Assembly: GCA_945897465.1 (NCBI GenBank)
Contig: CAMDFK010000024.1
Coordinates: forward strand, 1 to 57,917
Source of the DNA: Limnohabitans sp. Rim8
GTDB taxonomy: Bacteria > Pseudomonadota > Gammaproteobacteria > Burkholderiales > Burkholderiaceae_C
DNA length: 57,917 bases
Reading direction: 5' to 3'
Positions 1 to 57,917 of the stretch are shown piece after piece; the first letter of the stretch is position 1, and each line of letters begins with the position of its first letter. Under the pieces are notes generated by a model, which was not told the origin of the DNA, did not search any database, and saw nothing but the letters and a program-made list of their open reading frames with translations. The translations under genes were made by a program, and so were the position numbers.

Positions 1-312
1 CCGGTGGGCGATGCCGGTCATGCCTTGCGGGCAGAGTGGGCAAGGCGGCCCATTTTTGCCAACCCCAAAACGGGCTTGCCTTATGTGTCGTTCTTCTACA
101 GCTGGGATGCGGCCCGCAAGCGGGCGGGTTTGCCCGATTTGCGGGTGCACGATTTGCGGCACAGCTTTGCGTCGTTTTTGGTCAACGCAGGCCGCAGTCT
201 TTATGAGGTTCAGGAGCTCTTAGGCCACGCCGACATCCGCACCACCAGCCGCTACGCCCACCTCAGCCGCGAGCGTTTGTTCGAGGCCGTGGAGTCGGTG
301 CCCGTGCTTTAG
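1..312 (+). CDS. Tyrosine recombinase/phage-type integrase, C-terminal part (5' end outside window)
   Basis: The reading frame is open from the first base, so the gene begins before the window. The visible 103 residues are the end of a tyrosine recombinase catalytic domain: the HDLRHSFAS motif (HxxR box), the ELLGHADIRTTSRYAHLS block with the GH pair and the nucleophilic Tyr, and a short tail. These enzymes cut and rejoin DNA through a 3'-phosphotyrosine during integration or excision of mobile elements. The motif spacing matches the phage-integrase family rather than XerC/D specifically. It borders a less GC-rich accessory block with YHYH genes, which fits the edge of an integrated element, but no att site or tRNA is visible here. 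Family certain; element type unknown. Confidence 0.9.
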   Translation, partial: PVGDAGHALRAEWARRPIFANPKTGLPYVSFFYSWDAARKRAGLPDLRVHDLRHSFASFLVNAGRSLYEVQELLGHADIRTTSRYAHLSRERLFEAVESVPVL

Positions 313-677
313 ATTGCAATTGTGGGATTGCGCCATTGATATCAGCGACCAAGCCCAAAGTGACGCTTTTGGCTAAAAAAACTAATCGACTTTGAGGGGT
401 CCAGCATTTTTGCCAAGCCAGTATTTCATTGAGCCGGGTGATTACCGGTTTTTTGGGTGCTGGGCGGTGTTTAAGCCAATGGCTTGTTGAACAACCGACC
501 GGTGGTGGGAAATTCAATGGATCATTCGGGACAAAATCAAATGAAAATATTTTTTTAGATGGGTAAAGTTGCGTCAAAATGGCGTTGAAAAATGGTGGTT
601 AATGTTCATCAACATGTGACAATTTCCATTTTGAATGCCAATTTATTGACCATCAATAATTTAATTTAGGGTGCAAT
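313..677. other. AT-rich intergenic stretch, no gene seen
   Basis: This 365-base gap between the integrase end and the first YHYH gene is much richer in A and T than the flanking integrase. The only longer open frame, on the minus strand, has no family resemblance and no clear start. A TTGACC and a TAATTT occur just before the next gene but are only about 10 bases apart, so I do not call a promoter. No tRNA-like fold or attachment repeat is apparent. Confidence 0.5.
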
Positions 678-2825
678 ATGAGCTTAATAAGATTATTTTT
701 TTCATTTTGCCTTGTGGGTTTTTTCTCGAGCACCCAAGCTGCCGATACCTACGACTCACAAAACAGCATTCTCAGTATCACTTTGGTCAAAGTGAATGAC
801 GTTTATTACAGCAATGTCCAAGTCACACTCGGCACGGTGATCAGTGTGGGCAGCAAAAATGCCTCTGCCCCCGCCTACGATGTGTACAACAGTGCCAACA
901 ATCAATTGAACATTCCCGAGGTTCTTGTTGGCAGCACCACCTACTACGATGTGACCATCACGGTGGGCAAAGTGCTGAGTGTGGGGGCTTCATGTACCAG
1001 CGAGACTGAATGCACCACGGCCAGCAGCACGACCGATGCCCTGTACCATGCGCCCGCTTCATACGCCAGCGCCATCTCAGCCAGTTATTCACCCGGCACC
1101 ATGGTGCAAGCGACAGCTTTGACCAACCGCGGCCGTTATGTGATCTCCAACGCCTCGAGTCAGACAACGAGCGCCAGTTACATGCAAGTGGGGTCCTCCT
1201 ACGATGCCACCAACGGTTACGCTTTGGAGACGGGCACGCTGGCGTCCTCGACCACGTACAGCCAGTATTTGCAAAAACTCATGCAAGTGGTAGCCGACGG
1301 CTCGGGCTATTACCGCATCGAATCGAATCTTCACCCTAACAACGCGCTTGACTTTGATGCAGCAGACGGCAACAAGCTCAAATTCAGGAATAACTTTGGC
1401 AAGGCCACGGCTTTGTATGGCTATGTCACTTTTGCCTACGACAGCAGCACCAAATTATGGCAAGCCAAAAAACGCTACAAGTATGCGTACACCACGGACG
1501 TCAACGTCAGAGGCGGGACCACGCATGCTGTGAGTTACACCGAAGACACTGCTTTTTCGGCCGCAAATTACTATGTCAGCTTGAGCGGTGGCGCTTACAA
1601 GTTGGTGGCTTCTGCCTCGGGGGCAACGCCCTTGTATGCCTATAACTCTGCACTGGAGTTGGGCATCCCGGTGTTTCTCAATCCACAGAACATCGCTTTC
1701 GTCACAAACGATCCCGCTCCCTTCTTTTCTAAAAATACAGTGGCCAGCACGGAAGGCACTTCGGGCGCCATTTACCGGCAAGTGAACAGCACGTACCGCA
1801 GCCAAGTGGCGGCACCCGGTGTCGATGCAGGCACAAAAGCAAGTGCCGATGCCATGCTTGCGACCATCAAGTCGGCGGTTGAAGGTTCTGGAGAAAAATT
1901 GCGTTACGCCACAGCGCTTTATTCGGCGTACAGAGATGCCACCTTGTCGCACAAATTGGTCAGCGACTCGATTGCGGATGGCACGCCGGGTCAAAATTTG
2001 GTGCCCTACGTTTTCTTCACAAATGAGAAGGATGATTTGGGCAAATACCACCCCTTCATGGTGGTGGTCAATTATGGCAACCAAGCCTCACCCAATGGCC
2101 TCAAAGATGTGCCGCACCCCCCGGCCGATGGCACGGGGACTTACCCATCGTCCAAGGTCACGCGGTTTTCGAATTTGGAAAACTATGTGTCTGTCATTCC
2201 TTTGAAGGACTATGGCCTGGTGAGTGATGTTACCGATAATCAAATTGCCACAAATTTGTGGACAGCTCGCATCACTGCGTCGCTCAAGGCGGATGTGTAC
2301 ACCTATGCCGACACAACCGACAACGGTTTGCTGATTGACGGCTCGGTCATCTTTCCTACTTACAACAACAATTTGGTGCCCTCCAACCTCGCGGGTGAAC
2401 TGTCAGCGAGCGGTTGCCACGTCGGGCAGGGGGGGGGCGGTCCCCATTGTCATTTTGATGGCTACCAATCGGGCTTCAGTTTGGGTGTGTATGGCGATGC
2501 AGACTATGTGAATAAAACGCATCCACCCCTCATTGGTTTTGGCTACGATGGCATTGCGCTTTTTGGCAGGTACAGAAGCAGTGACACCGCCATGAAGGGT
2601 TACAGCACAGCCCTGGACGACTTTGGTGCCCACAATCATGATGGCATTGGGTACCACTACCACGCGCACATCGTCGAGAACCACAAGGCAGAGCTGGTCA
2701 ATTTCACCACCACGCTGAATGTGCTGATGAAGGGTGCTTACATTGGCAAAACGACTGAAATACCTTATTTCAGGGCTGGCGGTAACTTCAGCACCAACAA
2801 GTACATGGGTGGCACGGTGAAGTGA
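678..2825 (+). CDS. Secreted YHYH-domain protein with N-terminal tandem repeats
   Basis: A 715-residue exported protein. Residues 1-21 are a signal peptide ending near TQAADT. Two repeats of about 40 residues follow (about 22-58 and 61-100), each with the pattern DxYn...LnIPxVxVGxxxYxxVxxTxGxvxSVG; the same repeats start the protein encoded at 4283-6094. A long beta-rich middle part is unrecognised. The C-terminal third has a GCHVGQ/HCHFDG segment and the YHYH signature (LDDFGAHNHDGIGYHYHAH). YHYH proteins are a secreted family of unknown biochemical function; the many His residues suggest metal binding, which is inference. The stop is 1 base from the convergent gene at 2827. Base composition is lower in GC than the downstream core genes, consistent with transfer. 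Confidence 0.85.
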   Translation: MSLIRLFFSFCLVGFFSSTQAADTYDSQNSILSITLVKVNDVYYSNVQVTLGTVISVGSKNASAPAYDVYNSANNQLNIPEVLVGSTTYYDVTITVGKVLSVGASCTSETECTTASSTTDALYHAPASYASAISASYSPGTMVQATALTNRGRYVISNASSQTTSASYMQVGSSYDATNGYALETGTLASSTTYSQYLQKLMQVVADGSGYYRIESNLHPNNALDFDAADGNKLKFRNNFGKATALYGYVTFAYDSSTKLWQAKKRYKYAYTTDVNVRGGTTHAVSYTEDTAFSAANYYVSLSGGAYKLVASASGATPLYAYNSALELGIPVFLNPQNIAFVTNDPAPFFSKNTVASTEGTSGAIYRQVNSTYRSQVAAPGVDAGTKASADAMLATIKSAVEGSGEKLRYATALYSAYRDATLSHKLVSDSIADGTPGQNLVPYVFFTNEKDDLGKYHPFMVVVNYGNQASPNGLKDVPHPPADGTGTYPSSKVTRFSNLENYVSVIPLKDYGLVSDVTDNQIATNLWTARITASLKADVYTYADTTDNGLLIDGSVIFPTYNNNLVPSNLAGELSASGCHVGQGGGGPHCHFDGYQSGFSLGVYGDADYVNKTHPPLIGFGYDGIALFGRYRSSDTAMKGYSTALDDFGAHNHDGIGYHYHAHIVENHKAELVNFTTTLNVLMKGAYIGKTTEIPYFRAGGNFSTNKYMGGTVK

Positions 2826-2826
2826 T

Positions 2827-3225
2827 TCACTTTCCGAATGGGGATATGCCAACGCCTTGGCCGAGTTGCTTTTCTTTGTCCAAAAAAGCCTTGAAGGGGT
2901 CTGTACCCACAGTGCCTTGGCTCGTGGCATTGTTTTGAGCGCCCGGTGAAGCTCTGGGGGCAACCATAGGGGAGGCGCCATTTTTCTCGAGGTGCGCCTT
3001 GAACGGATCTGTGCCTGGGGTGAATGGTGTGGCCGTTGCTGAGCCGTCGGGCATTGTTGGGGGGGGCTGCTGGGGTTTCACCGCTGCATTGGGCGATGAA
3101 GATGGGTTTGGGCTGTTGCCCAACCATTGCGACACGCTGGGCTGCAAAAACCAGATCAGTGTCAATGCGGCCACCATGGCCATGGCCAGTTTGCGTTGTG
3201 AAAGTTGCTTTGTGTTTTGTTGCAT
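2827..3225 (-). CDS. Small membrane-anchored protein of unknown function
   Basis: A 132-residue protein. After a basic start (residues 1-13) it has one hydrophobic segment (about 14-33, MVAALTLIWFLQPS), then a Pro/Ser/Ala/Gly-rich low-complexity region. The phrase TDPFKAHLEKNG (about 70) recurs as TDPFKAFLDKEK (about 110), an internal repeat that may be a small binding motif. The topology suggests a single anchor with a periplasmic tail. It starts 2 bases after the HupE-like gene's stop, so it is the last gene of the minus-strand operon YHYH-HupE-this gene. I do not recognise the family; an accessory role for the HupE-like protein is suggested only by position. Confidence 0.65.
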   Translation of the reverse strand: MQQNTKQLSQRKLAMAMVAALTLIWFLQPSVSQWLGNSPNPSSSPNAAVKPQQPPPTMPDGSATATPFTPGTDPFKAHLEKNGASPMVAPRASPGAQNNATSQGTVGTDPFKAFLDKEKQLGQGVGISPFGK

Positions 3226-3227
3226 GG

Positions 3228-4286
3228 TCAGATTCTTTCAAACAACCAAAAAGCACCTGCCAGAAATCCAGCCCACAGCATCGCGGTTCTGACATGTTCA
3301 AGTTGGTTGGTGTGGCGTTTCAAAATTTCCAGGAGGCTGCCCAACAAAAGGCAAACCAGAACTTGTCCCGCCTCAACGCCCAGATTGAAGCCGAGCAGGG
3401 AGGACATGGGAAATCTTTGCCCTTGCAGTTGCAGGGCCATGGCGCTGGCAAAACCCAAGCCATGGAACAAACCCAGTCCAAAGACGACAAGGACTTCGGC
3501 CTTCAAATTCATTGTGAATCGGAGCAAGTTCAAGCCAGCAATGAGGACGATGGTGAGGGCAATGATGGGTTCGATGTGCTCGGGTTTGACCTGCACCCAG
3601 CCAAAACTGGCCAAGCCGTAGGTGATGCCGTGGGCCACTGTGAATGCGCTCAAGAGCCAAAACCAACGCCGCCACACCATGCTGGCTGCAAGCAATGTGA
3701 TCAGAAATACAAGATGGTCATAGCCTTGGACGATGTGATGCCAGCCGTCCAGAAAAAATGCCTGGAATGTTCCCCAGGCTTGGTCGAAGAAAACATGGGT
3801 GGGGTGCGCAGGGCTGATTTTGGCGATCTCCTGGCCGTCGACCCTTTTGACTTGAAAAAGATAGTCGCTGGTGAGCAAGTTGTCTTTCAAGGTAATCTGT
3901 ATCGGCGAGTTCTGCACTTCTTGAGGAAATTTGATCGAGCGCAGCCATTCCACTTGGGGTGTGCCTTGGCGGTTGTCGGCATGCACTGAGGTCATGATTT
4001 GGTCGTCCAGCACCTCGCCTTGAGACTGCCCCATGTCCAAACGAATGGATTTGCTCAGTTGCTCAATGATTCGTTCACGGTTGGGCTGAATTTCTTCGGG
4101 CTGCAGCAAGCCATCTTGGTTGGTGTCGACGTTTTGAAAAACTGAAACGGGGACAGCCAGCAACAAAACTGTTCGCTCGGGCAGCACATTGACCAAGCCG
4201 TTGCCGGCTGAAATCAGGTGCGCTTGGGCGCCTGTGCCCAGCGCCAGAAAAATCAGCGTCGCTATGAATCGAACCAGCAAGCTCAA
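3228..4286 (-). CDS. HupE/UreJ-like membrane protein with periplasmic EF-hand-like loop
   Basis: About 352 residues from a TTG start that overlaps the stop of the preceding YHYH gene (TTGA), giving a normal signal peptide (LVRFIATLIFLALGTGAQAH). A 46-residue upstream extension to an ATG lies inside the YHYH gene and lacks family features, so I rejected it. The N-terminal extracytoplasmic part (to about 165) carries an EF-hand-like loop, DTNQDGLLQPEE, near residues 54-65. The C-terminal half has 5-6 membrane segments with the HupE/UreJ marks: GWHHIVQGYDHLVFL, FTVAHGIT, FGLGLFHGLGFA and FNLGVEAGQ. Classical HupE/UreJ proteins move nickel; no hydrogenase or urease genes are near, so nickel transport is not proven. 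Probably translationally coupled to the YHYH gene. Confidence 0.8.
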   Translation of the reverse strand: MSLLVRFIATLIFLALGTGAQAHLISAGNGLVNVLPERTVLLLAVPVSVFQNVDTNQDGLLQPEEIQPNRERIIEQLSKSIRLDMGQSQGEVLDDQIMTSVHADNRQGTPQVEWLRSIKFPQEVQNSPIQITLKDNLLTSDYLFQVKRVDGQEIAKISPAHPTHVFFDQAWGTFQAFFLDGWHHIVQGYDHLVFLITLLAASMVWRRWFWLLSAFTVAHGITYGLASFGWVQVKPEHIEPIIALTIVLIAGLNLLRFTMNLKAEVLVVFGLGLFHGLGFASAMALQLQGQRFPMSSLLGFNLGVEAGQVLVCLLLGSLLEILKRHTNQLEHVRTAMLWAGFLAGAFWLFERI

Positions 4287-6094
4287 TTGACAGAACCATC
4301 GTTGGCCCAGCTGGCCGGTGTTCCAAAAACGCAGCGTGGCACAAAGGGATAGGCGTCGGTGAAGAAGTAGTGGTACACCGCTTTGCTGGGTGACTCGGGC
4401 GTGACGCCGTATCGGCCATTGCATGCATCCAGGTGTCCGTTGCTGCTGGCGGTGCTGGTGGCGTCAAATACCCAGTCTTGCTCAAAGGTGCCATAGGGCG
4501 CAATGCTGGCAGAGGGTCGGTTGGTGTACCCGGCAGCGGTCAACTCATCCGCAGTTCTGAGCCGGTAGTTGGATTTCATCACGGTCACACCGCCAGCGGT
4601 GCTGCTGGGGTTGGTGTAGCCATATCGGGCGTAAATGGGAAAGCCGTCCACCGCAAATCCAATCAGGGTCATGGTGCTGTTGCCCTTGCCAAGCCTTGCA
4701 ATGTGACCCTCTGGTATGCCATGCAAATGGTAATAGCCATATTTGGCGGTTGAACCTGATGACATGGTGGGTTGGTTGTGCGCATTGCTGGGGTCAAGGC
4801 CCACATCTTGGTAAATGTTTTTGGCAGATACTTTGTAGGTGGTGCCGCTGCTGACATAGGTTTCAGCGGTGCCTACTTCGACTTTGACGCTGTTGTTCAG
4901 GTAGGCAAAATATGCCACCCAGGTGCAACGGAGTGCGCCCGAGGACCAAACTTTGGCACCTGTGGTCCATTTGTTGTTGGCGCTGTTGCTGGGCTCCGTC
5001 CCGCTGGCATAGGTGTAGCAGGCTTCTGTGTCAAAGCCATTGGTGCCTTGGTTGTAGAGGCTCGACAATGCGCCTGTTTGCGGCACAGTTTTGCTCACTG
5101 TTTTGGCCCCAATGCTGTTGGGGTTGCCAGAAAAATAGGGACTGCTGGTGTACCCCGTCAAACCATTGGTAAAAAACTCTGACGCTTTGTGATCTGGAAT
5201 GGCGTTGCCGGAAATGGTGCGTGTGGTTCCGGTGCAGGTCAATCGGGCATCGCTGGTCCCACTGGTCAGGACGCCGCTGGCACTGTAGTAGCTGACGGTG
5301 GCAGGCGTTGACAAACCTGTGGCGCTTTGGTTGGTGTAGTTGCAGTATGCGTCGTAGCTCGGGTAGGCCTGCGTATGGGCTGTGTTGGCCGTGCCACTCA
5401 AGAGGCCAGCCGAGTTCATGGAGCCTGTGTTGGGCACGGTGGGTGAGGAATTGGCGGAGCTTGCAGGATAGGCTTGTGAAGCCGAAGCGGTGACAGCACA
5501 AGCATAGGTTTTGCCGTTGGTCAGTCCACTCACGACCAATGGATTGGTGAGGTTGGCAAGGCCCGCAACGTATTCGGCGCTGGTTTGGCTTGAACCTGTG
5601 ACGCCGCCGTTGCTTGAGGTGCAAATCGCGGTGTATTGGGTGGCTTGAACAAATTGCGTTCTGGAAAGCGAGCCCGTGATTTTGCCGCCCATGAAGTTGA
5701 ACATCACGCTGATGCGGCTGTCACCCGGCAATACGCCTTTGATCTCGGGTGTCCCGACTTTTTTGCAGCTTGAATCGATCAGGCATGAGGAACCCACACT
5801 TTTGAGGGCTCCGAGGGTGATGACAACATCGTAATAAAGGGTTCCACCCACACTGACCACCGGAATGCTCAGCTGGCTGTTGTTGGGGTTGTAGGTGTCA
5901 AAAGTGTCGGCAGTTGGACCGGTGCCCACACTCAGCACAGCGCCCACGGTGATCTGAACGTCTTGGTAAAAGGTGGAGCCTACCTTGACCTGCGGGATAT
6001 TCAATACATTGGTTGCCGGGTCATAAGTGTCCAAGGCCCAAGCATTGGTGAGAAAAAGAAATACAAATGGTGCTATCAGAATATTTTTTAACAT
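4283..6094 (-). CDS. Secreted YHYH-domain protein, second paralogue
   Basis: A 603-residue exported protein with a signal peptide (residues 1-20, FVFLFLTNAWA). Two repeats of about 40 residues (about 21-57 and 64-102) match those of the 678-2825 protein, with LNIPQVKVGSTFYQDV as the best example. The YHYH region is the C-terminal third: YYHLHGIPEGHI, GFAVDGFPIYARYG, LDACNGRYGVTPESPS and YHYFFTDAYPFVPRCVFG, which follow the family order (CNGR, then YHY, then a Pro/Cys end). A fibronectin-like beta segment may lie near residues 110-210. It heads a minus-strand operon; its TGA overlaps the TTG start of the HupE-like gene. Function unknown; co-translation with a HupE-like transporter suggests a metal-related or surface role (inference). 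Confidence 0.85.
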   Translation of the reverse strand: MLKNILIAPFVFLFLTNAWALDTYDPATNVLNIPQVKVGSTFYQDVQITVGAVLSVGTGPTADTFDTYNPNNSQLSIPVVSVGGTLYYDVVITLGALKSVGSSCLIDSSCKKVGTPEIKGVLPGDSRISVMFNFMGGKITGSLSRTQFVQATQYTAICTSSNGGVTGSSQTSAEYVAGLANLTNPLVVSGLTNGKTYACAVTASASQAYPASSANSSPTVPNTGSMNSAGLLSGTANTAHTQAYPSYDAYCNYTNQSATGLSTPATVSYYSASGVLTSGTSDARLTCTGTTRTISGNAIPDHKASEFFTNGLTGYTSSPYFSGNPNSIGAKTVSKTVPQTGALSSLYNQGTNGFDTEACYTYASGTEPSNSANNKWTTGAKVWSSGALRCTWVAYFAYLNNSVKVEVGTAETYVSSGTTYKVSAKNIYQDVGLDPSNAHNQPTMSSGSTAKYGYYHLHGIPEGHIARLGKGNSTMTLIGFAVDGFPIYARYGYTNPSSTAGGVTVMKSNYRLRTADELTAAGYTNRPSASIAPYGTFEQDWVFDATSTASSNGHLDACNGRYGVTPESPSKAVYHYFFTDAYPFVPRCVFGTPASWANDGSVN

Positions 6095-6497
6095 AAGGAG
6101 ACCTAAAAAAATAAAACTGCAGGATTTTCAATTATCACAATTTTAGCAAATGCACCAATTTTTATCCATCTTCCATTCACTGGAGTCCGACCTGCTTGGG
6201 CATCGTGCAGAGCAAGGTTTGAATTGTTCACAGACTGTGGACTGGAAAAATTTGCAACTTCCGACCGAGTTGGCCCTGATTCGTATTCCTCAAGGCCATA
6301 ACGGCTTGGGGACCAAAGGCCAGCACATCCGTTTGAGCCTTGACATGGCCACGAAATTTTGGGTGTAAGCAGCAGGATGCAGCGCTGGCAGCTCCAAGTA
6401 CGGTTCTAACTTCGAAGTGCGAACCAAATACCCAGCCAACTTGAGCAAACAGTTGGACGATGTTGATCTTGGCCAAGCCTGTTCAGCATGCAGACCT
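6095..6497. other. Intergenic stretch between the YHYH operon and dprA, no supported gene
   Basis: About 400 bases. Short open frames occur on both strands (for example a 72-codon frame at 6150-6368) but none has a ribosome binding site, family motif or consistent codon use. The first part (6095-6150) is AT-rich and presumably holds the promoter of the minus-strand YHYH operon. The part near dprA may be decayed coding sequence, but I cannot name it. Confidence 0.4.
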
Positions 6498-7679
6498 TCA
6501 AGCCGACCCCAGTCGCTGAAACAACCCACCGGGCAATCGACCGACCTGGCCCATCAATTCCAGCTCCAGCAGCTGCGCCTGCAGTTGTGCAGTGGGCCAG
6601 CCGCAGCGTGCTTGCAGGGCGTCCAGTCCCACGGGGTCGTGGCCCAGGGCACGCAGCAGCGCCCGTTCAGGGTCTTGGCCTGTTGGCGCATCTTCGTGTG
6701 TTGTTGCTTGCAGATCCAAGGCGTGTTGTGCAGGGCTTGCGGGCAGGCGCAGCTCTTCCAGCACGTCTTGCGCCGATTCCACCAGTTTCGCGCCTTGTTT
6801 GATGAGCGCGTGGCAGCCTTTGGCTTGTGTGGAGTGGATCGACCCGGGAATGGCCATGACGTCGCGACCTTGCTCCAGGGCTTGTTTGGCGGTGATGAGC
6901 GAGCCCGACTGCAGGGCCGCTTCCACCACCAGGGTGGCCTGTGACAAGCCCGAGATCAGGCGGTTGCGGCGCGGGAAGTTGGGCGCCAGCGGCGGGGTGC
7001 CCAGCGGGTATTCGCTCAGAATCAAGCCGTGTTGCGCGATGCGGTGCGCCAGGTCTCGGTGCTGGCGCGGGTAGACCCGGTCCAACCCCGTGCCCACCAC
7101 GGCGATGGTGGCCAGTGGGCCCGAGGCGCCAGCTTGCAATCCACTTTGAAGCGCCCCTTGAAGTGCCCCTTCATGCGCCGCGCCGTCCACCCCCAGCGCC
7201 AAGCCCGAGACCACGGTCAGCCCACTGGCGGCCAGGCTGCAGGCAAAGGCGCGAGCGTTTTCTGCCCCTTGGGGGGTGGGGTTGCGGCTGCCCACCATGG
7301 CCAGCGCTTGCTGCGCTCCCAGCGCGGCCAGCTGCGTGGTCCGGCCCAGGGCATACAGCATCAAGGGCGGGTCGGGGATGTCGAGCAAAGGAGCAGGGTA
7401 GTTCGCGTCGCCCAGGGTGAGCACGCAGCGGCCCGGTCCGTTGGCGGCGTGCAGCCAGTCGAGCGTGTCTTGTGTGAGTTCGGCGCAGCCATCGGGCATG
7501 AGCTGCAGCGCCTGGGCCTGTTTGGCGCTGACCACTTGGCTCAAAGCGGTTTCGGTTTGTCCAAAAATGGCTTGGGGTTCGCCAAATGCGGCCAGCAAAC
7601 GCCGGGCACTTTCGGGCCCCACGCCGGGCGTGAGCACCAGGCGCAACCACGCGCCCAGTTCCTCGGGGGTGTTGACCAT
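6498..7679 (-). CDS. dprA: DNA-processing protein DprA (Smf)
   Basis: DprA binds incoming single-stranded DNA during natural transformation and loads RecA. The 393-residue protein has a helix-hairpin-helix-like N-terminus (LRLVLTPGVGPESARRLL), a Rossmann-like core with MVGSRNPTPQGAENARAFA, SGLALGVDGAAHEGAL, SEYPLGTPPLAPNFPRRNR and SGSLITAKQALEQGRDVMAIPGSI, and a C-terminal winged-helix-like DML1 domain (residues about 320-390). I chose the ATG at 7679 because GGGAG lies 5 bases upstream; an ATG 21 codons earlier gives an atypical His/Asn-rich leader. Full length for the family and no sign of damage. Confidence 0.95.
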   Translation of the reverse strand: MVNTPEELGAWLRLVLTPGVGPESARRLLAAFGEPQAIFGQTETALSQVVSAKQAQALQLMPDGCAELTQDTLDWLHAANGPGRCVLTLGDANYPAPLLDIPDPPLMLYALGRTTQLAALGAQQALAMVGSRNPTPQGAENARAFACSLAASGLTVVSGLALGVDGAAHEGALQGALQSGLQAGASGPLATIAVVGTGLDRVYPRQHRDLAHRIAQHGLILSEYPLGTPPLAPNFPRRNRLISGLSQATLVVEAALQSGSLITAKQALEQGRDVMAIPGSIHSTQAKGCHALIKQGAKLVESAQDVLEELRLPASPAQHALDLQATTHEDAPTGQDPERALLRALGHDPVGLDALQARCGWPTAQLQAQLLELELMGQVGRLPGGLFQRLGSA

Positions 7680-7830
7680 CTTGTCTCCCTGTGCAGCCTG
7701 ATGGGCTGTCGAATGCTTGTTGTGCCCAGCATTGTGGTTCAAAGCCCGGTTGGCGCCAAGCTGAAAATGTCGTTCGGCGTAGCTATTGGGAGCAGATCAA
7801 AATTTTTGGGGCGTCGCGAGAGCCTGTGGG

Positions 7831-7859
7831 TTGGTAGATTAGACCCATTTGGATATAAT
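7831..7859 (+). promoter_or_regulatory. Sigma-70-like promoter of the toxin-antitoxin pair
   Basis: TTGGTA at 7831-7836 and a perfect TATAAT at 7854-7859 are separated by exactly 17 bases. The expected transcription start (about 7866) coincides with the A of the toxin ATG, so the message may be leaderless. Confidence 0.7.
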
Positions 7860-7865
7860 TTCAGC

Positions 7866-8222
7866 ATGTCTGATCTGTTGAAGCCACTGCACTGGGTGGG
7901 TTCCTCGAAAAAGGATCTCCTTGCCATGCCCTGCGACGTCGTCGACGTTTTTGGCTTTGCGTTGCATTTGGCGCAGTCAGGCAAGAAGCATGATCAGACT
8001 AAGCCTCTGAAGGGTTTTGGTGGCGCCAGTGTTTTGGAGGTGGTTGAAGACCACATGGGCGATACCTTCCGTGCCGTCTATACCGTCAAGATCGCCGAAA
8101 GGGTCTATGTTTTGCATTGTTTCCAAAAGAAGTCCAATAAAGGCATTGAGACACCAAAGCAAGATATGGATTTGATTCGAGAACGTTTGAAGGCAGCGCA
8201 AGCGCATGCCAAAGGAGCCTGA
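7866..8222 (+). CDS. HigB/Gp49-like toxin of a type II toxin-antitoxin system
   Basis: A 118-residue protein of the RelE/HigB (phage Gp49-like, DUF891) group. Its N-terminus LKPLHWVGSSKKDLLAMP and the core DVFGFALHLAQSGKKHDQTKPLKGFGGASVLEVVED follow the family; YTVKIAERVYVLHCFQKKSNKGIETP is the conserved beta-sheet part with the basic RNase residues. Such toxins cleave mRNA at the ribosome. The ATG at 7866 fits the family N-terminus even though it has no Shine-Dalgarno sequence and sits at the predicted transcription start. The antitoxin follows after one spacer base, so this is the toxin-first HigBA order. Probably autoregulated by the downstream HTH protein. Confidence 0.88.
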   Translation: MSDLLKPLHWVGSSKKDLLAMPCDVVDVFGFALHLAQSGKKHDQTKPLKGFGGASVLEVVEDHMGDTFRAVYTVKIAERVYVLHCFQKKSNKGIETPKQDMDLIRERLKAAQAHAKGA

Positions 8223-8223
8223 A

Positions 8224-8544
8224 ATGATCGAAATTGAAAAAGGATCTACCAATGTCTACGAAGACCTTGGTTTGCCGGATGCTGCCGAGATGCAGGTCAA
8301 GGCGACCTTGGCCGCCAAGATTGGCGAGATCATCAAGCATCGTCATCTGACCCAAATTCAAGCTGCTGAGATCCTGGGCATGCCTCAGCCCAAACTTTCT
8401 GGCATGCTGCGCGGTCAGTTTCGAGGTATCAGTGAGGCGAAGATGCTGGAGTGCATGAATCGGTTAGGCCGGGATGTTCAAATTGTGGTGCGCAAGCCAT
8501 CTCGTTCGCGCACAACAGGGCGGACAAGCGTCGTATTTGCATAG
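8224..8544 (+). CDS. HigA-like XRE-family antitoxin
   Basis: A 106-residue protein with a Cro/C1-type helix-turn-helix at about residues 28-85: LAAKIGEIIKHRHLTQIQAAEILGMPQPKLSGMLRGQ, then FRGISEAKMLECMNRLGRDVQIVV, typical of antitoxins paired with Gp49-like toxins. It starts one base after the toxin stop (TGAAATG), with AAAGGAG in the toxin's last codons as its ribosome binding site. It should bind and neutralise the toxin and repress the promoter at 7831-7859. The C-terminal tail RSRTTGRTSVVFA is basic. Confidence 0.88.
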   Translation: MIEIEKGSTNVYEDLGLPDAAEMQVKATLAAKIGEIIKHRHLTQIQAAEILGMPQPKLSGMLRGQFRGISEAKMLECMNRLGRDVQIVVRKPSRSRTTGRTSVVFA

Positions 8545-8582
8545 CCCTAATGCCCACTTTTACCCAAGACCCCACCGCGCAC

Positions 8583-9305
8583 ATGCACCTGTGCATCCTC
8601 GAAAACGATGACCTGGACCCGCCCCTGAGCCAGCGTTACACGCGGGTGGCGGCAATGTTTGAGCACTTGTTTGCGCAAGCGGGCTACCTTGGCCGCATCG
8701 ACACCTTCAGCGCCCGGCATGGCCAATACCCGGCCAGTTTTGAGGCCTACGACGCGGTGCTGCTGACCGGCAGCCGTGCGGACTCTTTTTCTGACGAACC
8801 CTGGGTGGTGGCTTTGCGTGAGCGGGTGACGCGTTTGCTGCAGGATCAGCACAAGTTGTTGGGCGTATGTTTTGGCCACCAACTGATCGCGCATTGTTTG
8901 GGTGCGCCCGTGCAGAGGGCGCCCCAGGGTTGGCGCGTTGGGCGACAGGCCTACGAATGGCTGGGCGATGCAGAACACTTGGGTCTCGCGCCCGGAGAGC
9001 CTGCCCGCATGGCCTTGCTGGCCAGCCACCAGGACCAGGTGCTGGCTTTGCCCCCGGGTGCCACCTTGCTGGCCACGCAGCCCGATTGCCCAGTGGCCGC
9101 CTATGCGCTGGGAGACCAGGTGTTTTGCATTCAGCCACACCCAGAGTTCACGCCGGAGATGTCGGCCTTTTTGTTGGACAAGCGACGCGCCCAGCTGGGG
9201 GAGCCGCTGTATCAGCGCAGCATGGGCAGTTTGAGTGAGCCCCACGACGGCTTGGCGCTGGCGCGTTTCATGATCCGTTTTGTGCAACACGGTCTCTCGG
9301 CTTGA
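8583..9305 (+). CDS. Class I glutamine amidotransferase-like protein
   Basis: About 240 residues of a stand-alone class I glutamine amidotransferase fold. The nucleophile elbow is KLLGVCFGHQLIAHCLG (Cys near residue 98), and the His-x-Glu pair is in FCIQPHPEF. YDAVLLTGSRADSFSDEPWV supplies the oxyanion-strand region. Relatives (GuaA-like, YfeJ-like) are annotated as putative glutamine amidotransferases; the acceptor is unknown. I prefer the ATG at 8583 because MHLCILEND matches the family's first strand; an ATG at 8550 is possible and neither has a good Shine-Dalgarno sequence. It follows the antitoxin gene closely but is probably a separate unit. Confidence 0.82.
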   Translation: MHLCILENDDLDPPLSQRYTRVAAMFEHLFAQAGYLGRIDTFSARHGQYPASFEAYDAVLLTGSRADSFSDEPWVVALRERVTRLLQDQHKLLGVCFGHQLIAHCLGAPVQRAPQGWRVGRQAYEWLGDAEHLGLAPGEPARMALLASHQDQVLALPPGATLLATQPDCPVAAYALGDQVFCIQPHPEFTPEMSAFLLDKRRAQLGEPLYQRSMGSLSEPHDGLALARFMIRFVQHGLSA

Positions 9306-9383
9306 GCCCTGGCGGGCCCGGGCCGAAATGACCGAAAATACCTGCATTCCTTTTGAGCCTTTTCCATTTGAGTTTTTAGAGCC

Positions 9384-9890
9384 ATGGCCCTGCGTACCAT
9401 CCTTTGTTATCCCGACCCCCGCCTGCACAAGGTGGCCCAGCCCGTGCAAGCGGTGGATGCACGCGTCCAGAACCTGATCGACGACATGATCGAGACCATG
9501 TACGAGGCCGGTGGCATTGGCTTGGCCGCCACGCAGATCGATGTGCACGAGCGGCTGGTGGTGATCGACACGTCTGAGGAGCGCAACCAGCCGATGGTGC
9601 TGATCAACCCCGAGATCACCTGGATGAACGAGGAGCGCGTCAAGGGCGAAGAGGGCTGCCTGTCGGTGCCCGGCATTTACGACGGCGTGGAACGCGCCAC
9701 CCAAGTGAAAGTCACGGCCATGGACCGCGATGGCCAAAGCCGCACGATCGAGGCCGAGGGCATGTTGGCCATTTGCATTCAGCACGAGATGGACCACCTG
9801 GTGGGCAAAGTGTTTGTGGAATACCTCTCGCCGCTCAAGCAAGGCCGCATCAAGACCAAGATGGTCAAAGCCCAAAAAGCCGGGCGCTGA
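9384..9890 (+). CDS. def: Peptide deformylase
   Basis: Removes the formyl group from the N-terminal methionine of new proteins using a metal held by Cys and two His. The 168-residue protein shows all three motifs: GIGLAATQ (about 45-52), EGCLSVP (about 90-96, metal Cys) and QHEMDHLVG (about 131-139, HExxH). Length is normal. It is followed after 6 bases by fmt, the enzyme that adds the same formyl group, the usual def-fmt operon. Confidence 0.97.
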
Positions 9891-9896
9891 TCCGGC

Positions 9897-10859
9897 ATGC
9901 GTTTGATCTTTGCGGGCACGCCCGAATTTGCCCAGACCGCGCTGGCCGCCTTGCATGCTGCCGGTCACGAGATCGTGTTGGTGCTCTCCCAACCCGACCG
10001 CCCTGCGGGCCGAGGCATGAAACTGCAGGCCTCACCTGTCAAGCAATGGGCCCTGGCGCACCAGGTGCCTGTGGCCCAGCCGCGCAGCTTGCGACTGGAC
10101 GGCAAATTCCCCGAAGACGCTGCAGCTGCCCGAGACACCCTGTTGGCCGCGAACGCCGACGCCATGGTCGTGGCCGCCTACGGTTTGATCTTGCCGCAAT
10201 GGGTGCTGGACTTGCCGCCCAAGGGTTGCCTGAACATCCACGCTTCTTTGTTGCCGCGCTGGCGTGGCGCCGCGCCCATCCACCGCGCCATCGAGGCGGG
10301 CGACTCGCAAACCGGCATCACCATCATGCAGATGGATGCGGGACTGGACACGGGCGACATGCTGCTGGTCTTGCCTTGTGAGATCACGCCCGCGGACACC
10401 ACCGCCGCGCTGCACGACCGCTTGGCCGCTTTGGGTGGTGAGGCCATCGTGCAGGCGCTGGCCAGCTTGGACAGTTTGCCGCACCAGCCGCAACCCGCAG
10501 AAGGTGTGAACTACGCGAACAAAATCGACAAAGCCGAAGCCGCGCTCGACTGGGGCTTGTCGGCCGAGGTGTTGGCGCGGCGCATTCGGGCGTTTGATCC
10601 GTTCCCGGGCATGACGGTGCCGCTGACCACCGAGGCAGGCAGCGAAACCCTCAAGATTTGGCAAGCCGTGGCCGAGCCTTTGGCAAGCCCCGCCGAGCCG
10701 GGCACCGTGCTCAGCGCCGATGCCTCAGGCGTGCGTGTGGCCTGCGGGGAGGGGCAGCTGTGCCTGACCCAACTGCAGCGACCTGGTGGCAAGCGCCTGA
10801 GCGCGGCCGATTTTCTGCGCGGCTGCCCCTTGCAGCCCGGTCAGCGTTTGGTGGCCTGA
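9897..10859 (+). CDS. fmt: Methionyl-tRNA formyltransferase
   Basis: Formylates initiator Met-tRNA with 10-formyl-tetrahydrofolate. The 320-residue protein starts [19 protein letters not shown] and has the [19 protein letters not shown] loop, the catalytic block [21 protein letters not shown] (Asn and His) with the Asp in [18 protein letters not shown], then a C-terminal OB-fold-like domain from about residue 205. Second gene of the def-fmt unit; its TGA overlaps the ATG of azlC (ATG at 10859), which suggests co-translation with the AzlCD exporter. Confidence 0.97.
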
Positions 10860-11590
10860 TGTTTTTCCGGCCCACGCTCTACCGCCGCGCCGAGTTCTGG
10901 CAAGGTTTTCGCGACCTAGCTCCGCAAGCGCCCGGGGTGGCCGCTTGGGGCCTGATGACCGGCGTGGCCATGGTCAAGTCGGGCATGAGTGTCTTCGAGG
11001 CCGTGGCCATGACGATGCTGGTGTTCGCGGGCAGCTCGCAGCTGGCGGCCATTCCGCTGTTGGTGGCCGGAGCACCCGCTTGGGTGATTTTGGCGACCGG
11101 CTTTTGCGTGAACTTGCGCTTTGTGGTGTTCAGCTTGCACCTGCGCAACTACCTCATGCACCTGCCGCGCTGGCAGCGGATGTGCCACGGCTACTTCACC
11201 GCCGACATCACCTATGTGCTGTTCACTGTGCACTACCCGCAGCCTGGCACCACCGATGCTGAGCGCACCGGGCAAGAGGCTTATCTGGCGGGCAACTATT
11301 TGCTGAACTGGGGCAGCTGGATTGTGGCCAGTTTGTTGGGCGTTGGGCTGGCCAATTTGATTCCGCCAGAATGGGGCTTGGGCTTTGCGGGCATTTTGTG
11401 TTTGCTGGGCATTCAGTGTTCGCTGGCCAGTTCGCGCATGCGCATGCTGTCAGCCTTGATCGCGGCTGTAGCCGCCGTGGTCGCTTACAACCTGCCGCTC
11501 AAACTCAACATCGTCGTGGCGATTGCGGTGGCCGTCATATTGTGCATGTCGGTCGAGAAAATCCGGCCTGCACCCGAGGCAGCGGCATGA
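10859..11590 (+). CDS. azlC: AzlC family branched-chain amino acid exporter, large subunit
   Basis: A 243-residue membrane protein with about 7 hydrophobic segments. Family marks include the N-terminal FWQGFRDLAPQAPGVAAWGLMTGVAMVKSG, the segment FAGSSQLAAIPLL and ATGFCVNLRFVVFSLHLR. AzlC with AzlD exports branched-chain amino acids or analogues. The start ATG overlaps the fmt stop, and the stop overlaps the azlD start (ATGA). Confidence 0.9.
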   Translation: MFFRPTLYRRAEFWQGFRDLAPQAPGVAAWGLMTGVAMVKSGMSVFEAVAMTMLVFAGSSQLAAIPLLVAGAPAWVILATGFCVNLRFVVFSLHLRNYLMHLPRWQRMCHGYFTADITYVLFTVHYPQPGTTDAERTGQEAYLAGNYLLNWGSWIVASLLGVGLANLIPPEWGLGFAGILCLLGIQCSLASSRMRMLSALIAAVAAVVAYNLPLKLNIVVAIAVAVILCMSVEKIRPAPEAAA

Positions 11591-11922
11591 ACGAAACCGA
11601 CCTGTGGACGCTGGCTGTCATTGTGGGGCTGGCCGTGGTCACGGTGGTGGCCCGCAGTTTCTTTTTCATCTCCAGCAAGTCCTGGCAGCTGCCCGACTGG
11701 GCCCAGCGTGGCTTGCAGTACGCGCCCATTGCGGCGCTGTCGGCGGTGGTCATTCCTGAAATCATCACCGTGCAGGGCGAGTTGGTCAGCACCTGGCAAG
11801 ACGCCCGCTTGTACGCGGCTGCGGCGGGCGTGGCCGCTTACTTTTGGCGGCGCGGTGTGCTGACCACGATCCTGGTGGGCATGGCGGTTTACCTGCCCTT
11901 GCGCTTGGGGCTGGGCTGGTGA
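11587..11922 (+). CDS. azlD: AzlD family branched-chain amino acid transport protein, small subunit
   Basis: A 111-residue protein with four hydrophobic segments (about 6-26, 44-60, 70-88 and 93-108); VVARSFFFIS, GLQYAPIAALSAVVIPEI and AYFWRRGVLTTILVGMAVYLPLR are typical of AzlD. It begins on the ATGA overlap with azlC and is the last gene of the def-fmt-azlCD run. The 100 bases after it carry the pgk upstream region. Confidence 0.9.
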   Translation: MNETDLWTLAVIVGLAVVTVVARSFFFISSKSWQLPDWAQRGLQYAPIAALSAVVIPEIITVQGELVSTWQDARLYAAAAGVAAYFWRRGVLTTILVGMAVYLPLRLGLGW

Positions 11923-11948
11923 GTCTGCTTGGGATTTGGTTTGGGGTT

Positions 11949-11956
11949 GTTACCGG
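11949..11956. promoter_or_regulatory. GTTACCGG element upstream of pgk
   Basis: An octamer 70 bases before the pgk start. The same core (GTTAC/GTAAC) appears before pyk, fba and both gap genes. A candidate operator for a central-metabolism regulator; the regulator is unknown. Confidence 0.3.
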
Positions 11957-12025
11957 CCCTTCATGTCAGCCCTTGTCAGGCCGCGCTTTTAAAATCGATT
12001 TGATCCTTCTACTTTTCTTCACACC

Positions 12026-13219
12026 ATGAACGTCATCCGCTTTTCCGATCTGTGTGCCAAGGGCCAAGCCGCTGGCCAACGCGTGTTCATCCGCGCCGAC
12101 TTGAACGTGCCGCAAGCCGATGACGGCAGCATCACCGAAGACACGCGCATCCGCGCCAGCGTGCCTTGCATCCAGATGGCGCTGGACGCGGGCGCTGCCG
12201 TGATGGTGACCAGTCATTTGGGCCGCCCGACCGAGGGCGAGTTCAAACCCGAAGACTCGTTGGCCCCCGTGGCCAAGCGCTTGGGCGAGTTGCTCGGTCG
12301 TGACGTGCCGCTGGTGGCCAACTGGGTCGGTGGTGTGGACGTGCAGCCCGGCCAAGTGGTCTTGCTCGAGAACTGCCGTGTCAACCAAGGCGAGAAGAAA
12401 AACGACGAAGCCCTGTCGCGCCAAATGGCCGCGCTGTGCGACATCTACGTGAACGACGCTTTTGGCACCGCCCACCGCGCCGAGGGCACGACCCACGGCA
12501 TCGCCCGCTTTGCGCCGATCGCCAGCGCTGGCCCTTTGCTGGCCGCCGAGATCGACGCGATTGGCAAAGCCTTGGCCAACCCGAAGCGCCCGCTGGCGGC
12601 GATCGTGGCGGGCTCCAAGGTGTCCACCAAGCTGACCATCTTGAAGAGCCTGTCGCAAAACGTGGATCAGCTCATTGTGGGTGGCGGCATCGCCAACACC
12701 TTCATGCTGGCCGCGGGCCTGAAGATCGGCAAGAGCTTGGCCGAGCCCGACTTGGTGGGCGAGGCCACGGCCGTGATTGAAGCCATGAAAGCGCGTGGCG
12801 CTGAAGTGCCGATCCCGACCGATGTGGTGGTGGCCAAGACCTTCGCAGCAGACGCGGTGGCCACAGTGAAAAAAGCCACCGACGTGGCTGACGACGACAT
12901 GATTTTGGACATTGGCCCCGAGACCGCCGCCAAACTGGCCGCTCAGCTCAAGCAGGCGGGCACCATTGTGTGGAACGGCCCGGTGGGCGTGTTTGAGTTT
13001 GCAGCCTTCGAAAACGGCACCAAAGTGATCGCCGAGGCGATTGCCGAGTCGAGTGCCTTCAGCATCGCAGGCGGTGGCGACACGCTGGCCGCGATTGCCA
13101 AGTACGGCATTGAAGCGCAAGTGGGCTACATCTCCACAGGCGGTGGTGCGTTCCTGGAAATTCTGGAAGGCAAGACCTTGCCCGCTTTTGAGATTTTGGC
13201 CCAACGCGCAGCGAGGTAA
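12026..13219 (+). CDS. pgk: Phosphoglycerate kinase
   Basis: Interconverts 1,3-bisphosphoglycerate and 3-phosphoglycerate with ADP/ATP. The 397-residue protein has the substrate-binding RADLNVP and [18 protein letters not shown], the hinge-side [13 protein letters not shown], the C-domain GGGIANTF and the nucleotide-loop GGGDTLAAI. Full length with ordinary start and end. Long open frames on its opposite strand are codon-bias shadows. It is monocistronic by context; a short hairpin (13243-13258, AACACC/GGTGTT) after the stop lacks a T-run. Confidence 0.97.
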
Positions 13220-13274
13220 AGTCTCGACGGACTTGGAGGCCAAACACCTTGAGGTGTTGCATTCAAATGCATCT

Positions 13275-13429
13275 GGATTGCCACGCTTCGCTCGCAATGA
13301 CGGGTTAAGAGCGACCCATGACTTGGCATTTGGATTGCCGCGATTCGCTCGCAATGAGATTGATGCGAGTTCTTGAGCCACTGGCCTCGTTCGCGTCATG
13401 GCGAGGAGCTTGCGACGCGGCCATCCATG
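13275..13429. repeat. Three copies of a dispersed palindromic repeat
   Basis: Copies at 13275-13303, 13332-13358 and 13395-13429 share the pattern GGATTGCCxCG-xTTCGCTCGCAATGA or its reverse (GTCATGGCGAGGAGCTTGCG). Each can fold as an imperfect hairpin. Related copies occur near 17501, 17734, 25285-25351, 50100-50229 and 52078-52283, always at gene ends or between genes. Confidence 0.8.
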
Positions 13430-13469
13430 TCTGTTGTTTTCTCAACGGCAGAACAGGTCGAGCTTCTGT

Positions 13470-14606
13470 TCAAGCTTGTGTGGCAGGCGGCAGGTTGCCG
13501 CGCACGGGGCTGGTCATGGTGCCCTTGAAGTCGGTCCAGCACTCGCGGCCGAAGTCGTACAGCTTGCAGTTTTGGGCGGTCTCGAAGTACCACTTCCACG
13601 AGAAGGGCTGCACGATGATGCGGCCGGGCAGCATTTCTTCGAGCTTGGTTTGCGCTTGCTTGAGGCGGTACAGCGGGATGCTCATGTCCACATGGTGCGC
13701 GGTGTGCTCCATGATGTGGTGCATCATGGCGCCGATCTGGAACGGAAAGGTCAGGTGCACGGTGGTCGACACAAAGGGCGCGGCCTTGGTCCAAGCGGCT
13801 TTGTTGTCGTGCCAGGAAACTTTGACATGGGTGTGGTGCACATAGACCACAAAACCGATCATGGTGTTCCAGAAGAAGAAGGGGATCAGCACGCCCATGA
13901 GCAGCGACAGCAGCACCGATTGCTCGGTGTAGAGGGCTGCAGCCGCAATGACCGCGACCCACACCGCACCAAAAACACTCACCAGCAAGCTGTCCTTGAA
14001 GAAGATCGGGCGGCGTGTGGGCATGTGGGTTTTGTTGGGGAAGAATTCGCGCTTCCACCAGATCTCGATCATGTAATACAAACCGGGTGCCCAGCCGCTG
14101 CGGTAAGCGCGTTGGAGCAGGCGTTCCACGAAGTTCAGGTTGGCAAATTCTTCTGCCGTCAGGGGTGTCCAGACAAAATCCACACCCTTGAGGTTGGTGT
14201 AGCCATGGTGCACCACATTGTGGCCGGTGTCCCACAAACTGTAGGGGGTGAGCGATGGCAAAAATGCGATGCGGCCCAAGACCTTGTTGAGTTCGCGGTG
14301 GGGCGTCAGGCTCTGGTGGCAAGCGTCGTGACCAATGACGAACAGACGGCCAATCACAAAGCCAGCCACTGAGCCGCACAGCAGTTTGGCCCAGACAGAT
14401 TCAAGCAAGACGGTTGCGGTGATCAGGGCAAAAAACAGGGCGTAATCCAAGACCAACAACACCAAGGCACGAACCGTGCTGCGCTCGGACAGAGGGATCA
14501 ACCACTCGCGCAAAGTTTTGCGGTGCGGCAGAGGTTGGTCCAAAGGAATGGGTTGGTCGGTGTGTGGGGTGTGTAAGGCAGTCATGGCGCTTGCATAAAA
14601 ATCCAT
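13470..14606 (-). CDS. Membrane fatty acid desaturase-like protein
   Basis: A 378-residue integral membrane di-iron protein. The three His boxes are GHDACHQ (about 93-99), HNVVHHGY (about 129-136) and HHIMEHTAHHVD (about 285-296), with hydrophobic pairs before and between. These residues bind the iron that inserts a double bond or hydroxyl into acyl chains. The boxes and the tail resemble bacterial acyl-lipid (omega-6/delta-12 type) desaturases, but substrate and position cannot be read. Start could be the ATG at 14606 or the one at 14585; neither has a strong ribosome site. Divergent from pyk; the gene end runs close to the repeats at 13429. Confidence 0.85.
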   Translation of the reverse strand: MDFYASAMTALHTPHTDQPIPLDQPLPHRKTLREWLIPLSERSTVRALVLLVLDYALFFALITATVLLESVWAKLLCGSVAGFVIGRLFVIGHDACHQSLTPHRELNKVLGRIAFLPSLTPYSLWDTGHNVVHHGYTNLKGVDFVWTPLTAEEFANLNFVERLLQRAYRSGWAPGLYYMIEIWWKREFFPNKTHMPTRRPIFFKDSLLVSVFGAVWVAVIAAAALYTEQSVLLSLLMGVLIPFFFWNTMIGFVVYVHHTHVKVSWHDNKAAWTKAAPFVSTTVHLTFPFQIGAMMHHIMEHTAHHVDMSIPLYRLKQAQTKLEEMLPGRIIVQPFSWKWYFETAQNCKLYDFGRECWTDFKGTMTSPVRGNLPPATQA

Positions 14607-14681
14607 TAGGCTGGAGTTTAGTCGGCTTGGCGTTTCAATGGGCTGACAAGGATCAATTCAAGGGGATTGGTCAGGGAAACC

Positions 14682-14805
14682 GGCGGTAACGGGATTGATC
14701 TGGCGGTAACTCGTCGTCAAAAGTCTGAAATCATCGAGTCTTTCCGACAGGGGTTGACGGTTATTGATCGCAAGAAAGCCCTAGAAAGAACCCGTCTTGT
14801 AACCG
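14682..14805. promoter_or_regulatory. GGTAAC direct repeat and GTAACC element upstream of pyk
   Basis: GGCGGTAAC occurs at 14682-14690 and again at 14702-14710, exactly 20 bases apart (about two helical turns), and GTAACCG lies at 14799-14805, 45 bases before pyk. The spacing suggests a protein binding one face of the helix. Part of the motif set noted for pgk, fba and gap. Confidence 0.35.
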
Positions 14806-14849
14806 ATTTCGTGTGAGAATTGAAACCAAATTACATTGGAGATGTCCTG

Positions 14850-16280
14850 ATGCCCCGTCGCGCTACCAAGATTGTTGCCACCTTAGGCCCTGCTTCCAGC
14901 GATCCAGTATTGTTGGAGGCCATGATCCGAGCAGGCGTCAATGTGGTTCGACTGAACTTCAGTCACGGCAAGGCGCAAGACCACGTCGACCGCGCCCGCT
15001 TGGTGCGCGAAGCCTCGCAGCGTGCGGGGCGCGAAGTGGCCATCATGGCCGACCTGCAGGGCCCCAAGATCCGGGTGGGCAAATTTGCCGAAGGCAAAGT
15101 CATGCTCGAGCCCGGTGCCCCCTTTGTCCTCGACGCCTCTCGCACCGAGCTGGGTGACATTCATGGCGTGGGCCTCGATTACAAAGAGTTGCCGCGTGAT
15201 GTGAAAGCGGGCGATGTGCTTTTGCTCAACGATGGCCTGATCGTGCTCACCGTGAACGCCGTCAAAGGCGAGCAGGTGCAGACCACCGTCAAGCTCGGTG
15301 GCGAGCTGTCCAACAACAAAGGCATCAACAAGCAAGGCGGCGGCTTGACAGCGGCGGCCCTGACGGCCAAGGACATGGAAGACATCAAGACGGCCATGAG
15401 CTTCAACGCCGACTATGTGGCGGTGAGCTTCCCCAAAAACGCCACCGACATGGAAATGGCCCGCCAACTGTGCAACGTGGCTTGCACCAACGGCCACCGA
15501 CCCGGCCTGATCGCCAAGATCGAACGCGCCGAGGCCATTCCTGAGCTGGACCGCATCTTGGCGGTGTCGGACGGCATCATGGTGGCACGGGGCGATTTGG
15601 CGGTGGAGGTGGGCAATGCCGCCGTGCCGGGTCTGCAAAAACACATGATCAAACGCGCCCGCGAGATGGACAAGCTGGTCATCACGGCCACGCAGATGAT
15701 GGAGAGCATGATCGTCAACCCGGTGCCCACCCGCGCCGAAGTGTCGGACGTGGCCAATGCGGTGCTGGATGGCACCGATGCGGTGATGCTCAGCGCCGAA
15801 ACCGCGGCAGGCAAGTACCCGCTGGAGACGGTCGAAATGATGGCTGCCATTTGTCTGGAAGCCGAAAAAACCGACCACGACCCATTGGACGATGACTTTG
15901 TGGGGGCGCATTTTGACCGCATCGACCATGCCATCGCCATGGGAGCGCTGTTCACGGCGCACCACCTCAAGGCCAAAGCGATTGTGGCCCTGACCGATTC
16001 GGGCTCGACCGCGTTGTGGATGAGCCGCCACAGCGTGCGCATGCCCATTTACGCCCTCACGCCCAAGGTTGCGACCCAGCGCAAGATGGCGCTGATGCGC
16101 AACGTCAGCCCCTTGCTGATGGACACCAGCGCCGACCGTGACACCGCCTTGGCCGACGCCGAAGCGCACCTGAAAAAGCGCGGCATTGTGCAGTCGGGTG
16201 ATGTGTACGCCATCACCGTGGGCGAGCCCATGGGCACGCCGGGCGGCACCAACACGCTCAAGATTTGCCGAGCAGACTGA
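14850..16280 (+). CDS. pyk: Pyruvate kinase
   Basis: Converts phosphoenolpyruvate and ADP to pyruvate and ATP. The 476-residue protein shows the barrel motifs RRATKIVATLGPASS, VVRLNFSHGKAQDH, the catalytic IAKIERAEAIPELDRIL with ARGDLAVEVG, and TQMMESMI; the C-terminal allosteric-type domain starts near residue 345. I chose the ATG at 14850, preceded by GGAGATGTCCTG; an in-frame ATG 10 codons earlier adds a leader with no family match. Paired on the same strand with fba 150 bases downstream. Confidence 0.97.
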   Translation: MPRRATKIVATLGPASSDPVLLEAMIRAGVNVVRLNFSHGKAQDHVDRARLVREASQRAGREVAIMADLQGPKIRVGKFAEGKVMLEPGAPFVLDASRTELGDIHGVGLDYKELPRDVKAGDVLLLNDGLIVLTVNAVKGEQVQTTVKLGGELSNNKGINKQGGGLTAAALTAKDMEDIKTAMSFNADYVAVSFPKNATDMEMARQLCNVACTNGHRPGLIAKIERAEAIPELDRILAVSDGIMVARGDLAVEVGNAAVPGLQKHMIKRAREMDKLVITATQMMESMIVNPVPTRAEVSDVANAVLDGTDAVMLSAETAAGKYPLETVEMMAAICLEAEKTDHDPLDDDFVGAHFDRIDHAIAMGALFTAHHLKAKAIVALTDSGSTALWMSRHSVRMPIYALTPKVATQRKMALMRNVSPLLMDTSADRDTALADAEAHLKKRGIVQSGDVYAITVGEPMGTPGGTNTLKICRAD

Positions 16281-16354
16281 GGCAGAGCTAACCCATCAAT
16301 GCTGCGTGGTGGGTCTGTCGGCCAGAGTTGGCAGCTGAGTGGTGGCCCAAAACC

Positions 16355-16386
16355 TATAAAATCTGGTGCAGTTACAAGCCGGTTAC
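16355..16386 (+). promoter_or_regulatory. Putative fba promoter -10 box with two GTTAC elements
   Basis: TATAAA at 16355-16360 is a good -10 box; I find no well-spaced -35. GTTAC at 16371-16375 and at 16382-16386 follow at an 11-base period, in the position where a repressor would block elongation or start. Motif role is inferred from recurrence. Confidence 0.4.
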
Positions 16387-16430
16387 ATGCTGGCGATCCA
16401 GAATCTTCAACACCTCGGGAAATCACCACC

Positions 16431-17495
16431 ATGGCACTCGTTTCTATGCGCGAGCTGCTGGACCATGCGGCCGCCAATGGCTACGGCATTCCAGCTTTCA
16501 ACGTCAACAACCTGGAGCAGGTCCAGGCCGTCATGACCGCCGCCGACGAAGTCGGAGCGCCTGTCATCTTGCAGGCCAGCGCAGGTGCCCGCAAATACGC
16601 GGGTGAGCCCTTCATCAAACACCTGATCCAGGCGGCCACCGAGCAGTGGCCGCACATTCCGCTGGTCATGCACCAAGACCACGGCCAAAGCCCGGCGGTT
16701 TGCCAAGGCGCGATCAACCTGGGTTTTTCCTCGGTGATGATGGACGGCTCTTTGCTCGAAGACGGCAAGACCCCGGCCGACTTTGCCTACAACGTGGACG
16801 TGACACGCCGTGTGGTCGAAATGGCCCACTTGGTCGGTGTGTCGGTCGAGGGCGAACTCGGCTGCCTGGGCAATCTGGAAACCGGCGAAGCGGGTGAAGA
16901 AGACGGCATTGGCGCTGAAGGCAAGCTGGACCACAGCCAGATGCTGACCGACCCCGAAGAGGCTGCACAGTTTGTGAAAGCCACAGGCCTGGACGCGCTG
17001 GCCATTGCCATTGGCACCAGCCACGGCGCCTACAAGTTCAGCCGCAAGCCCACGGGCGACATCCTGGCCATCAGCCGCGTCAAGGAAATCCATCAGCGCA
17101 TCCCCAATACCCATTTGGTGATGCACGGCTCGTCCAGCGTGCCGCAAGAGCTGCTGGCCCTGATCAACCAGTACGGCGGCCAGATGAAGGAAACCTACGG
17201 CGTGCCGGTCGAGGAAATTCAGGAAGCCATCCAGCACGGTGTGCGCAAGATCAACATCGACACCGACATCCGCCTGGCCATGACAGCGGCAGTGCGCAAG
17301 TTCTTGTTTGAAAACCCCGACAAGTTCGACGCACGCGAGTGGCTCAAGCCTGCCCGCGAAGCGGCCAAGCAAATTTGCAAGCAGCGCTACCTCGAGTTCG
17401 GTTGCGAAGGCCAGGCCCCCAAGATCAAGGGCGACAGCCTGCAGGTGGTGGCGGCCCGTTACGCACGCGGTGAATTGGCGCAAGTGGTCAACTGA
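16431..17495 (+). CDS. fba: Fructose-bisphosphate aldolase, class II
   Basis: Zinc-dependent aldolase that splits or makes fructose 1,6-bisphosphate, also used on sedoheptulose bisphosphate in Calvin-cycle forms. The 354-residue protein has [26 protein letters not shown], the zinc motif [10 protein letters not shown], the VEGELGCLG segment, [11 protein letters not shown] (zinc His), VMHGSSSVP and [13 protein letters not shown]. The sequence type is the long class IIB form (CbbA/Fba-like) common in proteobacteria. The ATG at 16431 follows the normal family start; the 44-codon upstream extension has no match. Confidence 0.96.
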
Positions 17496-17500
17496 AGATT

Positions 17501-17528
17501 GGATGGCCACGCTGCGCTCGCCATGACG
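17501..17528. repeat. Dispersed palindromic repeat, left of the tandem array
   Basis: GGATGGCCACGCTGCGCTCG followed by CCATGACG, a member of the family seen at 13275-13429, directly abuts the 40-base tandem array. Confidence 0.7.
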
Positions 17529-17530
17529 CA

Positions 17531-17730
17531 GGTCGTCACTGAGAGGTTTTCAGACCGCAGCCCACCCGCAGGCCGTCACTGAGAGGTTTTCAGACCGCAG
17601 CCCACCCGCAGGTCGTCACTGAGAGGTTTCCAGACCGCAGCCCATCCGCAGACCGTCACTGCGAGGTTTTCAGACCGGAGCTCACCCGCAGGCCGTCACT
17701 GAAAGGTTTTCAGACCGGAGCCCAGCCGCA
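17531..17730. repeat. Five tandem copies of a 40-base repeat
   Basis: Units begin at 17531, 17571, 17611, 17651 and 17691, each with the layout GGTCGTCACTGAGAGGTTTT then CAGACCGCAGCCCACCCGCA, differing at 1-6 positions. A sixth start at 17731 (GACCGTCACTGCGAGG) turns into the flanking dispersed palindromic repeat. There are no unique spacers, so this is not a CRISPR array. It fills most of the 387 bases between fba and purC, which otherwise hold no gene. Confidence 0.95.
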
Positions 17731-17733
17731 GAC

Positions 17734-17767
17734 CGTCACTGCGAGGAGCTTGCGACGCGGCAGTCCA
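17734..17767. repeat. Dispersed palindromic repeat, right of the tandem array
   Basis: CGTCACTGCGAGGAGCTTGC and GACGCGGCAGTCCA form the opposite-orientation member of the repeat family; its first half is continuous with the last tandem unit, suggesting the array grew from inside it. Confidence 0.7.
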
Positions 17768-17882
17768 ATTGAGACTGCACCAGGGGCAGACCTGGCCCCG
17801 GACCCTGCGATAATTATCACGAGTGGCCCCTTGACTGTTCAACGGGCCTTTTTCTTTTTTGCTGTTGCTTGACTGTGTTGCC

Positions 17883-18803
17883 ATGACGTCTGCCCTCCAC
17901 ACCTCGGCCCTGACCTCTTTGCCTTTGCTGGCGCGAGGCAAGGTGCGTGACAACTACGCCGTGGGTGACGACCGCATCTTGATGGTGGCGTCGGACCGCA
18001 TCAGCGCCTTCGACGTGATCATGGGCGAGCCGATTCCGGGCAAAGGCGTGCTGCTCACGCAAATGGCCTTGTTCTGGTTCGACAAGCTGGGCCCCAAGGG
18101 CCTGAACATCTGCCCGATCCACCTCACGGGTGATGCCCCCGAGAGCGTGGTGAGCGCCGAAGAAGTGCCGCAGGTTGTGGGACGCTCCATGCTGGTCAAG
18201 CGCCTGAAACCCATCCCGGTCGAGGCGGTGGTGCGCGGTTATCTGGCGGGCAGCGGCTGGAAGGAATACCAGGACAACCAAGCCGTGTGCGGCGTGAAAC
18301 TTCCTGCGGGCCTGAAAAACGCCAGCCGCTTGCCCGAGCCCATCTACACACCAGCGGCCAAAGCGGCGGTGGGTGAGCACGACGAAAACATCACCTTCGA
18401 GCGCACGGTGGAGATGATCGGCGCCGACCTGGCCACCCGCATCCGCGACATCAGCATCCAGCTCTACAAAGCCGCGCGTGATATTGCGGCCACCCAAGGC
18501 ATCATCATTGCCGACACCAAATTCGAGTTTGGCTTGGACGCTGACGGCACGCTGGTGCTGATGGACGAGGTGCTGACGCCCGATTCATCGCGTTATTGGC
18601 CCACAGATTCTTATGAACAGAGTTATGTGGAAGGGGCCAACCCGCCCAGCTACGACAAACAGTTTTTGCGCGACTGGCTGGAGACCGCCATGGTCAATGG
18701 CAAGCCTTGGGACAAAACCCCGCCTGCGCCGCGCCTGCCGCGCGAGGTGATCGAGAACACCGCCGCCAAATACCAAGAGGCGATGAACAAGCTGATGGCC
18801 TGA
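17883..18803 (+). CDS. purC: Phosphoribosylaminoimidazole-succinocarboxamide synthase (SAICAR synthetase)
   Basis: Joins CAIR and aspartate with ATP in purine synthesis. The 306-residue protein is the longer (yeast ADE1-like) form usual in Burkholderiales. Motifs: [58 protein letters not shown] and the signature [12 protein letters not shown] chose the ATG at 17883 rather than one 8 codons earlier, since [16 protein letters not shown] is the conserved opening. It stands alone; purE and purK lie 2.2 kb downstream. Confidence 0.96.
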
Positions 18804-18818
18804 ATGCCCGGGCATTCA
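18801..18818. repeat. Perfect 18-base palindrome over the purC stop codon
   Basis: TGAATGCCCGGGCATTCA reads the same on both strands and includes the purC TGA. It lies just before a separate terminator hairpin. Confidence 0.8.
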
Positions 18819-18824
18819 GGACAC

Positions 18825-18855
18825 AAAAAAGGCGCTGCAATGCGGCGCCTTTTTC
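18825..18855. terminator. Bidirectional rho-independent terminator
   Basis: AAAAAAGGCGC, a short loop and GCGCCTTTTT form a stem with an A-run on one side and a T-run on the other, between the converging genes purC and 18871-19236. Confidence 0.85.
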
Positions 18856-18870
18856 CTGAGGGTTTGGAGA

Positions 18871-19236
18871 TCAATGGGTGAAGGCCAGCAGGGTCATGGC
18901 ATCGAGCAGGCAGGTGGTGCCGGCCACCAGCAAGCTGGCGTTGGCAGCCGTTCGGCCGCGCTGATGGAGCGATGCGCCCCAGAATACCGCCAGGCAAACC
19001 AGCTCCAAGGCGCTGCGCATCCACAGGTAGGCGCCGCTGTCCACCAGCGGGGCGGCGCCGGGGCTCATGAGCACGGCATACAGGAAAACACCCTTGACCA
19101 GCCAGAGTGCGGCGCCAAAATGTACAGAAGTCAGTTGTGCCAGTTGGTTGCGCCAAGAGGTGTCGGAGCGCACAGTCGCACCACCGAGCAGGCATTGCAG
19201 CTCTTCAGGGGTGATCAGGGGCTCGGCGCGTGGCAT
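18871..19236 (-). CDS. Hypothetical small membrane protein
   Basis: A 121-residue protein with a soluble N-terminus (residues 1-38, with PLITPEELQCLLGG) and two or three hydrophobic segments (about 38-60, 72-87 and 98-118). I do not recognise the family. It runs against purC and shares the terminator at 18825-18855. Open frame, codon use and the ordinary start support it being real. Confidence 0.6.
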   Translation of the reverse strand: MPRAEPLITPEELQCLLGGATVRSDTSWRNQLAQLTSVHFGAALWLVKGVFLYAVLMSPGAAPLVDSGAYLWMRSALELVCLAVFWGASLHQRGRTAANASLLVAGTTCLLDAMTLLAFTH

Positions 19237-19389
19237 GGTTCAAAATGAGATCAAAAGTGGTGATTAAATTTTAAGATGCATGCCCCCACAAGAACACGGA
19301 CACGACCCGGCTTGTGCGCTGAAACTGGTAAATATCTGTAACGGCAGGTATTACATTCGACGTTTTGATCGCCAGAACGAGGAAATGGA

Positions 19390-19911
19390 ATGACGCTTTT
19401 TCGCCCCGCGACCTCCTTGATGGTCCAGTACGCCCATTACCACCGCGATCGCCGCAACATCCTGACCCATCTGCTGGGCATTCCGCTGATTTTTTTGTCG
19501 ATTGGTGTCTTGCTGCTGGGCCCGGCCTGGGTGGTAGCGGGTCAAACGCTGACGCTGGCCTGGGCCATGTGGGCGCTCACCAGCCTGTGGTACCTGAGCC
19601 GGGGTGATGTCTTGCTGGGAGCGGCCACCTCGGTCGTCAATGGTGTGTTGATCGCGGCCGCCCATGAGGTCCCGCCTCTGGCGCAAGCCCTGGGGCTGGC
19701 GGTGTGGCAGGCGGGCTTGGGCTTGTTCTTCATCGGCTGGCTCATCCAGTTCATCGGCCACTATTTTGAGGGCCGTAAACCCGCTTTTGTGGACGATGTC
19801 GTCGGCTTGTTGGTGGGGCCGATGTTTGTGGTGGGCGAGGTGCTCATGTGGGCCGGGCTGCTGCAGCGCATGCGCATGGACATCGAGCGGCAAGCAGGCC
19901 CCACGCGCTAA
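19390..19911 (+). CDS. DUF962/Mpo1-like membrane protein
   Basis: A 173-residue protein with about four membrane segments. The family marks are YAHYHRDRRNILTHLLGIPLIFLSI near the start and the second block QFIGHYFEGRKPAFVDDVVGLLVGP; both carry conserved His residues. In yeast, the relative Mpo1 is an iron-dependent dioxygenase in alpha-oxidation of 2-hydroxy fatty acids; the bacterial role is not established. A terminator at 19936-19979 follows. Predicted to sit in the inner membrane. Confidence 0.85.
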   Translation: MTLFRPATSLMVQYAHYHRDRRNILTHLLGIPLIFLSIGVLLLGPAWVVAGQTLTLAWAMWALTSLWYLSRGDVLLGAATSVVNGVLIAAAHEVPPLAQALGLAVWQAGLGLFFIGWLIQFIGHYFEGRKPAFVDDVVGLLVGPMFVVGEVLMWAGLLQRMRMDIERQAGPTR

Positions 19912-19935
19912 ACGCTTGGCGGCTCAACCACAAAA

Positions 19936-19979
19936 AAAAGCCCGATCAAACTGCACATTTGCAGCCGCATCGGGCTTTT
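19936..19979. terminator. Bidirectional rho-independent terminator
   Basis: AAAAGCCCGAT and ATCGGGCTTTT form an 11-base stem around a loop of about 21 bases, between the convergent genes at 19911 and 19998. Confidence 0.85.
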
Positions 19980-19997
19980 GTTGAAGGTGAAATGAGA

Positions 19998-20951
19998 TCA
20001 GTTGAGCGCCATGCTCAGCTTGCGCCGGTAGCTGGAGATCATGGCCATGTGCGGGTCTTCTTGCAGGGCCGCTTTGCCCATCAATTCGATACCGCCGGCT
20101 GATTTGCCGGTGGCTTCTTGTGTTTTGGACTTGGGTGGTGTCATTAGCTCCAGCAAGGCGACAAAGGTTTTGCGTGGGGCTTCGTTGTCCCACTTCTTGT
20201 CGCGCATGATGATCTCGAGCAGTTCGTCCATCGCCGCTTCCCATTGGCCTATCGCGATCAACAATCGGCTTTTGGCAAAACGGGCCTCAAAGTCGCGTTT
20301 GTTCTGGGCGATCAAGGCGTCAAACTGGTCCAACTCCCATTCGCCGCGGGGGTCTGTGGTCACAAACTCCAGCGCGTTGAGCCACTGGGTTTGCGCCTCA
20401 AAGCGCAGCGGCACCGGGATGCGGGCCATGGCGGGGGCCAACAAAGCGGAGGCTTCGGCCAATTCGCCGAGGCCAATCAGCAGCTTGACCAGGTCAAAAC
20501 GCGCATCGTCGTTGCCGGGGTTGGTGGCCAGAGCTTGCTCCAAGGCGGCGCGGGCGCTGTCTGCGTCACCCGCTTGCAGGTGTTCTTCGGCTTCTTGGGC
20601 AGCGGCTTGGGCTTGCAGCTCGCCTTCAGCGGGCAGGTGCTTGTCCAGGAACTGCTTGACCTGGCCTTCGGGCAAAGCGCCCATGAAACCATCGACGGGT
20701 TGGCCGTTTTTCAGCAAGACGCAGGTCGGGATGCTTTTGATGCCAAAGGCCTGGGCCAGTTGCTGCTCTTGATCGGAGTTGATTTTGACCAGTTTGAAGC
20801 GACCTTCGTAAGCGGCCTCGACTTTTTCGAGGACAGGGCCCAGCGATTTGCAGGGGCCGCACCAGGGGGCCCAAAAATCCACCAGCACAGGGGTGGTCAT
20901 GGAGGCTTCGATGACCTCGGCTTCAAAATTTTGTATCGTGACGTCCATCAT
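19998..20951 (-). CDS. Thioredoxin-domain protein with C-terminal TPR-like region (CnoX/YbbN-like)
   Basis: A 317-residue protein. Residues 1-110 form a thioredoxin fold with [22 protein letters not shown] (active site CGPC) and the cis-Pro in [11 protein letters not shown]. Residues about 120-317 are helical with TPR_19/TPR_20-like repeats ([36 protein letters not shown]). This is the CnoX (YbbN) layout, a holdase-type chaperedoxin linked to GroEL and DnaK. E. coli YbbN has lost one active-site Cys; here both are present, so it may be a working oxidoreductase. ATGs at 20951 and 20948 are both possible. Monocistronic, divergent from purE. Confidence 0.9.
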
Positions 20952-21032
20952 GGTGGGCAGGGTTCCGGGTTGTGTTTCTGCTCCAAGGGGAGCAAAACCT
21001 TAAAATTCAAGATTGATCACGAAAAGCACCCA

Positions 21033-21533
21033 ATGACTCAAGCGCTCATCGGCGTCATCATGGGTTCCAGCTCCGACTGGGACACCATGCAGCACGCAGT
21101 CCAGATTCTCCAACAGTTTGGCATCGCTCACGATGCCCGCGTGGTTTCGGCCCACAGAATGCCGGACGATATGTTCACTTATGCCGAAACCGCTGCAGCG
21201 CGGGGCTTGAAGGCCATCATCGCGGGTGCGGGCGGCGCCGCCCATTTGCCCGGCATGCTGGCGGCCAAAACCGTGGTGCCGGTGTTGGGTGTACCGGTGC
21301 AGACCAAGGCGCTGTCGGGTGTGGATTCGCTGCACAGCATTGTCCAAATGCCCAAGGGCGTGCCGGTGGCCACTTTTGCCATTGGCGCAGCGGGTGCGGC
21401 GAACGCAGCCCTGTTTGCGGTGGCCATGCTGGCCAACAACGACCCGGCTTTGCGTCAAAAGCTCGAAGCCTTCCGCGCCGAGCAAACCGCCATGGCCCGT
21501 GCCATGACCCTCCCACCCGTGGGTGCCGCATGA
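21033..21533 (+). CDS. purE: N5-carboxyaminoimidazole ribonucleotide mutase
   Basis: Moves the carboxyl group of N5-CAIR to give CAIR in purine synthesis. The 166-residue protein has [23 protein letters not shown] and [12 protein letters not shown], the substrate loops of class I PurE. It starts after a divergent promoter region shared with the thioredoxin gene. Its TGA overlaps the ATG of purK (ATGA), the typical purEK operon. Confidence 0.97.
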
Positions 21534-22720
21534 GCCGCGCGATTTTGCCGGGCTCCATGGTCAATGGCCAAATGGCCACGCTGGGCGTGATGGGTGGGGG
21601 CCAGTTGGGCCGCATGTTCGTGCAAGCCGCGCAGGCCATGGGCTACTTCACCGCGGTGCTCGACCCCGATGCGGCCAGCCCGGCCGGGCTGGTGAGCCAC
21701 CACCACATCCAAACCGACTACTTGGACGAACAGGGCCTGGCCCAGCTGATGCAGCGCTGCGCGGCCATCACGACCGAGTTTGAAAACGTGCCCGCACCGG
21801 CCCTGCTGACGCTGGGTGCACACCGCCCAGTGGCCCCCGCGTCCGAATCGGTGGCGATTGCGCAAGACCGCGCCGCCGAAAAGGCCCACTTTGTGCGCTG
21901 CGGCGTGCTGGTGGCGCCGCATGCCGTGATCGAGACGGCCGCGCAGTTGGCGGCGGTGGGTGACGATTTGCTGCCCGGTATTTTGAAAACCTCTCGCCTG
22001 GGCTATGACGGCAAGGGCCAGATCCGCGTGAAGACCCGCGAAGCATTGGCGGCGGCTTGGGCTGAGCTCAAAGGCGTGCCTTGTGTGCTCGAAAAAATGC
22101 TGCCCTTGCAGGCCGAGTGCTCGGTCATCGTGGCGCGTGGCGCCGACGGGCAGATGGTGAATTTTCCAGTGCAACTGAACCTGCACCGCGACGGCATTTT
22201 GGCCGTGACCAGTGTGTACGAAGGGGCTGTGCCTGTCGATGTGGCGGCGCAAGCGGTGGCCGCGACCCGCGCGATTGCCGAAGGGCTTCACTACGTGGGC
22301 GTGCTGTGCGTGGAGTTTTTCCTGCTCGAAGGCGGCCAGTTGGTGGTCAACGAAATGGCCCCCCGCCCGCACAACAGCGGTCACTACACGATGAACGCCT
22401 GCGACCAGTCGCAGTTTGATTTGCAGGTGCACACGCTGGCAGGTTTGCCGCTCACGCAGCCGCGCCAACATTCACCGGCCATCATGCTCAACTTGTTGGG
22501 TGATCTGTGGCCCGAAGTCACACCCACTGGCAAAGGCCCGACCAGCCCCGCTTGGGCTCAGGTGCTGGCGCTGCCTGGCACGCACTTGCACCTGTACGGC
22601 AAGTTGTCGGCCCGCCCCGGTCGCAAGATGGGCCACCTGAACATCACGGGGCCCACACCCGAAGCGGTGCGGGCCACCGCTTTGCAGGCGGCCGCTTTGC
22701 TCGGCATCGAAGCCTTTTGA
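21530..22720 (+). CDS. purK: N5-carboxyaminoimidazole ribonucleotide synthase (ATP-grasp)
   Basis: Makes N5-CAIR from AIR, bicarbonate and ATP; PurE then converts it. The 396-residue protein has the opening [21 protein letters not shown], an ATP-grasp core ([32 protein letters not shown]) and the metal-binding [25 protein letters not shown]. Co-translated with purE and followed after 8 bases by tsaC. Confidence 0.96.
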
Positions 22721-22728
22721 GCTTGGGC

Positions 22729-23745
22729 ATGATCCTCAGTGCCAACGAAGCGGCCATCGCGCAAGCTGCACAAGCGCTGCGCGACGGCCAGTTGGTCGGA
22801 CTGCCGACCGAGACCGTGTACGGCCTGGCGGCCAATGCCACCGACGACGCGGCCGTCGCCAAAATCTTTCTGGCCAAGGGCCGCCCGGCTAACCATCCGC
22901 TGATCGTGCATGTGGCCAGTGCCGCGCAAGTGCCGGTGTTTGCCGCGCAGGTGCCCGACTTTGCTCAAGCGTTGATCGATGCCTTTTGGCCCGGGCCGCT
23001 GACATTGATCCTGCAGCGCCAAAGCAGTGTGGCTACGGCTTCGGCGGGCGGGCAAGACTCTATCGGTCTGCGTTGCCCCTCGCACCCGGTGGCCCAAGCT
23101 TTGTTGCAAGCGGGTCTGCCGCTGGGCGTGCTGGGTGTCTCGGCACCCAGCGCCAACCGCTTTGGCCGTGTGAGCCCCACCAGCGCCGTGCACGTGCAGT
23201 CTGAACTGGGCCCCGATTTGTTGATTTTGGACGGTGGCGACTGTGAGGTGGGCATCGAGTCCACCATCATCGACTGCACCCGTGGCGAGCTGGTCCTGCT
23301 GCGCCCCGGGCACATCACGCGCATGCAAATTGAAGCGGCATGTGGCCGCGCCGTGCTGGACAAGGACTCTCCCCAAGCGGTGTTGGGTCAGCCTGCGCCC
23401 CGCGCCTCGGGCACGCTCGAATCGCATTACGCGCCTCGCGCCAAGGTGCGCCTGATGTCGGCAGGCGAGATCGCCCACAAATTGCAAGCCTTGGGGCCAC
23501 ACGCCAACAACCTGGGGTTGTGGTCGGCCGAGCGCCCTAAGAACGAGCAGGGCATGGGATCAGGTGTGGGCGCTGGGGTGTTGTGGCGCCGGCAAGCCAC
23601 CACAGCCGAACAAGCCGCGCACGACTTGTTTGGTGTGTTGCGCGACTTGGACGCTCGTGGCGTGACCCAAATCTGGGTGCAGCTGCCGCCCGACACCTCC
23701 GAATGGGAGGGTGTGCGGGACCGCTTGCAGCGGGCTTCGGCTTAG
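22729..23745 (+). CDS. tsaC: L-threonylcarbamoyladenylate synthase (Sua5/YrdC family)
   Basis: Makes threonylcarbamoyl-AMP for the t6A37 modification of tRNA. The 338-residue protein has the YrdC domain (residues 1-200: LVGLPTETVYGLAANA, KIFLAKGRPANHPLIVHV, FWPGPLTLIL, GVSAPSANRFGRVSPTSA, STIIDC) and a C-terminal Sua5-type domain, so it is the long Sua5 form rather than the short TsaC. Start at the ATG at 22729. The stop overlaps the convergent SGNH gene by 4 bases. Its partner tsaB lies about 4.2 kb downstream. Confidence 0.93.
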   Translation: MILSANEAAIAQAAQALRDGQLVGLPTETVYGLAANATDDAAVAKIFLAKGRPANHPLIVHVASAAQVPVFAAQVPDFAQALIDAFWPGPLTLILQRQSSVATASAGGQDSIGLRCPSHPVAQALLQAGLPLGVLGVSAPSANRFGRVSPTSAVHVQSELGPDLLILDGGDCEVGIESTIIDCTRGELVLLRPGHITRMQIEAACGRAVLDKDSPQAVLGQPAPRASGTLESHYAPRAKVRLMSAGEIAHKLQALGPHANNLGLWSAERPKNEQGMGSGVGAGVLWRRQATTAEQAAHDLFGVLRDLDARGVTQIWVQLPPDTSEWEGVRDRLQRASA

Positions 23746-24887
23746 CGCCAGCCCGCCTGATTCAGGCTGCGAGTCACCGAATCCGCCAGCAAGGTGTGAG
23801 CGAAGGGGGTGGGGTGGAAGCCGTCCGAGAACAAGTACTTAGACCACCAGTTCGCTGTCTTGCCAGGCAAAGCGTCCAAAGCGGCCGAAGTGCAAAGGGG
23901 GAAGCTGTAGGACGGCAGTCCTGAACTGTCAGTGCCGGTGACCTGGCAGACCGCGTCGGTGGCATTGCTCAGCCCAAAGCTGGCAGGTTTGGCCACTTGT
24001 TGGGTGAATTCACCAAAAAAGTCCACCACCACGATGCGCTTGTCGTTGGCGGTGCGTGTCTTGAGTTGTTGGTTGAAGGCCCCAATCCACTGCTGAATCG
24101 CTCCTTGGAGTTGTGTGCTTGCAGCAGGGCCAGCTTGTGCGCTGACCCCTTTCAAGACCGCCGAGAAACGCGGTGTGAGGCTCACATCGGGCATGTTCAA
24201 AACCGCCACGCGGTCTGCGCCTTTGTCCAAAGCTTGCGCCTTGATGTCGTTATAAAACGTATCAGCCAGTTTTTGCATGTAAGCGCCCGCAGCCAATGCA
24301 GCACCGTTGGGCTGAGGCAACAGGCTGGCAATCGTGGCCGTGTCAAGCTGCTGTGCCAGGAAAGCCTGGTAGTTGGCCGCCCCCTGAGCACCAGTGGCTG
24401 CGCCCAAATAGGCACCGATCAAGTCTGCCGCATCGTTGCCACCGCCATCGATCAACACCAAATCGTTGGCGGTGTAGTTGCCCAGTTGAGCGCGTGTTTT
24501 GAGCTGAGTTCCCACAGTCAAGGGGCTGGCTGTGCCGCCTTCTGCTGCACTGACCACAATCCGTCCGCCGCCGATGGCGAAATTGGTGCATTGAGGCGAC
24601 AGGGTGGGCACGCTGCTGCCTGGAGTCAAACTGTAAAAACTGCACTGTGCAGCACCATCCACGCCGACGTTAGTCGCCACGATCTGTGGCCAGATGGGAA
24701 AGCCTTTGGCAGAGCTGGCATTTTGAACGGTGAATTTAAGACCGAAAGTTCCAACGTCTGCCAAGCTGTCGCCCATCACATAAACCTTGGTGATGGGGGT
24801 TGGGCCGGAGCCGCCGCAGGCGACCAAGCCCGCCAAAACCACCGCGCTCATGGCGCTCATCCAGACTCGACGTGTGTTGATTTGCAT
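23742..24887 (-). CDS. SGNH/GDSL-family lipoprotein esterase
   Basis: A 381-residue lipoprotein: residues 1-24 are a lipobox signal (VVLAGLVAC, Cys about 24). The hydrolase blocks are present in order: VMGDSLADVGTFG (block I, Ser), the GGG segment around 105 (block II-like), IDGGGNDAADL (block III, GxND) and DGFHPTPFAHTLLA (block V, Asp-x-x-His). Such enzymes cleave acyl or acetyl esters at the cell surface or in the periplasm; the substrate is unknown. The end overlaps tsaC by 4 bases tail to tail. Confidence 0.9.
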   Translation of the reverse strand: MQINTRRVWMSAMSAVVLAGLVACGGSGPTPITKVYVMGDSLADVGTFGLKFTVQNASSAKGFPIWPQIVATNVGVDGAAQCSFYSLTPGSSVPTLSPQCTNFAIGGGRIVVSAAEGGTASPLTVGTQLKTRAQLGNYTANDLVLIDGGGNDAADLIGAYLGAATGAQGAANYQAFLAQQLDTATIASLLPQPNGAALAAGAYMQKLADTFYNDIKAQALDKGADRVAVLNMPDVSLTPRFSAVLKGVSAQAGPAASTQLQGAIQQWIGAFNQQLKTRTANDKRIVVVDFFGEFTQQVAKPASFGLSNATDAVCQVTGTDSSGLPSYSFPLCTSAALDALPGKTANWWSKYLFSDGFHPTPFAHTLLADSVTRSLNQAGWR

Positions 24888-24997
24888 GTGTGTTCCTCGA
24901 TTGAAAAAGAACGAATGTTCTTTTATTTCACTCTATAGCCGTTGATGGGGGTTGCCATGGGGGAATACACCGATGCCCAGCCAAGGGTCAATGCGAT

Positions 24998-25252
24998 TCA
25001 CCGATACCGCAGTTTCATCACCAAAATCATCAACGCCAAGCTGGTGGTGATGGCGTTGGCGATGATGATGGGCCAGGCCACCAGCAAAATGCCATAGACC
25101 AGCCACAGCGCCACGCCCACGGTGAACAGGCTGTACATGCCCAACGAGATGCCGCTCACGTCGCGGGTGCGAAAGGTTTGCCAGGCTTGCGGAATGAAGC
25201 TGGCGGTGGTCAGGAAGGCGGCCACAGAGCCGACCCAGTCGATGAGGTTCAT
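24998..25252 (-). CDS. SemiSWEET-family sugar transporter
   Basis: An 84-residue protein with three membrane helices, the half-size SWEET fold that works as a dimer. The PQ motif is TASFIPQAWQTFRTRDVSG, and the second helix has MYSLFTVGVALWLVYG, the third PIIIANAITTSLALMILVMK. SemiSWEETs carry sugars down their gradient; the sugar here is unknown. It sits between the SGNH gene and dacB, all on the minus strand. Confidence 0.9.
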   Translation of the reverse strand: MNLIDWVGSVAAFLTTASFIPQAWQTFRTRDVSGISLGMYSLFTVGVALWLVYGILLVAWPIIIANAITTSLALMILVMKLRYR

Positions 25253-25284
25253 GGTGTTATTTGAGAAAGGGGCTTTGGGCGCTC

Positions 25285-25351
25285 ATGGATTGCGCCGCTG
25301 GCATCGCAGTGACAAAACAGCTGTCATCGCGAGGAACGAAGCGATCCATGG
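25285..25351. repeat. Inverted pair of dispersed palindromic repeats, running into the dacB 3' end
   Basis: ATGGATTGCGCCGCTGGCAT at 25285 and GTCATCGCGAGGAACGAAGC at 25323 are two copies in opposite orientation. The second overlaps the last codons of dacB. Confidence 0.7.
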
Positions 25352-26907
25352 TTGATGCGATCCGATGGTTGTGCTTTGGGGGGTGAGGCCTGGTCGCGCA
25401 CCGTCCATTCAAGGAGTTGGTCAAGAGCCCCACGGGCTTGTTGGGCATTGGGGTGGTGCAGCACGGCCACCAAGGTGTAGCGCTGGCCGCTTTGGCCCTG
25501 CACATAACCGGCCACAGAGGCCACATCGCGCAGCGAGCCGGTTTTGAGCCAGGCCTTGCCAATCACGGGCGACTGTGGGCTGCGGTCTTTGAGTCGGGCG
25601 GCGGTGCCGTCCACCCCGGCGATGGCCAAGGAGTCGAGAAAGTGCTGGGCGTGTGGGCTGGCGTGGGCGGCTTGCAGCAAAGCCGTCAGAGCCTGCGCGG
25701 TGCTGCGCTCGGTGCGGGACAGGCCCGAGCCGTTGTCCAGCACCGGCTCATCGTGCCCGGCAAAGCCTTGACGCCACCATTGCGACAGGCGCATTCGCGA
25801 AGCTTCAAAGCGCCCGGGTGCGCCCATCTCGCTCGACAGGGTCAAGTACAGCTGCTGCGCCATCACGTTGTTCGAGAATTTGTTGATGTCTTTGATGATC
25901 TCAGACAAGGGCAAGGACGGCGCTTCCAGCAGCAGCTTGGCCGATGCTGGGCGAGTGCCGTAGCGCACCTGCCCCGTGAGTTGCCCGCCCGCTTGTTGCC
26001 ACAGGGCTTGCATGACCCGGGGGGCAAAGGCTTCGGGTTCGGGATAGGCCACGGGCCATTCGCGCTCGCCGCAGCTGGCGGGGTAGCGGCCCGCAAAACG
26101 CACTTGCTGGGCTTGGCTGAAGTCGGCCTGCAGCTGGCGCCGCCAGTCGCTGCAAGGGGCCCTGGTCAGCGGCAGTTGTGTGGGGGCAGAAAAGCCTGCC
26201 AGCGGTGGTTCAAAGCGCACCTGCACCTGGCCGCTGGCGGCGTCAGGCGTGAATGTGTAGACCACCGCCTTGAAGTTGAGCAGCAGCCCGTCTGGGCCCA
26301 CGTTGTAGGGCCGCAGGGGTTCGTCGTCAAAAGGCTCGCTGCGTTCGCGCACGTCGAACACGCTGCGGTCCAGCACGATGTCACCGCGCACTTCGCGCAC
26401 ACCCGCCGCCCTGATTTGCAACATCAACGCTTGCAAGCGTTCGACCACGAGTTTGGGGTCGCCGCTGCCGCGCACGACCAGGTTGCCCTGCAGCACGCCA
26501 TCACGTACCGAGCCATCGGTGTACACCCGGTTGCGCCAGACGTACTCGGGCCCCAGCAGGCTCAAACCCGCATAGGTGGTGAACAGTTTCATGACCGAAG
26601 CAGGGTTCACGCTGGCATGGGCTTGGTGAGACAAATGCCGATGTTTGCCGCTTTTTGTGGCGGGGCGATGGGGCAGGGGGGCAATGAGCACACTCAGGGC
26701 CGAAGGGGGGACTTCGGCTTTTTGCAGGGTTTGCAGGACATGGCGGGGCAGCGCGTTGTGGGTGCGGACAGCGGAGGTCTGTTGGGTCAACTCGGCGCTG
26801 GTTTGGGCGTGGGCCGACCAAGTCAGCACCGCACTGAGCGCCAAGACCGAACAGGCGGCGCAGGCCAAGGTGAACATGATTGGGCGTTGGACGCAAGGTC
26901 GGGTCAT
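25324..26907 (-). CDS. dacB: D-alanyl-D-alanine carboxypeptidase/endopeptidase (PBP4 family)
   Basis: A 527-residue periplasmic penicillin-binding protein that trims peptidoglycan peptides and cuts D-Ala-meso-DAP cross-links. Signal peptide to about residue 35 (SVLTWSAHAQ region). Active-site motifs: NPASVMKLFTTYAGL (SxxK, near 98-101), FSNNVMAQQLYL (SxN) and WLKTGSLRDVASVAGY (KTG), with the large insert domain typical of PBP4 between SxxK and SxN. The last residues (about DRINHGSLRSSR) are encoded by a dispersed repeat copy, which also supplies the stop; the catalytic fold ends before that. An alternative ATG 10 codons in (26877) is possible. Confidence 0.93.
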   Translation of the reverse strand: MTRPCVQRPIMFTLACAACSVLALSAVLTWSAHAQTSAELTQQTSAVRTHNALPRHVLQTLQKAEVPPSALSVLIAPLPHRPATKSGKHRHLSHQAHASVNPASVMKLFTTYAGLSLLGPEYVWRNRVYTDGSVRDGVLQGNLVVRGSGDPKLVVERLQALMLQIRAAGVREVRGDIVLDRSVFDVRERSEPFDDEPLRPYNVGPDGLLLNFKAVVYTFTPDAASGQVQVRFEPPLAGFSAPTQLPLTRAPCSDWRRQLQADFSQAQQVRFAGRYPASCGEREWPVAYPEPEAFAPRVMQALWQQAGGQLTGQVRYGTRPASAKLLLEAPSLPLSEIIKDINKFSNNVMAQQLYLTLSSEMGAPGRFEASRMRLSQWWRQGFAGHDEPVLDNGSGLSRTERSTAQALTALLQAAHASPHAQHFLDSLAIAGVDGTAARLKDRSPQSPVIGKAWLKTGSLRDVASVAGYVQGQSGQRYTLVAVLHHPNAQQARGALDQLLEWTVRDQASPPKAQPSDRINHGSLRSSR

Positions 26908-26996
26908 GGGATGAGTCTAACGGTCATACTCTGGTTCAAGGTGCTCCATTGGGCAGCCCAAAGGCGTTAAAGCTCGCGCCTGTGCAGCGGCCCCGT

Positions 26997-27992
26997 ATGA
27001 TTCGGGCCATGCGATTTTCTTCAAAAACGGTGGGCCTGGCTTCGGCGGTCATCACGGTGCTCATCTGGACGGGTTTCATTGTCATTGCGCGGGCCTCGGC
27101 TTCTCGGGGATTGTTGCCGATGGACATTGCGTTGGCCCGCGTTCTGGGGGCCAGTGCTGTCTTGTTGCCTTGGGCTTGGTGGCTGATGAGCCCGGCGCGA
27201 CGGGCCGGTGAAAAAGTGGGCTCGTTGTGGGGCTTGTCGCCCCTGCCTTTGCGCCAGACGGTGCAAACCGGTTTTTTGGGCGGTTTTTTGTACGCCATCC
27301 TGGCCTACACCGGCTTTGTGTACGCCCCCGCCACGCACGCCTCGGTGCTCATGCCCGGCAGCCTGCCTTTGTGGACCACCTTGTTGGCCTGGTTGTTTTT
27401 GCGCGAAAAAGTGGCCACCACCCGGGCTGTGGGGCTGGGTTTCATTGTATTGGGCGATGTGTTGGTGGGTGGTGCGAGCTTGCTCATGGCCTTTGACGGC
27501 GGAGAGGTCTGGAAGGGCGACCTGCTGTTCATGACGGCCGCCCTGTGCTGGGCCAGTTACAGCGTGCTGGTGCGCAGCCAGGGTTTTGACGCGGTGCGCG
27601 CTACCATGGCCATCACCGCATTTGCCTTTGTCTGCTTTGTGCCCTTGTTCGCCTTGTTGGTGGCCTTGCAAATTTTGCCCACGCAGTTGCACCAGGCGCC
27701 TTGGTCCGAGATCCTGTTCCAGGCCGTGTTCCAGGGCGTGGGTTCGGTGGTCATCTCGGGCATCACCTTCACGCAGATGGTGCGCCACTATGGCCCGGTG
27801 CGCTCGACCATGATCACGGCCCTGGTGCCCGGCTTGTCGGCGCTGGGAGCAGTGTGGTTCTTGGGTGAGCCCATGCACTGGAATTTGCTGGCCGGGCTGG
27901 CGCTGGTGACCAGTGGCATTTTGTTCGGCGTGCGGCAGGCCAAAAAACCTGCAGCCGCACCCGCTCCTTTGTCAACCGGGGGTCAGCCGTGA
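26997..27992 (+). CDS. EamA/DMT-family transporter
   Basis: About 331 residues with ten predicted membrane helices in two halves (the EamA repeat), e.g. ASAVITVLIWTGFIVIARASASRG in the first and FMTAALCWASYSVLVRS opening the second. DMT members export metabolites or drugs; no substrate is visible. ATGs at 26997 and 27009 are both possible starts. Its stop overlaps the GTG start of tsaB (GTGA), so it is the first gene of an operon with tsaB, rimI and a UDG-like gene. Confidence 0.85.
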   Translation: MIRAMRFSSKTVGLASAVITVLIWTGFIVIARASASRGLLPMDIALARVLGASAVLLPWAWWLMSPARRAGEKVGSLWGLSPLPLRQTVQTGFLGGFLYAILAYTGFVYAPATHASVLMPGSLPLWTTLLAWLFLREKVATTRAVGLGFIVLGDVLVGGASLLMAFDGGEVWKGDLLFMTAALCWASYSVLVRSQGFDAVRATMAITAFAFVCFVPLFALLVALQILPTQLHQAPWSEILFQAVFQGVGSVVISGITFTQMVRHYGPVRSTMITALVPGLSALGAVWFLGEPMHWNLLAGLALVTSGILFGVRQAKKPAAAPAPLSTGGQP

Positions 27993-28774
27993 GCCCCAGC
28001 CCCGAGCGCCGTTGGTTGGCCTTTGACACCAGCACCGATGTGCTGTTTTTGGCCGTGGCCCGCGGCGAGCAGGTTTGGACCCAAACCCTGCCCGGCGGCG
28101 CACAAGCCTCCAGTGGTTTGATTCCGGCGGTGCTGGCGCTGCTGGCCGAAGCCGACATGCCGCTGGCTTCGCTCGATGCCATCGTGTTTGGCCGGGGGCC
28201 GGGTTCGTTCACGGGCTTGCGCACCGCATGCGCCGTGGCGCAAGGCCTGGCCTTTGGGGCCGATGTGCCGGTCTTGCCCGTCGACACCTTGCTGGCCGTG
28301 GCCGAAGAGGCCCGTTGGTCGCAAGTGCAGGCCAGTGCCATCGCAACCGATGCCCCGTTCACCGTGCTGGCGCTGTTGGATGCCCGCATGGACGAGGTTT
28401 ACAGCGCCACTTATCGATGGGAGGGTGTGCCCGGGTCAAGCCACGGGCGTTGGCAAGAAGCCGCGCCCTTGCAGGTGGGTGCGCCCGAAAAATTGCAAAT
28501 GCCCGACAACCCCATGGTGCTGCTGGCGGGCAACGCCTTTGCCGCGTATGGCGAGCGCCTGCCCCTTGTGGCCCCCAGTGGCTTGCGCTGTGAGGCGCTG
28601 CCCACCGCCGCCGCTTTGCTGCGCTTGGCCCCGGACTTGTGGGCACAAGGCCTGGCCGTGCCAGCCGAGCAGGCCATGCCGCTCTACATCCGCGACAAGG
28701 TGGCCAACACCACCGCCGAGCGCGAGGCCATGAAGGCCCAGACCGCCTTGGACAAGGCCGCTGCCCAGCCATGA
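27989..28774 (+). CDS. tsaB: tRNA threonylcarbamoyladenosine biosynthesis protein TsaB
   Basis: A 261-residue ASKHA-fold partner of TsaD in the t6A37 tRNA modification. LAFDTSTDVLFLAV is the opening, ALDAIVFGRGPGSFTGLR the phosphate loop and DARMDEVYSATY the conserved block. GTG start on the GTGA overlap with the transporter; its stop overlaps the rimI ATG. Together with tsaC at 22729 this window holds two of the t6A genes. Confidence 0.94.
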   Translation: MSPSPERRWLAFDTSTDVLFLAVARGEQVWTQTLPGGAQASSGLIPAVLALLAEADMPLASLDAIVFGRGPGSFTGLRTACAVAQGLAFGADVPVLPVDTLLAVAEEARWSQVQASAIATDAPFTVLALLDARMDEVYSATYRWEGVPGSSHGRWQEAAPLQVGAPEKLQMPDNPMVLLAGNAFAAYGERLPLVAPSGLRCEALPTAAALLRLAPDLWAQGLAVPAEQAMPLYIRDKVANTTAEREAMKAQTALDKAAAQP

Positions 28775-29280
28775 GTCTGTCCATGAATCCTGCTTCATCT
28801 GCCGAAGGCACCCAGCTTTCAGAGGCCACGCGCAACCGAGTCACGCTGGCCCCCATGTCGCAGGACGATCTGGACGCGGTCATCGCCATCGAGCAAACCG
28901 CCTACAGCCACCCTTGGACGCGGGGCAATTTCCGTGACTCGCTCAACCCCTTGTTCATGGCCCAATGCCTGTGGCTAGACGGCGAATTGCTGGGCTATTT
29001 TTTGGCCATGCATGGGGTCGAAGAAATGCATTTGCTCAACATCACCGTCGCCCCCGATCGGCAAGGCCAAGGCTGGGGGCGCATGATGCTGGACGCTTTG
29101 TCGCTCATGTCACGCCATGCTGGAGCGCAATGGCTGTGGCTGGAGGTGCGCCAAAGCAATCTGCGGGCCCTGAAGGTCTACGAACGCTATGGCTTCAAGC
29201 AGGTCAGCATCCGCAAGGATTACTATCCCGCAGGCCGCCTGCAGCGAGAACATGCGGTGGTGATGAGTTTGAAACTGTGA
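28771..29280 (+). CDS. rimI: Ribosomal protein alanine N-acetyltransferase RimI (GNAT)
   Basis: A 169-residue GNAT acetyltransferase that acetylates the N-terminus of ribosomal protein S18. Motif A, LLNITVAPDRQGQGWGRMML, carries the acetyl-CoA loop; LEVRQSNLRALKVYERYGFKQV and RKDYYPAGRLQREHAVVMSL are the RimI-specific end. ATGA overlap with tsaB; an ATG at 28783 is possible. The tsaB-rimI pair is a common proteobacterial arrangement. Confidence 0.94.
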   Translation: MSLSMNPASSAEGTQLSEATRNRVTLAPMSQDDLDAVIAIEQTAYSHPWTRGNFRDSLNPLFMAQCLWLDGELLGYFLAMHGVEEMHLLNITVAPDRQGQGWGRMMLDALSLMSRHAGAQWLWLEVRQSNLRALKVYERYGFKQVSIRKDYYPAGRLQREHAVVMSLKL

Positions 29281-30155
29281 GCCTGAACATGAGCGCCTCC
29301 ACCCGATTCGACCTGGACGACCGCCAACGCGCCATGCTGGCCGAGATGGGTGTGCGCGTGTGGTGGCCGCCGCAAAGCGATGCCGCGCCCCAAGCTGTGG
29401 CTGAAGTTGTACCGGCCAGGGCCACAGAGGTCGTGGCGTCAGCCTCCCGTTCAGCAAGGCCTGAGCCTTTGGCGCTCGCACCCGCCCCGGTGCAGGCCAA
29501 GGGCCCCGTGTTTTTGCCTTTGCCCGAAGGCTTGTCCAGCATGGGCTGGGCCGAGCTGCAAACGGCTGTGCAAGCCTGTCGGTCCTGCGCTCTGGGCGCT
29601 GCACGTCAAACCCCCATTTTGGGTTCGGGCCAGGGCACCGCCCCATGGATGGTGGTGGGTGACTTGCCTTCGGACGACGATGAGGCGCAAGGCCAGCCCT
29701 TCACCGGGCCGGAAGGCGTGTTGCTGGACAACATGCTCAAAGCCGTGGGCGTGCGCCGCCAGGGCTCATCCACCAGCACCGATGCCAACGCCGATGCCAA
29801 CGCCAACGCGGATGCTAGTGCCGAATTGCCCGTGGCCTGCCTGACCCACGCCGTCAAATGCCGCCCCCAAAACGGGCGCAACCCCGAAAAGTCGGAGTTG
29901 GCCACGTGTGCGGCGTATTTGTCGCGCCAAGTCACCTTGGTGCAGCCCCGGGTGATTTTGGCCATGGGCCGTTTTGCCATCCAGAGCCTGCTGGGCAGCA
30001 CCGAGCCCATGGGCAAACTGCGCGGCCGTTTGCATGACTTTCAGGGCGTGCCGGTGGTGGTCACCTACCCCCCGTCGAGCCTGTTGCGCAACCCGGCCGA
30101 CAAGGCCAAGGCCTGGGCCGATCTGGTCTTGGCCCTGTCGGTGACCCAAGGCTGA
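29277..30155 (+). CDS. Uracil-DNA glycosylase family protein (type 4-like Fe-S UDG) with altered motif 2
   Basis: About 292 residues from a GTG overlapping the rimI stop (GTGA; ATG at 29289 also possible). An unstructured Ala/Pro-rich N-terminus (to about 85) precedes a type 4 UDG fold: ACRSC, AVKCRPQNGRNPEKSE and ATCAAYL give the four Cys that hold the 4Fe-4S cluster, and VVGDLPSDDDEAQGQPFTGPEGVLLD is motif 1. Motif 2 reads TYPPSSLLR where the family has a His (TYHPxxLLR). An Asn-Ala-Asp low-complexity insert (TDANADANANADAS, about 166-180) lies between. Uracil removal from DNA is therefore uncertain; the fold call is strong. Confidence 0.85.
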   Translation: MSLNMSASTRFDLDDRQRAMLAEMGVRVWWPPQSDAAPQAVAEVVPARATEVVASASRSARPEPLALAPAPVQAKGPVFLPLPEGLSSMGWAELQTAVQACRSCALGAARQTPILGSGQGTAPWMVVGDLPSDDDEAQGQPFTGPEGVLLDNMLKAVGVRRQGSSTSTDANADANANADASAELPVACLTHAVKCRPQNGRNPEKSELATCAAYLSRQVTLVQPRVILAMGRFAIQSLLGSTEPMGKLRGRLHDFQGVPVVVTYPPSSLLRNPADKAKAWADLVLALSVTQG

Positions 30156-30206
30156 CAACCGCTAAAATCCCGGGTTTACCAGAATACTTTCCCGGAGTTG
30201 CCCCAC

Positions 30207-32258
30207 ATGGCCAATCAAGCACAAATGGCGAACGCCATCCGCGCCCTCGCAATGGACGCTGTTCAACAAGCCAACTCCGGTCACCCCGGCGCCCCCATGG
30301 GCATGGCCGACATGGCCGTGGCACTGTGGGGCGATCACCTGCAACACAACCCTAAAAACCCGCATTGGGCCAACCGCGACCGCTTTGTGCTGTCCAACGG
30401 CCACGGCTCGATGCTGATCTATTCGGTGCTGCACCTGACCGGCTACAAACTGCCGATTGATGAGCTGAAGAACTTCCGCCAGCTCCACAGCAAAACCGCT
30501 GGCCACCCCGAAGTGGGCGTGACCCCCGGTGTGGAAACCACCACCGGCCCGCTTGGTCAGGGCATCACCAACGCCGTGGGCATGGCGCTGGCCGAAAAAA
30601 TGCTGGCCGCCGAGTTCAACCAGCCTGGCCACGCCATCGTCAACCACCATACCTACGTGTTCCTGGGTGACGGCTGCTTGATGGAAGGCATCAGCCACGA
30701 AGCCGTGGCCCTGGCCGGTGCTTGGAAGCTGAACAAACTGATTGCTCTCTACGACGACAACGGCATCTCCATCGACGGCCAAGTGGCCCCTTGGTTCATC
30801 GACAACACGCCCCAGCGCTTTGCCGCTTGCGGCTGGAACGTGATCGACGCCGTGGATGGCCACGACGCCGCCGCCGTGTCCGCCGCGATTGCTAGCGCCA
30901 AGCACAGCGCCGACAAGCCTACGTTGATCGTCTGCAAAACTGCCATCGGCAAGGGCTCGCCCAACCGTGCAGGCACCTCCAAAGCCCACGGCGAGCCTTT
31001 GGGCGCTGAAGAAATCAAGCTCACCCGCGAAGCCCTGGGCTGGACGGCTGAGCCCTTCAAGATCCCCAAAGAGGTCTATGCCGACTGGGATGCCAAAGCC
31101 GCAGGCAAAGCCCGCGAAGCCGCTTGGAACACCGCTTTTGCCGCTTACAAAACTGCTTTCCCCGCACAAGCCAAAGAGTTTGTGCGCCGCATGAAGGGCG
31201 ACTTGCCCAAGAACTTCAACCAAGTGGCGTTTGACGCCGTGGTCGCCGCCCACACCAAGGGCGAAACCGTGGCCAGCCGCAAGGCCAGCCAGCTGGCCCT
31301 CGAAGCCTTCACCGCCGCTCTGCCCGAAATGCTGGGCGGCTCGGCCGACCTCACGGGCTCTAACCTGACCAACACCAAGAGCACCCCCGCTTTCCGCGTG
31401 GACCTGGCGGGTGACGTGGTCAAGACAGCTGACGGATCGGCTACCGAAGGGGCCTCCCGTATTGGCCGCCACATCAACTATGGCGTGCGCGAATTCGGCA
31501 TGGCCGCCATCATGAACGGTGTGGCCCTGCACGGCGGCTACATCCCCTACGGCGGCACTTTCCTGACTTTCAGCGACTACTCGCGCAACGCCATCCGCAT
31601 GGCCGCGCTCATGAAGCAGCGCGTGATCCACGTGTTCACCCACGACTCCATCGGCCTCGGCGAAGACGGCCCGACCCACCAGTCGATTGAGCATGCCGCC
31701 AGCCTGCGCCTGATCCCCGGTCTGGACGTGTGGCGTCCTGCCGACACGGCCGAAACCACCGTGGCCTGGGCCGTGGCCCTGCAAAACGCCCACCGTCCAT
31801 CGGCCCTGTTGCTCAGCCGTCAAAACCTGGCTTACTCACCCAAGAGCGATCTGGGCGACATCAGCCGTGGCGCGTATGTGCTGTCCGAGCCAGAAAACGT
31901 TGGCATCAAGAAGACCCACGGCGTGATCATCGCCACCGGCTCCGAAGTGCAACTGGCCCTGGCCACACAAAAGCTGCTGGCCGAACGCAAAATTGGTGTG
32001 CGCGTGGTCTCCATGCCCAGCACCAACGTGTTCGACCGCCAAGACACCGAGTACAAACAAAGCGTGTTGCCCAAAGGCCTGCCCCGCGTGGCGGTCGAGA
32101 TGGGCTCCACCGACGGCTGGTGGAAATACGGCTGCGCCGCCGTGGTCGGCATCGACACCTACGGCGAGTCGGCCCCAGCACCGGTCTTGTTCAAACACTT
32201 TGGATTCACCGCCGAGAACGTGGCCGACACCGTCCACGCCGCCCTGCTCAAGGCCTGA
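30207..32258 (+). CDS. tkt: Transketolase
   Basis: Thiamine-diphosphate enzyme that transfers two-carbon units between sugar phosphates in the pentose phosphate pathway and Calvin cycle. The 683-residue protein has [33 protein letters not shown], the ThDP signature [16 protein letters not shown] with [26 protein letters not shown] and a C-terminal domain from about 545. GGAG 9 bases before the ATG at 30207 supports this start. The gap gene follows 178 bases later on the same strand. Confidence 0.97.
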
Positions 32259-32391
32259 TCGAAGCCTGCGCCGCACCTTGTGGGGTGCAGCGCAGCACGA
32301 CAGCCATTGACCGGTCGAACCCCTTCAGCGCCCACCAGGCGCTGAGCTCACGTTCAGGGATCAGGATTCTGCAAATGACTTGGTTTCAAAT

Positions 32392-32415
32392 CCGGTTACG
32401 TAACGGTTTAGTAAC
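32392..32415. promoter_or_regulatory. GTTAC/GTAAC cluster upstream of gap
   Basis: A perfect 10-base palindrome GTTACGTAAC at 32395-32404 (in CCGGTTACGTAACGG) and a further GTAAC at 32411-32415 lie 22-42 bases before the start of gap. Candidate operator; matches the elements before pgk, pyk and fba. Confidence 0.4.
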
Positions 32416-32436
32416 TTATCTCCCGAGGCTCTCACC

Positions 32437-33444
32437 ATGACCATCAAGTTGGGTATCAACGGATTCGGCCGCATCGGCCGTCTGGCCCTTCGCGCCGCCC
32501 TCAAACACGGCTACGACGACATCCAAATCGTCGGCATCAACGATCCCAAACCGTCGGATTACCTGGCCTACATGCTCAAGTACGACAGTGTGCACGGCCG
32601 CTTTGATGGCACCGTGGACTTCACCGACGACACCCTGATCGTCAACGGCAAAAAAATCAAACTCTCGCACGAGCGCGACGCGCACAACCTGCGCTGGGGC
32701 GAGATGGGTGTGCACACCGTGCTCGAATGTACCGGTCACTACCTGACCGAGCCCACCAGCCAAATGCATCTGGCCGCAGGTGCCAAAAAGGTCGTGATTT
32801 CGGCACCCTCCAAAGACAGCATCCCCATGTTCGTCTATGGCGTGAACCACAAGAAGTACGCGGGCGAAGCCATCATCTCCAACGCCTCATGCACCACCAA
32901 CTGCTTGGCCCCCGTGGTCAAGGTCTTGAACGACAAATGGGGCATCCATCGCGGCCTGATGACCACGGTGCACGCGGCGACTGCCAGCCAAATGACGGTG
33001 GACGGATCGTCGCGCAAAGACTGGCGCGGCGGCCGAGGCATCCTCGAAAACATCATCCCCAGCAGCACGGGCGCAGCCAAGGCCGTGGGCGTGGTGATCC
33101 CCGAGATCAAGGGCAAGATCACTGGCATGGCTTTCCGCGTGCCCACGTCGGATGTGTCGGTGATTGACTTGACTGTGGAGCTGAACAGCGACGCCAGCTA
33201 CGCCGAAATCTGCGCCGAAATGAAAGCGCAAAGCGAAGGCGCCCTGAAAGGCATCTTGGGCTACACCGACGAGAAAGTCGTCTCCACCGACTTCCGCGGC
33301 GAGTCCTGCGCCAGTGTGTTCGACGCGACTGCCGGTATTGCCCTGGACAAGAGCTTCGTCAAGATCGTCGCCTGGTACGACAACGAATGGGGCTACGCCA
33401 AGCAGTGTCTGGAGATGGTGCGGGTGGTGGCCAAGAAGAAGTGA
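32437..33444 (+). CDS. gap: Glyceraldehyde-3-phosphate dehydrogenase, type I (first paralogue)
   Basis: Oxidises glyceraldehyde 3-phosphate to 1,3-bisphosphoglycerate with NAD(P). The 335-residue protein has [16 protein letters not shown] (nucleotide fold), [10 protein letters not shown], the active-site [15 protein letters not shown] (Cys near 153), [26 protein letters not shown] and [12 protein letters not shown] second type I gap lies at 41110. This one sits downstream of tkt as in Calvin-cycle/pentose-phosphate clusters. A large inverted repeat and a terminator follow. Confidence 0.96.
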
Positions 33445-33478
33445 GCTGCCTCAAATGGGGCGTCAGGTGCCTGCGGCA

Positions 33479-33560
33479 GACGCAGATGCCAATGCCCCGC
33501 CAGGGCTCAGAGGCGCTTCGCTTTGCCACATCGCCCCGTCGGGGCACCGGCATCTGCGTC
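33479..33560. repeat. Long inverted repeat after gap
   Basis: GACGCAGATGCCAATGCCCC at 33479 pairs with GGGGCACCGGCATCTGCGTC at 33541-33560 over 21 bases with two mismatches; the 40-base centre contains GCGCTTCGCTTTGCCAC. It can form a large hairpin but has no T-run of its own. Confidence 0.75.
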
Positions 33561-33575
33561 ATGATGGTCTTACTG

Positions 33576-33597
33576 AAAGCGCCTTCTGGCGCTTTTT
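33576..33597. terminator. Rho-independent terminator of gap
   Basis: AAAGCGCC, loop TTCT, GGCGCTTTTTT; it lies between gap and the convergent GMC gene and can serve both. Confidence 0.85.
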
Positions 33598-35190
33598 TCA
33601 TGGGTGATGGCTACGTATCCAATCCGCCGCCTTCTCCGCAATCATGATCGTTGGCGCATTGGTGTTGCCGCTCACGATGCGCGGCATGACCGACGCGTCA
33701 ACCACGCGCAGGCCCGGCACGCCGTGCACACGCAGCTGCGCGTCCACCACCGCCATCTTGTCTTGGCCCATGCGGCAGGTACCCACCGGGTGGTACACCG
33801 TGTCGGCGTTCTGGCGTATCCAGTGGTCGAGTTGTTCGTCGGTGCGCGCATCGGCGGATGCTGCCCACTCTTTGCCATACGCGGCCAATGCGGGCTGGGC
33901 CATAATTTTTTGGGCTTGTCGAACCCCGTCGCGCAAGCGCTGCAGGTCACGCGGGTCGCTCAAAAATTGCGGGTCAATCAGCGGGGCGCTGTTGGGGTTG
34001 CGGTCGGCCAATTGCACATGGCCCCGGCTGTCGGGTTGCAGCAAACACACATGCAATGAGTAGCCATGCCCCAGCGTCAGCTGGCGGCCGTGGTCCACCA
34101 GTTTGGCCACCACAAAATGCAGCTGAATGTCCGGGTGCGCTTCCTCGGGTCGACTTTTGTAAAACGCACCACCCTCGGCAAAGTTGGTCGTCAGGGGCCC
34201 TTTTCGGTGCTGCCGCCATTCCCAGATGGCCTGCAAGGTGTGCCATATGCCTTTGGGTGACACACCGATCAAATCGGTGTGCCCCGGCGCATCGGCCACC
34301 AGCACGGCGTCGGGGTGATCGTGCAGGTTCTCGCCCACGCCCGGCAGGTCGCGCAGCACCTCGATACCAAGACTTTGCAAATGCGCAGCAGGCCCAATGC
34401 CTGAGCGCATGAGGATGGCGGGCGACTGGAAAGCACCCGCACTCAAAATGATTTCGCGCCGGGCAGTCACGGTCTGTGCCTTGCCACCCTGAACGGTGTG
34501 CACCTGCCGGGCCACGCCATCCACCAAGCCAATGCGGTCCACCGTCACGCCGGTCATGACGTGCAAATTGGGGCGATCACGATTGGGCGTGAGGTAGGCC
34601 TTGGCCGCGCTGAACCGTTCGCCCCCCTTTTGCGTGACTTGGTACAAGCCCACGCCTTCTTGGGTGGGGCCGTTGAAGTCGGTGGTGAGGGGCAAGCCCG
34701 CTTGCATGCCCGCCTCGACAAAGCGTTTGGAAAACACATTGGGGCTTTGCAAATCGGCCACGTTTAAGGGGCCGTTTTGGGCATGCCACTCGTTGTGAAT
34801 GCGCTCGTTGTGTTCGGCCTTGAGAAAGTAGGGAAACACCTCGGCCCACGACCAACCTGCACAACCCATCTGGGCCCAGGTGTCGTAATCCACCGCTTGT
34901 CCACGGATGTAGGCCATGGCGTTGGTTGAGCTGGATCCGCCCAAGGTGCGGCCACGCGGTTGGAACCCGATGCGACCGTTCAAGCCAGGCTGCGGCACGG
35001 TGTTCAGGCCTTGCGAAACGATTTCGGTGCGGGCCATGAGCGCGATGCCCGCGGGGCAATGGATCAAGGCGCTGGTGTCGGGCGGCCCGGCCTCGATCAG
35101 GACCACATGCACAGCGGGGTCTTCGCTCAGGCGGCTGGCCAGCACACAACCGGCCGAGCCGCCGCCCACGATCACGTAGTCAAATTCCAT
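33598..35190 (-). CDS. GMC-family FAD alcohol/choline dehydrogenase
   Basis: A 530-residue flavoprotein. [21 protein letters not shown] is the FAD Rossmann motif, [20 protein letters not shown] the GMC signature 1, [20 protein letters not shown] signature 2, and [12 protein letters not shown] carries the catalytic His; the second active-site segment is [19 protein letters not shown]. It is a BetA/AlkJ-type member that oxidises primary alcohols and passes electrons to quinone or oxygen. Divergent from the AlkB-like hydroxylase, so oxidation of an alkane-derived alcohol is a reasonable guess. The C-terminus reaches the gap terminator. Confidence 0.9.
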
Positions 35191-35288
35191 GTGTCCCCCG
35201 ATAAAAGCTGAGTGATCCCAATATAAGGGTTAGGACGGTGTGCGCTCAAGCCACCCATCATTCACAATGATTCCAAAGGAGTTTGGAC

Positions 35289-35345
35289 ATGGCGCATGGC
35301 TTCGGTGCGGTGATTTTGGGGCCTTGTTTGCAGGTGTGCAGATGA
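35289..35345 (+). CDS. 18-codon leader peptide overlapping the AlkB-like start
   Basis: AAAGGAG at 35275-35281, 7 bases before an ATG, is the best ribosome site in the intergenic region. It opens a frame encoding MAHGFGAVILGPCLQVCR and ends in TGA at 35343-35345. That TGA overlaps the ATG of the hydroxylase (ATGA). The frame is not that of the hydroxylase. Translational coupling or attenuation is the likely purpose; expression of the peptide is unproven. Confidence 0.55.
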   Translation: MAHGFGAVILGPCLQVCR

Positions 35346-36493
35346 GCACACCTGCGCTCGCGCACGAACTGCCTTGGCAAGACAAGCGGTGGTGGTGGCT
35401 GCTCAGCCCCGCCATCCCATGGATCTTCACCGCCTCGATGTGGACCGCCGTCTGTACGGGGGTGTGGTGGTGCATGCTGCTGGCCCCGCTCATCATCCAT
35501 GTCTTGTTGCCCCTGCTCGACCGGGTGTTTGGCGAAGACTTCAGCAACCCGCCCGAATCGGCCGTGGCGCAACTCGACGGAGATTTTTTTTACCGCGCCT
35601 TGGTGTGGGCCTATGTGCCCGTGCAACTGATCGGCACAGTCCTGGGGGCTTGGATGGCGGTCACGCAGCCGCTGCCCTGGATGGGCTATGCCGCTTTGGT
35701 GTTCACGGTGGGCGCCATCAACGGCGTGGGCATCGGCACCGCGCATGAGCTGGGCCACAAAAAAGAAAACCTGGACCGCTGGCTGTCCAAAATCGCCTTG
35801 GCCCCCAGTGCATACGGACACTTTTTTGTGGAGCACAACCGGGGCCACCATAAACGTGTGGCCACCCCGGAAGACCCGGCCAGCGCCCGCATGGGGGAGA
35901 GCTTTTGGGCCTTCTTGCCACGCTCGGTGTGGGGCAGTTTGCAGTCAGCCTGGGCGCTGGAGCAAGATCGCTTGAACAATCAAGGCCAGAGCGTGTGGCA
36001 CCCGCAAAACCACAACCTGCAAGCTTGGGCCCTGACGCTGCTCTTGTTTGGCGCGCTGTGTGGCTGGCTGGGCTGGATGGCGCTGCCGTTTTTGTTGTTG
36101 CAGGCGGTGTACGCCATCTCCATGCTGGAGGTGGTCAACTATGTCGAGCATTACGGTCTGTTGAGACAGCGAGACGCGTCGGGCCGCTACGTGCGTTGCG
36201 AGCCTGAGCACTCTTGGAACAGCAACCATTTGGTGGAAAATCTGTTGCTCTACCAACTGCAAAGGCATTCGGACCACCACGCCCACCCCAGCCGCCGCTA
36301 CCAGGCGCTGCGGCATTTTGAGAGCGCACCACAACTGCCCGCAGGCTACGCCACCATGATCACGGTGGCTTATCTGCCGCCACTGTGGTTCGGGTGGATG
36401 GACCGCCGTGTGATGGCCCACTATGGCGGGGACCTGGGCTTGGTGAATGTGCAAGCGTCGGCCCGGCGTCGACTCATGCAACGCTGGGGCTGA
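35342..36493 (+). CDS. alkB: AlkB-like alkane 1-monooxygenase (membrane di-iron)
   Basis: A 383-residue membrane enzyme hydroxylating the end carbon of alkanes or fatty substrates. Hydrophobic helices fill residues 20-125. His motifs: HELGHK (about 135), EHNRGHHK (about 163), NYVEHYGLLRQ (about 264, the AlkB HYG motif) and LQRHSDHHAHPSRRYQALR (about 306). The start at 35342 (ATGA overlap with the leader) gives the family N-terminus; the in-frame extension upstream has none. AlkB needs rubredoxin and its reductase, not found nearby. GMC dehydrogenase is divergent. It could also be a related fatty-acid or xylene-type hydroxylase. Confidence 0.85.
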   Translation: MSTPALAHELPWQDKRWWWLLSPAIPWIFTASMWTAVCTGVWWCMLLAPLIIHVLLPLLDRVFGEDFSNPPESAVAQLDGDFFYRALVWAYVPVQLIGTVLGAWMAVTQPLPWMGYAALVFTVGAINGVGIGTAHELGHKKENLDRWLSKIALAPSAYGHFFVEHNRGHHKRVATPEDPASARMGESFWAFLPRSVWGSLQSAWALEQDRLNNQGQSVWHPQNHNLQAWALTLLLFGALCGWLGWMALPFLLLQAVYAISMLEVVNYVEHYGLLRQRDASGRYVRCEPEHSWNSNHLVENLLLYQLQRHSDHHAHPSRRYQALRHFESAPQLPAGYATMITVAYLPPLWFGWMDRRVMAHYGGDLGLVNVQASARRRLMQRWG

Positions 36494-36765
36494 ACCTGTC
36501 GTTCGTGTTGGAGCCAGCCCTCTGGTCTGTCCAAAAGCCAACTCTGCCTCAGTATTTCCGCTCTTGCGGTCGGAATATGTGTCGATCATGGGTCCGGAAT
36601 TTGCAAAGTCATGGCACAACACAGCGGTTCCATGTGTTGGTCACTGAACTGTTTTTATCGGGTCAAAGCTGTGCGACTCAAGCAGACGGACAGGTGACAG
36701 GAAGTCGGAATGAATGCCACGACAATTCCTTGACTTGATTTGGTCACACCAAAGGATGAAAACGG

Positions 36766-38172
36766 ATGAAAGCCATGGACATCGGCCTAGTAGGCCTGGG
36801 CGTGATGGGTGAAAACCTCGCCCTGAACCTGGAGCGCAACGGCTTTTCGGTAGCGGGCTTTGACCTGGATGCCCACAAGCGCGACCACTTCGCGCAACGC
36901 ACCCAAGGTCTGAAAGCTCAGGCCAGCGCCAGCTTGGCCGAACTGGTGGGCAGCCTGTCGGTGCCCCGGCGCGTTTGGATGATGGTGCCCGCTGGCGCGG
37001 CCGTTGACCAGGTGCTGGCGCAGATCACCCCCCTCATGTCGCCCGGCGATGTGCTGATCGACGGCGGCAACACGCTGTTCACCGACACCCAGCGGCGCAT
37101 CGACGCGCTGCGTGCATCGGGCATTTGGTATGTGGGCTCGGGCGTGAGTGGCGGCGAAGAGGGCGCTTTGCGGGGCCCAGCCCTCATGCCCGGCGGATCG
37201 CCCGAGGCCTGGCCACTGGTCAAGCCTTTGCTGCAGGCGATTGCCGCCAAAGCCGAAGATGGCCAGCCGTGCTGCGAATGGATGGGTCCGGGCGGCGCGG
37301 GCCATTTTGTGAAGATGGTGCACAACGCCATCGAGTACGCCGACATGCAAATGATTTGCGAGGCTTATGCCTTGATGCAAAAGCTGGGCATGTCGGCCCC
37401 AGAAATCGGTGAAGTCTTCGCCACTTGGAACGAGGGCGAGCTGGGCAGTTACCTGATCGATACCACCGCCAAAATTTTGCAGCACACCGATCCCGAGACG
37501 GGAGCACCTTTGGTGGACATGATTTTGGACACCGCCGAGCAAAAAGGCACAGGCAAATGGGCCAGCCAGGTGGCGCTCGATTTAGGCGTGCCCGCGCCCA
37601 CCATTGCCGAGGCGGTGTTCGCCCGAACCTTGAGTGCCATCAAAACCGAGCGCGTGGCAGCGGCTCAGGTTTTGCACGGTCCTGCAACCACGACCTGGCC
37701 AGAGCGTGGCCTGGTGTTGGACCAGCTGCGCGGTGCCCTGATGGCCGCCAAGGTTTGCGCCTACGCCCAGGGCTTTGCTTTGATGCGGGCCGCCGACCGC
37801 GAGCAGCAGTGGCAACTGCCCATGGCCCAGGTGGCCCAAGTCTGGCGTGCGGGCTGCATCATCCGTGCCCACCTGCTCGAAGACATTCGCCGCGCCTACA
37901 GCGGTCAGGCCGATTTGCCCAATTTGTTGGTGGACCCGCACTTTGTTCGTGTCATGGCCGACAACCAGCAGGATCTGCGCGAAGTGGTGGCCCAGGCCGC
38001 ATTGCACGGCGTGCCCATGCCCGCCTTCATGAGTGCCCTGAGTTATTACGACGCTTACCGCTCAGCGCGTTTGCCCGCCAACTTGTTACAAGCCCAGCGC
38101 GATTTTTTTGGCGCCCACACCTACCAGCGCACGGACCGTGCAGGCAAGTTTCACACGCGCTGGGGTGATTGA
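36766..38172 (+). CDS. gnd: 6-phosphogluconate dehydrogenase, decarboxylating
   Basis: Oxidative pentose phosphate enzyme making ribulose 5-phosphate, CO2 and NADPH. The 468-residue protein has DIGLVGLGVMGENLALNLERNGFSVAGFD (dinucleotide fold), GGNTLFTDTQRR, the signature GVSGGEEGALRGPALMPGG, GAGHFVKMVHNAIEYADMQ (catalytic Lys) and a helical C-terminal domain ending in QAQRDFFGAHTYQRTDRAGKFHTRWGD. AAAGGA precedes the ATG at 36766. The 272-base gap before it holds no other gene that I can support. Confidence 0.96.
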   Translation: MKAMDIGLVGLGVMGENLALNLERNGFSVAGFDLDAHKRDHFAQRTQGLKAQASASLAELVGSLSVPRRVWMMVPAGAAVDQVLAQITPLMSPGDVLIDGGNTLFTDTQRRIDALRASGIWYVGSGVSGGEEGALRGPALMPGGSPEAWPLVKPLLQAIAAKAEDGQPCCEWMGPGGAGHFVKMVHNAIEYADMQMICEAYALMQKLGMSAPEIGEVFATWNEGELGSYLIDTTAKILQHTDPETGAPLVDMILDTAEQKGTGKWASQVALDLGVPAPTIAEAVFARTLSAIKTERVAAAQVLHGPATTTWPERGLVLDQLRGALMAAKVCAYAQGFALMRAADREQQWQLPMAQVAQVWRAGCIIRAHLLEDIRRAYSGQADLPNLLVDPHFVRVMADNQQDLREVVAQAALHGVPMPAFMSALSYYDAYRSARLPANLLQAQRDFFGAHTYQRTDRAGKFHTRWGD

Positions 38173-38190
38173 AGCGAGCCGGCCGGCCGC

Positions 38191-39360
38191 TCAGCCCAGC
38201 CAACCGATGCGGTCCAGTGTCCAGAAAAAGCCCAGAACCACAATGGCAGCCGAGCCCCCTGCGACGATGACCCAGCGGTAAAAGCGGGTATGGCGCAAGA
38301 GCCAAGCGATGGGCAGGAACACCAACACGATGGCCAACTGGCCCAATTCCACGCCCACATTGAAGCCGCCCAGGGCCGCGACCAATGCGCTGGCAGGCAA
38401 TCCCAAGTCCAGCAGCACGCTGGCAAAACCAAAACCATGAACCAGGCCAAATACAAAGGCCAAGCGCCAGCGCTTGAGCGAGTTGACGCCCAGCAAATTG
38501 TTCAAGGCGGCCAGCACCACCGACAAGGCAATCGCAGGCTCCACCAAGTCGGGCGGGGGTGTGAGCCACTCCATGATGGTCAGGCCCAGCGTGATGGAAT
38601 GCGCCACCGTGAACGCTGTGACGACGGCCAGCACATCCATCAGCACAGGTCTGGCCTGCGGCGCCGCAGGCCATTGGGTGATTCTTTGGCGCGAAGGCAA
38701 TAAGGGCGCCAGCACCAACAAGCTGAGCAAAAAGACAATGTGGTCGATACCGATCCAGATGTGCCACACCCCTTCGATGATGTAACGGCCAAAAACCCGC
38801 CAGGCGCTGCTGTCTGCGCGGCTCACCTGCGCCTCAGGGCGCTCGGGGCTGAGCAAGGCGCTGGTTTGCAAGCCCGGCAAATCGACTTTCAGCAGGCCGC
38901 GGTGAAGGCTGTCTTGCGCAAACATCAGGCTGTATCGCAAAGCCAGATTGACCTCTGAAAGGTTCGCAATATCCGGGCAATCGGGCAACCATTGCACACT
39001 CAAATAGGTGCCGTCGGCGTGCTCGCTGGCTTGCAGGTCAGCTTTGCCCAAGCGGCATTGCTGGCCTGCAGCACTCAGCTGCAAACCTTGGTCGAGCCAG
39101 CTGGCCAGCTCAGCGCTGCGCCTTTCGGTCTCGCCCCAGGTGACTTGTCCGTCGCGGTCGGCATCCAGGTCAAACACCAGGTCCACATCGCGCAGATGGA
39201 GGTCGGCACGCAAAGTCAGCGAGCCCGATGGAGCGCTGAGCGTCAGGTAACTGTTGCTGCTGGAATGCGCCAAGGCCGCGCCCGAACCCAGCAAGGCGGC
39301 CACGAAGACCCACAGGCTGAACACCATACGCGCCTGCTGGCGGAGGAGTCGACTGATCAT
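38191..39360 (-). CDS. HupE/UreJ-like membrane protein with EF-hand-like loop, second locus
   Basis: A 389-residue protein from the ATG at 39360, which overlaps the TPR gene's stop (ATGA). Signal peptide to about residue 32 (VAALLGSGAALAHSS). The extracytoplasmic head has an EF-hand-like loop, DADRDGQVTWGE (about 61-74). The membrane half has 6-7 segments with VWHIWIGIDHIVFLLSL, FTVAHSITLGL, FVFGLVHGFGFASVL and FNVGVELGQLAIV. It parallels the protein at 3228-4286, differing in the partner gene. Nickel transport is possible by family; no urease or hydrogenase is near. An RC of GCCGGCCGGC at the gene end separates it from gnd. Confidence 0.8.
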   Translation of the reverse strand: MISRLLRQQARMVFSLWVFVAALLGSGAALAHSSSNSYLTLSAPSGSLTLRADLHLRDVDLVFDLDADRDGQVTWGETERRSAELASWLDQGLQLSAAGQQCRLGKADLQASEHADGTYLSVQWLPDCPDIANLSEVNLALRYSLMFAQDSLHRGLLKVDLPGLQTSALLSPERPEAQVSRADSSAWRVFGRYIIEGVWHIWIGIDHIVFLLSLLVLAPLLPSRQRITQWPAAPQARPVLMDVLAVVTAFTVAHSITLGLTIMEWLTPPPDLVEPAIALSVVLAALNNLLGVNSLKRWRLAFVFGLVHGFGFASVLLDLGLPASALVAALGGFNVGVELGQLAIVLVFLPIAWLLRHTRFYRWVIVAGGSAAIVVLGFFWTLDRIGWLG

Positions 39361-40634
39361 GGGCGCTCCTTGGACCAACTCGGGTGCGCCTTGAGTTGTG
39401 TGATCAGCGGGGCCAACTGCGGATCGGTATAGCCCGTGGTTTGGGCCCATTGGACCACCGGCTCGGCTGCCCGTGCCTGCTGGCGTGCGAGTGCGGCCTG
39501 TGCAAACAACACCGCATCAGGCGGCTCCTTTTGTTGTTGCCAGTTTTCGATGGACAGGGCCAGGCCTGCCGCCAGATCTTGGCCGTAAGCAATTTGGTAA
39601 ATCAGTTTGGGCCGTTCAATCAGCGACTCTTGGCGCAGCGCTTGTGACTGCAGACGCGCCGCCATCTGCTGGGCCAAAGCGGCCTCATCCGGGGCTTTCA
39701 GGCCGCGGCTGGCCAGCAGGGCTTGCATCAGCAAAGCGTCGGTCAAGTTGCTGTTGAGCTGGGTCGAGTTGGCAGTGGCGACGGCTTTGGCTTGCTGGAA
39801 CCGCCCCTGCTGGTTGAGCAAATCTGCCAATGACAGTCTGAGCAAATGCGATTGCGGATGGACTTGCAAAAGCCGTTGCCAAAGCGCGATGGCCTGCTCG
39901 GGCTGTTGGGCCACACGGTGCGCCTCGCCCAGATGAAAGCCGATCCACACTTGGGAGGCGGCATCTTGGTAGTCGGGCAAGCGGATGGATGCGCTCAGTT
40001 TTTGCACGGCCGCCAAAGCCTGGCCCGTGCGGTATGCCAGCACAGCACTGTAAATCTGGCCTTCTTGTGGACCAAAAAGCCGTGCGATGTCTTCGCTGTC
40101 TTGCTGGGCGGCGTCCATATTGGCCAACAGCAAATGCAGTGCGAAGCGCCAAGACCAGAACTCCGCACGCGCAGGGTCCAGGGCAATGGCTCGGTTGATG
40201 TCTTGCAAGCCGCCATCGAAGTCGTGAAACCCCTGCTTGACCAAACCGCGCATGAAATGGCCGTCAGCGGGCAGATCCGCCGCTTGCCACCAAGGCGTCA
40301 AAGCCGCTTTGGCCGAACCAAACCAGCGCAAATCGCCCTCGTTGAAACCCAAGGTGAACACGGCTCGGGCATAGGCCAGTGCGGCTGGCAAGTCTTGTGG
40401 TTGGGCTCGCCAGGCTTGGTCCAAGGCCCGCAGCGAACTGGAGCGGCCACCCGCTGTATGGACCGAAGCGGCCAAAACGACCGCAGAAGCCTGCGGCAGA
40501 AAACGGTCTTGAGCAATGGCGCCCTGACCCCCCAGCATACCCCCAAGCGCCCAAGCGACGCAGTGACCGACACGCCAGTCAATGGCCAGCCTGACCGCTT
40601 GAGAAGGCGACCACGGTGCAGGGGCTTTGGTCAT
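39357..40634 (-). CDS. Secreted TPR-repeat protein coupled to the HupE-like gene
   Basis: About 425 residues (ATG at 40634; an ATG at 40667 would add 11). A weak signal-like segment covers residues 20-50 (GHCVAWALGGMLGGQGAIAQ). Tetratricopeptide-like repeats run from about 75 to 320, for example GGLQDINRAIALDPARAEFWSWRFALHLLLANMDAAQQD and QPEQAIALWQRLLQVHPQSHLLRLSLADLLNQQGR. The TPR region suggests a scaffold for protein binding in the periplasm. Stop overlaps the HupE start, so both are one unit. Divergent from the 50-residue peptide gene at 40740. Confidence 0.75.
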   Translation of the reverse strand: MTKAPAPWSPSQAVRLAIDWRVGHCVAWALGGMLGGQGAIAQDRFLPQASAVVLAASVHTAGGRSSSLRALDQAWRAQPQDLPAALAYARAVFTLGFNEGDLRWFGSAKAALTPWWQAADLPADGHFMRGLVKQGFHDFDGGLQDINRAIALDPARAEFWSWRFALHLLLANMDAAQQDSEDIARLFGPQEGQIYSAVLAYRTGQALAAVQKLSASIRLPDYQDAASQVWIGFHLGEAHRVAQQPEQAIALWQRLLQVHPQSHLLRLSLADLLNQQGRFQQAKAVATANSTQLNSNLTDALLMQALLASRGLKAPDEAALAQQMAARLQSQALRQESLIERPKLIYQIAYGQDLAAGLALSIENWQQQKEPPDAVLFAQAALARQQARAAEPVVQWAQTTGYTDPQLAPLITQLKAHPSWSKERP

Positions 40635-40671
40635 CTGGTGGGATCTTTCAAGGAATTTGTCTAACATGTAA

Positions 40672-40695
40672 AAGTGTCTGAAATCTCAGGCACTT
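40672..40695. promoter_or_regulatory. Inverted repeat in the divergent TPR/peptide promoter region
   Basis: AAGTGTCTGA and TCAGGCACTT pair at 9 of 10 positions around AATC. It lies between the divergent starts at 40634 and 40740 and may bind a regulator or form a hairpin. Confidence 0.4.
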
Positions 40696-40739
40696 GATTT
40701 TGAATCTTTTCTTCAACCTCATTCCCATAAGGTGTTTCT

Positions 40740-40892
40740 ATGAAAACCGTGATGACCGCCCTTGTTTCCGCTGTGATGCTGATGTCCGCGCCCGCCTTCG
40801 CAGGCAGCCATGGCGGCGGCAAAATGGACGACAAAAAAGTTGACTGCTCGAAAAAAGAAAACGAGAAGAACCCTGCTTGCGTCAAGAAGTAA
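40740..40892 (+). CDS. 50-residue secreted Lys-rich peptide
   Basis: A short gene with AAGGTG 6 bases before its ATG and a strong terminator 18 bases after its stop. The peptide has a signal sequence (MKTVMTALVSAVMLMSAPAF, cleavage after AFA) and a mature tail of about 29 residues rich in Lys, Gly and Asp with two Cys (VDCSKKE and PACVKK). I do not know the family. Gene architecture (RBS, signal, terminator) makes it credible. Divergent from the TPR-HupE unit. A Cys-pair and Lys/Asp-rich tail could bind metal (inference). Confidence 0.7.
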   Translation: MKTVMTALVSAVMLMSAPAFAGSHGGGKMDDKKVDCSKKENEKNPACVKK

Positions 40893-40910
40893 TTTTTCTT
40901 GGCTCTTCGC

Positions 40911-40936
40911 AAAAACCCCTCTTGAGGGGTTTTTTC
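40911..40936 (+). terminator. Rho-independent terminator of the small peptide gene
   Basis: AAAACCCCTC, loop TTGA, and GGGGTTTTTT form a strong stem with a T-run, ending the 40740-40892 transcript. Confidence 0.9.
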
Positions 40937-40995
40937 ACGTCTGCAGTGTCTGATTTTTCTGATGGGCTCCTTCAAGTGAACAAGAACCCTATTCC

Positions 40996-41049
40996 GTAAC
41001 AATGCGCTTTCGTGTCAAAGTTTCATGACATCGCCTAATATGACGTCAT
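40996..41049. promoter_or_regulatory. GTAAC element and ATGACGTCAT palindrome upstream of second gap
   Basis: GTAAC at 40996-41000 matches the core seen before pgk, pyk, fba and the first gap. A perfect 10-base palindrome ATGACGTCAT at 41040-41049, 61 bases before the start, may be an operator. Both are unproven. Confidence 0.3.
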
Positions 41050-41109
41050 CCGAAGCGCACCCGTTCAGGGTGGGCAGCAGCTTCAAACTCCAACGAAAGT
41101 GAGACCCCC

Positions 41110-42111
41110 ATGACCACCAAAATCGGCATCAACGGATTTGGCCGCATCGGCCGCATGGTGCTGCGAGCCGCGGTACAAAACTTCCAGGATGTCCAGATCG
41201 TCGGCATCAACGACCTGCTCGAGCCCGAGTACCTGGCCTATATGCTGGAGTACGACAGCGTGCATGGCCGTTTTCAGGGCACGCTGTCGGTCGAGGGCAG
41301 CACCTTGATCGTGAACGGTCAACGCATCCGCCTCACGCAAGAGCGCGATCCGGCCAACCTCAAGTGGGACGAAGTGGGCGCTGACGTGGTGATCGAAGCC
41401 ACAGGCTTGTTTCTGGACAAGGACAGCGCCGGCAAACACCTGAGCGCAGGGGCTAAGAAGGTGGTCATGTCTGCGCCATCGAAAGACGACACGCCGATGT
41501 TTGTGTACGGCGTGAACCATGCGTCCTACGCAGGCCAGGCCATCATCAGCAACGCCAGCTGCACCACCAACGCGTTGGCCCCCATCACCAAAGTGCTGAA
41601 CGACAAATGGGGCATCCAACGTGGCCTGATGACCACCGTGCATGCCACCACCGCCACCCAAAAAACCGTGGACGGCCCGAGCACCAAAGATTGGCGCGGC
41701 GGACGCGGCATTTTGGAAAACATCATCCCAAGCAGCACCGGGGCGGCCAAAGCGGTGGGCGTAGTGATTCCCGAGATCAAAGGCCGACTGACCGGCGTGG
41801 CGGTGCGTGTGCCCACCAGCGATGTGTCACTGGTGGATTTGACCGCCGAGCTGAACAGTCCTGCCACCTATGCCGAAATCTGCGCCGAGATGAAAGCGCA
41901 AAGCCAAGGGGCGCTCAAGGGCGTGTTGGGTTACACCGAAGCCAAGGTGGTGTCGACCGATTTCCGGGGCGAGGTCTGCACCAGCGTGTTCGATGCCGAA
42001 GCGGGCATGGCGCTCGACAGCACCTTCATCAAGGTCATGGCCTGGTACGACAACGAGTGGGGTTATTCCAACAAGTGCCTGGAGATGGCGCGGGTGGTCA
42101 GCCAAGCATAA
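41110..42111 (+). CDS. gap: Glyceraldehyde-3-phosphate dehydrogenase, type I (second paralogue)
   Basis: A 333-residue GAPDH with [27 protein letters not shown], the active-site [27 protein letters not shown] and [15 protein letters not shown]. It shares most motifs with the gene at 32437 but differs at several coenzyme-near positions ([13 protein letters not shown] instead of [13 protein letters not shown]). One copy may serve glycolysis and the other gluconeogenesis/Calvin cycle; which is which cannot be read. A terminator at 42175-42200 follows. Confidence 0.95.
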
Positions 42112-42174
42112 GCCCGCGCACTTGTGTGCCAGGGCGTGGGGCAAGCTCCTCGCCATGACCGACAATCGCCAGAC

Positions 42175-42200
42175 AACGCCCATGTTTTGATGGGCGTTTT
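42175..42200 (+). terminator. Rho-independent terminator of the second gap
   Basis: AACGCCCAT, loop GTTTTG, and ATGGGCGTTTT; placed between gap and the LRR-kinase gene. Confidence 0.8.
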
Positions 42201-42219
42201 CATTGGCTGATGGATTCCC

Positions 42220-43530
42220 ATGCACACCCTGGAACAACTGCGCAGCGGCGCTCTGGCGGGCACGCGCCGCCTCGATCTGTCTTGTGGTCTGAGCGAACTG
42301 CCCGAAGAAATTTTCGCCTTGGCCGACACGCTGGAGGTGCTCAACCTCAGTGGCAACCGCTTGCGCGAATTGCCGCACCAGCAGACACGCCTGCACAAGC
42401 TGCAGGTCTTGTTTGCTTCGGACAACGACTTTGAGGTGTTGCCCGAAGTACTGGGCGACTGCCCGGCTTTGCACATGGTGGGCTTCAAAGCCAACCGCAT
42501 TGCCGAAGTGCCCGCCGCCGCGCTGCCGCCCGCTTTGCGCTGGCTCACACTCACCGACAACGCGATCGGCCACTTGCCCGCTGAACTGGGCCAACGCCCG
42601 GCTTTGCAAAAGCTGATGCTGGCGGGCAACCGGTTGCGGGCTTTGCCCGACAGCCTGCAGCAAGCCCACCGTCTGGAGCTGCTGCGCATTTCGGCCAATC
42701 GGCTCAGCGAGGTGCCCGTTTGGCTGACCGAGTTGCCGCGCCTGTCCTGGCTGGCGCTGGCGGGCAATGACATGGGCTGGGATTGCCCTGCAGGGCACGC
42801 GCTGCCGAGCATCGCTTGGTCCGATTTGACGCACGGCCCGTTGCTGGGCGAGGGCGCTTCAGGCCACATTTACCAAGTGCAGGCCAGGGGCTGGCCGCAA
42901 CCCTTGGCACTCAAGCTCTTCAAAGGCGAGGTGACCAGCGACGGCTTGCCCGAAGACGAGCTGGCCGCCTGCTTGGCGGCCGGGCAACACCCAGCACTGA
43001 CCACGCCCGTGGCGCGGCTCATGGGCCACCCCGCGCAGGCCCAGGGTTTGCTCATGCCGTTGATTCCTTCGGCTCACGTCAATCTGGCGGGTCCGCCCAG
43101 CCTGCAAAGCTGCACCCGGGACGTGTACCCGAGAGGCTTCAATCTGTCAGCTGATTTAGCCCTGCGCATTGCCCGCGATGTGGCGGGTGCCGTGGCGCAC
43201 CTGCACCAGTTTGGTGTGATGCACGGCGACTTGTACGCGCACAACATTCTGATCGACCCTGTGCACGGTCAGGCCCGATTGGGCGATTTTGGGGCGGCCA
43301 CGCTGCTGCCAGCCGAACAACCTGATCGGCGCCAAAGCCTGCTGGCGCTGGAGGTGCGGGCCTTGGGCTGTTTACTGGAAGAGTTGGGCGCGGCCTCACT
43401 TGCGCATACGGACAGCCCGGCTGTTCAGGCTATACAAAACCTGGCCCAGGCCTGCTTGACAGATCAGCCGCATCAACGGCCGAGCGTGATGGCGGTGGCC
43501 CAGGCCCTGCAAGCCATCGAAGGCTTCTAA
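42220..43530 (+). CDS. Leucine-rich-repeat protein with C-terminal Ser/Thr-type kinase domain
   Basis: A 436-residue soluble protein. Residues 1-185 are leucine-rich repeats (e.g. LEVLNLSGNRLRELP, LRWLTLTDNAIGHLP, LLRISANRLSEVP) with a period of about 23. Residues about 203-436 are a kinase fold: LLGEGASGHIYQ (Gly loop), LALKLFKGE (VAIK-like Lys), VMHGDLYAHNIL (catalytic loop HxDxxxxN) and LGDFGAATLL (DFG). The loop has HGD, not HRD, a bacterial variant. All core residues are present, so activity is likely; substrate unknown. No membrane segment is visible. LRR-plus-kinase order is the reverse of plant receptor kinases only in lacking the membrane span. Confidence 0.88.
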   Translation: MHTLEQLRSGALAGTRRLDLSCGLSELPEEIFALADTLEVLNLSGNRLRELPHQQTRLHKLQVLFASDNDFEVLPEVLGDCPALHMVGFKANRIAEVPAAALPPALRWLTLTDNAIGHLPAELGQRPALQKLMLAGNRLRALPDSLQQAHRLELLRISANRLSEVPVWLTELPRLSWLALAGNDMGWDCPAGHALPSIAWSDLTHGPLLGEGASGHIYQVQARGWPQPLALKLFKGEVTSDGLPEDELAACLAAGQHPALTTPVARLMGHPAQAQGLLMPLIPSAHVNLAGPPSLQSCTRDVYPRGFNLSADLALRIARDVAGAVAHLHQFGVMHGDLYAHNILIDPVHGQARLGDFGAATLLPAEQPDRRQSLLALEVRALGCLLEELGAASLAHTDSPAVQAIQNLAQACLTDQPHQRPSVMAVAQALQAIEGF

Positions 43531-43534
43531 GGCC

Positions 43535-44428
43535 TTAAGTCTTGACGATCGTTACCTGATTGAGCTGGGCCTGCGCCTTGACCAGCGAGGGCACCATCTC
43601 GCTGCCAAAGCCCAAAGCCACGGCCGTGTTCAGGGCTTGGTGCACGCTGGTGCCGATGATGGAGGGCACTTTCACGCTCTCGGTCAGGTGTGAGTAATAA
43701 CGCAAATCCTTGGCCGCGTTGTTCAGCTCGAACTTCATCGCGCCATAGTCGCCTTGCAGGGTTTTGCTCATCAGCTGAAACAGGCCTGAATTCACGCCGC
43801 CAGCCGAGATGACCTGCACCACTTTGTCCAGGTCCACGCCCGCTTTGGCGCCCACCGCAAAGGCCTCGGCTGTGGCGGTGCAAATGGCCTGCGCCACAAA
43901 GTTGTTGAGCAGCTTGACGACATGGCCCGAGCCCATCTCGCCCACATGGAACACGTTTTCGCTGTACGCGCGGATGACCGGCTCGATGCGGGCAAACACC
44001 TCGGGCGTTGCCCCCACCATGGAATTGAGCTTGCCCGCTTCGGCTTCGATGGGCGTGCGTGTGAGCGGCGCGTCCACATAAATCACGTCCTGCGCGGCAC
44101 ACAGTGCGGCCAGGCGGCGGGTGGACTCGGGCTCGCTGGTGGAGGTGTCGATGACGATCAGGCCTGCGCGTGCCTTGGACAAAATGCCGCCCGGCCCGGC
44201 CACCACCGCCTCGACCTGGGGCGAGCCGGTCACGCAAATGAGCACCACATCACAAACGGCCAAGTCGGCATAACTGCCCACCTGGCGGGCGCCTGCGGCC
44301 AACAGGTCTTGCACGGGCGCAATGCGCTGGTGCACCGAAATCGACAAGTCAAACCCCTTGGCCCGGATGTTCTTGGCCATGCCATGGCCCATCAAACCCG
44401 AAGCGCCGATAAATCCGATGTGTTGCAT
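43535..44428 (-). CDS. NAD(P)-dependent beta-hydroxyacid dehydrogenase
   Basis: A 297-residue member of the 3-hydroxyisobutyrate dehydrogenase family. MQHIGFIGASGLMGHGMAKN is the nucleotide fold (ATG at 44428), DAPLTRTPIEAEAGKLNSMVG is the substrate loop (the usual SGG is replaced by TRTP) and GSGHVVKLLNNFVAQ holds the catalytic Lys. These enzymes oxidise short 3-hydroxy acids such as tartronate semialdehyde's reduced form. The TRTP loop suggests a subgroup of its own; substrate unknown. Convergent with the LRR-kinase, 4 bases apart. Confidence 0.9.
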   Translation of the reverse strand: MQHIGFIGASGLMGHGMAKNIRAKGFDLSISVHQRIAPVQDLLAAGARQVGSYADLAVCDVVLICVTGSPQVEAVVAGPGGILSKARAGLIVIDTSTSEPESTRRLAALCAAQDVIYVDAPLTRTPIEAEAGKLNSMVGATPEVFARIEPVIRAYSENVFHVGEMGSGHVVKLLNNFVAQAICTATAEAFAVGAKAGVDLDKVVQVISAGGVNSGLFQLMSKTLQGDYGAMKFELNNAAKDLRYYSHLTESVKVPSIIGTSVHQALNTAVALGFGSEMVPSLVKAQAQLNQVTIVKT

Positions 44429-44536
44429 GTGAGTCTCTGCTGTGTGGTGAAAGAGAAGTCTATTTTGGAAGAAATGGCCAGACCAGGGTGTCGCCTGAGC
44501 AGCCCTGGGGCGCCCCAACCCTGGCTAACATGGTGC

Positions 44537-46432
44537 ATGCACCTGACCGTTCCATCTCCCGTTCAATCCCTCGCTGACATTCACCGCATCGAGGCCACTT
44601 CTCTGACTCAGGCCACCCCCTGGGCCAGTACCTATGCGCTGATCCGAGCCAGCGCCCAGGTTCATGCCGAGCAGCATGCGCTGACCTTTTTGCACACAGG
44701 CCAGCCCGGTGGCCCGTCCACCACCTGGACCTACCGCAGCTTGCTGCAAGGCATCCACCAAACCGCCAATTTGCTGCACCAGCTGGGCGTGGGTCCTCAA
44801 GATGCCGTGGCCGTTCTCTTGCCTGGGGGACTGGCCTACCACCTGTCACTTTGGGGCGGTGAAGCGGCGGGCATCGTGCAGCCGCTCAACCCTTTGCTGA
44901 GCGAAGAAAAACTGCTGTCGCTCTTGCAGGCCAGCCAAGCCAAAGTGCTGATCGCGCATGGCGCTGAAGACGCCAGCCAGTTGCGGGCCAAAGCCTTGCG
45001 CCTGCAAACCCAGTTGCCCAGTTTGAAGACGGTGTTGCTGGTCAACCCCGAAGGCGGCCTTCTTCAAGAGGGCGACTCGCTGCCTGCAGGTGCGCAAGAT
45101 TTCCACGCCTTGCGGGCCATGCAAGAGGCCGACCACCTGGTCAGCCAACGGGCTTTTCAGCGCGAGGACATCGCCGCCTACTTCCACACCGGCGGGACCA
45201 CCGGCGCACCCAAGTTGGCCCGGCACAGCCACGGCGCACAGGTGTTCACCGCATGGGCCAACGCCACGATGCAGGGCTTTCGCGCGAGCGATGTGACGAT
45301 CAACGGTTACCCGCTGTTCCATGTGGCGGGCGTCTTGCCCGGCGCTCTGTGCTCGCTGGCGGTGGGCATGCACATCATCATTCCCACGCCCAGCCTGTTT
45401 CGCAACCGCGAGGTGGTGCAGAACTACTGGCGCTTGGCCGAACACCATGGCTGCACGCTCATGTCGGGCGTGCCCACGGTGCTGGCGGCTTTGGCGGGTG
45501 TGCCACTGAACGGGGCCAACATTTCGCGCATCCGCTCTGTCCGCACGGGCGCGGCACCGCTGCCGCCCGAGCTGGCGCAGCGCTTTGAACAAACCTTTGG
45601 CTTGCAGATCAACGAGAGCCTGGGCATGACCGAAACCGCAGGCCTGAGCACGGTGGCGCCGCCGGGCCTGAGCGCACCTGCCGGTTGTGTGGGCTGGCCA
45701 CTGCCGCATGCGCAGGTGCGCATCGCCGCCTTGAGCAGCGAGGACCCAGCCACCGGGCAAGTCCTGCCCGTGGGCGAAAAAGGCATGGTGCTCTACCGTG
45801 GCCCCAATGTGTTCTCAGGCTATTTGGACGCGGCAGAGACTGCACGCAGCTTCACACCCGACGGCTGGCTGATCACCGGCGATGTGGGCTTCATCGACGA
45901 ACAAGGTCGCCTGCACCTGTCTGGCCGCGCCAAGGACTTGATCATCCGAGGCGGCCACAACATCGACCCCAAGGTGATCGAAGACGCGCTGGGCGCCCAC
46001 CCCGCTGTGGACCTGTGCGCTGCCGTGGGTGCGCCCGATGCGTATGCGGGTGAGTTGCCCGTGGCCTTTGCCACCCTCAAACCCGGCGCACAGGTGAGTG
46101 CCGAAGAATTGCTGGCCTTCACCGCCGAGCGTGTGGACGAAGCCCCCGCCAAGCCCAAACGCATCACCCTTCTCGAACGCATGCCAGTGACCAATGTGGG
46201 CAAGATCTACAAGCCCGAGTTGCGCACCCTGGCCACGGGGGCCGTGGTGCAGGGCCTGATCGACCAAGTGCTGACCGCCTTGCAGACACCAGCACCGCAA
46301 TGGCCGCAAGTGCACGCCTTGGGTGATGCACAGGTGACTGTGGACGCCCGCGCCACGCCTGCTGCTGCGTGGGCAGCGATCAAGCCCCTTCTGGATGCCT
46401 TGCCCGTGAAGCTGGTGCTGCACGCGCCCTGA
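44537..46432 (+). CDS. Acyl-CoA synthetase (AMP-dependent, ANL family)
   Basis: A 631-residue adenylate-forming enzyme that activates a carboxylic acid to its CoA thioester through acyl-AMP. The AMP-binding P-loop is AAYFHTGGTTGAPKLARHSH; other motifs are GYPLFHVAGVL, NESLGMTETAGLSTV (A5) and LITGDVGFIDEQGRLHLSGRAKDLIIRGG (A7-A8), then the C-terminal Lys in PVTNVGKIYKPEL. The ATG at 44537 starts the family N-terminus. Substrate length cannot be deduced; it resembles medium/long-chain fatty-acyl-CoA synthetases. Divergent from the dehydrogenase at 43535. Confidence 0.92.
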   Translation: MHLTVPSPVQSLADIHRIEATSLTQATPWASTYALIRASAQVHAEQHALTFLHTGQPGGPSTTWTYRSLLQGIHQTANLLHQLGVGPQDAVAVLLPGGLAYHLSLWGGEAAGIVQPLNPLLSEEKLLSLLQASQAKVLIAHGAEDASQLRAKALRLQTQLPSLKTVLLVNPEGGLLQEGDSLPAGAQDFHALRAMQEADHLVSQRAFQREDIAAYFHTGGTTGAPKLARHSHGAQVFTAWANATMQGFRASDVTINGYPLFHVAGVLPGALCSLAVGMHIIIPTPSLFRNREVVQNYWRLAEHHGCTLMSGVPTVLAALAGVPLNGANISRIRSVRTGAAPLPPELAQRFEQTFGLQINESLGMTETAGLSTVAPPGLSAPAGCVGWPLPHAQVRIAALSSEDPATGQVLPVGEKGMVLYRGPNVFSGYLDAAETARSFTPDGWLITGDVGFIDEQGRLHLSGRAKDLIIRGGHNIDPKVIEDALGAHPAVDLCAAVGAPDAYAGELPVAFATLKPGAQVSAEELLAFTAERVDEAPAKPKRITLLERMPVTNVGKIYKPELRTLATGAVVQGLIDQVLTALQTPAPQWPQVHALGDAQVTVDARATPAAAWAAIKPLLDALPVKLVLHAP

Positions 46433-46492
46433 TGGGCAAACCCCCCACCGCAACGCTGCCCAAACCGTGGGTGGCATGGATGCCAATCCCCT

Positions 46493-46519
46493 AAAAAAAA
46501 TGCCACGACTGGCGTGGCA
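46493..46519 (-). terminator. Rho-independent terminator of topB
   Basis: On the minus strand TGCCACG, loop CCAGT and CGTGGCA are followed by eight T (46493-46500 are A on the plus strand). It lies 25 bases after the topB stop. Confidence 0.9.
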
Positions 46520-46543
46520 TATTTCAGGTTGGCTTGTGAAGAC

Positions 46544-49468
46544 TCAGCTCAGGTGCTTGCCGATGATCCCGGTCAACTCGAACATGGTGGCACTCTCCTT
46601 GCCAAACACCGCTTGCAGCTTGCCATCGGCCTTGATGGCGCGCTTGTCTGCCGGGTCTTGCAAGCCGTTGGCCTTGATGTAGTCCCAGATTTTTTTCACC
46701 ACTTCGGTGCGGGCATAGGTGCCGTCCCCAATCACGGCCATCAGGGCCGGGCTCGGTTTGAGGGTGCCCACAGCGGCTTTGCGCGGCGTCTTCTCGGCAG
46801 CAGGCTTGGCGGCCTTTTTAGCGGCAGGCGCTTTGGTGGTTTTAGCCGGGGTCTTTTTAGCGGCCGCTTTGCCAAACGGCGTCTTGGTCGCCGCGGTCTT
46901 GCGTGGTGGGTATTTCTTGCCGCCTTCGCGCGGCTCAAACTCAAAGGTCACCTTGCCCTCTTCGGGGTTCCAGGCCAGCATGGCCTTGAAGGGGCGGCGG
47001 GTGCGGTTGCTGACGAACTTGTCGAGCACATCGGTTTTGCCGCTGGTCAAGAGCTTCACGACCTGCTCGCGCTCCACCGGTTGCTGCAAGATGAGTTTGC
47101 CGGTTTTGAAGTCGCAGCTGGGTGTGGGCTGTTCGTTCGTGGGCACGGCTTTGCTGCACAGGTAGTTGCTGCCGTGCTCGTGCACCGGGCTGCCGCACTT
47201 GGGACAGGCGCCAAGCGCTTCGTCGGTGAGCTCAACGATCTCGCCGCTCTCTTCGTTTTTCTTGTCGTCACCAAAGTCGAATTCGAGCTTCCAGTTCTTT
47301 TCTTCTTCGTTGTATTTGAGCGCCATCTCGGCCACGAAGGGCCAGCCCGCCTTGGAGCGGAAGCCTTCGAGCGGGCCAATCTTTTTATCGCGCATGAACT
47401 GCTCGACCTCGACTTGTTCAAAGGTGCGGCCGGCAGGTGACTTGCCAAATGAGAAACCGCAACCTTCGCTGGCGCCGTCGGCCCCGGTGCAGGTGTACCT
47501 GCGGTAGTTTTCCTTGACCACACCGCCGCAATTGGGACAGGGGGTGCTGAGCATGGCGTAGTCGCCAGGCACGGTGTCGCGGTCGTACTCTTTGGCTTTC
47601 TTGACGATGTGCTCGGTCATGGCCGCGATCTCGGCCATGAAGGTGGCGCGGCTCAATTTGCCTTGCTCCATCTGGGCGAGCTTGTATTCCCACTCGCCCG
47701 TGAGTTCGGGGCGCGAGAGTTCTTCCACCTGCAGGCCGCGCAGCAACGTCATGAGCTGGAAAGCTTTGGCCGTGGGGATGATCTCGCGGCCTTCGCGCAG
47801 CATGTATTTTTCGTTCAGCAGGCCTTCGATGATGGCCGCGCGGGTCGCGGGTGTGCCCAGACCTTTTTCCTGCATGGCTTCGCGCAGCTCGTCGTCGTCC
47901 ACCAACTTGCCCGCGCCTTCCATGGCGCCCAGCAGCGTGGCTTCTGAATAGCGGGCAGGGGGCCGGGTCTTCAGGCCCTTGGCCTCAACCGACTCGACGC
48001 CGACCTGTTCGCCCGGCTGCACCGGCACCAGGTTCTGACCCTTGTCACCGTCTTTGGCGTCTTCCACTTCGGCGGCGGCTTCTTTGCCATAAATGGCCAA
48101 CCAACCGGGTTTGACCAGCACCTTGCCCACGGTCTTGAAGCTGTGGCCTGCGGCCACGCTGATGCGGGTGGTGACTTGGTATTCGGCGCTGGGGAAGAAG
48201 ACCGCCATGAAGCGGCGCACCACCAGGTCGTACAGCTTTTGCTCGGCCTCGGACAGGCCGCTGGGCGCTTGCAGCGTGGGGATGATGGCGAAGTGGTCCG
48301 ACACCTTTTTGTTGTCGAACACGCGCGGAATCTTGCGCACGTAGTTGTTGTTCAGCGCCGTGAGCGCGTGTGGGGCCAGGTGGCGCATGCCGCTGTCGGC
48401 CAGCATCTCGAAGGTTTGTTTGGCCACGGGCACGTAGTCCTCGGGCAGGTGGCGCGAATCGGTTCGCGGGTAGGTCAGGGCCTTGTGGCGCTCGTACAGG
48501 CTCTGCGCCAAGGCCAGCGTGGTCTTGGCCGAGAAGCCGAATTTGCCGTTGGCTTCGCGCTGCAGGCTGGTCAGGTCAAACAGGCCGGGGCTCGCTTGTG
48601 TGGTGGGCGTGGCCTCTTCGCTCACCCTGGCGGTCTTGCCGCGCACGGCGTCCACGATCGCTTGGGCCTCGGCGGCGGTCCACTTCCGGTCGGCTTTCTT
48701 TTCGGCGTCTTCTTCTTTTTTCCAGGCCGGATCGAACCACTTGCCGGGGTAGGTGCCTGCAGCGGCCGCGAACTCGGCGTGGATTTCCCAATAGTCGCGA
48801 CTGATGAACTTGCGGATCTGCTCTTCGCGTTCCACCACCACGGCCAGCGTGGGCGTTTGCACGCGGCCCACGGTGGTGAGGAAAAAGCCGCCATCGCGCG
48901 AGTTGAACGCGGTCATGGCCCGCGTGCCGTTGATGCCCACCAGCCAATCGGCCTCAGAGCGGCTGCGGGCGGCGTCGGCCAGGCCCTGCATCTGTGTGTT
49001 GCTGCGCAGGCTGTCAAAGCCGTCGCGAATCGCTTGTGGCGTCATGGACTGCAGCCACAGGCGCTGCACCGGCTTGTTCAGGGGCTTGGTGCCGCCTGCG
49101 TACTGTTCGATAAGGCGGAAGATCAACTCGCCCTCGCGGCCCGCGTCACAGGCGTTGATCAGGGCGTCCACATCCTTGCGCTTGGCTTGCCTCACCACGG
49201 CCGTCAAACGGCTCTTGGTTTTGTCCACCGGCTTCAGGTCAAAGTGCGGCGGGATCACCGGCAAGTTGGCAAAGCTCCACTTGCCACGTTTCACGTCGTA
49301 TTGCTCGGGGGCCTGGATCTCCACCAGGTGGCCCACAGCGCTGGTCACGACGTAGCGGTCGTTCTCGAAATGGTCGTCGTGTTTCTCGAACTTGCCCGAG
49401 GCCGGGGTCAAGGCTTTGACGATGTCTTGAGCCACCGAAGGCTTCTCTGCAATTACCAAGGTCTTCAT
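46544..49468 (-). CDS. topB: DNA topoisomerase III fused to a Lys/Ala-rich linker and SWIB domain
   Basis: A 974-residue type IA topoisomerase that relaxes or decatenates DNA through a single-strand break. The Toprim part has LVIAEKPSVAQDIV and NACDAGREGELIFRLIEQ (acidic triad near 108), and the nucleophile is in ALTYPRTDSRHLP (Tyr near 333). Zinc-finger-like Cys pairs (CPNCGGVV, CPKCGSPVHEHG) follow from about 650. Residues about 851-900 are a Lys/Ala/Thr-rich histone-H1-like linker (KAAAKKTPAKTTKAPAAKK). Residues about 902-974 (KPSPALMAVIG ... VKKIWDYIKANGLQDPADKR ... FELTGIIGKHLS) are a SWIB/MDM2 domain. Start at 49468 follows the family; a longer ATG (49576) has none. Divergent from the SET gene. 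Confidence 0.95.
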   Translation of the reverse strand: MKTLVIAEKPSVAQDIVKALTPASGKFEKHDDHFENDRYVVTSAVGHLVEIQAPEQYDVKRGKWSFANLPVIPPHFDLKPVDKTKSRLTAVVRQAKRKDVDALINACDAGREGELIFRLIEQYAGGTKPLNKPVQRLWLQSMTPQAIRDGFDSLRSNTQMQGLADAARSRSEADWLVGINGTRAMTAFNSRDGGFFLTTVGRVQTPTLAVVVEREEQIRKFISRDYWEIHAEFAAAAGTYPGKWFDPAWKKEEDAEKKADRKWTAAEAQAIVDAVRGKTARVSEEATPTTQASPGLFDLTSLQREANGKFGFSAKTTLALAQSLYERHKALTYPRTDSRHLPEDYVPVAKQTFEMLADSGMRHLAPHALTALNNNYVRKIPRVFDNKKVSDHFAIIPTLQAPSGLSEAEQKLYDLVVRRFMAVFFPSAEYQVTTRISVAAGHSFKTVGKVLVKPGWLAIYGKEAAAEVEDAKDGDKGQNLVPVQPGEQVGVESVEAKGLKTRPPARYSEATLLGAMEGAGKLVDDDELREAMQEKGLGTPATRAAIIEGLLNEKYMLREGREIIPTAKAFQLMTLLRGLQVEELSRPELTGEWEYKLAQMEQGKLSRATFMAEIAAMTEHIVKKAKEYDRDTVPGDYAMLSTPCPNCGGVVKENYRRYTCTGADGASEGCGFSFGKSPAGRTFEQVEVEQFMRDKKIGPLEGFRSKAGWPFVAEMALKYNEEEKNWKLEFDFGDDKKNEESGEIVELTDEALGACPKCGSPVHEHGSNYLCSKAVPTNEQPTPSCDFKTGKLILQQPVEREQVVKLLTSGKTDVLDKFVSNRTRRPFKAMLAWNPEEGKVTFEFEPREGGKKYPPRKTAATKTPFGKAAAKKTPAKTTKAPAAKKAAKPAAEKTPRKAAVGTLKPSPALMAVIGDGTYARTEVVKKIWDYIKANGLQDPADKRAIKADGKLQAVFGKESATMFELTGIIGKHLS

Positions 49469-49490
49469 GTCATTACAATCCGTTGTCTCG

Positions 49491-49535
49491 CGTGTACGCA
49501 CGCGCCCGGGCACGCGCCCACACGCACGCACACAT
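49491..49535. other. Alternating purine-pyrimidine tract between topB and the SET gene
   Basis: GTGTACGCACGCGCCCGGGC continues as ACGCGCCCACACGCACGCAC with ACATG. The long alternating pattern can adopt Z-DNA under negative supercoiling. It lies in the 95-base divergent promoter region. Confidence 0.5.
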
Positions 49536-49563
49536 GAATTCACCATAACAAATTTTTGACGCC

Positions 49564-50097
49564 GTGGCCAAAACACCTGAATCTTCCTCTCGCCGATCTG
49601 CCCCGAGCACGTCCGGCAAACGCATCCAGGTGCGCCGCTCCGGCGTGCATGGCAAGGGCGTGTTTGCCCTGCAGGACATCGCCGAAGGCGAAACCCTGAT
49701 CGAGTACGTGGGCGAGGTCATCAGCTGGGACGAGGCGCAAGCCCGCCACCCGCACGACCCCGAAGACCCGAACCACACGTTTTACTTTCATGTGAACGAA
49801 GACCGGGTGATCGACGCCCTGTATGGCGGCAATTCCTCGCGCTGGATCAACCACAGCTGCGACCCCAACTGCGAAGCCGACGAAGACAACGACCGCATCT
49901 TCATCAAAGCCATCCGCAACATCAAAGCGGGTGAAGAGCTCAATTACGACTACGGTCTGATCATCGACGAGCCCTACACCAAGAAGCTCAAGGCCGAATA
50001 TCCCTGCTGGTGTGGCAGTGCCCATTGCCGGGGCACGCTGCTGGCCCCCAAACGCCGCCCGGCGACGCCCAAAAACCCCAGCCAGAAAAAGCGCTGA
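49564..50097 (+). CDS. SET-domain protein-lysine methyltransferase
   Basis: A 177-residue protein from a GTG at 49564 (GCCGTGGCC; the next ATG is inside the domain). SET domain from about 21 to 145: IQVRRSGVHGKGVFALQDIAEGETLIEYVGEVI, RWINHSCDPNCEA (S-adenosylmethionine pocket, about 93) and AGEELNYDYG (about 123). A post-SET Cys cluster CWCGSAHC follows (about 148). The N- and C-termini are basic. SET proteins methylate lysine; bacterial examples modify histone-like or ribosomal proteins. It is divergent from a topoisomerase that carries a histone-like tail, so that tail is a candidate target (inference). Confidence 0.9.
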   Translation: MAKTPESSSRRSAPSTSGKRIQVRRSGVHGKGVFALQDIAEGETLIEYVGEVISWDEAQARHPHDPEDPNHTFYFHVNEDRVIDALYGGNSSRWINHSCDPNCEADEDNDRIFIKAIRNIKAGEELNYDYGLIIDEPYTKKLKAEYPCWCGSAHCRGTLLAPKRRPATPKNPSQKKR

Positions 50098-50099
50098 AC

Positions 50100-50229
50100 C
50101 ATGGATCGCTTCGTGCCTCGCGATGACAGCTCACCGCGAAGGCGAGCGCAGCGCGGCAATCCATGGATCGCTTCGTACCTCGCGATGACGGGTCAAACGT
50201 CATGGCGAGCGAAGCGTGGCAATCCATGG
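50100..50229. repeat. Cluster of four dispersed palindromic repeats
   Basis: Copies at 50100-50128, 50131-50164, 50162-50190 and 50199-50229 alternate in orientation (e.g. CCATGGATCGCTTCGTGCCT and GCGAGCGCAGCGCGGCAATC). They fill the 172 bases between the SET gene and birA; no gene is seen there. Confidence 0.85.
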
Positions 50230-50269
50230 GCTGCCATGTTGTTGCAACGCAGATTTTGAGCGCACACAC

Positions 50270-51031
50270 ATGATCACCCCCACCCCTTGGCCCGCTGAAA
50301 CCATCTGGGAACAGGTCTACCCCCTGTTGCTCGACTTCACCGTCGAGGTGTTGCCCGAGATCGACTCGAGCAACAGCGAGCTCATGCGCCGCGCCCGCGC
50401 AGGCCAGCACGAGCCGACTTTGTTGGTGGCCGAGCGCCAAACCGCAGGCCGTGGCCGCATGGGGCGCGTCTGGCAAAGCCATCCGGATGACTCGCTCACT
50501 TTTTCCCTCAGCTTGCCCTTGGCCCCCAAAGACTGGTCGGGCCTGTCGCTGGCCGTGGGCCTGAGCCTGGCCGAAAGTCTGCACCCCGGCGTGGGCTTGA
50601 AGTGGCCCAACGATTTGTGGTTTCAGGACCGCAAACTCGGTGGCATCTTGGTTGAGGCGGCCAGCATGGGCGGGCGCAGCCAGGTGGTGGTGGGCGTGGG
50701 CCTGAACATCCGCCCCCGCGCTTCAGACGGGCTGAACACGCCGCCCGCGGCCCTGAGCGAGTTGCTGCCCGAAATCACGGCCCCCGCGGCTTTGGCGCGT
50801 GTGGCTTGGCCCTTGATCCAGACCCTGAAGGCTTTTGAAGCCCAGGGTTTTGCGCCGCTGCAAAGTCGCTTTGCTGCGCGTGACGTGCTGCAAGGCCGTA
50901 CCGTGCGCACCAGCGATGGCCAGCAAGGCGTGTCGTTGGGGGTGGGCCCCGGGGGTGCGTTACGATTACTGGCTGAGCTTGGCGTGCAGGACATCCACAG
51001 CGCCGAGATCAGCGTACGACCTTTGACCTGA
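50270..51031 (+). CDS. birA: Biotin--[acetyl-CoA-carboxylase] ligase, catalytic form
   Basis: Attaches biotin to the acetyl-CoA carboxylase carrier protein. The 253-residue protein has LPEIDSSNSELMRRA, the biotin-AMP motif AERQTAGRGRMGRVW, GVGLKWPNDLWFQDRKLGGILVEA (Lys) and VVVGVGLNIRPR, then a C-terminal SH3-like cap. It has no N-terminal DNA-binding domain, so it is the non-repressor class II... monofunctional type. ATG at 50270 lies just after the repeat cluster; two more genes follow at 14- and 24-base gaps. Confidence 0.95.
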   Translation: MITPTPWPAETIWEQVYPLLLDFTVEVLPEIDSSNSELMRRARAGQHEPTLLVAERQTAGRGRMGRVWQSHPDDSLTFSLSLPLAPKDWSGLSLAVGLSLAESLHPGVGLKWPNDLWFQDRKLGGILVEAASMGGRSQVVVGVGLNIRPRASDGLNTPPAALSELLPEITAPAALARVAWPLIQTLKAFEAQGFAPLQSRFAARDVLQGRTVRTSDGQQGVSLGVGPGGALRLLAELGVQDIHSAEISVRPLT

Positions 51032-51045
51032 CGGAACTGTGCAAG

Positions 51046-51375
51046 ATGAAATTCTGGTTGGCCATTTTGCTGGTGCTCAACGCCGCTGTGTTGGCTTGGC
51101 AGTGGGACGCTTTTGCGCGCTGGGGCCATGGTCCCAACCGAGAGCGCGAGCCCGAGCGCTTGCAACAACAGGTGCGCCCCGAGGCCCTGAAGTTCGAGCC
51201 CATGCCACCTGCAACGCCAGTGAACACCGAAACGGCCGAACCTGCCGTTACAGACGCCAGCGCTGAGGCCATGACGGCGTCCCGGGCTGCGCAGGTCAGT
51301 GCCCCCGATGCGGCCAGCTCAGCCCCTGTGCTGCCCTCTTCGGCGGCTGAGGCCTCCCGGCCCAAACCTCAATGA
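51046..51375 (+). CDS. Small membrane-anchored protein resembling the N-terminus of SPOR-type proteins
   Basis: A 109-residue protein: one hydrophobic helix (residues 3-21, WLAILLVLNAAVLAWQW), then REREPERLQQQVRPEALKFEPMP, which resembles the juxtamembrane part of SPOR-domain proteins found after birA in Burkholderiales. The rest is Ala/Ser/Pro-rich low complexity, and the SPOR domain itself is absent. Type III pantothenate kinase (coaX), often between these genes, is also absent. Truncated form or distinct family; function unknown. Same operon as birA. Confidence 0.6.
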   Translation: MKFWLAILLVLNAAVLAWQWDAFARWGHGPNREREPERLQQQVRPEALKFEPMPPATPVNTETAEPAVTDASAEAMTASRAAQVSAPDAASSAPVLPSSAAEASRPKPQ

Positions 51376-51399
51376 TGTTGATTGGTGGAGACATATCCC

Positions 51400-52059
51400 A
51401 TGAACCTGAAACTTTACTTTGCACCCGGTGCCTGCTCTTTTGTGCCCCATGTGCTGCTGGAGATGAGTGGGGCCGAGTTCGAGCCCTGCATGGTCAAGCT
51501 GCACAAGGGTGAACAAAACAGCGCCGATTACCAAGCCATCAACCCCCGCGGCCAAGTGCCCGTGTTGGTCAATGGGGGCCGGCCCATCACGCAGATTTTG
51601 GCCATCGTGCTGCACCTCGATCAGATTTTTCCGCAAATGGGCTTCTTGCCCACCGAGCCCATGGCCCGCGCACAAGCCTTGTCCACCCTGGCTTGGATGA
51701 ACAACACGGTACACCCGACCTTCACCCACATCTTCATGCCGCAAAAGTTTTCGGATCAGCCCGACGTGCAGGCGGCCCTCAAGCCCTACAACACGCAGCT
51801 TTTTCGCGGCATGCTCGGCGAGTTGCAGGCGCTGGTGCAGACTTTGCCCAACCAAGGTCAGCCTTGGCTCAGCGGTGAACGGTTTGGCCCGCTTGACGCC
51901 TACAGCCTCACGCTGACCCGCTGGGGCACCATGGCGGGCATCGCGCCCGAGGCGCACCCCGCATTGTGGGACTTTGTGGAAAAAGTCGCCGTCGAACCCG
52001 CTGTGGCCCGCGTGATGGCGCGTGAGCGCTTGCAGCTGAACATGACCGCAACAGCTTGA
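51400..52059 (+). CDS. Glutathione S-transferase family protein
   Basis: A 219-residue GST. N-terminal thioredoxin-like fold: LKLYFAPGACSFVPHVLLEM (catalytic Cys/Ser region of the beta class), INPRGQVPVLVNGG with cis-Pro, and the C-terminal helical domain from about 88, with GPLDAYSLTLTRWG. GGTGGAG 9 bases before the ATG at 51400 supports the start. The sequence resembles beta-class bacterial GSTs, but the substrate is unknown. Last gene of the birA unit. Confidence 0.92.
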   Translation: MNLKLYFAPGACSFVPHVLLEMSGAEFEPCMVKLHKGEQNSADYQAINPRGQVPVLVNGGRPITQILAIVLHLDQIFPQMGFLPTEPMARAQALSTLAWMNNTVHPTFTHIFMPQKFSDQPDVQAALKPYNTQLFRGMLGELQALVQTLPNQGQPWLSGERFGPLDAYSLTLTRWGTMAGIAPEAHPALWDFVEKVAVEPAVARVMARERLQLNMTATA

Positions 52060-52077
52060 TACGGTGCTTGTCTGGCC

Positions 52078-52303
52078 ATGGACTGCCGCGTCGCTGCGCT
52101 CCTTGCAGTGACGGATTTTTCGGGTTGTGGCAGCTTCGCAGTGCCGTTTAAATTGTCATTGCAGTGTGGTTTAAATTGTCATTGCAGTGCCGTTTAAATT
52201 GTCATTGCGAGCGAAGCGCGGCAATCCATGACCCGCAACCGCCCACGCATGGACTGCCGCGTCGCTGCGCTCCTCGCAGTGACGGATTTTTCGGGTTGCG
52301 GCA
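52078..52303. repeat. Composite repeat: flanking duplicates, three 23-base tandem units and a palindromic repeat
   Basis: A block of about 53 bases (TGGACTGCCGCGTCGCTGCG ... GATTTTTCGGGTTG) occurs at 52078-52132 and again at 52251-52303. Between them lie three 23-base units (52138-52160, 52161-52183, 52184-52206, core GTTTAAATTGTCATT) and one dispersed palindromic repeat (52200-52230). It fills the 292-base gap between the GST and the convergent histidine kinase; no gene is seen. Confidence 0.85.
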
Positions 52304-52351
52304 CGCTTTGACCTGGCGGTCCTGATGGGCTTGCCTTGTGCCTTGCTTGAT

Positions 52352-53812
52352 TCAGCTCACCCCAAAGCGCAAAGTGAAGCAGGCGCCAGGAGGTGTCTGA
52401 CCTGGATGGGCCGCATCGACACTGACCGTGGCCCTGTGCTGTTGAGCGATTTCCTTGACGATCGGCAAACCCAGGCCTGAACCATCCACATTGGTCCCCA
52501 AAGCGCGGTAAAAGGGCTGGAAAACCAGCTCGCGCTCGGACAAGGGAATGCCCGGGCCGTTGTCCTCTACCTGGATCACCAAAGCACGGCTGTAGGGGTC
52601 CACCAGCACCCGCAGAGTGATCACACCTTGCCGCTCTGGCGTGCTGGGCGTGTAGTGAACGCTGTTTTCAACCAGGTTGCGCAGCATCTCCTTGAGCAAC
52701 GTGGGGTTGCCCTGCACCTGAACGCCTGGGGTGCCTGCCACCACCCCCTCGTAGCCCAGGTCCAGCCCCTTGTCCATGGCGTGTGGCAAGCTGTCTTGCA
52801 AGACCTCGCTGGCCAGCTTGACCATGTCGCAAGATTGCAAGGTCAAGTTGGTGCCCCCGCCTTCAGCCCTCGCCAGTGACAGCAATTGGTTGACCGTGTG
52901 GGTGGCTTGCACGCTGGCACGGCCAATTTGCTGCAAGGATTTTTTCAGGTCCACCTCGCTCGAGCCTGATCGCTGCGCCAGGTCAGCTTGCATCCGCAGA
53001 CCGGCCAAAGGCGTTTTGAGCTGGTGTGCGGCGTCGGCCAAAAAGCGTTTTTGGGTGACGATGGAGTCTTTCAGGCGTTCAAGCAGGTCGTTCACCGAGA
53101 CCACCAAAGGGGCCACTTCCATGGGAACGGCCTTGTCGTCCAAGGGGCTCAGGTCATCGGGTTTGCGCTCGCGGATCCGTTCTTCAAGCTGGGACAGCGG
53201 TTTGATGCCGCGTACCAAGGCCAGCCAAACCAGCAACACCGCCAGTGGCAACAGGGCGAACTGGGGCAGCATCACGCCCTTGATGATCTCGGCCGCCAGC
53301 ACCGAGCGCTTTTCGCGGGTTTCGGCCACCTGCACCAGGGCCGGGCGCTTGCCCTCGGCATCCAATTGGATCCAGGTGTAGGCCACCCGCACTTCCAGTC
53401 CCCGCATTTCGTCGTCGCGGATTTGCACTTCGTAGCTGTTGCCCCTGGGTTCATTGGATTTGGGCAGAGGCAACTCGCGGTCACCGCTCAGGTGCTCGCC
53501 CATGCTGCCGGTCACCTGGTAGTACACCAGATCGGTTTCGTCGGCACGCAGCAGTTCGCTGGCCGGTTGTGGCAAGCTGAATTGAACCAACTTGTCGGGC
53601 CCCAACCTGACCTGTTGGGCCAAGGCCTGCACGTTGTAGACCAGCGCCCGATCAAAAGGTTTGTTGGCCAAACCTTGCGCCACCAGCCAAGTGAGCGCCA
53701 GGCTGATTGGCCACAGCAGCAGCAATGGCGTCAGCATCCAGTCGAGGATTTCGCCAAACAGCGAGCGCTGTTCGCGTTTGAAGACCCGCATGCTCCAGCC
53801 CTTGGATTTCAT
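52352..53812 (-). CDS. Sensor histidine kinase, TctE-like
   Basis: An inner-membrane sensor of about 486 residues. Helices near 20-40 and 185-205 bracket a periplasmic domain. HisKA: FLADAAHQLKTPLAGLRMQ (phospho-His). ATPase: NLVENSVHYTP (N box), VEDNGPGIP (G1) and GSGLGLPIVKEI (G2). The opening FKREQRSLFGEILDWML resembles TctE sensors of tricarboxylate uptake, but no tctCBA transport genes are here. Start could be 53812 or 53791. The response regulator is upstream in the same operon (gap about 36 bases). Confidence 0.9.
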   Translation of the reverse strand: MKSKGWSMRVFKREQRSLFGEILDWMLTPLLLLWPISLALTWLVAQGLANKPFDRALVYNVQALAQQVRLGPDKLVQFSLPQPASELLRADETDLVYYQVTGSMGEHLSGDRELPLPKSNEPRGNSYEVQIRDDEMRGLEVRVAYTWIQLDAEGKRPALVQVAETREKRSVLAAEIIKGVMLPQFALLPLAVLLVWLALVRGIKPLSQLEERIRERKPDDLSPLDDKAVPMEVAPLVVSVNDLLERLKDSIVTQKRFLADAAHQLKTPLAGLRMQADLAQRSGSSEVDLKKSLQQIGRASVQATHTVNQLLSLARAEGGGTNLTLQSCDMVKLASEVLQDSLPHAMDKGLDLGYEGVVAGTPGVQVQGNPTLLKEMLRNLVENSVHYTPSTPERQGVITLRVLVDPYSRALVIQVEDNGPGIPLSERELVFQPFYRALGTNVDGSGLGLPIVKEIAQQHRATVSVDAAHPGQTPPGACFTLRFGVS

Positions 53813-53848
53813 GGATGAATGGGGCGCTGGCACGCGGTGTGTTCGGTC

Positions 53849-54523
53849 TTAGCCCGGGATTTTTTCGAGGCAGTAACCCAGTCCCCGCACCGTGGCGATG
53901 CGAATCGGGCCTTTCTCGATTTTTTTGCGCAGGCGGTGGATGTAGACCTCGATGGCGTTGTTGCTCACCTCTTCGCCCCATTCGCACAGGCGCTCGACCA
54001 ACTGGTCCTTGCTGACCAGGCGGCCTGTGCGTTGCAGCAGCACTTCGAGCAGGCCCAACTCGCGGGCCGACAACTCGACCATCTTGCCGTCGATGGTGGC
54101 CACGCGGCCGGACTGGTCGTAGACCAGCGGACCGTGCTTGATCTGTGAGGTGGCTCCACCCATGCCGCGGCGGGTGAGGGCGCGCACGCGGGCTTCGAGT
54201 TCTTGCAAGCTGAAGGGCTTGGCCATGTAATCGTCTGCGCCGTAGTCCAGACCTTTGACACGCTCTTCCACGCTGTCGGCGGCCGTGAGGATCAACACCG
54301 GCAACACAGAGCCTCTAGAGCGCAAGCGTTTGAGCACTTCCAGACCGTGCATTTTGGGCAGGCCCAGGTCCAGAATCAGCAAATCGAATTCGTTGTTGGT
54401 CATCAAGGCCGCATCGGCCTCGCTGCCGCTGGCTACATGGTCCACCGCTGCACCCGCGCTGCGCAAGGTGCGCAACAAACCATCGGCAAGCACTTGGTCA
54501 TCTTCGGCTATCAAAATGCGCAT
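53849..54523 (-). CDS. OmpR-family response regulator, TctD/QseB-like
   Basis: A 224-residue regulator. MRILIAEDDQVLADGLLRTL supplies the acidic pocket, DLLILDLGLPKMHGLE the phospho-Asp (about 51) and YMAKPFSLQELEARV the conserved Lys. The C-terminal winged-helix has LSARELGLLEVLLQRTGRLVSKDQLVERL and NAIEVYIHRLRKKI, VRGLGYCLEK. AGGAGA lies 6-8 bases before the ATG at 54523. It is the first gene of the unit with the kinase at 52352. Confidence 0.95.
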   Translation of the reverse strand: MRILIAEDDQVLADGLLRTLRSAGAAVDHVASGSEADAALMTNNEFDLLILDLGLPKMHGLEVLKRLRSRGSVLPVLILTAADSVEERVKGLDYGADDYMAKPFSLQELEARVRALTRRGMGGATSQIKHGPLVYDQSGRVATIDGKMVELSARELGLLEVLLQRTGRLVSKDQLVERLCEWGEEVSNNAIEVYIHRLRKKIEKGPIRIATVRGLGYCLEKIPG

Positions 54524-54657
54524 GGCTGTCTCCTGTTGTTTTTGGGCGACTGGTGGTCTGGGCGCCAGTTCTTTCTTGATTCTAGTGTCTGCAAGCACTG
54601 TTCAAGGCCAGCTTGGCCTTCAGGCGAATTGTCGAATGGACTGGCCGATGTCGCAGC

Positions 54658-55161
54658 TCAATTTGCATAAGCCTCCAGCCCCAAGGCCACCACGGTGGCC
54701 ACATCCTTGCCCACCGCCTCGCGAAACTCGGCCTCGGCTTGGGCCACGGCGTCCCTGAAGGCCTGCAGCCAGGCCAGCCCCACAGGCGTGAACACCACGC
54801 GTCGTGCGCGTGCGTCCAGAGGGTCGGCCTCACGCTGCACCAGGCCCCACGCAGCGCATTGGTCGACCAAGTCGCCCATCGCCTGTTTGCTCATGCCTGC
54901 AGCCCGCGCCAGCTCGGTCAGGCGCGAGCCCTCCAGCGCCAGATGACGCGTGATGTGCACATGCGCGGCGCTGATCTGGTCGCGGGCTGCCAGATTGGCC
55001 AAGGCCAGCGGTACGCCTTCATTGCCCGCCATCAGGTGCAGCACCCGCTCGTCAAAACGCCGCATCGCGTGGCCCAGCAGGCGGCCCAAATGGGTCTCTC
55101 GCCAGCGATCATCCTGCCAAAGGGGGCTGGCTGAGGCACTGAAATCGGTGTAGTCTGGCAT
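54658..55161 (-). CDS. MarR-family transcriptional regulator
   Basis: A 167-residue dimeric winged-helix regulator. The DNA-binding part is around 60-130: ITRHLALEGSRLTELARAAGMSKQAMGDLVDQCAAWGLVQREADPLDARARRVVFTPVG, where SKQAMGDLVDQ is the recognition helix and DARARR the wing. I chose the ATG at 55161; an earlier one gives an odd leader. A candidate operator lies just before the start. It is divergent from recA, 141 bases away, but need not control it. Confidence 0.9.
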   Translation of the reverse strand: MPDYTDFSASASPLWQDDRWRETHLGRLLGHAMRRFDERVLHLMAGNEGVPLALANLAARDQISAAHVHITRHLALEGSRLTELARAAGMSKQAMGDLVDQCAAWGLVQREADPLDARARRVVFTPVGLAWLQAFRDAVAQAEAEFREAVGKDVATVVALGLEAYAN

Positions 55162-55165
55162 GGCT

Positions 55166-55199
55166 AAATGATAAGGCAAACTGACCAAAAATATCATTT
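55166..55199. promoter_or_regulatory. Candidate MarR operator, AAATGATA/TATCATTT inverted repeat
   Basis: A perfect 8-base inverted repeat (55166-55173 and 55192-55199) with an 18-base spacer, immediately before the marR-type start codon. The centre-to-centre distance is about 26 bases. Confidence 0.45.
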
Positions 55200-55224
55200 A
55201 CACATTTATACAGCTCGTTTACAG

Positions 55225-55244
55225 TACTGTTCAAGCATCCAGTT
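55225..55244. promoter_or_regulatory. LexA (SOS) box of recA
   Basis: TACTGTTCAAGCATCCAGTT fits the CTGT-N8-ACAG consensus with one mismatch (CCAG for ACAG). It lies 59 bases before the recA start. Confidence 0.65.
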
Positions 55245-55302
55245 AACAGCACGGCGCTGCAGAACCTGGTGCCCCAACCCATTGATATTCAAGGAGATTC
55301 TC

Positions 55303-56340
<1,038 letters not shown>

Positions 56341-56364
56341 GCGGCCTTTTCAAAGAGACCCAGC

Positions 56365-56835
56365 TTGAACAAGCCCGACTTTCAGCCCTCGCTCAAAGGC
56401 CGCGCCCTGCGGCTTTTGAGCCAGCGTGAACACTCACGCGCTGAGCTCGAGCGCAAACTGGCCCCCCACGAAGAGGTGCCCGGCGAGTTGGCCAAGGCGC
56501 TCGACGATTTGCAGGCGCGGGACTTCATCAACGACGGCCGGGCGGTGGATTCCGTGGTCAACCGCCGCTCGGGCAAGCTCGGCAGTGCCCGGATTCAACA
56601 AGAGCTTGCCCAAAAGGGTTTGTCGGGGGAGGCGGTGGCCGAGGTGCTGGAGGTCTTGAAAGAGACCGAATTAGCCCGGGCGCAAGCGGTCTGGCGCAAA
56701 AAATTCGATGCCCCCCCACAAGACCCGCAAGAACGCGCCAAGCAAATGCGTTTCCTCTTGACGCGGGGCTTCAACGCAGAGGTGGTGCGGCGTGTGGTCA
56801 AAGGTGAAGGCCTCGAGGATGATGTCTTCGATTGA
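56365..56835 (+). CDS. recX: Regulatory protein RecX
   Basis: Binds RecA filaments and limits their growth. The 156-residue protein is all helical, with SLKGRALRLLSQREHSRAELERKL, the RDFINDGRAVDSVVNRRSGKLGSARIQQELAQKGLSGEAV core and RFLLTRGFNAEVVRRVV near the end. Start is TTG at 56365 with AAAGAGA 7 bases upstream; no ATG fits. It is the second gene of the recAX unit, convergent with moaC (7 bases apart). Confidence 0.92.
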   Translation: MNKPDFQPSLKGRALRLLSQREHSRAELERKLAPHEEVPGELAKALDDLQARDFINDGRAVDSVVNRRSGKLGSARIQQELAQKGLSGEAVAEVLEVLKETELARAQAVWRKKFDAPPQDPQERAKQMRFLLTRGFNAEVVRRVVKGEGLEDDVFD

Positions 56836-56842
56836 AGTCCCG

Positions 56843-57334
56843 TCACTTGTCAGCCACAAAGCTCCCCGACTTCCCACCGTGCTTTTCCAACAGCTTCACA
56901 TCGGTGATGGTCATGCCCCGGTCCACGGCTTTGCACATGTCGTAAATGGTGAGCAGGGCCACTTGCACGGCCGTGAGGGCTTCCATTTCAACGCCTGTTT
57001 GGCCGTTCACCTCGGCGGTGGCGGTGCACACCACGCATGAATGCTTGTCTTGAACTTCAAAATCGACGGCGACCCTCGTCAAGCCAATTGGGTGGCACAA
57101 GGGAATGAGGTCGCTGGTTTTTTTTGCGCCCTGAATGCCCGCAATGCGGGCAATGCCCAGTACATCGCCTTTTTTGGCGGTGCCCGAGGTGATCAAGGCC
57201 AAGGTGGCGGGCAGCATCTCGATGCGGCCGGTGGCCACCGCCACGCGCCGCGTGCTGGCCTTGCCTCCCACATCGACCATGTGGGCCTGGCCTTGGTCAT
57301 CAAAGTGGGTCAGCGTGGCGTGGTTCTGGCTCAT
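56843..57334 (-). CDS. moaC: Cyclic pyranopterin monophosphate synthase (MoaC)
   Basis: Second step of molybdenum cofactor synthesis. The 163-residue protein has [66 protein letters not shown] (catalytic Asp and Lys in DMCKA) and [10 protein letters not shown]. Start is the ATG at 57334; the longer open frame upstream runs into the divergent peptidase promoter. No other mo-cofactor gene is in the window. Confidence 0.97.
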
Positions 57335-57412
57335 GGCTTCAGGATCCAAAGGGTTTACAGAAAGTTGACAAGAAGCGGGCATCATACGGGTGTTGAACCG
57401 GGCAAGACCATT

Positions 57413-57917
57413 TTGAGAAACAAACACCGCGAACGCTTGATACCTTGGCTGCTGGCCGCATCGCTGGCCTGTCCTCCCGTCCAGGCCCAACCCGTGGGCT
57501 TGCCTGGGCTGGGGGACGGCGAGGGCATTTCGCTCGGCGCTGAACGTCAACTGGGTGACCGCATCGCCCGAGAACTTTACCGCGACCCGGATTTCATCGA
57601 AGACCCGGTGCTCGACGAGTACATCCAGCTGCTGTGGGCCCCTTTGGTGCGGGCGGCCGCGGCCCGGGGCGAGTTGTCAGCCGAATTGCAGGAGCGTTTC
57701 GCTTGGCGCATCCTGCTGGGGCGCGACCGTTCGGTCAATGCCTTTGCCTTGCCGGGCGGCTACCTGGGCGTGCATTTGGGTCTGATTTCGGTGGTGGGTT
57801 CGCACGATGAATTGGCCTCGGTGCTGGCGCATGAATTGAGCCACGTCAGCCAACGCCACATTGCTCGGGGCATGAGCGAGCAAAGCCGCATGACCCCCTG
57901 GCTGGTGGGGGCCATGA
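57413..57917 (+). CDS. M48 family metallopeptidase (BepA-like), 3' end outside window
   Basis: 168 residues are visible. A TTG at 57413 gives a signal peptide ([19 protein letters not shown]) and mature start [33 protein letters not shown], which matches the M48 periplasmic family with a BepA-type TPR tail expected downstream. [16 protein letters not shown] and [15 protein letters not shown] contain the zinc motif HELSH; HIARG follows. BepA-type proteases guard outer-membrane protein assembly. The start is not certain, since a TTG at 57365 is also in frame. Continues past the window's end. Confidence 0.85.

Follow-up and report, generated by a model that had tools for sequence, protein, structure and literature searches.

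A conserved divergent gene pair in Limnohabitans: a predicted SET-domain lysine methyltransferase and a topoisomerase III with an H1-like tail and a SWIB domain

A predicted SET-domain protein lysine methyltransferase and DNA topoisomerase III (TopB) are encoded head to head in Limnohabitans, a genus of free-living freshwater bacteria, and this SET/topB pairing is old and has been kept across the family. The pair lies in the window, the whole stretch of 57,917 nucleotides from Limnohabitans sp. Rim8 (contig CAMDFK010000024.1) that was analysed here, and its features are collected in Table 1. Because the pairing is old and plasmid-borne SET genes often stand beside genes for DNA packaging, the SET enzyme may modify the cell's own DNA-shaping proteins. 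Our preferred reading, a tentative one to which we give somewhat less than an even chance, is that SET is an endogenous intracellular lysine methyltransferase of lysine-rich, chromosome-shaping DNA-binding proteins, with the TopB tail as one plausible substrate. The literature on bacterial SET enzymes, in the portions available to us, centres on secreted effectors. A SET gene that is present in nearly every sampled genome of the family, is locked to topB, and has plasmid paralogues near HU and H-NS genes leads to a short list of candidate substrates, within reach of a single methyl-proteomics experiment.

Table 1. Features of the SET/topB locus and its surroundings (positions in the window)
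Feature	Position	Strand	Remark
topB, DNA topoisomerase III, C-terminal basic tail and SWIB domain, 974 aa	46544..49468	-	
SWIB domain	46550..46762	-	Pfam PF02201; fold matches 1v31, 1uhr
H1-like Lys/Ala/Thr/Pro tail, residues about 847-902	46763..46930	-	Predicted disordered (AlphaFold)
Divergent intergenic region, 95 bases	49469..49563	.	
SET-domain protein lysine methyltransferase (predicted), 177 aa, GTG start, basic C-terminus	49564..50097	+	
SET domain proper	49651..49956	+	
birA, biotin-protein ligase, third member of conserved block	50270..51031	+	TIGR00121 over cut-off (frame from 50216)
MarR-like ORF	54658-55197		

The SET protein gives a Pfam SET match over the cut-off (E 2.5e-26), and its nearest PDB sequences are MLL-type methyltransferases, with an alignment that spans residues 11-157 and includes the post-SET cysteines. 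The cores of the SET motifs (GxG, NHSCxPN, GEELxYDY, and post-SET CxCx(n)C) show no variation among 21 aligned sequences. When loose patterns are applied to 58 SET proteins of the family, 48 carry all motifs and seven miss one pattern; the post-SET pattern is missing in three of the 58, one of which has unresolved sequence. The gene is under purifying selection, as the median dN/dS of 14 pairs is 0.13. The AlphaFold model of this protein (mean pLDDT 40) is too poor to use.

The longest topB frame begins at a GTG at 49576 and would overlap SET, and the start with homology support is the ATG at 49468 (MKTLVIAEKPSV), which yields the 974-residue protein and the 95-base gap. TopB is a bacterial topoisomerase III by its Toprim and type IA core (Pfam Toprim, Topoisom_bac, and Toprim_Crpt in two stretches) and by a match over the cut-off to the NCBIfam model NF011313 (PRK14724, topoisomerase III, 988 positions), which covers residues 1-974 with 1929 bits. 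This model describes the same full-length topB with tail and SWIB and differs in nothing essential, so the TopB-SWIB fusion is already catalogued; the model comes without a SET neighbour. The SWIB domain (residues 903-973, E 4e-25, over the Pfam cut-off) finds SWIB/MDM2 domains as its best PDB fold matches. The tail contains 15 lysines, 3 arginines, and 2 acidic residues (58 residues counted). Two sites are invariant in 14 aligned tails from the window and 13 relatives: PPRK with K857 (46898-46900) and PRK with K897 (46778-46780). AlphaFold predicts the tail to be disordered, with pLDDT below 50 over residues 853-899 and about 85-93 over SWIB. A Pfam scan of TopB found no histone H1 globular winged-helix domain, and TopB resembles H1 in tail composition only. 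The architecture is thus as originally predicted: an intact SET gene head to head with an intact topB across 95 bases, and a Lys/Ala/Thr/Pro linker followed by SWIB on the topoisomerase. Within the gap, a block at 49531-49557 (CACATG...TTTTT) is nearly invariant in Limnohabitans (comparison of the window with 18 relatives, of which L142 and L171 deviate inside the block), and a promoter scan of the gap found no sigma-70-like consensus.

A lack of conservation across relatives had been named beforehand as refuting, and the pair passes this test: SET and topB are divergent in all 55 genomes where both could be placed, among 60 sampled from the family of the Limnohabitans genome. The same arrangement is seen at 75 of 80 named SET loci, and the remaining five have fewer than 700 bases upstream of SET. 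The pair is also present in the part of the family that lacks SWIB, and SWIB is confined to one clade, in which it is a later arrival. SET and SWIB therefore did not arrive as a unit, and in this respect the original picture of two eukaryote-like chromatin elements is not supported in the form given.

Synteny cannot serve as proof of function, nor does it alone single out TopB, because birA is just as faithful a neighbour, holding its position in 59 of the 60 topB loci. It is quite possible, though on balance we doubt it, that topB, SET, and birA form an ancient block held together by vertical inheritance and that the SET substrate is unrelated to topology, such as a ribosomal protein, a translation factor, or a BirA-linked target. 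We know of no link between birA and topology. Outside the family, most SET genes are not beside topB: the two adjoin in 3 of 26 SET-containing genomes of the order sample, all from the family labelled f6, and topB was not found at 20 SET loci fetched elsewhere in the class. On the other hand, genes beyond birA are often missing from the neighbourhood (in the fetched stretches of the 60 topB loci, HK in 31, RR in 24, MarR-like in 22, recA in 19, and recX in 15), whereas SET is present in 57 of the 60. SET genes also recur beside other DNA-architecture genes, which likewise speaks against a mere passenger. The f6 layout is gyrB-SET-><-topB, with SET 3 bp from topB in one genome (G064), and in the family f32 two of the three genomes have gyrB-SET. 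A single distant SET is separated by one gene from parE, as judged from visual reading and similarity, and this case was not taken further into account.

The plasmid-borne SETs are paralogues, with 42-56% identity in those Burkholderiales and Xanthomonas records in which most of the query is covered. An HU gene lies within 1 kb of SET in 7 of 20 comparable records against an expected 0.19-0.31, a count in which the cases are not all independent and several share ancestry. H-NS lies within 1.5 kb in 2 of the 21 plasmid stretches viewed, and neither HU nor H-NS was found in 11 of these 21. A wider proposal would make the Burkholderiales SETs an endogenous chromatin lysine-methylation system, in which the chromosomal enzyme acts on topoisomerase III tails and the H1-tailed SWIB protein while plasmid copies move together with HU or H-NS and use them as substrates, tuning the packing of each replicon; we consider this unlikely.

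The TopB tails are independent of SET, which favours the passenger explanation: basic tails occur in genomes with and without SET. The three f6 tails have 1, 1, and 0 lysines despite the adjacent SET; one SET-less genus (four genomes) has lost nearly all of them (0, 0, 1, and 0), and other SET-less genera keep 8-12. The pattern KxPx[RK]K[TSAV] near the tail start is found in 34 of 55 tails from genomes with SET, where shuffled sequences give 0.5; without SET, 3 of 13 tails have it. In phylogenetic regression, the effect of SET on tail lysine bias has p 0.053 alone and is not significant once GC3 and core K/(K+R) are included in the model (p 0.113); when the lysine-less genus is left out, the values are 0.022 and 0.082, respectively. 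The association between tail lysines and SET presence is suggestive.

Under the preferred reading, SET would methylate lysine-rich DNA-binding proteins that shape the bacterial chromosome. The disordered TopB tail is a plausible substrate, in which the fixed PRK sites bracket a variable K/A/T stretch, and further candidates are HU, H-NS, and the standalone SWIB protein with its H1-like tail. A methylated lysine retains its charge but can no longer be acetylated and makes different contacts; in the tail, methylation might tune contacts with DNA or protein and with them TopB's hold on DNA. We count in favour of this reading the SET/topB pair, the f6 and f32 layouts, the plasmid HU/H-NS neighbours, the tail pattern, the lysine-less SET-less genus, and dN/dS, and against it the birA adjacency, the basic tails and the 8-12 lysines in genera without SET, the lysine-poor f6 tails, the covariate-corrected p, the paralogy and shared ancestry of the plasmid genes, and the plasmid stretches with neither HU nor H-NS.

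It is improbable that SET acts mainly on a different DNA-architecture protein, such as the standalone SWIB protein or HU, with TopB merely a neighbour that is co-regulated or topologically related. The standalone SWIB protein of this genome has a longer and purer H1-like tail than TopB, HU adjoins SET on plasmids, and across the order SWIB tends to accompany SET (present in 25 of 29 genomes with SET and in 21 of 91 without; Fisher p 1.5e-9). This co-occurrence was rejected as evidence: it is strong between families but gone within families mixed for SET (11/12 vs 12/15, hand tally). Moreover, standalone SWIB tails are also lysine-rich in most SET-less genomes read.

Very unlikely, in our estimate, is a partnership in which SET binds and stimulates TopB and the switch is automethylation of SET's own basic tail rather than methylation of TopB. 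The model for it is human SETMAR/Metnase, where the function of a SET protein is tied to that of a topoisomerase: SETMAR stimulates decatenation by TOP2A, and automethylation keeps it in check (PMC8704517). The chlamydial NUE also automethylates, and some SETs of the family have a lysine-rich C-tail (32 lysines in 91 residues in G018), but 45 of 55 measured C-tails are just 8-24 residues long. SETMAR differs in acting with a type II enzyme, in its transposase fusion, and in being eukaryotic, and the available part of that report does not describe TOP2A as a methylation substrate (PMC8704517). Most improbable is that SET is secreted and works in the nucleus on eukaryotic histones. In favour of this are a weak match to the NCBIfam model of the Legionella effector AnkI/LegAS4, which at 44 bits is below the cut-off (550) and does not place SET among the LegAS4/RomA-type effectors, and the description of a Burkholderia SET (BtSET) as an effector in the accessible part of its report (PMC7819608). 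Against it, SET matches occur in 287 of 300 family genomes, at a housekeeping locus and with free-living Limnohabitans included.

Among other compared systems, actinobacterial TopA carries lysine-repeat tails; the enzyme there is topoisomerase I, and we know of no SET partner. Go1-SET of the archaeon Methanosarcina mazei, likewise prokaryotic, was reportedly tested on the organism's own DNA-binding protein MC1-alpha. It belongs to another domain of life, and no topoisomerase link is seen in the portion of the source at hand (PMC3980110). The parallel drawn at the outset was Chlamydia, in which one bacterium has a SWIB-bearing topoisomerase together with a standalone SWIB protein (CT460) and a SET protein (NUE/CT737), and for which a chromatin-remodelling complex has already been proposed (PMC6426960). 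Modification of histone-like proteins by the SET enzyme is disputed in the source portions available, which also refer to previous work with a positive result on the enzyme of C. pneumoniae, and the precedent is weaker than claimed. Chlamydia further differs in that SWIB sits on topoisomerase I (TopA), unlike other characterised TopAs (PMC12445093), and in that NUE is secreted; the same portions describe no divergent gene pair. The Limnohabitans genome itself holds a Chlamydia-like set of SET, standalone SWIB, and SWIB-topoisomerase.

The gene for DNA topoisomerase III (topB) and a predicted SET-domain lysine methyltransferase gene diverge from each other in the window, in a genome of 3.02 Mb. 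The original prediction, a topoisomerase with a histone H1-like tail and then SWIB, and a SET gene divergent from it across 95 bases and encoding all cofactor residues, is borne out in the window, with the SET and post-SET motifs retained. The nearest named relatives of SET are from Limnohabitans (93% identity), and its median dN/dS is 0.13 (14 pairs). In the AlphaFold model, topoisomerase residues 853-899 are predicted to be disordered and SWIB to be confidently folded, and the top structural matches proposed by Foldseek for the latter are SWIB/MDM2 structures. Tail and SWIB both fall within NCBIfam model NF011313, and thus the fusion is not new.

Features of the window, with two genes elsewhere in the same genome (G000; C, contig; L, locus)
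Feature	Position	Strand	Remarks
topB	49468-46544	minus	974 aa
topB tail, Lys/Ala/Thr/Pro	residues about 847-902		after last catalytic-repeat domain
SWIB domain of topB	residues 903-973		after tail
Conserved block	49531-49557		immediately 5' of SET
SET	49564-50097	plus	177 aa; start 95 bases from topB, opposite direction
Repeat, two copies	50099-50229		SET-birA gap
birA	50270-51031	plus	
Repeat, third copy	52206-52231		
Histidine kinase, response regulator, MarR-like gene	within 52352-56835	minus	past birA
recA, recX	within 52352-56835	plus	past birA
Standalone SWIB protein	G000:C12:46352-46567 (L316)		
Second chromosomal SET gene	G000:C32:23952-24257 (L002, L317)		apart from topB

SET and topB are a real, old, family-wide gene pair. 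Among 60 genomes of the family, one per genus, SET is present in 56 and topB, at the threshold used, in 58, and the loci as read place the two divergently in 55/60 (including G045, where the topB beside SET is broken off at the contig end), so the conservation among relatives by which the pairing was to be checked does hold. Three genomes carry topB without SET (G024, G026, G038), G043 holds a distant SET but no topB that was found, and G057 has neither; two more family members in a wider sample of the order (G108, G152) have the pair. A divergent topB start is visible at 75 of 80 named SET loci (median gap 97 bases) and birA at 77, the flanking sequence being too short at the others. A SET match was found in 287/300 genomes of the family, and the 13 without one belong to six genera with genomes of 2.4-3.1 Mb.

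Conservation alone does not reveal which of its neighbours is served by SET. At 60 topB loci, birA is a neighbour at 59 and SET at 57; since birA is as faithful as SET, the conserved unit is topB/SET-birA, and at SET-less loci some 0.6 kb separate birA from the start of topB. The histidine kinase (31), response regulator (24), MarR-like gene (22), recA (19) and recX (15) occur farther away, at times on the other flank of topB, and are undercounted because the control stretches cover only about 8 kb per side where the contig permits. The acyl-CoA synthetase gene of the opposite flank is seen at 2/60.

When 68 topB cores are placed on a midpoint-rooted tree, the SWIB-bearing enzymes fall into one clade within the family (G022 and G029 lie inside it without SWIB), whereas the SET-topB pair covers the whole family, a distribution most simply explained if SWIB was gained later by a topB that already had its tail and SET neighbour. 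The 34 topB-SWIB domains separate cleanly, in the unrooted sense, from 25 standalone ones. Several other Burkholderiales families have dnaN-gyrB opposite topB-dprA-lysM-def (L122, L123, L131, where dnaN lies beyond the stretch, L133, L136, L139, L140 and L141; gene identities at the locus of family f6 were checked separately). SET sits in the gyrB-topB interval in f6, 3 bp from topB in G064 (the G114 contig begins close to SET, with gyrB out of view), and immediately after gyrB in 2/3 genomes of family f32. The f6 SETs are distant from those of the Limnohabitans family, f32 and f10 in a tree with weak backbone support, which suggests that SET may have become linked to topoisomerase genes on more than one occasion. 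Outside the family, the order sample has SET matches in 26 genomes, adjacent to topB only in the three of f6; in the class sample SET is present in 64/229 genomes, and none of the 20 loci fetched from these 64 has topB.

The topB tail is a candidate SET substrate, neither demonstrated nor required, and its methylation is hypothetical. In its favour, two PRK sites are fixed across 14 aligned tails, with a middle that varies by insertions and deletions; the search pattern made the tail readable in 16/80 named loci, of which 13 were used. The motif KxPx[RK]K[TSAV], picked after the tails had been inspected, lies close to the tail start in 34/55 tails from SET-bearing genomes versus a shuffle mean of 0.5. 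Median tail K/(K+R) is 0.80 in 55 genomes with SET versus 0.64 in 13 without (L102, L104 and L106, missing the tail or topB, were excluded). The tail is shifted from lysine to arginine in one SET-less genus, with 0, 0, 1 and 0 lysines (L085, L284, L286, L287). Two results count against it. Phylogenetic regression of tail lysine bias on SET gives p 0.053, or 0.113 once GC3 and core K/(K+R) are included as covariates; if the lysine-less genus is removed, the values become 0.022 and 0.082. Among the chromosomal topBs read in the order sample, a basic tail is found in the majority, with or without SET, and the three f6 tails contain 1, 1 and 0 lysines.

The standalone SWIB protein of this genome, another candidate substrate, also has a long H1-like tail (MATAKKTPAKKAA..., MATAKK...AKKAA), and similar proteins occur in a large part of the family as well as in numerous other Burkholderiales. 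SWIB and SET co-occur in the order sample, with SWIB present in 25/29 SET-bearing versus 21/91 SET-less genomes, but the figures are 11/12 versus 12/15 within SET-mixed families, a tally made by hand with weak SET matches scored as present. In the 20 of 46 SWIB-bearing genomes whose tails were read, most standalone SWIB tails are lysine-rich, with SET (K 2-26) and without (K 2-24) alike. As with the second SET gene here, two SET matches occur in each of the genus's four other genomes in the sample.

A stronger pattern emerges at a more general level, where SET adjoins DNA-architecture genes (topB, gyrB, HU, H-NS), and these neighbourhoods point to nucleoid proteins as putative substrates. On megaplasmids of Burkholderiaceae, HU or H-NS genes are neighbours of SET paralogues more often than chance would predict. 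SET was matched by tblastn in 50 plasmid records, with Paraburkholderia, Caballeronia or Burkholderia accounting for 45. Among 21 SET regions viewed, the same method located HU in seven (L341, L343, L345, L347, L353, L357, L358), an HU fragment in one (L342), H-NS in two (L339, L352) and neither in 11. Twenty records were chosen for presence in both the SET list and the 60 HU records listed of 2,760; in seven of them no more than 1 kb separates HU from SET, versus 0.19 expected (best SET place) or 0.31 (all places), with P below 1e-8 if records are independent. An integrase-DUF1488-HU/SET context recurs in at least three of these seven, and two of the plasmids come from a single strain, which lowers the number of independent events; P is 0.003 if only three cases are independent. 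Divergent, tandem-upstream and tandem-downstream orientations are all represented, and a lysine-rich tail is absent from all four plasmid HU proteins read.

Open-access PMC papers, a set mostly excluding subscription literature, included none joining 'topoisomerase III' and 'SWIB', and their listings showed no evident SET-topB pair or SET acting on HU. A SET/SWIB/topoisomerase complex has been proposed for Chlamydiae (PMC6426960), the CtTopA SWIB domain is described (PMC12445093), and human SETMAR is a known SET-topoisomerase coupling (PMC8704517).

The block 5' of the window SET is nearly invariant in Limnohabitans and is a candidate promoter or operator. The two repeat copies between SET and birA, about 62 bases apart (CCATGGATCGCTTCG...GGCAATCCATGG), and the related third copy look like a dispersed intergenic repeat.
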